In this document: in pieces, positions 1-41,006 of the stretch | How positions within the stretch are numbered: the stretch's first letter is position 1 | Layout of the letters: each line of letters opens with the position of its first letter | NCBI GenBank assembly: GCA_030682405.1 | Contig: JAUXOF010000052.1 | Span: forward strand, 1 to 41,006 | DNA from: Thermodesulfovibrionales bacterium | Lineage (GTDB): Bacteria; Nitrospirota; Thermodesulfovibrionia; Thermodesulfovibrionales; JdFR-86 | DNA length: 41,006 nt | Direction of reading: 5' to 3' | Program-made: the position numbers and the translations under genes | The notes under the pieces: generated by a model | Database searches by the model: none | What the model was told of the DNA's origin: nothing | The model's input: only the letters and a program-made list of their open reading frames with translations

Positions 1-2
1 CT

Positions 3-539
3 TTTATTTGGGTTACAACGGGGAAAGCCACTCTTTATAGGGGGTGTAACTTTGAACCTTCAGGTCGCGTTGAACCTTTACGTCTCGGTGAACCTTCACA
101 TCGCTTTGAACTTCGTGGAATAGAAAAATCTGAGTATATCCTGCCAGGTCGAATAGTGTATTTTTTCTGTGCGGTAGATTTTAAAAGTTATAAGAAAAGA
201 GACATCTGTGAGCACTCTGGTTTAATTCCTGTGACCTTAGAATTATCACATCGTGATCATTACTATATCCAGATGTCAAAATTAGTTCCAGCATATAGAG
301 TAATTGCAAAAAAAGGTGTTGAGCCTCTTTTAACTTACTACCTTGAAACTTTAGAGAAATATAAAAACAGCATCAAATTATATAATAATTCAAATTTATC
401 AGGTTTCTCAAGGCCATTAGGCTGTATTCTTCAAGGTTATTCCGCAGAGCAATGGTTTAGCAGAAAAGCCCTTATCCAAATGAATGTGCCCGAAGATAAA
501 ATAGACGCATTATACAAAGAATATATGGGAGCAAAATAG
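3..539 (+). CDS. Unrecognised protein, 5'-truncated by window edge, with N-terminal hexapeptide repeats
   Basis: I do not recognise this protein. The frame is open from the first bases of the window to a TAG stop at 537-539, giving at least 178 residues, so the true start may lie outside. A GTG at 156 would give a shorter 127-residue version, but no convincing ribosome binding site precedes it. The upstream part reads through four 18-bp repeats that encode six-residue units beginning E-P or E-L (EPSGRV, EPLRLG, EPSHRF, ELRGIE). The part from 156 on is AT-rich, with tyrosine- and lysine-rich soluble-looking sequence, no signal peptide and no clear membrane segment. The AT-rich codon use differs from all later genes, which suggests an acquired or decaying region. 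The repeat-coding part could instead be non-coding and merely open. Confidence 0.45.
   Translation, partial: FIWVTTGKATLYRGCNFEPSGRVEPLRLGEPSHRFELRGIEKSEYILPGRIVYFFCAVDFKSYKKRDICEHSGLIPVTLELSHRDHYYIQMSKLVPAYRVIAKKGVEPLLTYYLETLEKYKNSIKLYNNSNLSGFSRPLGCILQGYSAEQWFSRKALIQMNVPEDKIDALYKEYMGAK
53..113 (+). repeat. 18-bp tandem repeat, about 3.5 units
   Basis: The octamer TGAACCTT starts at 53, 71 and 89, and a variant TGAACTT starts at 107, so the period is exactly 18 bp. The remaining ten bases of each unit vary (for example CAGGTCGCGT, TACGTCTCGG, CACATCGCTT). Because 18 is a multiple of three, every frame stays open across the array. The reading frame chosen here gives E-P-x-x-R-x-like hexapeptides; another frame gives N-L-x-V-A-L-like hexapeptides. 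Which frame is translated, if any, cannot be decided by eye. Confidence 0.8.
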
Positions 540-631
540 GAATAAGAAAGGAGTTTGAAGCTTATGAACAAGTGGCCAAAATCTCTAAGAAAGGTTAGCG
601 TTATGCAAAGGTTCTGTTTATGATTACTGCT

Positions 632-664
632 ATTATCAGCTTTTTCGTAGCGAGTTTCATACAC
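632..664 (-). pseudogene. Remnant of RelE/ParE-type toxin start
   Basis: A GTG at 664 overlaps the antitoxin stop codon and reads VYETRYEKADN, which looks like the first residues of RelE/ParE-family toxins (M-Y-x-I/T-R-Y-x-K). After about eleven residues the similarity to anything toxin-like ends. The frame continues only as sequence antisense to the gene at 3-539, and the other two frames also show no toxin body. I infer that the toxin was cut off by a deletion or rearrangement near 630, leaving the antitoxin as an orphan. Confidence 0.45.
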
Positions 665-860
665 GCGGCTTATACTCCGCCAAGAAATCATCAATCTTTC
701 TGAATTTAAGAGGTTTTCTCCTCATGATTTCCAGTTCTTTAAGGTCTTCTTTGTCTTCAAGAAGATTCAGGATTTCTTCATACGTCCTGATGCTGAGGAT
801 CACGGAATCAGGTTCGCCGTCCTTTAATACAATCCTTGGTTTTTCTTTTAAAACTTTCAG
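657..860 (-). CDS. Phd/YefM-like antitoxin with CTG start, 67 aa
   Basis: Reading the minus strand from CTG at 860 gives a 67-residue protein beginning KVLKEKPRIVLKDGEPDSV and containing VILSIRTYEEILNLLED, the pattern of the Phd/YefM antitoxin family (a target-repressing N-terminal part, then an acidic helix that binds the toxin). The only plausible start is CTG: an in-frame stop lies four codons upstream with no ATG, GTG or TTG between. A strong ribosome binding site (GGGAGG) sits about six bases before it. The usual partner would be a RelE/ParE-type toxin overlapping its stop codon, and a short trace of one is present. Family knowledge predicts DNA binding to its own promoter. CTG starts are rare, so sequencing error or decay of an original ATG is possible. 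Confidence 0.7.
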   Translation of the reverse strand: MKVLKEKPRIVLKDGEPDSVILSIRTYEEILNLLEDKEDLKELEIMRRKPLKFRKIDDFLAEYKPRV

Positions 861-987
861 TTTTAACCTCCCTTAACTTAGTAGGAATAATTTTACCACA
901 GAAACCGCGATATAAGGGTGAGGGGGGATTTGAAAGGTCTACCTGCGCACATTAAATCAGGCAGGCATTTAACCGGATTACGGCATC

Positions 988-1515
988 TTACTCAGTCATC
1001 CTCAAAAACCCCTCAACCGCATTTGCCCAGACCGCATAGCCCTTGGCGCTTAGGTGCACGCCGTCCTCAAGGAGGCATTCGGCAAGGGGGGAGAAGTCCG
1101 GGCCTGTAAAAAGGCTGAAAAGGTCAAGGTACTCTGCCTTGAAATCCCGCGCAAGCCCTTTTATAGCCTCGTTCTGCTTCATCACTGCTCGGTTGTCCGT
1201 CCATGACGCATCAACAGGCAGGATGCTCTGAACCACAATCTTGCCGCGCATGAAGGCTGTGGAGAGCCGGGCCAATATCTCCCGGTATGAGGAGGTGAGC
1301 CCTTCGTAATCCTCCATAAGGACATCATTCGTGCCTGTCATCAAAAAAGCGAAGTCCGGGTCTCCTGAGAGGGAGATGATGCTTTCCATCCGGTAAAGGA
1401 GTCCCCCGGCAGTCTCGCCTGCAACGCCCAGATTTTTAACCTTGTGCTCAGGGAAGCGGCCCTGCCAGTCGAACCATTCGGTAAGGGAGTTTCCTATGAA
1501 GACAATCTCCGCCAT
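988..1515 (-). CDS. SGNH/GDSL-family hydrolase, 175 aa
   Basis: A small cytoplasmic-looking hydrolase of the SGNH (GDSL) superfamily, which cleaves esters or acetyl groups through a Ser-His-Asp set. From the chosen start the four blocks are visible: GNSLTE with the nucleophile Ser10 in block I, NLGVAGETA with Gly30 in block II, GTNDV with Asn63 in block III, and DGVHLSAKGY with Asp151 and His154 in block V. ATG at 1515 was chosen because MAEIVFIGNSLT is the canonical family start. Upstream in-frame starts at 1533 and 1581 would add a tail without family features. No signal peptide is seen. It is transcribed away from galT and its substrate cannot be told from sequence. It resembles the platelet-activating-factor acetylhydrolase/lysophospholipase-like branch. 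Confidence 0.85.
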   Translation of the reverse strand: MAEIVFIGNSLTEWFDWQGRFPEHKVKNLGVAGETAGGLLYRMESIISLSGDPDFAFLMTGTNDVLMEDYEGLTSSYREILARLSTAFMRGKIVVQSILPVDASWTDNRAVMKQNEAIKGLARDFKAEYLDLFSLFTGPDFSPLAECLLEDGVHLSAKGYAVWANAVEGFLRMTE

Positions 1516-1641
1516 GAGGCTTAATTTTAGCATACCCGGTCTCGGTTTTTTCACCTGTAATCTTCCTTGTGTTGCACTCATCTTTTTCTATTGGTTACGG
1601 ATTATGGGGGTTCCTTTAGTCCGGGACGCCGCACCCCCTTG

Positions 1642-1650
1642 TGATATAAT
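1642..1650 (+). promoter_or_regulatory. Extended -10 promoter for galT operon
   Basis: TGATATAAT is a perfect extended -10 (TGn plus TATAAT). No good -35 hexamer lies 17 bases upstream, as is common for extended -10 promoters. Transcription would begin about 1657, exactly before the paired-hairpin leader of galT. Confidence 0.6.
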
Positions 1651-1657
1651 AGTGAAA

Positions 1658-1710
1658 AGCCGGGGTCGCAGACCCCTGCGGAAAGAGGCCGCAGCCTCTC
1701 TTGTCCGGCT
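1658..1710 (+). other. Structured 5' leader of galT (paired hairpins, possible three-way junction)
   Basis: Two adjacent hairpins are visible: GGGGTC-GCA-GACCCC (1662-1676) and AGAGGC-CGCA-GCCTCT (1684-1699). They are enclosed by AGCC (1658-1661) pairing with GGCT (1707-1710). TGCGG at 1677-1681 can instead pair with CCGCA at 1689-1693, which would break the second hairpin. The galT ribosome binding site (GGAGG near 1723) lies just outside. It could be a regulatory leader or a copy of a small palindromic repeat, since a similar hairpin lies before dapB. Confidence 0.5.
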
Positions 1711-1735
1711 AATATTCCTTCTGGAGGTTGTTTTT

Positions 1736-2731
1736 ATGCCTGAACTGAGAAAAGATCCGATACTCGGCAGATGGGTCATAATATCCGTGGAAAGGGGGAA
1801 GCGGCCTACTGATTTTGTTTCGCCCGCCCAGAGGAAGAAGGGCGGTTTTTGCCCTTTCTGCCCCGGAAACGAATATACCACTCCGGCAGAGACGCTGGCC
1901 TTCAGGCCGGAGGGCATGAAGCCCAATGCCGGGGGCTGGACCTTACGGGCTATGCCGAATAAATTCCCCGCGCTCCAGATAGCCGGAGACCTCCTGAGGC
2001 AGGGCGAGGGGCTGTATGACAGGATGAACGGCATCGGCGCCCACGAGGTAATAATAGAGACCCCGGATCACAGCCTTTCGCTTGCGACAATCGAACCCAA
2101 GGCGATGGAGGATGTCCTCTGGGCTTACTACATGAGGCTTGCCGACCTTAAAAAGGACACGAGGCTGAAATACGTCCTTATCTTCAAGAACGAGGGCGAT
2201 GCTGCCGGCGCTACGCTTGAGCACACGCATACCCAGCTCATAGCGATGCCGATTGTGCCCCGCACGGTTAGGGACGAGCTTAAGGGCGCAAGGGACCATT
2301 ACGACATCAGGGAAAGATGCATATTCTGCGATATAATCAGGCAGGAGCTTTCGGACGGCAGAAGGGCGGTAAGCGAAAACGAGAACTATCTGGCCATAGC
2401 CCCGTTTGCGCCGAGGTCGCCGTTTGAGACATGGATACTGCCCAAGACCCACGCATCGGCCTTTGGGCCTATCCGCCAGAGTTTCAGCAGCCTTGCCGGA
2501 ATTTTCCAGAGGGTATTGAAGCAGCTCGACAAAACACTGGACGTGCCGCCATACAACTTCGTAATCCATACGTCTCCGTTCAACGACGAAAATAACGAAT
2601 ACTACCACTGGCATATAGAGATTATGCCTAAGCTTACGAAGATAGCGGGTTTTGAATGGGGCTCCGGCTTCTATATAAATCCTATCCCGCCCGAGGATGC
2701 GGCCAAGTTTATGCGGGAGGCCGGGATTTAG
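1736..2731 (+). CDS. galT: Galactose-1-phosphate uridylyltransferase
   Basis: Transfers UMP between UDP-glucose and galactose 1-phosphate (Leloir pathway); some relatives act on other sugar phosphates or as ADP-glucose phosphorylases. The 331-residue protein starts MPELRKDPILGRWVI. It has the zinc-site pair C39-x-x-C42 (CPFCPGNE), the active-site motif H163-T-H165-T-Q167, and a C-terminal NEYYHWHIEIMP segment typical of the second HIT-like half. ATG 1736 was chosen because GGAGG lies about nine bases upstream and the protein aligns with the family from there; the frame stays open further upstream to 1442 only by chance. Its stop codon abuts the glgA start, and pairing with a glycogen gene suggests a role in nucleotide-sugar supply for storage polymer. 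Confidence 0.92.
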   Translation: MPELRKDPILGRWVIISVERGKRPTDFVSPAQRKKGGFCPFCPGNEYTTPAETLAFRPEGMKPNAGGWTLRAMPNKFPALQIAGDLLRQGEGLYDRMNGIGAHEVIIETPDHSLSLATIEPKAMEDVLWAYYMRLADLKKDTRLKYVLIFKNEGDAAGATLEHTHTQLIAMPIVPRTVRDELKGARDHYDIRERCIFCDIIRQELSDGRRAVSENENYLAIAPFAPRSPFETWILPKTHASAFGPIRQSFSSLAGIFQRVLKQLDKTLDVPPYNFVIHTSPFNDENNEYYHWHIEIMPKLTKIAGFEWGSGFYINPIPPEDAAKFMREAGI

Positions 2732-4171
2732 ATGAAGGTTCTGATTGCGGCATCAGAGGCCGAACCCTTTGCAAAGACCGGAGGGCTTGCCGATGTGACA
2801 GGCAGCCTCCTGAGGGAGCTGGTGAAAATCAAGGCCGATGCAATGCTGATAATGCCGCTCTATAGGACGGTAAGGGAAAGATTTGCCCTTAAGGACACCG
2901 GCCTCGCGGTTAAAGTCCCCATAGGGGATACGGAGTATTCCTCAAGGGTCTTTTCCGCACCACCGGCCGCACAGCCCCGTGTGTTCTTTGTGGAGTGTGA
3001 TGCCTTCTTTGACAGGGAGGAACTCTACGGCACTCTGCACGGAGATTACGAGGACAACGCCTTGAGGTTCATATTCTTTTCAAGGGCAGTGCTTGAGGCG
3101 TGCAGGGCAATGGCCCTGAGGCCCGATGTCATACACTGTAACGACTGGCAGACGGGACTGATTCCCCTTTATATGAGAACCCTCTATAAGAATGATTTCG
3201 GTTCTGCCCAAAGCCTCTTTACCATCCATAACCTCGGCTATCAGGGCATATTCCCCTTGTCCGTCTCTGCGGTTACCGGGCTTGGCCCTGAGTTTTTCAC
3301 CCCCTCAGGCATGGAGTTTTACGGCCAGGTGAACTTTATGAAATCAGGCATAGTCTTTTCAACCGGCCTAAACACGGTGAGCGGGAATTACTCCAAGGAG
3401 ATATTGACTCCGGACTACGGCTTCGGCCTTGACGGCGTTCTTAAAGACAGGGCCGAAGACCTCAGGGGTATTTTAAACGGCATTGACTGCGACCTGTGGA
3501 ACCCCGCGAAAGACCCTATGACAGCGGCAAACTACAGTACCGGTGATATCAGCGGCAAGGCCTCATGCAAATCAGAACTCCTCAGGGAGTGCGGACTTGA
3601 AGGGCAAAGGCCCCTGCTTGCCATGGTCGGAAGGCTTTCATCCCAGAAGGGGATAGATATATTTCTTGAGGCCGCAGGGAGGATAATCTCCGACGGGTGC
3701 AATATCGTAATACTCGGCAGGGGCGATGAGGAGTATGAAAAGGGCCTTGAGGCCCTTGCGAGGAAATACCCCGGAAGGGTATCTCTTCATTTGGGCCATG
3801 ACGAGGCGTTTGCCCACAGGGTCTATGCAGGCTCGGATATCATTGTCATCCCGTCAAGATACGAGCCTTGCGGCCTGACCCAGATGATAGCGCACAGGTA
3901 TGGCACCGTGCCTGTGGCAAGGCAGACCGGCGGCCTTGCCGATACGATTGAGGATTACGACCATCTGAAGGGTAGTGGAACGGGTTTTCTTTTTGCGGAT
4001 TACACGCCTGACGCCCTTCGGAGGGCGATAGGAAGGTCGCTTTGCGTTTATGCGAATCTTCCGGCATGGAAGGGCGTTGTGGTTTCGGGGATGAAGAAGG
4101 ACTTCTCTTGGAGGTCCTCCGCAAAAAAATACCTGTCGCTGTATGAATCTCTCTCAGGGGTGAAACGGTGA
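2732..4171 (+). CDS. glgA: Glycogen synthase (GT5)
   Basis: Adds glucose from ADP-glucose (or UDP-glucose) to growing alpha-1,4-glucan. The 479-residue length matches bacterial GlgA. The N terminus MKVLIAASEAEPFAKTGGLA carries the K15-T-G-G-L nucleotide-sugar motif of family GT5. The C-terminal Rossmann half has MVGRLSSQKGID, and near residues 390-405 the EPCGLTQMIA and QTGGLADTI motifs that hold the conserved catalytic Glu and nucleotide contacts. ATG 2732 immediately follows the galT stop, so the two are translationally linked. The last bases overlap the GTG of the sensor kinase (GTGA), so carbohydrate genes and a two-component system share one transcript. Confidence 0.95.
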   Translation: MKVLIAASEAEPFAKTGGLADVTGSLLRELVKIKADAMLIMPLYRTVRERFALKDTGLAVKVPIGDTEYSSRVFSAPPAAQPRVFFVECDAFFDREELYGTLHGDYEDNALRFIFFSRAVLEACRAMALRPDVIHCNDWQTGLIPLYMRTLYKNDFGSAQSLFTIHNLGYQGIFPLSVSAVTGLGPEFFTPSGMEFYGQVNFMKSGIVFSTGLNTVSGNYSKEILTPDYGFGLDGVLKDRAEDLRGILNGIDCDLWNPAKDPMTAANYSTGDISGKASCKSELLRECGLEGQRPLLAMVGRLSSQKGIDIFLEAAGRIISDGCNIVILGRGDEEYEKGLEALARKYPGRVSLHLGHDEAFAHRVYAGSDIIVIPSRYEPCGLTQMIAHRYGTVPVARQTGGLADTIEDYDHLKGSGTGFLFADYTPDALRRAIGRSLCVYANLPAWKGVVVSGMKKDFSWRSSAKKYLSLYESLSGVKR

Positions 4172-7100
4172 GCCTGAGGTCGAAGTTCATAGTTTTTATG
4201 ATGGCCTTCCTGTTTACCGCAACGATACTGGGTTCCGGCGCCTTTTATATTTTTTCGAATCTCAGCAAAAACCTCGTAGTGCTTGAAGATGAGGCGGAAA
4301 AAGACAATCTCCTCCATGAACTGGGAAGCTCCATGAGGGAGTACACGGGGGCTGTGACCGGATGGGCATTGACGGGCAACGCCGTGTATAGGGGGCTTTA
4401 CAGGGAAAGCCTCTCAAATGTCAACAAGAACCTTAGGGCGCTTGACCGCCTTACTGCGGATAAAGAGTTTATAAGGGCGCTGAACGATGACTTCCTTGAA
4501 CTGAAAAAACTCTCCGAAGAGATAATCGCCGAAGACAGTCCGCGCGCAGCCAATGTCCTTGAGACCGTCAGGATGGCGGAGATGCTCGGGGATACCATAT
4601 TTATGAAGCTTGAGGAGATACAAAAGGGCGCCTTAGAGTCAACGATGGAGGTTGTTTCAGCCGGCAAAACGATAAGGCAGAACATGACTATATACCTTAC
4701 GCTACTCATAGTCTTCAGCCTGCTTACCACGGGCTTTCTTGTAATCCTGATGCAGAGGATGCTTGAGGAGCCTTACAAGGAGATGCTTAAGGCCACAGAA
4801 AGGGTCTCCTCCGGCGATTTAGGCTATAGGGTCGGCTCTTTGAGGAAGGACGAGTTCGGGATGATTGCCGGAAGGTTTGACAGCATGGTTGAAGGCCTTG
4901 AAAAGTCGGACAGGCGGATAAAGGCCAAGATTAGGGAGATGGAACTCCTCCTTGATGTGGCAAGGATTGCGGGCACGATACCCGAGCACGGGGAAGCGTT
5001 TACCGTCATAGCGGAGACGGTGGCCGGCAAAATGGGAAAAGACCTTTGTTCAATTTATATCCTGAGGCCCAAACTGAAGACGTTTTGCCCTATCGCAAGC
5101 AACAGGAAGGGTTCGCCGTTCGATGAATGCCTGAATGCGGATGCCGGCATGTCAAGTATTGTTCTGAAGGAATTGAAACCCCTTATCATTGACGACATCC
5201 GGGAGCGCCCGGATATTGAAGACGGGGTCTGTAGCGAGTGCAGTTCTTTTCTGGCCGTCCCCATAATGCGCGAGAAGTACTGTGTGGGGCTGCTTCTCAT
5301 GGGGACCCGTAAGCCCGTGGGCTTCAAGGCCGATGAGACGGATACCGCCATGATACTTGCCCACACAATAGGTGTTGCCGCATGGAACGAGGAGCTTTAT
5401 GATGCCTCAAGAACGCAGATTAAACAGTTGAGCATACTGCACGAGTTGAGCAGGGCGTTAACTGCGGTTTACAGGCCGGAGGCGTTGCTGAAGGCTATAA
5501 CAGAGGAGATGATAAAGCTCATCAATGCAAGGGGCTGCATTATAAGACTGCTTGAGGACGGCCTCTTGAAGGTCAAGTCCTTTTCCGGGCCGATAGAGAA
5601 TCTGGCGGAGGATATGACGCTGCCCGTAGCCGTAGGAAAGGGCATAGAGGGCTGGGTTGCGAAGGAGGGCAGGTCGCTTTTTGTCGAGAACATCAGGGAT
5701 ATGCCCGATGACATGAGGGCGCCGATGGTGGATGCGGTATCCGCAATATGCGTGCCCCTGATGGTGGGCACGAGGATTATCGGCACGCTCGGGTTTTACG
5801 ACAAGCTCGGCCCCGGCGGAAAGCCAGAGGCTTTTTCCCGTGATGACCTTGTGGTTGTGGAAGGTTTTGCGCCCATATCCGCCGCCGCCATAGAGAAGGC
5901 GAGGATGCAGGAGCAGGAACTCAAGAGGGAGCAGGAGATATTCGAGGCCAAAAAGAGGCTTGACCTTGTATTCGAAAGCGTTCAGGGCGGCCTGATAACT
6001 CTCAACAAGGACTTCAGTATTACTGCGGCAAACAAATATGTCGAGCGGTGGATAGACATGCCACTTAAGGACGTGCTGGGCAAGAACGCCAAGGAGGTCT
6101 TCCATAAGAAGGCGGGGATATGCCCTCATTGCGCCGCCTATGCAACGCTCGACACTGGAGATATAAACGTCATAACGCAGTCAAGCGGGCTTAACTATGC
6201 CGAGCTTACCTCCTATCCGGTCAAGGACGAGTCCGGCAATGTGGTCGAGGCGGTCGTTTTCATTCAGGACATAACCGACAGGGTGCTCTATCAGGAAGAG
6301 ATAATGGGCCTCTATAAGGAAGTCACGCAGTCGAAGGACTACATCGAGAGCCTGATAAACAACTCGGCCGACGGCATCGTTGCCTCGGACCTCGACGGCA
6401 TCGTGACGTCGTGGAATCCCGCGGCCGAGAAGATATACGGCTATGAAAAAGACGAGGTCATAGGGAAGTTTCTGCCTTTTGTGCCGGATTTTCTTTTGGC
6501 ATCGGAAAAGGAGAATATGGGGAAGATAGGGAAAGGGGAGGTGCTGGATCTGGAGACCTTGCGCATGAGAAAGGACGGGAAGGCGACCGAGGTCAGCCTC
6601 ACGCTGTCTCCCATAAAGGACGCAAGCGGGGAGGTCATAGGCATAAGCGGCATATCGCGGGACATATCCGAGAGAAAACGCATAGAGAAAGAGCTTATAA
6701 GGAGGAATCAGGAGCTCTCAAGGCTGTTTTTCATCAGCTCGGCGATGAGGGGCACTCTTGAACTCGATAAGATACTGCGGATGGTGCTGACGGCCGTTAC
6801 GATGAGCGACGGGCTGGGATTCAACCGGGCGATTCTCTTTTTGGTTGACGACAAGGACAAAAAACTAAGGGGCGCTATGGGTGTCGGCCCTGCCTCCACG
6901 GAAGAGGCATGGAGCATATGGGACAGGCTGTCCATAGAGCAGAGGAGCCTTTCGGAACTCATGACCGAGATAGATGAGGGGCCGCTCAGGAAGGATTCTT
7001 TTCTGGACAGGCTGAGCGTAGGGATAGAGATTTCCTTGGATGAGGAGACCGCCCTTGCAAAGGCCGCGCGTGAAAAAGTCCCTTATAACATCACGGACGT

Positions 7101-8355
7101 AAAGACCGAGCCGCTCGCCGACCCTGTGCTTATACAGCAGCTCGGCACGCAGGCATATGCCGTTGTTCCGCTTGTTTCGAGGAATAAGATTATCGGTGTG
7201 CTCTGGGTGGACAATTTTTTCAACAGGCGGGCCATTACGAACGAGGATATAAAGTTTCTTACCGGTTTTTCCGACCAGGTGGCTTCCGCCATAGAGGGTG
7301 CGAGGCTTTTCCAGCAGGTATTTCTCGCCGAGGCAGAGCTTGAAAATATATTCAGTTCCATATCGGATATGGTTTATTTCACGGACAAGGACTATAACTT
7401 AAGGCGCATAAACAAGGCGGTTTCCGAGAAGGTGGGCAGGCCCGAATCCGAGGTCATCGGAAGAAAATGTTATGAGGTGTTTCACGGCATGGACTCCCCG
7501 TGGCCCATGTGCCCTCATCATAAGACAGTGACGACGATGAAGCCTTATATAGAGGAGCTTGAAGACCTTTATCTTAAAGGGACTTTCCTTACCTCCACAT
7601 CCCCGATATTCGATACCGAGGGGAATTTCCTTGGCACTGTGCATATCGTAAGGGACATTTCGGAGCTTAAGGGCCTGAGGGAAAAGCTCCAGTCCGCCGA
7701 GAGGATGGCCGCCCTCGGAGAGGTGGCCGCAAGGGTGGCCCACGAGATACGAAACCCCCTTGTGTCGGTCGGAGGGTTTGCAAAAAGGCTTGAAGGCAAG
7801 CTTGAGGGCAACCTGAAAGAATATGCAGGCATAATATTCAAAGAGGTGACGAGGCTTGAGGTGATACTGAAGGATATACTGGGGTTTGTCCGCGAGACGA
7901 GGATGACAAGGAGGCTGATAAACATCAACGACCTCCTTTCCGAAACCATAGACATCCTAAGACCGGAGATTTCCGAGAAGGACAATTCCCTCGTCAGGGA
8001 GTTTGCGGAACCCGGGATTATGGCGGTCATAGACCCCGACCGGATGAAAGAGGCCCTGCTGAATATGCTCACAAATGCCAATCAGGCTACGGACAACGGC
8101 ACTATTACGGCAAGGACATACAGGGACGGTTCCAATGCGGTTGTCGAGATATCCGACACAGGATGCGGTATAAAGGATGAGGACATAATCCGCATATTCG
8201 ACCCGTTTTTCACTACAAGGCCGCTGGGCACGGGCCTTGGTCTGGCAATCGCAAGGAGGATTGTGGAAGAGCACGGCGGGAGCATCCGCGTGGAGAGCAG
8301 GTGGATGGGGGGAGGCACAAAATTCAGCATATATTTACATATGAAGGAGGACTGA
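4168..8355 (+). CDS. Giant multi-sensor histidine kinase (HAMP, 3 GAF, 3 PAS, HisKA, HATPase)
   Basis: A 1395-residue membrane sensor kinase started by GTG 4168 overlapping the glgA stop. Visible parts in order: membrane helix about 8-30; periplasmic region to about 173; membrane helix about 174-196; HAMP to about 245; GAF about 260-410 and 420-580; PAS about 595-705 and 722-840; a third GAF-like region about 850-1050; PAS about 1055-1168; HisKA with phospho-acceptor His1192 in VAHEIRNPLVSVGG; HATPase with NMLTNANQA, DTGCGI (Asp1330) and GTGLGLAIA. Cysteine motifs occur in the input domains: C355-S-E-C358 (first GAF), C652-P-H-C655 (first PAS) and C1115-P-H-H (third PAS). These resemble metal, haem or redox sites but binding is inference. 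The next gene is its likely response-regulator partner. Confidence 0.92.
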   Translation: MSLRSKFIVFMMAFLFTATILGSGAFYIFSNLSKNLVVLEDEAEKDNLLHELGSSMREYTGAVTGWALTGNAVYRGLYRESLSNVNKNLRALDRLTADKEFIRALNDDFLELKKLSEEIIAEDSPRAANVLETVRMAEMLGDTIFMKLEEIQKGALESTMEVVSAGKTIRQNMTIYLTLLIVFSLLTTGFLVILMQRMLEEPYKEMLKATERVSSGDLGYRVGSLRKDEFGMIAGRFDSMVEGLEKSDRRIKAKIREMELLLDVARIAGTIPEHGEAFTVIAETVAGKMGKDLCSIYILRPKLKTFCPIASNRKGSPFDECLNADAGMSSIVLKELKPLIIDDIRERPDIEDGVCSECSSFLAVPIMREKYCVGLLLMGTRKPVGFKADETDTAMILAHTIGVAAWNEELYDASRTQIKQLSILHELSRALTAVYRPEALLKAITEEMIKLINARGCIIRLLEDGLLKVKSFSGPIENLAEDMTLPVAVGKGIEGWVAKEGRSLFVENIRDMPDDMRAPMVDAVSAICVPLMVGTRIIGTLGFYDKLGPGGKPEAFSRDDLVVVEGFAPISAAAIEKARMQEQELKREQEIFEAKKRLDLVFESVQGGLITLNKDFSITAANKYVERWIDMPLKDVLGKNAKEVFHKKAGICPHCAAYATLDTGDINVITQSSGLNYAELTSYPVKDESGNVVEAVVFIQDITDRVLYQEEIMGLYKEVTQSKDYIESLINNSADGIVASDLDGIVTSWNPAAEKIYGYEKDEVIGKFLPFVPDFLLASEKENMGKIGKGEVLDLETLRMRKDGKATEVSLTLSPIKDASGEVIGISGISRDISERKRIEKELIRRNQELSRLFFISSAMRGTLELDKILRMVLTAVTMSDGLGFNRAILFLVDDKDKKLRGAMGVGPASTEEAWSIWDRLSIEQRSLSELMTEIDEGPLRKDSFLDRLSVGIEISLDEETALAKAAREKVPYNITDVKTEPLADPVLIQQLGTQAYAVVPLVSRNKIIGVLWVDNFFNRRAITNEDIKFLTGFSDQVASAIEGARLFQQVFLAEAELENIFSSISDMVYFTDKDYNLRRINKAVSEKVGRPESEVIGRKCYEVFHGMDSPWPMCPHHKTVTTMKPYIEELEDLYLKGTFLTSTSPIFDTEGNFLGTVHIVRDISELKGLREKLQSAERMAALGEVAARVAHEIRNPLVSVGGFAKRLEGKLEGNLKEYAGIIFKEVTRLEVILKDILGFVRETRMTRRLININDLLSETIDILRPEISEKDNSLVREFAEPGIMAVIDPDRMKEALLNMLTNANQATDNGTITARTYRDGSNAVVEISDTGCGIKDEDIIRIFDPFFTTRPLGTGLGLAIARRIVEEHGGSIRVESRWMGGGTKFSIYLHMKED

Positions 8356-8356
8356 C

Positions 8357-8704
8357 ATGAAGGTACTGGTTGTTGACGACGATGCCCATGTGCTGAGGCT
8401 TTACAAGGAGGAGCTTGAGGAAGAGGGCTACGAGGTGGTGACTGCCGGAACGGGGAGGGAGGCCATGGAGATGTTCGAAAGGGAAAACCCCGACCTTGTG
8501 ACCCTTGATATCCTCATGCCCGACATTGACGGCATAAGCCTTCTTAGGCGCATGAAGGACCTTAGGCCCAGGATGCCAGTAATAATGTCTACGGCGTATG
8601 ACTACAGGGATGATTTTGCCGTCTGGGCGTCCGAGGCATATCTGGTCAAGTCATCCGACCTCGCAGAGCTTAAGGCCACAATAAAGAAGCTTCTGAGCAA
8701 GTGA
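8357..8704 (+). CDS. Single-domain response regulator (REC only)
   Basis: A 115-residue receiver domain with nothing attached. Acidic pocket D7-D8-D9, phospho-acceptor D51 in VTLDILMPDIDG, switch residue T79 and conserved K98 in AYLVKSSDL are all present, so it should accept phosphate. With no DNA-binding or enzyme output it may act by protein contact or pass phosphate on. It starts one base after the sensor kinase stop, with a GGAGG just upstream in AAGGAGGACTGAC, and its stop overlaps the methyltransferase start (TGATG). Pairing with the giant kinase is the obvious reading. Confidence 0.93.
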   Translation: MKVLVVDDDAHVLRLYKEELEEEGYEVVTAGTGREAMEMFERENPDLVTLDILMPDIDGISLLRRMKDLRPRMPVIMSTAYDYRDDFAVWASEAYLVKSSDLAELKATIKKLLSK

Positions 8705-9897
8705 TGGTTCTGAAGGCGGACTCGGCGGTATACGGCGGCTATGTCATCGCAAGGGACGGCGGTGTGGTGTTTGTAAAGGGCGCTGTCCCGGGGGAGCTTG
8801 TCGAGGTGTCGGTTACCGAGAAAAAGAAGGACTACTGCCTTGCCCGCGTTACGGATGTAATCGAACCCTCTCCGTTCAGGGTAGAGCCTCCCTGCCGGCA
8901 TTTCGGGGAGTGCGGAGGCTGCCAGCTTCAGTTCATATCCTATGAAGAACAGGTCAGGATGAAAGAGGAGATACTGCTTGACTGCATGAGAAGGATAGGG
9001 GGACTGGACGTAAAACTCGACCCTCCTGTCACGGGCGGCGCTTTTAATTACCGCCGGAGGGCGCAGTTCAAGGTGTCAAAAGAAGGAGCAATAGGGTTTT
9101 ACAGGGAGGGCACGAGGGATGTGGTCCCTATAGGGGAATGCCCTCTTATGACCGGGCGGATAAACAGCGCGCTTAAAAATCTGCGCGCGTGCAACCTTTC
9201 CGGGATAAAAGAGGTTCATGTGACGTGCGGTGACTGCATGGTTGCACTCATAAAAGGCAGGGGCTTTGACGGGGCTCAGGCAGAGGCGTTTTTGGGAGCC
9301 GGGTTTTCCGGGGTCGCCTTTGAAGACCGCAGCAGGAGCGGGGCCGGGCATGTGGGCCTTGAGCTTCAGCCGGGCCTGACATACACGGTTTCGCCGTGGG
9401 CGTTTTTCCAGAGCAACTGGGATTTAAACGTTATGGCCGCGGGCATCATAGCGGATGGGCTAATGCCGCTTGAAGGAAAGAAAGTTATTTATTTATACGC
9501 CGGGGCAGGGAACTTCGCGCTTCCGCTTGCGAGGGAGGCCAAAGAGGTTGTCGCGGTAGAGGAAAACCCGGATTCCATAAAGGACGGCGAGAGAAATCTT
9601 AAGATTAACAATATCGGGAATTTCAGGTTCATAAACCAAAAGGCCGAAAAAGCGAATCTAAAGGGCGATATCGTAATCGTTGACCCGCCGAGGCCGGGGC
9701 TTGCCGATAGGGTTGTAAAGATGCTCCTTGAGGCGTCCCCGGAGAAGATAGCCTATGTCTCCTGCAACCCCTCGACGCTTGCGCGGGACTTAAAGAAACT
9801 CGCCCTGCTTTACGATATAACTTCCATAAGGATGATGGACTTCTTCCCGCACACATACCACATAGAGACTTTGGCGTTTCTTACGAGGAAAAGATAA
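8704..9897 (+). CDS. 23S rRNA (uracil-5-)methyltransferase, RlmD/RlmC family
   Basis: S-adenosylmethionine-dependent methyltransferase making 5-methyluridine in 23S rRNA; RlmC, RlmD and TrmA cannot be told apart reliably by eye. The 397 residues comprise an N-terminal TRAM-like beta region (about 1-55), a 4Fe-4S site with C64, C70, C73 (CGGCQLQF) and C146, and the methyltransferase fold with YAGAGNF near 266 as the cofactor loop. DPPR at 327-330 and YVSCNPSTLARD with nucleophile C354 complete the family set. ATG 8704 overlaps the response-regulator stop as TGATG and is preferred to the GTG one codon earlier. Being last in a carbohydrate and signalling operon looks like co-transcription rather than shared function. 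Confidence 0.88.
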   Translation: MVLKADSAVYGGYVIARDGGVVFVKGAVPGELVEVSVTEKKKDYCLARVTDVIEPSPFRVEPPCRHFGECGGCQLQFISYEEQVRMKEEILLDCMRRIGGLDVKLDPPVTGGAFNYRRRAQFKVSKEGAIGFYREGTRDVVPIGECPLMTGRINSALKNLRACNLSGIKEVHVTCGDCMVALIKGRGFDGAQAEAFLGAGFSGVAFEDRSRSGAGHVGLELQPGLTYTVSPWAFFQSNWDLNVMAAGIIADGLMPLEGKKVIYLYAGAGNFALPLAREAKEVVAVEENPDSIKDGERNLKINNIGNFRFINQKAEKANLKGDIVIVDPPRPGLADRVVKMLLEASPEKIAYVSCNPSTLARDLKKLALLYDITSIRMMDFFPHTYHIETLAFLTRKR

Positions 9898-9955
9898 TAC
9901 CCGCGAATTCTCTTTTTCAGCGGTGGGGCATTGCCTGGACGGAGAGCAGGGGATA

Positions 9956-10543
9956 TCAGTAGTTCTTCTTCAACTCCATCAAGACCTGTTTAGCGATGTC
10001 CTTCAGGGTATCAAAAACTCCTGTGCCGATGGTTGCCACCCCCTCGTACCACGGTATGCCGTTGGTGTTCAGCAGCTTATTCATCTCCTCCAGAGGCGCT
10101 GCGGAGGGCAGGTCCCTTTTGTTGTACTGTATCGTAAAGGGAAGCCTGCTGAGGTCATAGCCCTGCTCGGCGAGGTTTATACCGAGGTCTTCGAGGCTTT
10201 CCATATTGGCTTCCATGCGCTCTATCTGGCTGTCCGCCACGAAGACGACCCCGTCTACGCCCTTGAGTATGAGCTTCCTGCTTGCCGCATAGAAGACCTG
10301 TCCGGGCACGGTGTAGAGGTGGAACCTCACCCTGAAACCCTTTATATCGCCGAGGGCAATGGGGAGGAAGTCGAAAAAGAGCGTCCTTTCGGTCTCCGTG
10401 GCCAGGGATATGAGCTTGCCCTTCTGCTCCGGGTTCGTCTTTTTGTAGACGAACTGGAGGTTTGTGGTTTTCCCGCAAAGACCCGGGCCGTAATAGACTA
10501 TCTTGCAGTTTATCTCACGCGAGGAATAATTTATAAAGGACAC
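9956..10543 (-). CDS. mglA: MglA-type small Ras-like GTPase, 195 aa
   Basis: Small GTPase of the MglA family, which sets cell polarity and directs type IV pili or gliding machinery in Myxococcus and relatives. Seen in sequence: the P-loop GPGLCGKTT (residues 19-27), the switch/G3 region TVPGQ (where classic Ras has DTAGQ), and the NKRD base-specificity motif. It begins with GTG at 10543, and the whole N terminus SFINYSSREINCKIVYYG matches MglA proteins. It lies 12 bases downstream of a roadblock gene, the usual mglB-mglA order, and both follow porB closely. A type IV pilin-like gene elsewhere in this window (33441-33848) is a possible target system, but that link is inference. It converges with the methyltransferase gene. 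Confidence 0.9.
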   Translation of the reverse strand: MSFINYSSREINCKIVYYGPGLCGKTTNLQFVYKKTNPEQKGKLISLATETERTLFFDFLPIALGDIKGFRVRFHLYTVPGQVFYAASRKLILKGVDGVVFVADSQIERMEANMESLEDLGINLAEQGYDLSRLPFTIQYNKRDLPSAAPLEEMNKLLNTNGIPWYEGVATIGTGVFDTLKDIAKQVLMELKKNY

Positions 10544-10555
10544 TTTTTAAAGCAC

Positions 10556-11050
10556 CTACCTGAAAAGATTGTCGATATCTTCGTCGCTTATTTCCGCAAA
10601 GGGAGACTCAGATATCTTGCCTTCGAGCTTTTCCTTCTCTGACTTGTTGGTTATTTCATCGAATATCCTTGCGAGGGCCTCGCTTGATTTCTTGACGCGA
10701 AGCCTTACCAGCCCGATGGATGACCTCTTGTCGAATATCACCACAAGTATTATCCTCTGCCCGATAAGCGAGATGTGTATGTTGTCTTTCTCCCCCTCGT
10801 GGAAAAGGATTGTGAACTCCCGCTCGCCGAGGAGTCTTGCTATGCCGCCTGTTGCGGCAATGTTGCCAGCGGTGAGCGAGGCCAGAGATGTGGTGTCTAT
10901 ATTGTGCGTGTCTCCGGCTGAGGCGATTAGCTGGCCGTTCTTGTCAACAAGGAAAACTACCTGCGCGTTTGCCTGGTTGTGCAGTTTCCGGAGTTCCTCG
11001 TCTATGAGCTTGAACTCGTTTTCATACAATATAAGGTCAAAATCAGACAT
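10556..11050 (-). CDS. Roadblock/LC7 protein, MglB-like GTPase-activating partner
   Basis: A 164-residue roadblock/LC7-domain protein, the class that includes MglB, the activator of GTP hydrolysis by MglA. The domain spans about residues 15-115, with the typical VVFLVDKNGQLIASAG strand pair, the LASLTAGNIAATGGIARLLGE helix region and a HISLIGQRIILVVIFD strand. A charged C-terminal tail (KSEKEKLEGKISESP, then DEDIDNLFR) follows. ATG 11050 was chosen because GAGGG lies eleven bases upstream and MSDFDLILYENEFK starts the domain. The in-frame ATG at 11095 would overlap porB. It sits 11 bases after porB and 12 before mglA, so GTPase module and oxidoreductase probably share one message. Confidence 0.85.
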   Translation of the reverse strand: MSDFDLILYENEFKLIDEELRKLHNQANAQVVFLVDKNGQLIASAGDTHNIDTTSLASLTAGNIAATGGIARLLGEREFTILFHEGEKDNIHISLIGQRIILVVIFDKRSSIGLVRLRVKKSSEALARIFDEITNKSEKEKLEGKISESPFAEISDEDIDNLFR

Positions 11051-11061
11051 CTTTTTTCCCT

Positions 11062-11991
11062 CTACCCGGCGGATTCCTTGAGGAGCCTCTGCCATTCGGC
11101 ATCGATGTCAGCCTCAAGCTGTTTAAGGCGCTGCTCATTTTCAGGGGCGAACAGGTGCTTGAACCTTCCCTGAGGTTTAAGAAATTCTATTAGCGGTTTT
11201 TTCGTTTTTGGTTTAAAGGTAAGCCTTGTCTCGCCGTTTTCTACCTCATATAGCGGCCAGTAGCAGGTCTCAACGGCAAGCCTGCTTAATGCGATTGCGT
11301 CATCGGTCTTTGAACGCCACCCCCTGTTACAGGGCGAGATTATGTTCATGAAGGTCGGGCCGCCTGCGGAAAGGGCCTTTCTGACCTTTTTCATAAGGTC
11401 AAGCCAGTGGCTTGGGGCTGCCTGCGCCGCATAGGGGATATTGTGCGCTGCCATTATCCTTGTGAGGTCTTTTCTCCTCTGCGGTTTTCCGGGTATGACG
11501 CTTCCGGCAGGGCATGTGGTCGTGTCTGCGCCCCGAGGGGTTGCGCTTGAGCGCTGGATTCCGGTGTTCATGTATGCCCCGTTGTCGTAACATATATAAA
11601 GCATGTCGTGGCCGCGTTCCATTGCTCCCGAGAGGCTCTGGAAACCTATGTCGTAGGTTCCCCCGTCCCCGCCGAACGCTATGAACTTCACGTCCTTGTC
11701 CATCTTCCCCTTTTTCTTATATGCCCTGTACATCGTCTCAACGCCTGAGATTGTGGCTGCGGCGTTCTCAAATGCGGTGTGAATCCATGGTATCTTCCAT
11801 GCCGTATACTCCGAGATGCAGCTTGAGACCTCAAGGCATCCGGTTGCGTTTGCCGCTATAACCGGATGCTCCGCCGCAAGCAGAACCATCTTGACTATTA
11901 TAGGAGCGCCGCATCCCGCGCACATCCTGTGGCCGTGCGTGAAAAGGTCTTCTTTTTTCGAAAGCTCTTTTAATTTTAGTTCTGTGCTCAT
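11062..11991 (-). CDS. porB: Pyruvate/2-oxoacid:ferredoxin oxidoreductase, beta subunit
   Basis: The thiamine-diphosphate-binding subunit of the enzyme that interconverts pyruvate plus CoA with acetyl-CoA, CO2 and reduced ferredoxin. The 309 residues contain C24-x-x-C27 (MCAGCGAP), C52 (ATGCLEVSS) and a later Cys in ISPCNRGW, the four ligands of its 4Fe-4S cluster. FGGDGGTYDIGFQSLSGA is the thiamine diphosphate and magnesium motif. The sequence fits the pyruvate-type beta subunit better than the 2-oxoglutarate type, but substrate is not proven. Two bases separate it from porA. In anaerobes with reductive acetyl-CoA or reverse TCA metabolism this enzyme often works toward pyruvate synthesis. 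Confidence 0.93.
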   Translation of the reverse strand: MSTELKLKELSKKEDLFTHGHRMCAGCGAPIIVKMVLLAAEHPVIAANATGCLEVSSCISEYTAWKIPWIHTAFENAAATISGVETMYRAYKKKGKMDKDVKFIAFGGDGGTYDIGFQSLSGAMERGHDMLYICYDNGAYMNTGIQRSSATPRGADTTTCPAGSVIPGKPQRRKDLTRIMAAHNIPYAAQAAPSHWLDLMKKVRKALSAGGPTFMNIISPCNRGWRSKTDDAIALSRLAVETCYWPLYEVENGETRLTFKPKTKKPLIEFLKPQGRFKHLFAPENEQRLKQLEADIDAEWQRLLKESAG

Positions 11992-11993
11992 AT

Positions 11994-13172
11994 CTATTGC
12001 CTCACCCCGATATATTCTTTTATGGTTTTTATGCCTCCGCCCTTTGCTATGTCCACGAGTTCCAAGAAGGTTTCCTCGGCATGCGCCGGCAGGAAGTCCC
12101 TGCCGCCGAGCCCGTAGATTTTGTTGATAAGGGCGGGCCTCTTGCTGCTTCCGTAAAGTGCGGAGGAAACCTCCATGAAAACAGGCCCGTATCCTCCGAA
12201 AGAGTCGGCCCTGTCCATGACTGCAACGGCCTTGAGATTCTGAAGCGAAGCGGCCATCTCCCCGTAAGGGAACGGCCTGAAGAGCCTCGGTTTAAGAAGG
12301 CCGGCCTTGATGCCTTTGACCCTCAGGGAATCCACAACGTCCTTGGCCGTGCCGGCTGCCGAACTCATTATAACGAGGCCGACCTCTGCGTCCTCAAGCC
12401 TGTAGGATTCGAACAGGCCGTATTTCCTGCCGCTCAGTTTCTCAAAGTCTTCCGCCACATCAAGCACGACTCCCTTGACCCTGCTCATAATCTCGTGCTG
12501 AAGCCGCTTATATTCGATATAGAGGTCCGGCAGTATGAGCGGACCGTAGCTTTTGGGTTTGTCTAAATCAAGAAGGGCATTAACGACCTTAAACTCCCCG
12601 ATGAAGTCTTCCACCGCCTTGTCCTCAAGATATTCCATACGCTCTATGGAGTGGCTGATGATAAAGCCGTCGAGGTTTATCATCACCGGAAGCCTCAGTG
12701 CCAGATGTTCCCCTATCCTGAACGCCTGAATCGTGTTGTCGTAAGCCTCCTGCGCGTCTTCGGACCAGAGTTGTATCCAGCCCGTATCCCTTGCGCCCAT
12801 TGCATCGGAATGGTCTCCGTGTATGTTGAGGGGCGCGGAAAGCGCCCTGTTTACGACAGGCATGATTATGGGGAGGTTGTCTCCTGAGGCTATGTGGAGC
12901 ATCTCCCACATGAGGGCCAGTCCCTGAGAGGACGTGGCGGTTATCACCCTTCCGCCTGCCGCAGATGCGCCGATGCAGGCCGACATCGAGCTGTGTTCAC
13001 TCTCAACGAGGATTAGCTCTGTATCCACCTCGCCGTTTGAGACGAAGGAGGCGAACCTCTGCATCATGTCGGTCGCGGGGGTTATGGGGTAGGCGGCGCA
13101 CACATCGGGGTTTGCCTGCCTGAGTGCGTTTGCAACCGCTTCATTGCCTGTGACAGCGACTACCTTTTGCAT
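11994..13172 (-). CDS. porA: Pyruvate/2-oxoacid:ferredoxin oxidoreductase, alpha subunit
   Basis: Alpha subunit of the four-part ferredoxin oxidoreductase, 392 residues, the usual length. The N-terminal pyrimidine-binding domain holds AYPITPATDMMQRFAS and the VESEHSSMSACIGASAAGGR segment, where the Glu activates thiamine diphosphate. GLALMWEMLHIASG and NRALSAPLNIHGDHSD are further family-conserved stretches. The C-terminal part (about 250-390) is the transketolase-C-like domain. The start overlaps the porD stop by one base (TAATG), so translation is coupled. With separate gamma, delta, alpha and beta genes this is the archaeal/Thermotoga-type arrangement rather than the single-chain enzyme. 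Confidence 0.93.
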   Translation of the reverse strand: MQKVVAVTGNEAVANALRQANPDVCAAYPITPATDMMQRFASFVSNGEVDTELILVESEHSSMSACIGASAAGGRVITATSSQGLALMWEMLHIASGDNLPIIMPVVNRALSAPLNIHGDHSDAMGARDTGWIQLWSEDAQEAYDNTIQAFRIGEHLALRLPVMINLDGFIISHSIERMEYLEDKAVEDFIGEFKVVNALLDLDKPKSYGPLILPDLYIEYKRLQHEIMSRVKGVVLDVAEDFEKLSGRKYGLFESYRLEDAEVGLVIMSSAAGTAKDVVDSLRVKGIKAGLLKPRLFRPFPYGEMAASLQNLKAVAVMDRADSFGGYGPVFMEVSSALYGSSKRPALINKIYGLGGRDFLPAHAEETFLELVDIAKGGGIKTIKEYIGVRQ

Positions 13173-13459
13173 TATTTGCCTTCCTCCTCCATAATTATCG
13201 CCTTATTGCCCTTTTTGCCGGGGCATTCAAGTGCGCATATGCCGCAGCCCTTGCAGTAATCGTAATCAAAACCGGTCATCTTGCCGTCTTGGACCGTCAC
13301 CGACATGTCAGGGCAGTACATCCAGCAGAAAAGGCACTGTATGCAGTTTTCCTTTATCCATAGGGGCTTAAACGCCCGCCATGAGCCGGTCTTGAACCGG
13401 ACGGCACTTCCCCCCTCCAGTATGACGGCGCCGGGAACAAGCTCATGCCATTTTTTCAT
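13172..13459 (-). CDS. porD: Pyruvate/2-oxoacid:ferredoxin oxidoreductase, delta (2x 4Fe-4S) subunit
   Basis: A 95-residue ferredoxin-like subunit that passes electrons from the thiamine site to soluble ferredoxin. Two full 4Fe-4S motifs are visible: C39-x2-C42-x2-C45-x3-C49-P and C69-x2-C72-x2-C75-x3-C79-P. The N-terminal tail with WRAFKPLWI is typical of PorD and distinguishes it from free ferredoxins. Start and stop overlap the neighbouring porG and porA genes by a few bases. Confidence 0.93.
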   Translation of the reverse strand: MKKWHELVPGAVILEGGSAVRFKTGSWRAFKPLWIKENCIQCLFCWMYCPDMSVTVQDGKMTGFDYDYCKGCGICALECPGKKGNKAIIMEEEGK

Positions 13460-14031
13460 CCCTCTGTTACCTCCTCGTAGCCCCTTCTTACGGCCTCAAG
13501 ATTGCCGTCTATTATCTTCTGCGAGAACTTTTTGCCGAAGCTCTTCTTGACGTCCTCCAGAAGGTGGTCGAGGGTCACAAGCCCCGTGACCTTGACGACG
13601 GCGCCGAGCATCGGGAAGTTCGGGAGCGCCCTGCCGATGCAGTCCGTGGCTATCTTTGTGGCGTCAACCGTGAACACCTTCTGCCTTTCCCCTGCCTTGA
13701 GCCTTGTCCTGATTTCCGCCGGGCCTTTGGAGGTATTTACGACGAACATTGCGTTTTCCGGGGTCCCTTCGGCAACATTGATTGCATCAATAAGCGTTGC
13801 GTCGACAATGCCTACGACATGGGGCTCAAGCACCGGGCAGTGCATCCTGAGCCGGTTTGAGCTTATCCTGTTGTACGCCCTGAGGGGCGCTCCGGCCCTC
13901 TCAGGCCCGTATTCAGGGAACGCCTGAACGTACCGCCCTCCGCTTAGGCAAGCATCCGCCAGCACTTTTGCCGCAGTTACGGTGCCCTGTCCTCCCCTGC
14001 CGTGCCATCTAATCTCAATGAGGTCTGACAT
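13456..14031 (-). CDS. porG: Pyruvate/2-oxoacid:ferredoxin oxidoreductase, gamma subunit
   Basis: Gamma subunit, 191 residues, first gene of the por operon. The N terminus MSDLIEIRWHGRGGQGTVTA is the family signature, followed by FPEYGPERAGAPLRAYNR. It contributes the structural domain that contacts CoA and the alpha subunit. ATG 14031 was chosen because GGAGGAG lies about four bases upstream and the signature begins right after it. An in-frame ATG at 14061 would add ten unconserved residues and overlap the promoter -10. The transcription start predicted from the promoter gives a leader of about 22 bases. Confidence 0.93.
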   Translation of the reverse strand: MSDLIEIRWHGRGGQGTVTAAKVLADACLSGGRYVQAFPEYGPERAGAPLRAYNRISSNRLRMHCPVLEPHVVGIVDATLIDAINVAEGTPENAMFVVNTSKGPAEIRTRLKAGERQKVFTVDATKIATDCIGRALPNFPMLGAVVKVTGLVTLDHLLEDVKKSFGKKFSQKIIDGNLEAVRRGYEEVTEG

Positions 14032-14059
14032 TAATCTCCTCCCAGAAATAAATATGTTC

Positions 14060-14088
14060 ATTTTAGCCTATCGCCATATATTTTTCAA
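14060..14088 (-). promoter_or_regulatory. Sigma-70 promoter for por operon
   Basis: On the minus strand TTGAAA (14088-14083) is followed after exactly 17 bases by TAAAAT (14065-14060). Each hexamer matches five of six consensus bases. Transcription would start near 14053, 22 bases before porG. It stands back-to-back with the yceD promoter, the two -35 boxes being only nine bases apart. Confidence 0.65.
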
Positions 14089-14097
14089 GGGCGTGTC

Positions 14098-14127
14098 TTG
14101 ACAATAAAAACTCATAACCGTTAGAAT
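14098..14127 (+). promoter_or_regulatory. Sigma-70 promoter for yceD-rpmF-plsX-fabH
   Basis: A perfect TTGACA (14098-14103) is followed after 18 bases by TAGAAT (14122-14127, five of six). Transcription would start near 14134, right before the 14-bp palindrome at 14140-14153. Confidence 0.65.
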
Positions 14128-14139
14128 TTATATCTGGTA

Positions 14140-14153
14140 GCTAATGCATTAGC
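14140..14153. promoter_or_regulatory. 14-bp perfect palindrome, possible operator
   Basis: GCTAATGCATTAGC is a perfect inverted repeat at about +7 to +20 of the predicted yceD transcript, a position where a bound dimer would block transcription. It does not match the FapR or FabT sites I know for lipid genes. No regulator gene lies nearby. Chance is possible. Confidence 0.4.
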
Positions 14154-14171
14154 GGCTTAAAGCGGCCTGTT

Positions 14172-14696
14172 ATGAAAATAGCGATAACGGAAATCCCCGA
14201 CGAGGGGCTCGATTATATAGCCGAAGAGGCTTTAGAAGAGTTCGGTGCGTCAGGCGAGCTAAGGATGGCATCTCCCGTAAGATGCAACCTGAGGATAGAG
14301 AAGGCGGGCGCGGAGGTTGTCGTCAGGGGGGTTATTACGGCTGATGCAGAGCTTGTCTGCAGCAGGTGCCTGAGGACTTTTATCAGTCTCCTTGAGGCCC
14401 CTGTGGAGGTCGTGTACCGTCCTGCTTCGGAACTCCGGGACGAGGACAAGCACGAGCTCATGGCCGGTGAGCTGGAAACCGGTTTTTACGTTGGCAACGA
14501 ACTGGACATGGGCGAGCTGTTTAACGAGCAGATGCTCCTCAGCGTCCCGATAAAGCCCCTGTGCAGCGATTCCTGCAAGGGGATATGCCCCGGCTGCGGA
14601 GCGGACCTTAACGAGGGCGGCTGCAAATGCGGCGGCAAGGGGCAGGACAAAAGGCTTGAGAAACTAAAAGAATATTTTGAAAGGAGAAAAGGATAA
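14172..14696 (+). CDS. yceD: YceD/DUF177 family protein
   Basis: A 174-residue member of the YceD (DUF177) family, which in bacteria and plastids is linked to 23S rRNA accumulation or 50S assembly and is almost always encoded just before rpmF, as here. C63-x-x-C66 (CSRC) in the middle and the cysteine-rich C-terminal part with CPGCGADLNEGGCKCGG are typical of the longer family form and probably hold zinc. ATG 14172 follows the predicted promoter by about 40 bases. Its TAA stop overlaps the rpmF start (TAATG), so ribosomal-protein translation is coupled to it. Confidence 0.9.
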   Translation: MKIAITEIPDEGLDYIAEEALEEFGASGELRMASPVRCNLRIEKAGAEVVVRGVITADAELVCSRCLRTFISLLEAPVEVVYRPASELRDEDKHELMAGELETGFYVGNELDMGELFNEQMLLSVPIKPLCSDSCKGICPGCGADLNEGGCKCGGKGQDKRLEKLKEYFERRKG

Positions 14697-14884
14697 TGGC
14701 CAATCCTACGCATAGACATACAAAGGCGAGGCGAGACAAGAGGCGGGCCAACTGGAAGGGACAGACCCCCAACCTCGGCGTCTGCCCCGAGTGCAAGGAG
14801 CCGAGGCTCCCCCACAGGGCGTGCCCGGGTTGCGGCTCTTATAACGGCCGCAAGGTTCTTCAGGTAGTAGAAAAAGGGACATGA
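14696..14884 (+). CDS. rpmF: Large ribosomal subunit protein bL32
   Basis: Complete 62-residue bL32. The start MANPTHRHTKARRDKRR is the conserved basic tail. C30-x-x-C33 and C43-x-x-C46 form the zinc ribbon, so this is the zinc-binding (C+) version. The start overlaps the yceD stop and the end overlaps plsX (ATGA), the common yceD-rpmF-plsX-fabH order that ties ribosome production to lipid synthesis. Confidence 0.97.
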   Translation: MANPTHRHTKARRDKRRANWKGQTPNLGVCPECKEPRLPHRACPGCGSYNGRKVLQVVEKGT

Positions 14885-15903
14885 GGGTAGCCCTCGATGC
14901 AATGGGCGGAGACAACGCCCCTGCCGTAAATATCGAGGGTGCAGCAGAGGCTGTCAACGAGTGGCCGGACATAGAGGTTGTCCTCGTCGGAGACGGGGAG
15001 CTTCTTCAGAAGGAACTTTCCGTCAGGAAATATCCCAAGTCTAAGATAACCGTCCTCCATGCGTCCGAATCCATAACCATGGATGAACAGCTTTCACAGG
15101 CCCTCAGGAGGAAAAAGGACTCCTCGATAAGAAGGGCCTTTGAGCTTGTTAAGGCGGCTGAAGCGGATGCAGTGGTCAGCGCAGGGCATTCCGGAATCAC
15201 AATGGCCCTGGCCCTGCTTCTCATAGGCACTGCCAAGGGGGTTGAGAGGCCTGCCATAGCGGCCCTTATACCCTCTCTCAAGAAAGAGTTTGTCCTTCTG
15301 GATGTCGGCGCCAATGTGGACTGCACACCGCAAAACCTTCTCCAGTTTGCGCTTATGGCGGACGCATACTGCAGGCTCATACTTGACAGGCCCAAGCCGA
15401 AGATAGCCCTTCTCAGCATCGGCGAGGAGCCTACAAAGGGCAACGAGCTGACAAAGGAGGCATTCAGGCTTCTGAAGGCGGCGGACATAAACTTTTTTGG
15501 CAATATGGAAGGCAGGGACATATTCAAGGGGGATGCGGATGTCGTTGTCTGCGACGGTTTCATAGGCAACGTGGTGCTGAAGTCGAGCGAGGGGCTTGCA
15601 GAGGCGACCATAAAGATGCTCAGGAAGGAAATAACGAGCCTGACTACAGGCAGGATAGGCTATTTTTTCATAAAATCCGCCTTGAAGAACTTCAAGAAAA
15701 AGACGGATTATGCCGAGTACGGGGGAGCGCCCCTGTTGGGAATAAACGGCACATGCATCATATGCCATGGCCGTTCGACCACAAAGGCCATTAAGAATGC
15801 CGTAAGAATGGCTGCCGACTTTTCTTCCAAGAGGGTCTACGAGGCCATCTCCGAGGAAATCGGACAGGCGCAGCCTCGGGAGAAGACAGTTGTTGCGGGC
15901 TAA
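14881..15903 (+). CDS. plsX: Phosphate acyltransferase PlsX
   Basis: Makes acyl-phosphate from acyl-ACP, the donor for PlsY in phosphatidic-acid synthesis; a peripheral membrane enzyme. The 340-residue length and the N terminus MRVALDAMGGDNAPAVNIEG are characteristic. Further family segments are VSAGHSGITMALAL, LLDVGANVDCTPQNLLQFA, LLSIGEEPTKGNELTKEAF and DVVVCDGFIGNVVLKSSEG. The start overlaps the rpmF stop as ATGA. Its 3' end overlaps the fabH start by 14 bases, so translation is coupled. Confidence 0.96.
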   Translation: MRVALDAMGGDNAPAVNIEGAAEAVNEWPDIEVVLVGDGELLQKELSVRKYPKSKITVLHASESITMDEQLSQALRRKKDSSIRRAFELVKAAEADAVVSAGHSGITMALALLLIGTAKGVERPAIAALIPSLKKEFVLLDVGANVDCTPQNLLQFALMADAYCRLILDRPKPKIALLSIGEEPTKGNELTKEAFRLLKAADINFFGNMEGRDIFKGDADVVVCDGFIGNVVLKSSEGLAEATIKMLRKEITSLTTGRIGYFFIKSALKNFKKKTDYAEYGGAPLLGINGTCIICHGRSTTKAIKNAVRMAADFSSKRVYEAISEEIGQAQPREKTVVAG

Positions 15904-16870
15904 GATAACCGGCACCGGCTCGTATCTGCCGGAGCGGGTTATGACAAACCGTGACCTTGAAACTCTGGTGGATACCTCCGACGAGTGGATAACCGAAAGG
16001 ACGGGAATAAAGGAAAGAAGGATAGCCGCGCCTAATGAGGCGGCATCCGACCTTGCATGCGAGGCCTCGCAGAAGGCGCTATCAGCCGCAGGCCTTAAAC
16101 CCAAACACATAGACCTCATAATCGCAGCCACGGTTACGGGCGATATGCCGTTTCCCTCCACCGCATGCACGCTTCAGGCCCTGCTCGGCGCAAAGAACGC
16201 CGCGGCCTTTGACTTAAATGCCGCCTGTTCGGGGTTCCTCTACGGGCTTTCCGTGGCAGAGTGCTTTATAAAGGCGGGCTCTAAAAAGAGGATACTCGTG
16301 GTCGGCTCCGAGGTGCTCTCCAAGTTCGTCGACTGGGAAGACAGGGGGACGTGCGTGCTCTTCGGAGACGGAGCGGGCGCTGCGGTCGTGGAGGCGACTG
16401 AAGGCGAAAGCGGCATAATCTCGACTGAAATGCACTCCGACGGAACCCTCGGAGGACTCCTCTGCATCCCCGGCGGGGGTTCAAGAATCCCGCCTTCAAA
16501 GGACAGCGTCAGGGACGGCAGCCATTTCATAAAGATGAAGGGGAACGAGACGTTCAAGATTGCCGTACGGACACTTGAGAGGCTTGTGGTGGATACGCTT
16601 AAGAAGAACAAAATCAAGCCCTCCGAGCTTGCTCTCCTCATACCGCATCAGGCCAATCTGAGGATAATACAGGCAGCCGCAGAGAGGCTTAGGCTTCCTA
16701 TGGAAAAGGTGCTTGTCAACATAGATAGATACGGCAACACCTCGGCAGCCTCCGTGCCTATAGCGCTTGATGAGGCCGTAAGGAGCGGGAGGGTCAGGGA
16801 AGGCGACTATATCCTGCTTGAGGCATTCGGGGGCGGACTCACGTGGGCGGCAGTACTCTTAAAGTGGTAG
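15890..16870 (+). CDS. fabH: 3-oxoacyl-ACP synthase III (KAS III)
   Basis: Condenses acetyl-CoA with malonyl-ACP to start fatty-acid synthesis. The catalytic set is complete: C113 in NAACSGFLYGLS, H253 in IPHQANLR and N283 in YGNTSAAS. The length of 326 residues is normal. The only plausible starts are two adjacent TTG codons at 15890 and 15893, with GGGAG about seven to ten bases upstream inside plsX; the family N terminus (AKITGTGSYLPE) begins at once after them. A TTG start may keep its level low. fabD, fabG and acpP do not follow here; a hairpin and a convergent slipin gene come next. Confidence 0.95.
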   Translation: MLRAKITGTGSYLPERVMTNRDLETLVDTSDEWITERTGIKERRIAAPNEAASDLACEASQKALSAAGLKPKHIDLIIAATVTGDMPFPSTACTLQALLGAKNAAAFDLNAACSGFLYGLSVAECFIKAGSKKRILVVGSEVLSKFVDWEDRGTCVLFGDGAGAAVVEATEGESGIISTEMHSDGTLGGLLCIPGGGSRIPPSKDSVRDGSHFIKMKGNETFKIAVRTLERLVVDTLKKNKIKPSELALLIPHQANLRIIQAAAERLRLPMEKVLVNIDRYGNTSAASVPIALDEAVRSGRVREGDYILLEAFGGGLTWAAVLLKW

Positions 16871-16874
16871 TGGA

Positions 16875-16904
16875 TGCACGGCCTCCTTTTAAGAAGACCG
16901 TGCA
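16875..16904. terminator. Hairpin between convergent fabH and slipin genes
   Basis: TGCACGGCCTCCTT (16875-16888) pairs with AAGAAGACCGTGCA (16891-16904) across a two-base gap. In minus-strand RNA the two imperfect positions become G-U pairs, so the stem is effectively 14 bp there; in plus-strand RNA they are C-A mismatches. No run of T follows on either strand, so factor-independent termination is uncertain. Confidence 0.5.
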
Positions 16905-16919
16905 CACCGGCAGGTCAAT

Positions 16920-17696
16920 CTAAGATTCTTTCTTTTCCGTCTTCTCAAGGAACGGTTTTAACAGGTCTATCGGAACCGGGAAGATGATGGTGGAGTTCTT
17001 CTCGGTAGCGACCTCGGTGAGTGTCTGCAGAAACCTCAGTTGAAGAGCCATCGGCTGCGATGCGATGATGGTGGCTGCATCCACAAGTTTCTGTGAGGCC
17101 TGATATTCTCCGTCCGCATGGATTATCTTGGCCCTTTTTTCCCTTTCGGCCTCCGCCTGTTTGGCTATCGCCCTGAGCATCTCTGGGGGAAGGTCCACGT
17201 TTTTCACCTCCACGACGCTTACCTTCACACCCCACGGCTCGGTCTGGAAGTCTATGACCTTCTGGAGTTCCGCATTCAGTTCCTCCCTGTTTGTGAGCAG
17301 TTCGTCGAGCGTGCTCTGGCCGAGGATGCTCCTTAGGGTGGTCTGCGCTATCTGGCTTGTGGCATAGTAGAAGTCTTCCACCTCGGTTATGGCCTTAATC
17401 GGGTCCATGGGCCTGAAATATACGACGGCATTGACCTTGACCGAGATGTTGTCCTTTGTGATGACATCCTGCGACGGCACGTCCATGGTCACGGTTCTCA
17501 GGCTTACCCGGACGAGCTTGTCTATCCCCGGTATGATAATCACAAGCCCGGGGCCCTTAAGGGGGATAATCCTCCCCAGCCTGAACACAACGCCCCTTTC
17601 GTACTCCTTGAGTATCTTGATTGCGGACGTAAGGAAATACACCACGAGAAAAACCGCAAAAAGTATGCCCAACAAAGACGACCCGATTTCCGGCAT
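16920..17696 (-). CDS. Slipin/stomatin-like SPFH membrane protein
   Basis: A 258-residue SPFH-domain protein of the slipin (p-stomatin) type. One membrane helix at about 8-28 is followed by the SPFH domain ([20 protein letters not shown], then [25 protein letters not shown]). A coiled-coil-prone region rich in Ala, Glu and Lys ([20 protein letters not shown]) follows near residues 180-205. Such proteins oligomerise in the membrane and are substrates and partners of NfeD proteases. AAAGGAGG lies before the ATG at 17696, and the gene starts 12 bases after the nfeD stop, the common arrangement. A role in membrane quality control or microdomain order is inferred from the family. Confidence 0.9.
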
Positions 17697-17708
17697 CTTG
17701 AACCTCCT

Positions 17709-19073
17709 TTAAAGAATTGTTTTTTTGACCTTTACCCTCAGGCCGGAGACAGACTCTACGATTATCCTTTCGCCCTTTGCGATTGGCTCGTCCGAGTATG
17801 CCGACCATATCTCTCCGTGCAACGATACAGTGCCGCTGTCCCTTGTTATGTCCGCTCTTGCCGTTCCCGTCTCTCCCACGAGGCCTTCGCTGCCGGTAAC
17901 GGGTTTGCTTTTTAATGCCTTCAATGCAAGGCCGACCACTACTACAAAGAAGCCTGCGGTCAGTATGACGGCAGGCAGTATGGTGTAAAGGGAGAGCCTG
18001 TAAAACGGCGCCGTTGTCTCAAACAGCATGATGGAGCCGATGACCATTGCGATTACGCCGCCGATTGTCAGCACCCCGTAGGAGACTATCTTCACCTCAA
18101 GTATGAAAAGTATGATTGCAAGGAGTATAAGGAGCAGTCCGGCGTAGTTGACGGGCAGCGTTTGAAACGCATAGAACGCAAGTATCAGGCATATGCCGCC
18201 GAAGACCCCGGGGAATATCGCGCCCGGGTTCGTAAGCTCAAAGAAAAGGCCGTAGAAACCGAGCAGCATGAGTATGTAAGCGACGTTAGGGTCGCCTATG
18301 AGGCCGAGGATTTTGTGCCTAAGCCCCGCCTTTTCCCTCATGACCTCGGCGCCTTTTGTCTTCATCGTGCGCCTGCCTGTTGCCGTTTCCACAGTCCTGC
18401 CGTTTATGTCTTCAAGGAGCGAGGCCGTACTGGTTGAGACGAGGTCTACGATGTTCTGCTTCAGCGCCTCCTGTTCGGTTGCGGAGACGCTTTTTCTTAC
18501 GGCGTCCTCTGCCCACTTTGCGTTTCGCCCGCGCTTCTCAGCGAGGGATTTTATGTAGGCTGCGGCGTCGTTCGTGGCCTTCTCGGCCATGGTCTTATCC
18601 ATCTTTTCCCCGACCCCTACGGGGTGGGCGGCGCCTATGTTCGTCTGCGGGGACATTGCGGCTATGTGGCCTGCCATCAGTATGAAAGTCCCGGCAGAGG
18701 CGGCCCTTGCGCCGCTCGGCGAGACAAAGACCGCAACCGGCACCCCGCTGCCGATGATGTCTTTTACGATGCTCCTCATGGACGAGTCAAGCCCGCCGGG
18801 CGTATCAAGCTCTATGACAACGGCCTCAAGCCCAAGACTGTTTGCCTTGTCTATGCCTTTTTTAATGAACCCTGCGGCTGCGGGATTTATAACGCCCTCT
18901 ACCGTGATTGCCATGACAGAGGCATGGCCCGCTGCGATGCCCCCTGCGGGAGATTGGGTTACAGCCACCTTTTGGGCCGGGGGCACAGGCCCCTTTTGGG
19001 AATGGGAGGCGGCAAGGGCAGTGCCCATCAGCATCAGCAGCGCATAAAGAGGTATGAGGGACTTTCCGGGCAT
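17709..19073 (-). CDS. NfeD-family membrane serine protease (NfeD1b, ClpP-like)
   Basis: A 454-residue protein with a signal peptide (about 1-22), a ClpP-like serine protease domain (about 50-230), four or five membrane helices (about 260-385) and a soluble OB-fold NfeD domain at the C terminus (about 395-454). The nucleophile is S126 in GARAASAGTFILMAGH, which matches the AASAGT motif of the archaeal stomatin protease; the partner lysine should lie about 40 residues later in KTMAEKATND. It cuts stomatin-like proteins in the membrane, and the slipin gene directly downstream is the expected partner. A TATAAT-like box (19080-19085) sits unusually close to the start codon, so transcription from yajQ may matter more. 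Confidence 0.9.
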   Translation of the reverse strand: MPGKSLIPLYALLMLMGTALAASHSQKGPVPPAQKVAVTQSPAGGIAAGHASVMAITVEGVINPAAAGFIKKGIDKANSLGLEAVVIELDTPGGLDSSMRSIVKDIIGSGVPVAVFVSPSGARAASAGTFILMAGHIAAMSPQTNIGAAHPVGVGEKMDKTMAEKATNDAAAYIKSLAEKRGRNAKWAEDAVRKSVSATEQEALKQNIVDLVSTSTASLLEDINGRTVETATGRRTMKTKGAEVMREKAGLRHKILGLIGDPNVAYILMLLGFYGLFFELTNPGAIFPGVFGGICLILAFYAFQTLPVNYAGLLLILLAIILFILEVKIVSYGVLTIGGVIAMVIGSIMLFETTAPFYRLSLYTILPAVILTAGFFVVVVGLALKALKSKPVTGSEGLVGETGTARADITRDSGTVSLHGEIWSAYSDEPIAKGERIIVESVSGLRVKVKKTIL

Positions 19074-19115
19074 AAGGGGATTATAGCATTAAACCGTTTC
19101 CGTGAATACCGGGCG

Positions 19116-19613
19116 TCATCTGTAATTTACGAATTCCATATGGATGCCGAAGTCCTTTTCCTTGAGCATCTTTATCGCTTCCTGAAGGTCGTCTATTTTC
19201 TTTGCCCTGACCCTCACCTGTTCTGCCTGTATTTCCGTCTGCACCTTAAGCTTTGAGTTTTTAATGAGTTTTACGATTTCCTTCGCCTTCTCGACGGCTA
19301 TGCCCTGCTGCAGACTTATGACCTGCCTTGCCGTGCCTCCTGCCGCCTCCTCCACCTTTCCGTAGTCCAATGCCTTGAGGGAGACGTTTCTCTTTATGAG
19401 TTTTGACTTGAGGATGTCTATGACGCTTTTTAGCTTGTGCTCGTCGTCCGATACGAGGATAAGCTCTGCCTTGTCCTTATTGAGTTCTATGCTGCTTTTA
19501 GAGCCTTTGAAGTCAAATCTCTGGGCTATCTCCTTCATCGCCTGCTGCACGGCGTTTGAAACCTCCTGCATGTCCACCCTGCTTGCTATGTCAAATGAAT
19601 GTTCCTCTGCCAT
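19116..19613 (-). CDS. yajQ: YajQ-family nucleotide-binding protein
   Basis: A 165-residue YajQ (DUF520) protein. It is conserved end to end: [19 protein letters not shown] at the start, [16 protein letters not shown], and the ending [13 protein letters not shown]. Relatives have two RNA-recognition-like folds and bind nucleotides; one binds cyclic di-GMP and affects transcription, others are linked to phage or RNA functions. Which applies here is unknown. AGGAGG lies just before the ATG at 19613. A good promoter lies upstream (19660-19688), so the gene can be expressed apart from the M16 peptidase. The gap to nfeD is 42 bases. Confidence 0.93.
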
Positions 19614-19659
19614 GAATCCTCCTTTGCCCGAAGCATGTTGTCCTATCTAAAGGATTTTT

Positions 19660-19688
19660 ATTATAGCGTCTCAGGCAATTATAGACAA
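19660..19688 (-). promoter_or_regulatory. Sigma-70 promoter for yajQ
   Basis: Minus strand TTGTCT (19688-19683), then exactly 17 bases, then a perfect TATAAT (19665-19660). It lies entirely in the 79-base gap between the M16 peptidase stop and yajQ; the predicted leader is about 40 bases. Confidence 0.6.
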
Positions 19689-19692
19689 GGGC

Positions 19693-20946
19693 TTAAAGGG
19701 GTGGCAGAGAAGCGAGCACCCGGCCTTTGTCCACCGGGCCCACGACCGTAAGGGCAATGGGCGAGTTCTTTAAGAGCTGTTCGGAAAACTCCTTCACCTT
19801 CGGAAGGCTAAGCGACTCTATCTCCTTCATAATCTCCTCGGGCGAGTGGTACCTGCCGTAGTATATTTCCTGCCGGGCTATGCTCTGCATCCTGCCGGAT
19901 GCGGACTCAAGGCTCAGGATGAGGCTTCCCTTAATCTGCATCTTCGCCCTCTCCAGCTCCGAGGCTGTGATGGAATCCGGCAGCCCCCTCAGTTCCTTTA
20001 CTATCAGTTCTATCACCTCGCCCACCTTTTTCCTCCCTGTGCCCGCATAGACCGCCCAAAAACCGGTATCCGCATAGGATGCCGCAAAGGAGTGGATGGA
20101 GTACGCAAGCCCCCTTTTTTCCCGTATCTCCTGAAAGAGCCTTGAACTGACGCTCGCGCCCAGAATCGTATCGAGGGCCGAAAGGGCATACCTCATGGGG
20201 CTTGCCTGGTGGATTCCCTTGACCCCGATGCAGATATGGGCCTCGGAGTAATGCTTGGCACGGATGTCCACAGCCGGCCTGAACTCGGCTGCATTTCCGC
20301 GCTTGGGTTCCGAGCCCCTCCTGAGGGAGCCCAAGTGGCGGTTAAGGAGAGCCATAAGGTCTTCGGGCTCGAAATTGCCCGCGCACGAGATGACCGTGTC
20401 CTTTGTCCCGTAATATTTTTTTATGTAGTTAAGGAGGTCTTCCTTTGAGAATGTCTTAATCGTCTCCCTTTTTCCTAAGATGGGCTGCCCCAGCCCGTTG
20501 CTCCCCCAGACGGCCTTGTTGAACAGTTCGTGCGCATAGTCGTCCGGGGTGTCCTCGACCATTTTTATCTCCTCTTTTATCACGCCTTTTTCCTTCTCTA
20601 TCTCGTCTTCCGGAAAGGTCGAATGGAGGAAGATGTCCGACAGGAGTTCCACCCCCTTGTCGAGGTACTCGTCGAGGACCTTTACGTAAAATGTCGTGCC
20701 CTCTTTTGAAGTAAACGCATTGAGGTCGCCGCCTATGGAGTCTATGGAAATTGCAAGATCCTTTGCAGAGCGTCTTGCCGTGCCCTTAAAGAACATGTGC
20801 TCTATGAAATGGGATATGCCGTTTTTTTCGGGAAGCTCGTTTCTTGAGCCGACCTTCACCCATATGCCGAGCGAGACGGAATGGACGGCCTTCAGTTTCT
20901 CCATAACAACGGGTATGCCGTTGTCGAGAAAGGCCTTTTTATACAT
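19693..20946 (-). CDS. M16-family zinc metallopeptidase (processing-peptidase-like)
   Basis: A 417-residue insulinase/mitochondrial-processing-peptidase-type protein. The inverted zinc motif H46-x-x-E49-H50 (HFIEHMFFKGT) and the downstream acidic ligand region near residue 120 (KGVIKEEIKMVEDTPDD) make this an active-type subunit. The C-terminal half has REKRGLAYSIHSFAASYADTG, the substrate-contact R/Y motif of the family. No signal peptide is visible, so it is probably cytoplasmic. Many bacteria encode this gene right after pnp, as here. Substrate is unknown. Confidence 0.92.
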   Translation of the reverse strand: MYKKAFLDNGIPVVMEKLKAVHSVSLGIWVKVGSRNELPEKNGISHFIEHMFFKGTARRSAKDLAISIDSIGGDLNAFTSKEGTTFYVKVLDEYLDKGVELLSDIFLHSTFPEDEIEKEKGVIKEEIKMVEDTPDDYAHELFNKAVWGSNGLGQPILGKRETIKTFSKEDLLNYIKKYYGTKDTVISCAGNFEPEDLMALLNRHLGSLRRGSEPKRGNAAEFRPAVDIRAKHYSEAHICIGVKGIHQASPMRYALSALDTILGASVSSRLFQEIREKRGLAYSIHSFAASYADTGFWAVYAGTGRKKVGEVIELIVKELRGLPDSITASELERAKMQIKGSLILSLESASGRMQSIARQEIYYGRYHSPEEIMKEIESLSLPKVKEFSEQLLKNSPIALTVVGPVDKGRVLASLPPL

Positions 20947-20986
20947 GAACCCTCCCAGCGGGTATCAAACCGAGAAATTAAACAAT

Positions 20987-21025
20987 GCGCCCCTGAAGCG
21001 CGCCCCTGAAGCGCGCCCCTGAAGC
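20987..21025. repeat. 13-bp perfect tandem repeat, three units
   Basis: GCGCCCCTGAAGC occurs three times head to tail without any change (20987-20999, 21000-21012, 21013-21025), followed by GGGG. It fills the gap between the pnp stop and the M16 start. In minus-strand RNA each unit contains TTCAGGGGC, which can pair with GCCCCTGAA located just after the pnp stop (complement of 21058-21066). Confidence 0.85.
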
Positions 21026-21072
21026 GGGGACAAAAGAAATCCGGCGCTGAAGCCGTTTCAGGGGCTGCCTTT

Positions 21073-23145
21073 TTACTTCAACAAATCTTTCCTGCTCAGC
21101 CGTATCTTGCCTGCCCTGTCTATCTCTATGACCTTCACCTGTATCTCGTCGCCCTCGTTTATCTCGTCAGTCACCTTTGCGATGCGCTGTTGGGATATCT
21201 GGGAGATGTGTAGCAGCCCTTCGGTGCCGGGCAGTATCTCGACGAATGCGCCGAAGTCCATTATGCGCTTGACCTTGCCGAGGTAGACCTTCCCCACTTC
21301 CGCATCCTCGATAATGCCCTTTATAATCTCTATGGCCTTCTGGGCGGCGGCCCCGTCCACGGAGGCTATAGTGATGATGCCGTCGTCGTTTATGTTTATC
21401 TTCGTGCCGGTCTGCTCTATTATGCTCCTGATGACCTTGCCGCCGGTGCCGATGACGTCCCGTATCTTGTCCTGCTTTATCTGCATCGTATAGATGCGCG
21501 GCGCATGCATCGAGAGCACGCCTCTCGGTGCGTCCAACGCCTCCTTCATCTTATCGAGTATGAAAAGCCTGCCCTTCCTTGCAAGCTCGAGGGCCTCCTC
21601 CATCACCGCCCTCTTTATGCCCCCTGTCTTTACGTCCATCTGAAATGCGGTTATCCCCTTCTCGGTACCCGCCACCTTGTAGTCCATATCCCCTAAATGG
21701 TCTTCAAGCCCGAGTATGTCGGTGAGGATGACCGTATTTTCTCCATCCACGACAAGGCCCATGGCTATGCCTGCAACAGGCGCGGTTATCGGTGCGCCCG
21801 CATCCATAAGCGCAAGCGATGCGCCGCATACCGTGGCCATCGAGGAGGAGCCGTTTGATTCGAAGATGTCCGAGACTATCCTGATTGTGTACGGGAAGTT
21901 CTCCTTTGCGGGGATTACCGGCCGCAGCGCCCTTTCGGCAAGCGCGCCGTGTCCTATCTCGCGCCTTCCGGGCCCGCGGAGGGGCTTCACCTCTCCCACG
22001 CTGAACGGGAGGAAATTATAATGGAGCATAAACGACTTGTAGCTTTCGCCCTCAAGGGCGTCTATCTTCTGCTCGTCGACCGATGTGCCGAGGGTTGTGA
22101 CCACAAGGGCCTGCGTCTCCCCCCTGACAAACAGCGCCGAGCCGTGCGCCCTCGGCAGTATCCCGACAGAGGACGTTATCTGCCTTATATCAGCGGGGCC
22201 CCTGCCGTCGGCCCTGACGCCCTCTTTTATTATCGAATTTCTTACGAGTTCCTTTTCCAGCTCCTCAAACGCCTTTGCTATCTCCCTGCTCCTGTCGGCC
22301 TCAGGGGAGTTGAAGTGCCCTATGGCATCCTTCATTATAAGATCCAGCATCTCCTGCCTCTTGAGCTTTCCCTGAATCTTAACCGCATCCCTCAGGCGCT
22401 CTATGACATATTCCTCTATATTCTTCTTTAGTCCCTCGTCCTTGGCAACAGGGATAAGTGGCCTCTTGGGCCTTCCCACAGCCTCCCTTAACTCCCTCTG
22501 GACTGCGCAAACGCGCTTTATCTCTGCGTGCGCAAAATCTATGGCCTCAAGGAGTATCTGCTCGGAAACCTCAAGGGCTCCGCCCTCTACCATGAGGACG
22601 GCATCCTCGGTGCCTGCGACAACGAGGTTCATGTCGAGTTTTTCGGACTCCTCTATAGTGGGGTTTATTATTAACTCCCCGGCGATGAGGCCGACCCTTG
22701 CGGCGCCGACAGGGCCGTTAAACGGGATATCGGATATCATAAGCGCGGAGGACATGCCTATAATCCCCAGCACATCCGATATGTTCTCGGTCCCGTAGGA
22801 AAGGACGTTTGCTATCCCCTGCGTCTCAGAACGGAAGCCTTCGGGGAAGAGCGGCCTGATGGGCCTGTCTATGAGCCTTGAGGTGAGGATTTCCTTTTCA
22901 GAGAGCCTGCCCTCCCTTTTGAAAAACCCTCCGGGAATTTTCCCTGCCGCATACGCCTTTTCCTGATAATCAATTGTAAGGGGGAAAAAATCCAGCCCCT
23001 CTTTTACCCTCTTGTCCGCAACTACCGAGGCGATGACTATGGTGTCGCCGTAGCGCATGACAACGGCCCCGTCGGACTGCCTGGCCATAACGCCTGTTTC
23101 AAAAATGAGGGAATTGTCCCTCAGTGCAAGTTCCAGTCTGGTCAT
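21073..23145 (-). CDS. pnp: Polyribonucleotide nucleotidyltransferase (PNPase)
   Basis: Phosphate-dependent 3'-to-5' RNA exonuclease of the RNA decay machinery, 690 residues. Two RNase PH domains (about 1-225 and 300-540) are joined by a helical region. The second carries the catalytic FNSSFNG-like area as FESNGSSSMATVCGASLALMD with Asp471-region residues LGLEDHLGDMDYKVAG. A KH domain (about 550-610, GxxG as GTGG) and an S1 domain (about 615-690, VGKVYLGKVKRIMDFGAFVE) follow. It starts seven bases after the rpsO stop, the classic rpsO-pnp pair. In other bacteria PNPase controls its own message; nothing in this short gap shows that directly. Confidence 0.96.
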   Translation of the reverse strand: MTRLELALRDNSLIFETGVMARQSDGAVVMRYGDTIVIASVVADKRVKEGLDFFPLTIDYQEKAYAAGKIPGGFFKREGRLSEKEILTSRLIDRPIRPLFPEGFRSETQGIANVLSYGTENISDVLGIIGMSSALMISDIPFNGPVGAARVGLIAGELIINPTIEESEKLDMNLVVAGTEDAVLMVEGGALEVSEQILLEAIDFAHAEIKRVCAVQRELREAVGRPKRPLIPVAKDEGLKKNIEEYVIERLRDAVKIQGKLKRQEMLDLIMKDAIGHFNSPEADRSREIAKAFEELEKELVRNSIIKEGVRADGRGPADIRQITSSVGILPRAHGSALFVRGETQALVVTTLGTSVDEQKIDALEGESYKSFMLHYNFLPFSVGEVKPLRGPGRREIGHGALAERALRPVIPAKENFPYTIRIVSDIFESNGSSSMATVCGASLALMDAGAPITAPVAGIAMGLVVDGENTVILTDILGLEDHLGDMDYKVAGTEKGITAFQMDVKTGGIKRAVMEEALELARKGRLFILDKMKEALDAPRGVLSMHAPRIYTMQIKQDKIRDVIGTGGKVIRSIIEQTGTKININDDGIITIASVDGAAAQKAIEIIKGIIEDAEVGKVYLGKVKRIMDFGAFVEILPGTEGLLHISQISQQRIAKVTDEINEGDEIQVKVIEIDRAGKIRLSRKDLLK

Positions 23146-23152
23146 TAATTTT

Positions 23153-23422
23153 CTACTTTCTGAGCCCTAAGCGCTCGATGAGCTTTTCGTATCTTTCCTT
23201 GTCAGAGGTTTTTAGATAGTCAAGCAGTTTTCTCCTCTGGCCTACGAGCTTCAAAAGCCCGCGCCGCGAGTGATGGTCTTTATTATGGGTCTTAAAGTGC
23301 TCGGTCAGGTAAGTTATCCGGGCACTGAGAATGGCTATCTGGACTTCAGGCGAACCCGTGTCTGTGCCATGGACCTTGTACTGGCCGATTATTTCCTGTT
23401 TAGCTTCCTTCTCAAGAGACAT
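23153..23422 (-). CDS. rpsO: Small ribosomal subunit protein uS15
   Basis: Complete 89-residue uS15. Signature stretches are [21 protein letters not shown] and [20 protein letters not shown], which bind 16S rRNA helices 20-22. The ATG at 23422 is preceded by GAAAGGTGG as a ribosome binding site. It leads the rpsO-pnp unit, with a possible promoter at 23455-23484. Confidence 0.97.
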
Positions 23423-23454
23423 TCCCTAACCACCTTTCGTTGATTTAAAATCAT

Positions 23455-23484
23455 AGCATATCATATGGACATCCGAGGTGTAAA
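23455..23484 (-). promoter_or_regulatory. Possible sigma-70 promoter for rpsO-pnp
   Basis: Minus strand TTTACA (23484-23479), an 18-base spacer, then TATGCT (23460-23455). A second TATGAT (23455-23450) overlaps but has no matching -35. The hexamers fit moderately and the position before rpsO is right. Confidence 0.4.
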
Positions 23485-23507
23485 GGGGTCAACAGTTCCG
23501 ACACTCC

Positions 23508-23526
23508 GGTGCGGCTAAACCGCACC
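23508..23526 (-). terminator. Hairpin across the trpD stop codon
   Basis: GGTGCGG-CTAAA-CCGCACC is a perfect 7-bp stem with a five-base loop that contains the trpD stop codon. No T-run follows, so it may protect the transcript end or act in factor-dependent termination. Confidence 0.45.
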
Positions 23527-24543
23527 CTGCGTGAACGCCTGTATCTCCTTAAGCCTCTTAAGCGCGCCTCCGGAATCTATGGCCTCTTCTGCCATCAAGG
23601 CCGCCAGCCTTAATTCGCCGGCCTTCCCGGCAACGACGAGGGCTGCGGCAGCGTTCATCAATACGATATCCCTTTTAGGCCCTTTTGCCCCGCCGAGGAT
23701 GTCAAGCGTTATCCTTGCGTTTTCCGCCTTGTCCCCGCCTGCCAGTTCCTTTATATCCGACCTTTTTATGCCGAAATCCTCAGGCGACATTATGAAGTTT
23801 TCAACCTTGAAGTTCCCGCCCCTGCCGTCAATGAGCCTTGAGACCTTTGTGCCGTTTGAGACGGTTATCTCGTCAAGCCCGTCCTCGCCGTGCACGACCA
23901 TTGCGTCATGCGCCCCGAGGTTCCCAAGCACCCTGCAAAGAGGCTCTGTCAGCCTGTCCGAAAATACTCCCAGTATCTGTCTCTTTGCGCCGGCAGGGTT
24001 GGTTATCGGGCCCAATATGTTGAATATCGTCCTGATGCCCATCTCCCTTCTGGGGCCGATAGCATACTTCATCGCAGGATGAAAGAGCGGCGCAAACAAA
24101 AACCCGAAGCCTGTTTTAAACAGGCACTCCTCAACCTTTAGGGGCGGCAGGTCTATCTTTACGCCGAGGGCCTCAAGCACATCCGCACTCCCCGAGCGGC
24201 TTGAAACTGAACGGTTGCCGTGCTTTGCAACAGGCACCCCGCAGGCGGAAACCACAATCGCCACGGTAGTGGATATGTTGAAAGTCCCGGCCATGTCTCC
24301 GCCCGTGCCGCAGGTATCGAGCGTCCCCTCAGGGGATTTAATCGATGCCGCCTTCTCCCTCATTATCCTTGCGGCGCCTGTTATCTCCTCCACGGTCTCG
24401 CCCTTTATCCTGAGGGCTGTAAGGAAAGAGCCTATCTGGCTGTCCGTGGCCCTGCCCTCCATTATCTCGGTCATGCACCCTGCTGTCTCAGCCTCAGAGA
24501 GGTCCATGCCCCCTACGAGCATATTTATGGCTTCCTTTATCAT
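23515..24543 (-). CDS. trpD: Anthranilate phosphoribosyltransferase
   Basis: Second step of tryptophan synthesis, joining anthranilate to phosphoribosyl pyrophosphate. The 342-residue protein shows the PRPP and magnesium motif LDTCGTGGDMAGTFNIST near residue 77, KHGNRSVSSRSGSADVLEALG, and HPAMKYAIGPRREMGIRTIF. It stands alone, not fused to TrpG. It is the last gene of a trpE-trpG-trpD unit, 35 bases after trpG. The remaining pathway genes (trpC, F, B, A) are not in this window. Confidence 0.95.
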   Translation of the reverse strand: MIKEAINMLVGGMDLSEAETAGCMTEIMEGRATDSQIGSFLTALRIKGETVEEITGAARIMREKAASIKSPEGTLDTCGTGGDMAGTFNISTTVAIVVSACGVPVAKHGNRSVSSRSGSADVLEALGVKIDLPPLKVEECLFKTGFGFLFAPLFHPAMKYAIGPRREMGIRTIFNILGPITNPAGAKRQILGVFSDRLTEPLCRVLGNLGAHDAMVVHGEDGLDEITVSNGTKVSRLIDGRGGNFKVENFIMSPEDFGIKRSDIKELAGGDKAENARITLDILGGAKGPKRDIVLMNAAAALVVAGKAGELRLAALMAEEAIDSGGALKRLKEIQAFTQGAV

Positions 24544-24578
24544 GCGGCCTCCTGTTCGCTCATCGTTTCCGTGACACC

Positions 24579-25157
24579 TTACGCGGGTGTCCGTGACACC
24601 TCAAGAAAGTTCCTCAGGATGTCCTTACCCTGAACGGTAAGTATGGATTCAGGATGAAACTGCACACCCTCTATCAAAAACTCCTTATGCCTTACCCCCA
24701 TTATCTCGCCCATCTCCGTCCATGCGCTTATTTCAAGGCAGGCGGGAAGGGTCTCTCTCTCTATCACGAGCGAGTGGTATCTTGTGGCATCAAACGGGTC
24801 GGGGATGCCCTTAAACACGGTAATGCCGTCGTGGTGTATCTTTGACGTCTTTCCGTGCATAAGCCTCGGAGCCCTTATTATCCTTCCGCCGAATGCCGCG
24901 CCTATCGCCTGATGTCCGAGACAGACCCCTAATATCGGTATCTTTCCTGCAAAGCGCCTTATCGCCTCTACCGAGACTCCGGCATCATCCGGTGTGCCGG
25001 GGCCGGGCGATATCACAATCCTCTCAGGGGCCAGTTTCTCTATCTCCTGAACGGTAATCTTGTTGTTTCTGAACACCCTGATATTTTCCCCCATCTCGCC
25101 CAGATACTGAACAAGGTTATACGTGAAGGAATCGTAGTTGTCTATCATCAACAGCAT
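24579..25157 (-). CDS. trpG: Anthranilate synthase glutamine amidotransferase subunit
   Basis: Class I glutamine amidotransferase of 192 residues that feeds ammonia to TrpE. The oxyanion-strand motif [12 protein letters not shown], the nucleophile C79 in [12 protein letters not shown] and the catalytic His-Glu in VQFHPESIL are all present. The same protein may serve PabA in folate synthesis, since such subunits are often shared. It starts four bases after trpE. Its last codons carry GGTGTCACGGACACC, a small inverted repeat that is partly repeated after the stop. Confidence 0.95.
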
Positions 25158-25161
25158 AGCC

Positions 25162-26652
25162 TTACCCCTTTAAGCTCCTCTCCGCCATCTCCACGGCCCT
25201 CATCATGCCCATCGCCTTGTTAACGGTCTCGGCATACTCCATCTCAGGCACGGAGTCCGCCACTATGCCTGCGCCGGCTTGGATGTACACCACACCGTCC
25301 TTTATGAGAAGAGTCCTTATGGTTATGCATGTGTCCATATTCCCGGAATAGCTCAGATACCCCACCGTTCCTGCATACGGCCCGCGGCGCACAGGCTCCA
25401 GTTCCTCTATTATCTCCATGGCCCTGACCTTCGGAGCGCCGGTAACAGTGCCCGCGGGAAAGCATGCCCTCAGGACGTCATAGGAATCAAGCCCCTCGGT
25501 CAACTCTCCCTCCACGTTTGAGACCATGTGCATCACATGGCTGTACCTCTCTACGTTCATAAGCTCCGTCACCTTTACCGAGCCTGTCCGGGCCACCCTG
25601 CCTACGTCGTTCCTTCCGAGGTCAACGAGCATTATATGCTCTGCGCGCTCCTTCTCGTCCGCCCTGAGTTCCTTCTCAAGCGCCATATCCTCTTCGTCGC
25701 CGAGGCCCCTTTTCCTTGTGCCTGCTATGGGCCTGAGCGTGATTCTCCCGCCTTCAAGCCTCACGAGTATCTCAGGTGAGGAGCCCACAAGCTCAATGTC
25801 CCCTGTATCGAGATAATACATGTAGGGCGAGGGGTTTATCACCCTCAATGCCCTGTATATGCCGAATGCCCCGGCCTCGGAGGGCCTCTGGAACCTCTGC
25901 GAAAGCACAATCTGAACCGCATCGCCTGCCATGATGTAGTCCTTGGCCCTCACGACCGCATGTTCAAATGCCTCCTTTGTCTTAAACGACGAGTCAAACT
26001 CCGGGGTTCCGTCCCCGTCTCTATTGTCCAGCCTTTCCATAGGGGAAGAAGGCAGAGGTTTTTTCAGCCTCTCTATAATGGCGTTTATCTTCCCTGCGGC
26101 CTCGTTGTATGCCTCCCCGGGGTCCCTGCCGTCAAGGCAGACGTTTGACAGAACCTTTATGGTCTGTCTCAGGCTGTCAAACACGAGCATGGTGTCGGTG
26201 AGCATGAAAAACATATCAGGCGCATCCACCCTCTGCCTCCCCATGTCAGGCAGTTCCTCTATGAACCTCACCATGTCGTAGCTTAGATAGCCCACAAGCC
26301 CGCCTGAAAACCTCGGAAGCCCTTCTATGGGGACGGGCCTGAAGCCCGCCATGATTTCTTTAAGGAGAGCTATGGGGTCCGGGGCAGAGACTTCCCTGAC
26401 ATTGCCGTTTTCGATAATCTCAACAGTATTGCCCGAACCTTTTATTATCTTTGAGGGCTTAAGGCCCAGAAACGAGTACCTTGCCCATTTCTCTCCGCCG
26501 AGAACGCTCTCAAGGAGGAAAGAGGGCCTCTCCCCTAACTTCAAAAAAGCGGACACAGGGGTGTCCGTATCCGCCAGTATCTCCCTGTAGATTGGTATGA
26601 GATTTCCCTTTGATGCGAGGCTCTTAAACTCCCCTATATCCGGACGTATCAT
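25162..26652 (-). CDS. trpE: Anthranilate synthase component I
   Basis: Converts chorismate and ammonia to anthranilate, 496 residues. The N-terminal half carries [18 protein letters not shown], where the Ser is part of the tryptophan feedback site, so allosteric control is expected. The C-terminal chorismate-binding half has [51 protein letters not shown] and [12 protein letters not shown]. The set fits TrpE rather than PabB. The ATG is at 26652; the leader of about 34 bases has no tryptophan-rich peptide or T-box, so classical attenuation is not seen. Confidence 0.95.
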
Positions 26653-26692
26653 GTTGACAAAACCCGCCTTTATTAATTAATATTAGTTTTAT

Positions 26693-26722
26693 ATTATAAC
26701 TTATTTGGCTTTTTGATGGTAA
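26693..26722 (-). promoter_or_regulatory. Sigma-70 promoter for trpEGD
   Basis: Minus strand TTACCA (26722-26717), an 18-base spacer, and a perfect TATAAT (26698-26693) in a very AT-rich stretch. A short leader of about 34 bases leads to trpE. Confidence 0.55.
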
Positions 26723-26784
26723 TAGGCAATATGGATTTACAGGCGAACAGCCCCTTTTGGGTTGGTCTTTTTTTTCTCTTAGAT

Positions 26785-26860
26785 GCGGGTGTAGCTCAGT
26801 TGGTAGAGCACAACCTTGCCAAGGTTGGGGTCACGGGTTCGAGTCCCGCCACCCGCTCCA
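26785..26860 (+). tRNA. tRNA-Gly (anticodon GCC)
   Basis: A full cloverleaf is visible: acceptor GCGGGTG pairs with CACCCGC, D arm GCTC/GAGC, anticodon stem CAACC/GGTTG with loop TTGCCAA giving GCC, T loop TTCGAGT, discriminator T, and an encoded CCA end. Six bases separate it from tRNA-Cys, so the two are probably one transcript. Confidence 0.95.
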
Positions 26861-26866
26861 TAAACA

Positions 26867-26941
26867 GGCGGCGTACCCAAGTGGCAAGGGAGAGGTCTGC
26901 AAAACCTTCATTCAGCGGTTCGAGTCCGCTCGCCGCCTCCA
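26867..26941 (+). tRNA. tRNA-Cys (anticodon GCA)
   Basis: Acceptor GGCGGCG pairs with CGCCGCC, D stem CCC/GGG, anticodon stem GAGGT/ACCTT (one G-T pair) with loop CTGCAAA giving GCA, T loop TTCGAGT, discriminator T and encoded CCA. It follows tRNA-Gly directly. Confidence 0.95.
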
Positions 26942-26984
26942 CTACCTCGGATTACCTTACTTATAGCTTGCGACCATAAAAAGC

Positions 26985-27004
26985 GGGCCGCCTTTAGTCG
27001 GCCC
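26985..27004. terminator. Hairpin between tRNA-Cys and the tRNA-end enzyme gene
   Basis: GGGCCG-CCTTTAGT-CGGCCC forms a 6-bp GC stem. Read on the minus strand it is followed by GCTTTTT, like a factor-independent terminator for antisense transcription coming from 27057 onward. On the plus strand it could mark the end of the tRNA transcript, but no T-run follows. Confidence 0.4.
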
Positions 27005-27056
27005 ACCGGAAAAATCCCCAATTGCATAATCCGCCCCGATTTGTTAAGAATAGTCT

Positions 27057-29663
27057 ATGGATGTGATAGCCTCGCATATAAATGCGGATTTCGACTCCTT
27101 TGCCTCGATGGTGGCGGCAAAAAAGCTCTACCCGCGTGCGGAGCTTGTATTCCCAGGTTCGCAGGGAAAAAAAGTGCGCGACTTCATAGATGCCTTCCAT
27201 CCGGTCGATATAAAGCGGCTCAAGGAGATTGACTTTTCGAGCATAACAAGGCTGATACTCGTTGATACCAAGTCTCCGGAAAGGATAGGGCAGCTTGCGG
27301 ATTTAATCGGCAAAAAGGGGATGAAGATACATGTTTACGACCACCACCCCCGTACTGAGGGCGACATCAAAGGGCATGCGGAGGTCATAGAGGAGGTCGG
27401 CGCCACTGTGACGATATTTACGGAAATGCTCAAGGAAAAAGCGGTCAGGCTTTCTCCGATGGAGGCCACAATCATGAGCCTCGGCATATATGAGGAGACA
27501 GGGAACCTGCTCTTCCCGACTACCACGGAACGGGATGTGCAGGCCCTTGCCTATCTCCTTAAGTGCGGGGCGAGCCTGAAGATAGTTGCCGCTTATATGA
27601 AGACCGAACTCAGCAGGGAGGAGCTTGACCTGCTGAATGAGCTTATGCAGACATCCACAGAGGTCATAATCCACGGGGTGAAGATAAAAATAGCAAAGGC
27701 CTCGAGGGACGAGTACTACGGGGACGCCGCGCACTTTGCACACAGGATTATGGACATGGAGGACACGGACGCCCTCGTGCTCATGCTCAGTATGGAGGGC
27801 AAGGTGCTGATGGTCGGAAGGAGCAGTGTGCCTGAGCTTGACATAGCCGAAGTGCTCGAGGAGTTCGGCGGGGGCGGGCATTCAGTGGCCGCATCCGCAA
27901 CCGTCAAGGAAGTCCCGCTTGAGGTGCTTCAGGAAAAGCTGCTTGGGCTGCTCAACTCGGCGGTCAAACCGAGGAAGGTTGCAGGCGACATGATGACGAG
28001 GCCTGTCGTAACCATAGACTCGGAAGCCGCGGTCAAGGAAGCCGAATCCATGATGACGAAATACGGCGTCAATGTTTTGCCAGTCGTAAGCTCCGGGAAA
28101 TTCATTGGGATAATATCGAGGGAAGTGGTGGAGAAGTCCCTCTTCCTCGGTTTTAGGGCAAGCAGGGTTATTGATTTTACGACCACGGACATCTCAACCG
28201 TGGGCAAGGACACGCCGGTGCGCGATGTGGAGGCCGCAATGATAGAGCAGAACCAGAGGTTCATGCCCGTCATTGAGGACGGCGCGATAGCCGGCGCCAT
28301 AACGAGGACGGACCTCCTGAGGCTCATGTATGAGGAGTCCTTAAGCAGGAGCAGGGTCAAGGAGGTTGCCGGAGAGCTAAGGGGCTATCCCGGGAAAAGC
28401 CTTGCATCCGTCCTGAAGGAGAAGTTTCCAGAGGAGATATACGAAATCCTCAGGCTTTCCGGCGAAATCGCCGCTGAACTCGGGCAGAACGCCTACATGG
28501 TGGGCGGCTCGGTCCGGGACATCCTGCGCGGGGAAAAGAACCTCGATATAGATATAGTCGTTGAGGGCGACGGAATCGCCTTTGCGAAGGAGCTTGCAAG
28601 GAGGCTCGGTGCGAAGGTGAGGACACATGAGAAGTTCGGCACCGCAAAGATAATAAAAGGGGGCCTTAAGTTCGATGTGGCGACCGCAAGGACAGAGCAT
28701 TACGAATTCCCGGCTGCGCTTCCGACAGTCGAGACGTCGTCCGTTAAAAAAGACCTCTACAGGCGGGATTTTACAATAAACACCCTTGCCGTGAAGCTTA
28801 ACCCCCTCGATTTCGGCCGGCTTGTGGACTTCTTCGGAGGCCAGCGGGACATCAGGGACAAAAGCATAAGGGTGCTCCATAACCTTAGTTTTGTTGAGGA
28901 CCCCACGAGGGCGTTCAGGGCGGTGCGTTTTGCCGAGAGGTTCGGTTTTAAACTCTCAAAGCACACTGAAAACATCATAAAGACGGCTGTGAAGATGAAC
29001 CTCATGGAGAGGCTTTCCGGTTCGAGGCTGTATGAAGAACTCCTTATCGTTTTCAATGAGCCTGAGCCTGAGGAGACATTAAAGAGGCTTGCCGGTTACG
29101 ACCTCCTTAAGGCCGTTCATCCGGCCCTGAAATGGACCGGCGAGCTCGGCGGGATCCTCACCGCCCTTCATGAGAGCCTCCTTTGGTTTAACCTTTCTTT
29201 TATGGAGGAAAAACCCGACAGGGGCGTTCTGTACCTCTCAGCCCTTGTCTCGGCCCTCAAGGACGAGGACAAGGAGGCGGTGCTTGAGAGGCTCGCGGTC
29301 TCCCCGAAATTAAAAGAGACGGTCATAAAGTGCGTCTCAGGCGCAAAGGGCGCGGTGAGGCTGCTGCCGCTTAATGACCCGGCAGCCGTATACGACGCCT
29401 TCTCCGTGCTTCCCCTTGAGACAGCCCTCTTTGCCATGGCCCTTGCAAAGGAGCCGGACAGGAAGAAGGAGATAACAAGGTATCTGCTTGAGCTGAGAAA
29501 GCAAAAACCAATACTTACAGGCAACGACTTAAAGGGGATGGGCATTGCGCCGGGGCCCCTGTATTCAAGGATTCTCAAGGAGCTGCTCCATGAAAGGCTG
29601 AGGGGCAACCTCCGGAGCATGGCGGATGAGGAGGATTTCGTCAAAGGGCATTTCACCGCCTGA
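27057..29663 (+). CDS. DHH-CBS-nucleotidyltransferase fusion: tRNA CCA/A-adding enzyme
   Basis: An 868-residue fusion. The DHH phosphoesterase part (about 1-200) has ASHINADFDSFASM, LVDTK and DHHPRTEGDIKGH. A DHHA1 region follows (about 215-305, with EEFGGGGHSVAASA). Two CBS domains span about 312-435 (MMTRPVVTIDSEAAVKEAES). The class II polymerase head begins near 480 with VGGSVRDILRG and the DIDIVV metal-ligand motif, then RRDFTINTLAVKL and RVLHNLSFVEDPTRAFRAVRF. Family members add CCA or only the terminal A to tRNA; which one cannot be told by eye. The DHH part may trim oligonucleotides. It directly follows two tRNAs that already encode CCA, so repair is its likely work on those. Confidence 0.93.
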   Translation: MDVIASHINADFDSFASMVAAKKLYPRAELVFPGSQGKKVRDFIDAFHPVDIKRLKEIDFSSITRLILVDTKSPERIGQLADLIGKKGMKIHVYDHHPRTEGDIKGHAEVIEEVGATVTIFTEMLKEKAVRLSPMEATIMSLGIYEETGNLLFPTTTERDVQALAYLLKCGASLKIVAAYMKTELSREELDLLNELMQTSTEVIIHGVKIKIAKASRDEYYGDAAHFAHRIMDMEDTDALVLMLSMEGKVLMVGRSSVPELDIAEVLEEFGGGGHSVAASATVKEVPLEVLQEKLLGLLNSAVKPRKVAGDMMTRPVVTIDSEAAVKEAESMMTKYGVNVLPVVSSGKFIGIISREVVEKSLFLGFRASRVIDFTTTDISTVGKDTPVRDVEAAMIEQNQRFMPVIEDGAIAGAITRTDLLRLMYEESLSRSRVKEVAGELRGYPGKSLASVLKEKFPEEIYEILRLSGEIAAELGQNAYMVGGSVRDILRGEKNLDIDIVVEGDGIAFAKELARRLGAKVRTHEKFGTAKIIKGGLKFDVATARTEHYEFPAALPTVETSSVKKDLYRRDFTINTLAVKLNPLDFGRLVDFFGGQRDIRDKSIRVLHNLSFVEDPTRAFRAVRFAERFGFKLSKHTENIIKTAVKMNLMERLSGSRLYEELLIVFNEPEPEETLKRLAGYDLLKAVHPALKWTGELGGILTALHESLLWFNLSFMEEKPDRGVLYLSALVSALKDEDKEAVLERLAVSPKLKETVIKCVSGAKGAVRLLPLNDPAAVYDAFSVLPLETALFAMALAKEPDRKKEITRYLLELRKQKPILTGNDLKGMGIAPGPLYSRILKELLHERLRGNLRSMADEEDFVKGHFTA

Positions 29664-29690
29664 CCTTCCGGCGTTTACCTTAGGGCGCGG

Positions 29691-30494
29691 TTACTTCAGC
29701 CCCAGCACATCCTGCATGTCATAAAACCCCGCAGGCTTGCCTTCCACCCAGAGGGCGGCCCTCAATGCGCCCCTCGCAAAGGTATCCCTGCTTGATGCCC
29801 TGTGGGTTATCTCTATCCTCTCTCCGAGCCCGCCGAAAAGCACTGTGTGCTCGCCCACTATGTCCCCTGCGCGGACCGTCTGTATGCCTATCTCCTTTTT
29901 GGCCCTCTCGCCTATAATCCCCTTTCTGGCATAAACCGCAGTCTCATCGAGGTTTCTACCGAGGGCATCTGCAATGGCTTCCGCCATCTTAAGCGCAGTT
30001 CCCGAAGGGGCGTCTTTTTTGAGCCTGTGGTGCGCCTCCACAATCTCAACGTCGTAGTCGTCTCCGAGCACCCTTGCCACATCCTTAAGCACCTTCAGAA
30101 GGAGGTTTACCCCGAGGCTCATGTTTGAGGCGACTACGCAGGGGATTTTTTTGGAAAGCGACTGTATCTCCGCCATGTCCTCCTTGGAAAGGCCGGTTGT
30201 GCCTATGACCATTGCCTTTCCCTTTTCAGCGGCGAATTTAATGTTCTGAAGCGTTGAGGCTGCGGAGGTGAAGTCTATTATCACCGAGGCGTCGCCGGAT
30301 GCCGCCTCTATGCCGTCTTTAAGCTCTATCCCCGCCTGTCCCATTCCAACGACAAGCCCCACGTCCTTGCCTATGTCCTTATGCCCGTTTTTCTCAAAGG
30401 CGCCTGAGAGCTTGAGACCTTCGTACTCCCTTGAAAGCGCGGTTATCCGGCTTCCCATCCTGCCTGCGGCTCCTGCAACAGCTATCTTCACCAT
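29691..30494 (-). CDS. dapB: 4-hydroxy-tetrahydrodipicolinate reductase
   Basis: Reduces the DapA product on the way to diaminopimelate and lysine. The 267-residue length is normal. The NAD(P)-binding motif VAGAAGRMGSRI is at the start and the signature EAHHRLKKDAPSGTAL, with active-site His and Lys, is in the middle. AGGAGG lies about six bases before the ATG at 30494. Between it and the upstream lipoprotein gene are 49 bases with two small hairpins (30509-30536). It converges with the tRNA-end enzyme. dapA is not nearby. Confidence 0.95.
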   Translation of the reverse strand: MVKIAVAGAAGRMGSRITALSREYEGLKLSGAFEKNGHKDIGKDVGLVVGMGQAGIELKDGIEAASGDASVIIDFTSAASTLQNIKFAAEKGKAMVIGTTGLSKEDMAEIQSLSKKIPCVVASNMSLGVNLLLKVLKDVARVLGDDYDVEIVEAHHRLKKDAPSGTALKMAEAIADALGRNLDETAVYARKGIIGERAKKEIGIQTVRAGDIVGEHTVLFGGLGERIEITHRASSRDTFARGALRAALWVEGKPAGFYDMQDVLGLK

Positions 30495-30508
30495 AAAAAC
30501 CTCCTAAC

Positions 30509-30536
30509 GGGGTTACGAACCCCTGCGATAATATCG
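30509..30536. repeat. Paired small palindromes before dapB
   Basis: GGGGTT-ACG-AACCCC (30509-30523) and CGATA-A-TATCG (30526-30536) lie side by side in front of the dapB ribosome binding site. On the plus strand a T-rich tract (TTTTTCTTT) follows the second. The first has the same design, and the same flanking TGCG, as the hairpin in the galT leader. Confidence 0.5.
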
Positions 30537-30543
30537 TTTTTCT

Positions 30544-31374
30544 TTATAAATCCCCTCCCCGCATAAAAAGGTCTTTTAGGGGTTTTACATCTTTTTCTTC
30601 GTGGTCTTTTGGTTTGAAATAATCCCCTGAAATCCCGGTGTTCAACTCCGGCTCCATTAGTTTCATGTCCAAGCCGAATCCCCCAAAAGAGATGTTTACG
30701 GAAAGGGGCAGGGGCACAGCCTCCTTTGGGCCTGCAACCGCCCAATCGCTGAGAACAATATCGGCAAACCGCTTACCTTTTCCATGGGTGGAGATGCCTG
30801 TATTAATAAGCATTTTTCCGCCTGAGGCATCCGTTGCCGCAACGAATTCATATTTGCCCGTAAGCTCGATAAAAGGCGCGGCCCCTTCTTCCTCCGTAAC
30901 CTGGCCCTTGAACGCATAAAGGGTATAGCCATCTTTGTTTTTTTCCATACTGTAAATGACGCCTGCCTGCTCCGTAAATGCCGGAATTTTGCCCTCATAA
31001 AGCAGGTTTTTTAGGGGTATGTAGACCTGCATCAGATTGTCTGAAAGCACAATGTCCGCTGCGGTAAGGCCCATCGGGCCGAAAAGCCTGATGTTTGCCT
31101 GACCCGGCGACTGATAGGATAAAAGGCCTTCGTATGAACTGTGGAATTGGCCGTTTCTGAAGACCTGAACGCTTACCTCTGACCTAAGAGAGCCGATGGT
31201 CCTAAAGATGATGGAATCCCTCAGGGTCTCCACAGTGACCGGAGCCCCCTTGGCAAGAACCGCTGTCTTTTTCTCGGCAGGCAGAACCGGCCTTATGAAA
31301 GCCTCTTTTTTCGCGCACGAGGCCTGAAGCAAAACAAGCGCAATAAGAAAAAACAATTTTATCCTTAATGCCAT
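30544..31374 (-). CDS. Putative outer-membrane lipoprotein, LolB/DUF4292-like
   Basis: A 276-residue lipoprotein. The N terminus has a basic start, a hydrophobic stretch and a lipobox LQASC, with Cys20 as the lipid-modified residue after cleavage. The rest is beta-rich (VSVQVFRNGQFHSSYEGLLSY, ANIRLFGPMGLTAADIVLSD), like the LolB/DUF4292 fold that binds lipoprotein acyl chains. I see resemblance only, not a diagnostic motif. A role in receiving or anchoring outer-membrane lipoproteins is inference. It sits between a DUF2723 membrane protein and dapB on the same strand. No convincing ribosome binding site precedes ATG 31374. Confidence 0.6.
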   Translation of the reverse strand: MALRIKLFFLIALVLLQASCAKKEAFIRPVLPAEKKTAVLAKGAPVTVETLRDSIIFRTIGSLRSEVSVQVFRNGQFHSSYEGLLSYQSPGQANIRLFGPMGLTAADIVLSDNLMQVYIPLKNLLYEGKIPAFTEQAGVIYSMEKNKDGYTLYAFKGQVTEEEGAAPFIELTGKYEFVAATDASGGKMLINTGISTHGKGKRFADIVLSDWAVAGPKEAVPLPLSVNISFGGFGLDMKLMEPELNTGISGDYFKPKDHEEKDVKPLKDLFMRGGDL

Positions 31375-31456
31375 CTAATGAGGTTAACCATTAAAAGAGG
31401 GAAAATTCAAGGGGCACGGCTCAAAATCACAGGGGCCTCATCCCCTTCAGGCCGGG

Positions 31457-33415
31457 TCAAAGGAATTCTTTTTGCAGTTGTTTTTGAAGCAGCCTGACTT
31501 CTGGGTATTTTTGGGCATGGGGTTCGATGCTTTCGATGAATGATTCAATCTCCTTTTTGTTTTTTGTAAGTTTCAGGTAGTTCATGTAATATGCAAGCCC
31601 TGACGGAGTGATTAACTTTGTGGCGTCCTCATAGAGTTTTTGGGAAAGCGCGGTGTTCCCTTCTTCCCTCTGGAGGTATGCGTAATGGGTTATGGTTATG
31701 AAATAAGACATCTTTAAATCTATTGAAAACGGGTCGGCTGCCTTTTCATCCAATGCCCTCTCGTAAACGAACATCCCGAATGCCGTTTCAATATCTTTTT
31801 TATGCTGTTTTTCATCCATCATGGATTCCTTGGGAAAAAGCCTGTAGCCGTGGATGTAGGGCGTCGGGGTGAAATATTTCTTTAGCTTATCCGAAAGCCC
31901 GATAAAGTCAAAGGCAAAAAGCCTTCCCTGTTCCGCATATATTTCGTCTTTGCCTGTAAAGAGTTTTCCCTGAGCCAGTTCCGGAAAAAGTATCCGGTAC
32001 TTCCATACCGGGTTTACCTGAGATATGATTCCGCCTTTATCGCCCATTAAAACAGGCGCATCATCCCTCTTTCTTTCAATGAGGCTCTTATAAAAGACAG
32101 GGAAGTACGCCGCATCCGGCCCTGTGATGACAACGCTGACTACAGGGAGGCTTTCAAGCAGATTGTTTGAGAAATCCTCGGCAAGATAAAAATTACTAAG
32201 GTCATTGTCCTTTAGATTATGGGGCAGGGCGAAGACAAACGGCAGAAGGACTATTCCGATGGCAAGCGGCTTTGCACTTGATGCGAAGCGTTCCTTTAAA
32301 GGCTTTATCAAGTACCATAGCCCCCATCCGGCATTGACGGAAACAAGATAAAGCACCGGTAGCATATAAGGGCTGTTGAAGTAATTGCTTTCGTCCGTCG
32401 GGCTTCCGAATGCAAATACCATTGCCGAAAGAACGGCCCCGTAAGACAGAAGGGAAATCAGCGAATAGGCAAGCAGTGGTTTTCTCCGCCAGAGATAGGG
32501 TATGGAAAATGCCGGAAGGAGGCTGAAAAGACCCATGTTGGAGAAAATAAGATACCTTGCCGTGTTGAGCGCCCCTCTATAGAATCTTATGGGTTCTCCG
32601 GCTGGAGATGCTATTGAAGGCAGGCTTGAGCCGTACTCTTTTCTGAAAAAGGTGACAAATAATTTTTCCAATGAGCCTGAATCCGAGTAAGTGAAAAGCA
32701 GTCCTTCGGGGAAATATTTTAATGAACGGATATGGCTGAAAATATGTACGCTCATTCCGATGGAGATTAAAAAAAGACAGAGCAAGACGTTTCTGCCTCT
32801 TTTCTCGCCCGGGCCTGCGATGCAGGCGAAAATCAAGGGAAAGAGCATGAAGCCTATTGTGTGGTGGTTTCCCATGCCTATGCCAAGAAATAGAGAGGAT
32901 AGAAAGACTGTGTTTATGCCGGGGCTTTTAAAAGTCCCCGCCTCAGAGGACGAAGGGGGCTGTAAACCCCGCAGGCAGAGATAAAATATCAGCATTGTAA
33001 GGGCGGAGTTCAGGGTGTATACCTCCGCCTTAACGGACTCTGTCCATGCAAGGGGCAGGAAGGCTGAAAGCAGCGCTGAGAAGATTGCCGTTGCGGTATC
33101 CTTTGTAAGCATATGGACGGATTTAAAAACCAGGAGGGATGCCGCCGCACCGCACAGGGCTGAAAAGAGATTAATCTTATATGCGATGCTTCCCATGGGG
33201 ATGAATGTGATGAGCTTTCCCAAAAGGACATAAAGCGGATAGCCCGGAGGATGCGCCGGGCCGAGGGCAAAGGCCGATGCGTAAAAAAGCGGGCTGTCTC
33301 CGTTATAGACGGAAGGGCATAGGTACAGCAGGTAGATAAAAAAGATAATGAAAAACATGATAAAAGGTATGTTTTTTTCGGATGGTTTCAAAATCGGAAA
33401 CTTAAAGCGGGGCAT
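31457..33415 (-). CDS. DUF2723 polytopic membrane protein (glycosyltransferase-C-like)
   Basis: A 652-residue protein with about ten to twelve membrane helices and a soluble C-terminal part (about 430-652) that looks helical and repeat-like. The first loop VYNGDSPLFYASAFALGPAHPPGYPLY, with Asp and His residues facing outside, is the hallmark of DUF2723 and of GT-C sugar transferases that use polyprenyl-phosphate sugars; substrate is unknown. ATG 33415 lies at the edge of the loop of a perfect 16-bp hairpin. A second Met at 33358 would start just before the first helix, and neither has a clear ribosome binding site. Codons for LQPPSSSEAGTFKSPG lie in two small palindromes (32921-32970), possibly an inserted element. 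Confidence 0.8.
   Translation of the reverse strand: MPRFKFPILKPSEKNIPFIMFFIIFFIYLLYLCPSVYNGDSPLFYASAFALGPAHPPGYPLYVLLGKLITFIPMGSIAYKINLFSALCGAAASLLVFKSVHMLTKDTATAIFSALLSAFLPLAWTESVKAEVYTLNSALTMLIFYLCLRGLQPPSSSEAGTFKSPGINTVFLSSLFLGIGMGNHHTIGFMLFPLIFACIAGPGEKRGRNVLLCLFLISIGMSVHIFSHIRSLKYFPEGLLFTYSDSGSLEKLFVTFFRKEYGSSLPSIASPAGEPIRFYRGALNTARYLIFSNMGLFSLLPAFSIPYLWRRKPLLAYSLISLLSYGAVLSAMVFAFGSPTDESNYFNSPYMLPVLYLVSVNAGWGLWYLIKPLKERFASSAKPLAIGIVLLPFVFALPHNLKDNDLSNFYLAEDFSNNLLESLPVVSVVITGPDAAYFPVFYKSLIERKRDDAPVLMGDKGGIISQVNPVWKYRILFPELAQGKLFTGKDEIYAEQGRLFAFDFIGLSDKLKKYFTPTPYIHGYRLFPKESMMDEKQHKKDIETAFGMFVYERALDEKAADPFSIDLKMSYFITITHYAYLQREEGNTALSQKLYEDATKLITPSGLAYYMNYLKLTKNKKEIESFIESIEPHAQKYPEVRLLQKQLQKEFL
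32921..32970. repeat. Paired palindromes inside the DUF2723 coding sequence
   Basis: GGGGCTTTTAAAAGTCCCC (32921-32939) and GGGGCTGTAAACCCC (32956-32970) lie 16 bases apart and in frame in the gene. In the sense (minus) RNA the second reads GGGGTTTACAGCCCC, a 6-bp stem with a three-base loop, as in the galT and dapB leaders. The encoded residues form a polar loop between membrane helices. Confidence 0.45.
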
Positions 33416-33436
33416 GGGAATGCCCCGCTTTAAGTT
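33399..33436 (-). terminator. 16-bp perfect hairpin after the pilin gene, containing the next start codon
   Basis: AACTTAAAGCGGGGCA (33399-33414) and TGCCCCGCTTTAAGTT (33421-33436) are perfect complements around a six-base loop. It begins four bases after the pilin-like stop codon and would end or stabilise that message. The ATG of the DUF2723 gene (33413-33415) lies at the loop edge, so the far arm encodes its first residues. No strong T-run follows on the minus strand; GTTTTTAG follows on the plus strand. Confidence 0.6.
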
Positions 33437-33440
33437 GTTT

Positions 33441-33848
33441 TTAGTTGACAGTAAGCTTGCCTACGCCTGTGATAATTTTGCCACTGGCGTCTGTAGAGAC
33501 AGTGAAATAACCGGTCTTTGTTCCTCCGCCGATTATGTTTTCGCCATCTACGACGTAAACCGAATTGTTAAGCTGGTTTATCTTAAGGGAACCCGGGTCG
33601 CCTGATATGTTGGTATTTACATCAATAATAGACGGATTTCTTTTAACCGAGGCAATCGTGATGCTGTATGCCGAGGTGAGGTGCCCGTAAAGACCGCGGA
33701 TTGCCGCATTTTCCGCATCCTCCCGAAGGTCAATATATTTCGGAATCGCAACTGCCGCAAGGATTCCCAAGATGATGATTATCATCACAAGCTCGATAAG
33801 CGTGAAACCACCTTTGTTGTTTAACTTGCTGAACATTCTAAACCTCAT
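33441..33848 (-). CDS. Type IV pilin-like protein (PilA/pseudopilin type)
   Basis: A 135-residue type IV prepilin-like protein. A short basic leader ends in GG; cleavage after Gly14 would give a mature N terminus FTLIELVMIIIILGILAAVAIPKY, with the conserved Glu at mature position 5 that guides assembly. The globular part is small (about 95 residues) and lacks an obvious C-terminal Cys pair. It could be the major pilin, a minor pilin or a type II secretion pseudopilin; no pil or gsp genes lie beside it. AGGAGG-type sites precede the ATG, and a sigma-54-like promoter lies 79 bases upstream, as is usual for pilA. The MglA/MglB pair in this window may relate functionally, by inference only. Confidence 0.88.
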   Translation of the reverse strand: MRFRMFSKLNNKGGFTLIELVMIIIILGILAAVAIPKYIDLREDAENAAIRGLYGHLTSAYSITIASVKRNPSIIDVNTNISGDPGSLKINQLNNSVYVVDGENIIGGGTKTGYFTVSTDASGKIITGVGKLTVN

Positions 33849-33926
33849 TCTAAGCCTCCTATGCCTCCTGTTAATTAATCCCCAATGGGAATTGGTGCAA
33901 ATAAATAAGTCTGCATTTAAATAAAC

Positions 33927-33942
33927 TGCATTTAATATGCCA
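33927..33942 (-). promoter_or_regulatory. Sigma-54-type promoter for the pilin gene
   Basis: Minus strand TGGCATATTAAATGCA keeps the GG and GC pairs with the ten-base spacing of the -24/-12 consensus (TGGCAC-N5-TTGCA), differing at three less critical bases. Transcription would start near 33915 and give a leader of about 65 bases. Pilin genes are commonly driven by sigma-54 with a PilR-type activator; no such activator gene is in this window. Confidence 0.6.
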
Positions 33943-34126
33943 GATTTAAAAAGGCTATAAATCAGATGCTTGGCACATGGATGGGGTTGGTTTTGGGTAA
34001 TAAATTACCCGAAATGTTACGCTTGGTATGGCCTGAACGCCCGGCAGTTCACAGATTTATGGCCTCATCTGCATTCGGCGGCCTGCTCGAAAGTGAGTGA
34101 AATACATGAGCAGGCAGGCGCAACTA

Positions 34127-34135
34127 TGGTATATT
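34127..34135 (+). promoter_or_regulatory. Possible extended -10 promoter for ftsY
   Basis: TGGTATATT (TGn plus TATATT, five of six) lies 32 bases before the ftsY ATG. No good -35 was seen; the inverted repeat at 34081-34115 overlaps the expected -35 position. Confidence 0.4.
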
Positions 34136-34167
34136 AAAAGACATTACTTTAAAAAGGATGGGTTCTG

Positions 34168-35070
34168 ATGGGGGTTTTTGACAGGCTTAAGCAAGGACTT
34201 CAGAAGACAAGGAAGGGCTTTGTCGAGAGGTTGGAGTCTGTTTTTAAGGGGAGGACGATAGATGAGGAGACCCTTGAGGAGCTTGAGGAGATACTCATAA
34301 GCTCTGATGTCGGCGTGAAGGCGACCGGCGAGATTTTGGGCTATTTACGGGAAAAGGAGGCTGAGATACGGAAGACAGGCTCGGCAAGGGAGTTTTTGAA
34401 GGCCGAGATGACCGCGCTTCTTGGGGTTTCTGAGAGGCTTGTCGTATACGGGAATAAGCCTTTTGTAATCCTTGCAGTAGGGGTAAACGGGGTCGGAAAG
34501 ACCACTACCATAGGAAAGCTTGCAAGCAGGTTCACGTCCGAGGGCATGTCCGTGGTTATCGCTGCATCCGATACCTTCAGGGCCGCTGCAATAGAGCAGC
34601 TTCAGATATGGGCCAATCGGTCCGGCGCACAGTTCGTAAAGCACCAGAGCGGCTCTGACCCGGCGGCAGTGGCGTTTGATGCCGTGGAGGCCGCAGTGCA
34701 CAGGGGTGCGGATGTGGTCATTATAGACACCGCAGGAAGGCTCCATACGAAGAGCCATTTGATGGAGGAGCTTAAGAAGGTCAGGCGGGTTATAAATAAG
34801 GCAATGCCCGGAGCGCCGCATGAGGTGCTCCTTGTTGTTGATGCGACAACAGGGCAGAACGCCCTGAGGCAGGCCATGATGTTTGACGCTGCAATAGGGA
34901 TTACAGGCATCGCCCTTGCGAAATTAGACGGCACGGCAAAAGGCGGAATAGTGTTTGCGATAAAAAAGGAACTCGGGATACCGGTCAGGCTGATAGGAAT
35001 CGGCGAGGGAATTGAGGACCTCAGGGATTTTGACCCAAAGGAATTTGTTGAGGCGCTTTTTTCTTCATGA
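34168..35070 (+). CDS. ftsY: Signal recognition particle receptor FtsY
   Basis: SRP receptor GTPase that docks ribosome-SRP complexes at the membrane. The 300-residue form has a short N domain (about 1-85) without the long acidic A domain of E. coli, and an NG core: P-loop [10 protein letters not shown] (near 107), [26 protein letters not shown] and [10 protein letters not shown], ending [26 protein letters not shown] lies about nine bases before the ATG. The stop TGA overlaps the leuD promoter. Usually ftsY sits with ffh or ftsEX; here its neighbours are a pilin gene and leucine genes. Confidence 0.96.
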
Positions 35071-35076
35071 TATAAT
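35048..35076 (+). promoter_or_regulatory. Sigma-70 promoter for leuD-leuB, overlapping the ftsY 3' end
   Basis: TTGAGG (35048-35053), exactly 17 bases, then a perfect TATAAT (35071-35076) preceded by TGA, giving the same extended box TGATATAAT as at galT. The -35 and spacer lie in the last codons of ftsY and its stop. Confidence 0.6.
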
Positions 35077-35125
35077 ACAAAGCCGTTTTTTGAAATGATA
35101 ATAAGGAATAATGATGGGAGGCGGG

Positions 35126-35623
35126 ATGATAATCAAGAAGGCAAGGGTATGGAGGCTTGGGGACAACGTGGATACGGATGCCATAATCCCGGCAAGATAT
35201 CTCAACACCTCCGTCCCTGAGGAGCTTGCGGCCCACGTTATGGAAGACGCGGACAGGGATTTTGCCAAGAAGGTTAGGAAAGGCGACATCATAGTCGCGG
35301 GAAAGAACTTCGGTTGCGGCTCGTCGCGGGAGCATGCGCCCATTGCGATAAAGGCGGCAGGCATAAGCGCCGTGGTTGCCGAGAGCTTTGCGAGGATATT
35401 CTACAGGAACGCCTTCAACATCGGGCTTCCGATATTTGAGTCTAAGGGGATATCGGGCCGGATAGCCGAGGGAGACGAGATAGAGATAGACGCCGGCAGG
35501 GGCATAATAAAAAACATCACAAAGGGCGGGGAGTTTCCGGCTGAGCCGATTCCTCCGTTTATGCAGGAACTGATAAACTCGGGAGGTCTTGCGGAGTGGA
35601 CGAAAAAGAGGCTGGAAAAGTGA
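35126..35623 (+). CDS. leuD: 3-isopropylmalate dehydratase small subunit
   Basis: Small swivel subunit of the leucine-pathway isomerase, working with LeuC, which is not in the window. The 165 residues match the short archaeal/thermophile-type LeuD. Signatures are [18 protein letters not shown] and [23 protein letters not shown] 35126 was chosen because GGAGG lies four to five bases upstream; ATG at 35111 or 35114 would add an unlikely MMGGG tail. A homoaconitase-type activity cannot be excluded from sequence alone. The stop overlaps the leuB GTG. Confidence 0.93.
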
Positions 35624-36681
35624 AATCCTATGACATTGCGGTCATACCGGGCGACGGCACAGGCCCTGAGGTCGTGGCAGAGGGGGTTAAGGCCCTCGAT
35701 GCCGCGGCAGGAAAGTTCGGGTTTAAGCTGAATTACACTTATTTTGATTTCGGCGGCGAGCGTTATTTAAAAACCGGCGAGGTCCTTCCGGACAGCGCAA
35801 TCTCCGACCTGAAAGGCTTTCATTCCATATATCTGGGGGCCATCGGACACCCGGGCGTCAAGCCCGGTGTGCTTGAGAAGGGGATTCTGCTCAGGCTCAG
35901 GTTTGAACTCGACCAGTATATAAACCTCAGGCCGGTAAAGCTCTATCCCGGGGTGGACTGCCCGCTTAAGGACAAGGGGCCTGAACATATAGATTTTGTT
36001 GTGGTAAGGGAAAACACAGAGGGGCTTTATGCAGGCGCCGGGGGCTTTCTCAAAAAAGGCACGCCTGATGAAGTGGCGGTTCAGGAATCCATAAACACGA
36101 GGAAGGGGGTAGAGCGCTGCATAAGGTATGCTTTTGAATATACGAGGAAAAGGAACAGGCGGAAGAAACTGACCCTCTGCGGAAAGACAAATGTGCTTAC
36201 CTATGCCTTTGACCTATGGGAGAGGACTTTCAACGAACTCAAGGTCGGATATCCGGACATAGCTGCCGACTACGCCCATGTGGACGCCATAACCATGTGG
36301 TTTGTGAAAAACCCGGAATGGTTTGACGTCATCGTGACGGACAACATGTTCGGCGACATAATCACCGACCTCGGCGCTATGATTCAGGGCGGGATGGGAA
36401 TTGCAGCCGGAGGCAACATCAACCCGGAGGGGGTCTCTATGTTCGAGCCCATAGGAGGCTCTGCCCCCAAGTACACGGGAAAGAACGTCATAAATCCGCT
36501 TGCCGCCATATGCGCAGGCGGGATGATGCTTGAGTTCCTCGGTGAAGATGCCGCGGGCAAGGCGGTGGAAAAGGCGGTTATGGAGGTCACGGCCCGCCAT
36601 ATCAAAAGCCTTCAGGCAGGCAATATGGGGCATACAACGACAGAGGTCGGGGACCTCGTGGTTAAGCATATGCCGGGATAA
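35620..36681 (+). CDS. leuB: 3-isopropylmalate dehydrogenase
   Basis: NAD-dependent oxidative decarboxylase of leucine synthesis, 353 residues. [14 protein letters not shown] is at the start. The substrate Arg region is [21 protein letters not shown], then [12 protein letters not shown], the metal-binding Asp pair in [20 protein letters not shown], and the nucleotide loop [18 protein letters not shown]. The GTG at 35620 overlaps the leuD stop (GTGA) with GAGG about nine bases upstream; the frame is open to an earlier GTG at 35596, but that lies inside leuD without family residues. Isocitrate or homoisocitrate dehydrogenase are related alternatives, but the leuD neighbour favours LeuB. Confidence 0.92.
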
Positions 36682-36697
36682 ACATTTCTATTTTGGC

Positions 36698-36725
36698 TTG
36701 ACAGTGAGGGGAAACCCTTTACTTT
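36698..36725 (+). promoter_or_regulatory. Sigma-70 promoter for the rpsP operon
   Basis: A perfect TTGACA (36698-36703) is followed by a poor -10: TACTTT (36720-36725, spacer 16) or CTTTAT (36722-36727, spacer 18). A small stem AGGG-GAAA-CCCT lies in the spacer. Position before a ribosomal operon supports it. Confidence 0.45.
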
Positions 36726-36772
36726 ATCGTCAAAAAATATTAAAATTTATCTTTAGACAAGGAGGTGATTAG

Positions 36773-37018
36773 TTGGTAAAGATAAGGCTTACAAGACTGG
36801 GAGCCCACAAGATGCCTTTCTACAGGGTAGTAGTGACCGATTCGAGGGCGCGGAGGGACGGCCCTTTTATAGAGATAATAGGGACGTATGACCCGACGAA
36901 AGAACCTTCGGCTATAAATATCGATGTTGAGAAAGCCAAACACTGGCTGGAAAAAGGTGCGCAACCCACGGTCGTTGTCAAAAGGCTTCTACAGAAGGCC
37001 GGCCTCGAGGCTGCCTAA
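36773..37018 (+). CDS. rpsP: Small ribosomal subunit protein bS16
   Basis: Complete 81-residue bS16 with the signature [20 protein letters not shown] followed by [19 protein letters not shown]. The start is TTG at 36773 behind an almost ideal ribosome binding site AAGGAGGTGATT seven bases upstream, so a weak start codon is paired with a strong site. It leads rpsP-khpA-trmD-rplS-rnhB. Confidence 0.96.
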
Positions 37019-37038
37019 ATCCTACGGAGGTGTTTGAG

Positions 37039-37269
37039 ATGAAAACATTGGTGGAGACCATGGCTAAGGCCCTGGTGGATAAACCCGAGGAAGTCAGTGT
37101 GATGGAAGTGGAAGGAGAGAGGGCGACTGTTTTTGAACTCAAGGTGTCTGCGAATGACCTTGGGAAGGTGATAGGCAAGCAGGGCAAGACTGCCCGCGCC
37201 ATGAGAACCATCCTGAGCGCATCCGGCACAAAGCTCGGCAAACGCTGCGTCCTTGAAATCCTCGAATAG
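37039..37269 (+). CDS. khpA: KH-domain RNA-binding protein KhpA
   Basis: A 76-residue single KH domain protein, found between rpsP and rimM/trmD in many bacteria. The GxxG loop is [15 protein letters not shown]. Relatives bind small RNAs and mRNAs with a KhpB partner and affect cell division and elongation in Firmicutes. ATG 37039 was preferred to GTG 37030 because GGAGG lies eight bases before it, while the GTG would overlap that site. A hairpin follows the stop. Confidence 0.92.
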
Positions 37270-37289
37270 GAACGGCCTTGAAAGATAAC

Positions 37290-37315
37290 GGGGCAAAGGG
37301 GTTTTCCCTTGCCCC
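37290..37315 (+). terminator. Hairpin between khpA and trmD
   Basis: GGGGCAAAGGG (37290-37300) pairs with CCCTTGCCCC (37306-37315) with one bulged A and a five-base loop. No T-run follows, so it is more likely a partial terminator or processing site than a full stop. It lies where rimM normally is. Confidence 0.5.
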
Positions 37316-37346
37316 ATGAACCTTATTAACCCTGAGAATATCCGGT

Positions 37347-38090
37347 ATGAACATTGCCGTCATCACGCTCTTCCCTGAAATCTTCAATGCGTATCTGAAG
37401 GAAAGCATTCTGGGGAAGGCCGTCCAGAAAGGGATGATTAGCGTGGATGTCGTTAACCTCAGGGATTTTGCAAAGGACAGGCATAGGACCGTGGACGATT
37501 CCCCTTACGGCGGAGGCCCGGGGATGGTGATAAAACCCGAGCCTGTCTCAGACGCCATAGGCCATGTGAAGTCCGACGGCGTGGATACGCTGACAGTCAT
37601 GCTCAGCCCTCAGGGCAGGCTCTTTAATCAGGATATGGCCGATGCATTTTTAAAAGAGACGCGGAGGCTCTTATTCGTCTCAGGCCGGTACGAAGGGATA
37701 GACGACAGGGTGAGCAGCCTCATTGACGATGAGGTCTCAATAGGGGACTATGTCCTTACTGGCGGAGAGCTGCCCGCATTGGTTATAATAGATGCCGTTG
37801 CCCGGCTTTTTCCCGGCGTGCTGGGGGACGGAGAATCCCTAAAGGACGAGTCGTTCATGTGGGGCATACTGGATTATCCCCATTATACGAGGCCTCCCGA
37901 ATGGGGTGGACGGAAGGTGCCGGAGGTGCTGCTTTCCGGCAACCATAAGGAGATTGCCCGGTGGAGGCGCAAGGAGGCCATAAGAAGGACATTGAAAAGA
38001 AGGCCTGACCTCATAGAGAAGGCTGCATTAACGGAAGAGGATTACAGGCTGATTAATGAGATAAAGGAGGAAGAAGATGGATATGATTAA
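37347..38090 (+). CDS. trmD: tRNA (guanine-37-N1)-methyltransferase
   Basis: Methylates G37 of tRNAs to prevent frameshifting; works as a knotted dimer. The 247-residue length is normal. Present are [49 protein letters not shown], and the knot/cofactor segment [20 protein letters not shown] with the catalytic Asp region, then [14 protein letters not shown]. The start lies 31 bases after the khpA-trmD hairpin and has only a weak ribosome binding site. Its last 14 bases overlap rplS. Confidence 0.96.
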
Positions 38091-38430
38091 AGTGGTAGAG
38101 GAAGGTTATAAGAGAGAACTGCCGCCCTTTAATATCGGCGATACGGTGAAGGTTTTTACAAAGGTCGTCGAAGGCGATAAGGAGAGGATTCAGCTGTTTG
38201 AAGGGGTTGTTATAGCCAGAAAGGGAGGCGGCATAAGGGAGACCTTTATGGTAAGGAAGGTCTCTTTCGGAATCGGCGTTGAGAGGATATTCCCCCTGCA
38301 TTCGCCGTCAATAGACAGGATTAATGTTATAAGAAGGGGCAGCGTCAAAAGGGCAAAGCTTTACTACATCAGGACGAAAAAGGGCAAGGGCGCAAAGATA
38401 AAAGAGCAGGAACGGCGCACGCCGGCATAA
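38077..38430 (+). CDS. rplS: Large ribosomal subunit protein bL19
   Basis: Complete 117-residue bL19 with [41 protein letters not shown] and [19 protein letters not shown] 38077 lies inside the trmD end, behind AAGGAGG six bases upstream; a second ATG two codons later is possible. The C-terminal tail is Lys-rich as usual. Confidence 0.97.
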
Positions 38431-38442
38431 AGACGCCGGCCC

Positions 38443-39054
38443 ATGGACATTTACCGGCACGACGATGCTCTAAGGGAAAGGGGTTTCCGGGTAATAGCGG
38501 GCATAGACGAGGCCGGAAGGGGGCCAATAGCCGGCCCGGTTGTCGCCGGTGCGGTCATCCTGCCTGGAGGCTTGAGGCTTGAAGGGCTGAGGGACTCGAA
38601 GCTCGTTCCAGAGGCGGAAAGAAAAACCCTGTTCCTACATATCCTCTCCTCTGCCATTGATATAGGAATAGGCATATGCGATGTGGACATGATAGAGAGG
38701 GTGAACATACTGAATGCAACGCGGCTTGCCATGGGGGCGGCCGTTAGAAACCTCTCCTTAAGACCCGACCTCCTTCTGATAGATGCGGTTGAGGTTCCAG
38801 CCATCCCCTTAAAACAGTTTAATCCCGTAAAAGGCGAATCAAAGAGCGCGCTTATTGCGGCCGCTTCGATAGTTGCAAAGGTTGCGAGGGACAGCCTCAT
38901 GTACCATTACCATGAAATCTATCCGGAATACGGGTTTGACAGGCACAAGGGCTACTGCACGGAGGGCCATATGAAGATGCTCCGGCTCCACGGCCCCAGC
39001 CGGATACACAGGAAGGGCTTTCAGAAGGTCATGTCTCTGAGCCTGCCGTTTTAA
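38443..39054 (+). CDS. rnhB: Ribonuclease HII
   Basis: Removes ribonucleotides from DNA and RNA-DNA hybrids. The 203-residue protein has the catalytic Asp-Glu pair in GIDEAGRGPIAGPVVAGAV, Asp-Ser-Lys in LRDSKLV, the third acidic site in LLIDAVEV and the SIVAKVARD segment. It starts 12 bases after rplS without a strong ribosome binding site. Its last 26 bases overlap, tail to tail, the 3' end of the sensor kinase on the other strand. Confidence 0.95.
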   Translation: MDIYRHDDALRERGFRVIAGIDEAGRGPIAGPVVAGAVILPGGLRLEGLRDSKLVPEAERKTLFLHILSSAIDIGIGICDVDMIERVNILNATRLAMGAAVRNLSLRPDLLLIDAVEVPAIPLKQFNPVKGESKSALIAAASIVAKVARDSLMYHYHEIYPEYGFDRHKGYCTEGHMKMLRLHGPSRIHRKGFQKVMSLSLPF

Positions 39055-41006
39055 GGGGCTCGTTTACCCCTGCTGCTGGAAGGACAACTGTGAACTTGCT
39101 GCCGAGGTTCTCCTCGCTCTCCACCTCGATTTTCCCATTGTGGCTTTGAACGATTTTATAGCTTATCGAGAGGCCGAGCCCTGTGCCATGTTCCTTTTTT
39201 GTGGTGAAGAACGGCTCGAACATCTTTGAGATTATTTCTTTGGGTATGCCCTTGCCGGTGTCGGATATCTCAACAAAGATGCTGCCGCCCGTTGCGTAGG
39301 TGCGCACGCCGAGGACTCCCTTGTCCTGCATGGCATATATAGCGTTGTTGATGATGTTCAGGAAGACCTGCTTCAACTGGTTTGCATCGCCCGTCAGTAC
39401 GGGCAATCCCCCGTAATTTTCGGAGACGGTTATGGCAGTATCCTTTAGCTGCAAGGAGACAAGTTCAATTACATCTTTTAACAGGCCGGTTATGTCTATT
39501 TCCCTGACGGAAAGGGGTCTCTTTCGTGAGAATTCAAGAAGCTGCCGCACTATCTCCCTTGCCCTCAGGGACTCTTTCTCGATAATATCCACATCCCGCA
39601 TTATGTTTGCGATGTCGTCTTCTTCCTTTATGAGTTCGGCGTAGCCGAGGATGCTCGTCAAGGGGTTGTTAATCTCATGGGCGACATTGGATGCAAGTTC
39701 CCCTATGGCCGCAAGCTTTGCCGCCTGAACGAGCTGTTCCTGAGTGTCCTTGAGTTCACTCATTTGCATGCGGAGGTTGTCGTAAAGCCGTATGTTCTCT
39801 ATGGCAACGGAGACATTATTTGCCAGTATCGCAAGCAGCCGCACATCCTCTTCGGTGAAGTCTCCGGACTTCTTGTTTGCAAGCCGTATCGCTCCGATAG
39901 GCTCTCCCTTATGCCTTACCCATACGAACATAAGATTTCGCACGGCAAGCCTTTTGTCCGTCTCCGGGGCCGGGGATTCTCCGATTCCGGTGTTTATAAT
40001 GTAAGCCCTTTTCTTGGTCGGGCCGTAAAATTTCATCAACCCCTCTTTCGGGATGCGGAGGGACCCTATTGCATCGGCGTCGAGCCCTACGGCGTGCGGC
40101 ATATGGACGAAATTATCCTCCTTGAGCATCATGATACCGCACTGCTCTGCCCCTACAAGCCCGGCCGCACCGTGGGATATCTCCCTGTATATGTCGATTT
40201 CGTTCGTAACGGCATGGAAGGTAAGGGTGGTGTTGTAAAGGTTGGAAAGGCTGTGCAGGTTGTGCAGGATGGTCCGGTTGCTTTCCTTAAGCGAACTGCT
40301 CATGTCGTTGAAGGAGAAGACGAGCTCCCCGAATTCGCTCTTGCCTTTATAGGGCGTCGTGTAACCCAATTCGCCGGCCTTAATCTTCCTTGTGGCGTTG
40401 ACAAGCTCGTATATCGGCTCCGTTATCTGCCTTGTCATGCCGATTGCTATCGCCACGGCTATGAAGAACGAAAGTATAAGGGTCAGTATGAGGATTATCC
40501 TTGAATTGTTTATCCCCCGTATGGCCGCAATGGTTTTACTGTTGAGCTTATGGTTTGCGATTATGGCCATCTCCTGCACATTCGTCAGAAGCGAACTGCC
40601 GATGGCGATTGAGACCAGTCTCAGCCTCTCTACGCGTTCCTTGTTGGCGGAGGTAGTTACGAAGGAACTCAGGGCGCCCTTGAACTGCTCTACATCGGCT
40701 TTGAGTTCGTTGAGCCTTGCGGTCATTTCCTCGGTGTGATGGCAGCCGAGGCAGTTGTCTACGGAATCGTCGAGGGCCATGACATTGTCCACTATCACGT
40801 CAAGCTCCTGTCCGAAGACCGTGCCTATGGTATAAAGATGCGTCTGAACCGTCTGGGCGTTGATAACAAGGTCCTGTCTTATTATCTCCACCCTGTGGAG
40901 GTTTATCACGGACTGCAGGTCCGAGGTCGTCCTGTATATGTACAGCATTGTGATGCCCGCGCCGAGGGTAAACAGCGTAAACAGGGTTAACAATGAATAT
41001 ATTATT
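39029..41006 (-). CDS. Sensor histidine kinase with periplasmic CxxCH haem motif (N terminus cut by window)
   Basis: The frame is open to the window edge (reading I-I-Y-S-L before the TTG at 40993), so the true start is probably just outside. Visible order: membrane helix; periplasmic domain of about 130 residues with DDSVDNCLGCHHTEE, a CxxCH covalent haem c motif (40739-40753); second membrane helix (IILILTLILSFFIAVAIAIGM); HAMP; GAF domain; HisKA with VAHEINNPLTSILGYAELI; HATPase with NIINNAIYAMQ, DTGKGIP and GTGLGLSIS. Family knowledge suggests a redox or ligand-sensing haem outside the membrane controlling the kinase; this is inference. No response regulator lies within the window beside it. 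It overlaps rnhB by 26 bases. Confidence 0.92.
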   Translation of the reverse strand, partial: IIYSLLTLFTLFTLGAGITMLYIYRTTSDLQSVINLHRVEIIRQDLVINAQTVQTHLYTIGTVFGQELDVIVDNVMALDDSVDNCLGCHHTEEMTARLNELKADVEQFKGALSSFVTTSANKERVERLRLVSIAIGSSLLTNVQEMAIIANHKLNSKTIAAIRGINNSRIILILTLILSFFIAVAIAIGMTRQITEPIYELVNATRKIKAGELGYTTPYKGKSEFGELVFSFNDMSSSLKESNRTILHNLHSLSNLYNTTLTFHAVTNEIDIYREISHGAAGLVGAEQCGIMMLKEDNFVHMPHAVGLDADAIGSLRIPKEGLMKFYGPTKKRAYIINTGIGESPAPETDKRLAVRNLMFVWVRHKGEPIGAIRLANKKSGDFTEEDVRLLAILANNVSVAIENIRLYDNLRMQMSELKDTQEQLVQAAKLAAIGELASNVAHEINNPLTSILGYAELIKEEDDIANIMRDVDIIEKESLRAREIVRQLLEFSRKRPLSVREIDITGLLKDVIELVSLQLKDTAITVSENYGGLPVLTGDANQLKQVFLNIINNAIYAMQDKGVLGVRTYATGGSIFVEISDTGKGIPKEIISKMFEPFFTTKKEHGTGLGLSISYKIVQSHNGKIEVESEENLGSKFTVVLPAAGVNEPLKTAGSET

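Follow-up and report, generated by a model that had tools for sequence, protein, structure and literature searches.

Gene organization at the locus

The stretch of DNA analyzed here (the window) comprises 41,006 nucleotides of a contig from a Thermodesulfovibrionales bacterium (JAUXOF010000052.1, assembly GCA_030682405.1). On its minus strand, a type IV pilin-like gene (33441..33848), bearing the GFTLIEL N-methylation motif (PF07963), is followed by a hairpin (33399..33436) and then by a co-directional gene for a glycosyltransferase-type membrane protein (31457..33391; 644 aa if begun at the TTG at 33391). This protein is a member of the TMEM260-like family PF11028, presumably the former DUF2723, with a Pfam score of 97.6 bits against a curated cut-off of 24.2. 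The pilin gene has the Shine-Dalgarno sequence AGGAGG (33855..33860, minus strand; anti-Shine-Dalgarno duplex of -10.2 kcal/mol), and 94 nt upstream of its start lies a sigma-54-like promoter motif, TGGCATATTAAATGCA (33927..33942, minus strand), which agrees at 10 of 11 positions with the sigma-54 consensus. Only 49 nt separate the pilin stop from the TTG, and these are mostly occupied by the hairpin, so that a promoter for the second gene would hardly fit unless it lay within the pilin coding region. Elsewhere in the window (21002-21065), short repeats of the GCCCCTGAAGCG type, partly inverted, adjoin a gene end.

The genome of this bacterium includes 14 pilin-like genes, two of which have a TMEM260-like gene downstream. 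These two are the only ones to combine a post-stop hairpin of -15 kcal/mol or stronger with a sigma-54-like site matching at least 10 of 11 positions; the next-strongest hairpin, after a pilin without a TMEM260-like neighbor, reaches -14.9. The genome sample has 0.013 sites of the 10/11 grade in 400 nt of a single strand. The second pair (L012/L098, contig C36) has an additional pilin-like gene downstream. One PF00437 match in this genome (contig C48, 15434-15982) was assigned an open frame of 24274 aa, which exceeds what the contigs of this analysis would lead one to expect and is probably a tool or masking oddity.

The hairpin after the pilin gene

After the pilin stop TAA (33443-33441, minus strand) come the four bases AAAC and then AACTTAAAGCGGGGCAT-TCCC-ATGCCCCGCTTTAAGTT (33436-33399), a perfect stem closed by a 4-nt loop. 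The preliminary description had placed a perfect 16-bp stem four bases past the pilin-like stop. The inverted repeat is real, far above chance, and both its perfection and its spacing from the stop were correctly given; its length is 17 pairs and not 16. Folding of the hairpin region as RNA gave a z score of -5.99, with none of 200 shuffles as good. The best hairpin within the 90 nt after the stop has an energy of -27.6 kcal/mol, compared with a shuffle mean of -2.1, and was likewise matched by 0 of 200 shuffles. It is the longest perfect inverted repeat (loops of 3-10 nt) in 347,288 bases of the genome, window included, and the strongest post-stop hairpin among 288 gene ends of the 347-kb genome sample, these ends being rough calls by longest ORF.

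The core pattern of the hairpin was found at a single place across the genome, and a dispersed repeat or mobile palindrome was rejected on that ground. An Rfam element was also rejected: the sole match in the window, sraA, lies on the opposite strand with an E value of 0.28 and 27.3 bits, the gathering score being 56, and was judged to be due to chance. A GC-rich, stable stem-loop of 17 bp lying 4 nt past the end of a gene has the form of a rho-independent terminator. The U-tract on the sense strand is poor: TTTAAGTTT falls mostly within the arm and is followed by TCCGATTTTG, with 5 T in the 10 nt after the full stem, and a terminator scan called this site on the opposite strand only.

Recurrence of the hairpin in related genomes

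The comparison covered 37 pilin/TMEM260-like loci of the Nitrospirota class to which the window belongs. Loci lacking an N-terminus, an upstream pilin motif or a tblastn hit were left out (L046, on the same contig as L006, L036, L028, L032, L035, L038, L047-L049 and L054-L059), as was L061, and doubles were counted once (L001/L009, L002/L011, L003/L039, L004/L013, L005/L017, L010/L060 and L007/L008). Of the further matched places that had no locus of their own, a part was retrieved, 10 of them in one round.

At each locus we scored the best hairpin in the 90 nt downstream of the first pilin stop (of the second in G162); in 34 of the 37, no more than 1% of shuffles equalled it. Hairpins of -15 kcal/mol or stronger were present in 32/37, compared with 1/37 when an equally long piece of coding sequence upstream of the stop was scored. 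No convincing post-pilin hairpin was found in G058 or G084, where 200/200 and 57/200 shuffles matched, and that of G005 has only 5 bp (16/200 shuffles). Among the window, its paralogue and the five nearest relatives, six of seven stems range from -14.3 to -27.7 kcal/mol. Hairpin sequences vary between families, and cores are common to close relatives; the 37 loci are therefore not 37 independent cases. Between the window and G003, counting pairs outward, pairs 1, 3 and 4 have changed on both sides and are still paired, and pair 5 is broken in G003. This recurrence supports the earlier proposal that the hairpin marks the end of the pilin message.

The number of T residues in the 10 nt after the stem is also low in some relatives (4 in G003, 3 in G001, 2 in G140, 0 in G179). 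Better U-tracts occur in wider relatives, with 9 of 10 in G067 and 8 each in G064 and G102; the paralogue and G221 have 6. A sigma-54-like site of at least 10/11 precedes the pilin motif by no more than about 400 nt in 17 of the 37 loci; the remaining 20, including most loci of genus g14, have no site of this grade there. In two relatives' loci (L050 and L051, contigs C3 and C18 of G015), what appear to be inserted palindromic repeat units lengthen the spacer from the pilin to the membrane protein.

Fourteen of the 37 loci carry two pilins, and 12 of these have a hairpin of 7 bp or more between the two genes, suggesting that the hairpin is part of the message end of the first pilin, presumably the major one. 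In six of the 14, just one standard start lies further than 45 nt upstream of the membrane protein's conserved motif, and it overlaps the end of the second pilin. We also scored pilins without a TMEM260-like neighbor in five relatives. Of 67 pilin matches, 30 had loci; from these we set aside 4 without a readable stop, L117, which had been scored at a wrong place, and 3 preceding a TMEM260-like gene, and 6 of the 22 that were left have a hairpin of -15 or stronger. In three of these six (L104, L106 and L109), another pilin-like match follows at a distance of 600-738 nt. The notion that the hairpin is specific to the pilin/TMEM260-like pair, which is true in the window's own genome, fails in the relatives and was dropped; the hairpin appears instead to mark certain pilin messages.

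The start of the membrane protein

Three in-frame codons were considered as the start of the membrane protein, all on the minus strand. The ATG at 33413..33415 opens both the 3' arm of the hairpin and the longest reading frame (MPRFKFPILKP...), and had been taken as the start, with the far arm encoding the first residues. An ATG at 33356..33358 had been offered as an alternative. The third codon, a TTG at 33389..33391, lies 7 nt past the stem, and has no Shine-Dalgarno sequence (-0.9 kcal/mol).

The N-terminal best segments of the five nearest relatives (G003, G005, G001, G221 and G015_a) are 39-58% identical to the window protein. In all five, the open frame contains no ATG, GTG or TTG inside the hairpin. 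Counting from the conserved GDS motif, a single such codon lies further upstream than 45 nt, namely a TTG at -84 to -90. In the window the TTG stands at -90, and the relatives' TTGs align with it and not with either ATG. The gap from stem to TTG is 7-11 nt in all five (measured in four; counted by eye in G005, with its 5-bp stem), and a Lys or Arg codon directly follows each TTG. G005 and G015_a have one extra TTG, inside the first-helix region. G003 keeps the hairpin core and the same in-stem, in-frame ATG, yet there ATG CCC CGC ATA TAA ends the frame before the TTG, so that this ATG cannot start the G003 protein. Anti-Shine-Dalgarno energies at the six TTG starts, those of the window and the five relatives, are -2.9 to +0.9 kcal/mol, and those of their pilins -10.2 to -14.0; Shine-Dalgarno usage across ORFs (116/202) was too crude to rely on.

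Judged from these alignments, the true start is probably the TTG at 33391. The in-stem ATG is probably unused, and the membrane protein as translated probably does not include MPRFKFPI; annotation by longest frame would add these eight residues, most of them encoded by the hairpin arm. The ATG at 33358 is indeed present in frame, but none of the five nearest relatives has a Met at the corresponding position, and the codon lies inside the first membrane helix, which a start there would truncate. The earlier suggestion that folding hides the start is not supported for the start codon itself, which probably lies outside the stem. A weaker form of it stands: the stem ends 7 nt short of the TTG and so within the footprint that a ribosome usually covers, and folding could still hinder initiation.

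A start near this position also appears in genus g14, where all six single-pilin loci have an ATG at -87 or -90 from the GDS motif; in the remaining two of the 8 g14 loci, G102 has an ATG at -90 among three candidates and G078 an ATG at -105. A universal start position was nevertheless rejected: G064, G189 and G188 have a start at -114 that shares bases with the pilin stop, G078 starts at -105, and other families vary. The distance from pilin stop to start ranges from 37 to 70 nt. In the paralogue (L012), three codons are candidates for the start, and two of these lie immediately downstream of the pilin stop. Pilin stop and membrane-protein start overlap (TAGTG or TAATG) at three loci (L041, L043 and L017), and there the hairpin would be translated as part of the protein's N-terminus.

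Possible function of the hairpin

We consider it likely that the hairpin forms the 3' end of the pilin message, as a leaky terminator, a barrier to trimming or both, and that read-through together with a TTG lacking a Shine-Dalgarno sequence keeps the membrane protein scarce. This reading builds on the hairpin itself, the fact that it recurs at this place while its sequence varies, the start position past the hairpin that near relatives conserve, the missing Shine-Dalgarno sequence and the promoter-like motif. RNA polymerase would start at the sigma-54-like promoter upstream of the pilin gene, and most transcripts would stop at the hairpin, or be trimmed back to it, yielding abundant pilin mRNA. 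A minority would read through into the TMEM260-like gene, to be weakly translated from the TTG just past the stem. The two genes would thus work as a pilin-accessory cassette, with the hairpin keeping pilin at a high ratio over the glycosyltransferase-like protein; from their adjacency, we infer that the membrane protein modifies the pilin. The earlier idea that the hairpin limits expression of the membrane protein is, by comparison with other genomes, probably correct, although not by way of a start codon in the stem.

The hairpin might act purely on mRNA stability, with no real termination: RNase cleavage and 3' trimming would halt at the stem, so that the pilin mRNA would be stable and the downstream message unstable. 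The stable stems in six of the seven closest cases and the poor U-tracts of the window, G003 and G001 are consistent with this, whereas the good U-tracts of G067, G064 and G102 point to termination at least there. We regard a pure stability role as possible but rather unlikely. It overlaps the trimming branch of our main explanation; the readings weighed here are not exclusive, and their probabilities do not sum to one. Because the U-tract is poor in the window and in some relatives, sequence cannot separate a leaky terminator from a stability hairpin. The proposal that translation begins at the in-stem ATG, and only once the stem is opened, draws on the longest frame, on a Shine-Dalgarno-like stretch upstream of that ATG (-6.9, itself within the stem) and on G025, which likewise has an in-frame ATG in its hairpin. 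We find it very improbable, since four of the five nearest relatives have an open frame with no ATG, GTG or TTG in the hairpin and the in-frame ATG of the fifth, G003, runs into TAA. The resemblance of FPRF in G005 to MPRF arises through the hairpin arm, and the G005 frame opens there with no standard start before the TTG.

The folded hairpin could also bridge the pilin stop and the TTG, allowing ribosomes that have completed the pilin to reinitiate just beyond it. Such translational coupling, which could coexist with termination, would suit a TTG without a Shine-Dalgarno sequence, as well as stems that end 7-11 nt upstream of the TTG in the window, G003, G001, G221 and G015_a and 6 nt upstream of one of the three candidate starts in the paralogue; other families have a start that directly overlaps the pilin stop (TAATG, TAGTG). 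The variable stop-to-start distance, the weak stem of G005 and the hairpins that follow pilins without a TMEM260-like neighbor argue against it, and we think coupling quite unlikely. A combined role, for the Nitrospirota class of the window, would have the hairpin serve both as leaky terminator and, in read-through RNA, as a physical gate 7-11 nt before the TTG, where mainly ribosomes coming from the pilin gene would start, dosing a TMEM260-like enzyme dedicated to pilin glycosylation; this appears unlikely.

Comparison with known systems

If termination or trimming at the hairpin is the correct explanation, the cassette logic of proteobacterial pili would extend to Nitrospirota. The comparison also corrects the likely start of the membrane protein to the TTG at 33391. 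The main point of interest is the link between a bacterial TMEM260-like family and type IV pilins, which makes this family a candidate for pilin glycosylation. Literature searches for DUF2723 and for Nitrospirota pilins together with glycosylation and terminators found no paper on it. The eukaryotic TMEM260 O-mannosyltransferase belongs to the same Pfam family; unlike it, the protein described here is bacterial, adjoins a pilin and is a predicted enzyme known from sequence. The hairpin resembles a rho-independent terminator in its GC-rich stem, A-rich 5' flank, T-rich 3' arm and position right after a stop codon, and differs in its interrupted, weak U-tract on the sense strand and in the gene start within 7 nt.

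The closest parallel is the pilin-terminator-accessory-gene cassette described for Pseudomonas (PMC11841053). According to that paper, point mutations in the terminator of a P. aeruginosa cassette raised the accessory protein TfpY, and cross-complementation was possible when cassettes kept their native terminator; TfpO and TfpW are glycosyltransferases, and the terminator was proposed to attenuate the accessory gene. The window shows this order as well, with a pilin gene, a hairpin immediately past the stop and an accessory gene running in the same direction, and 34 of the 37 loci have a significant hairpin. Unlike the Pseudomonas cassette, that of the window lies in Nitrospirota, has a TMEM260-like (PF11028) accessory gene and a U-tract that is weak in its lineage, and appears to start its accessory protein at a TTG past the stem without a Shine-Dalgarno sequence. 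By this analogy, the predicted regulatory layout is one already known from Pseudomonas, although both the phylum and the enzyme family differ.
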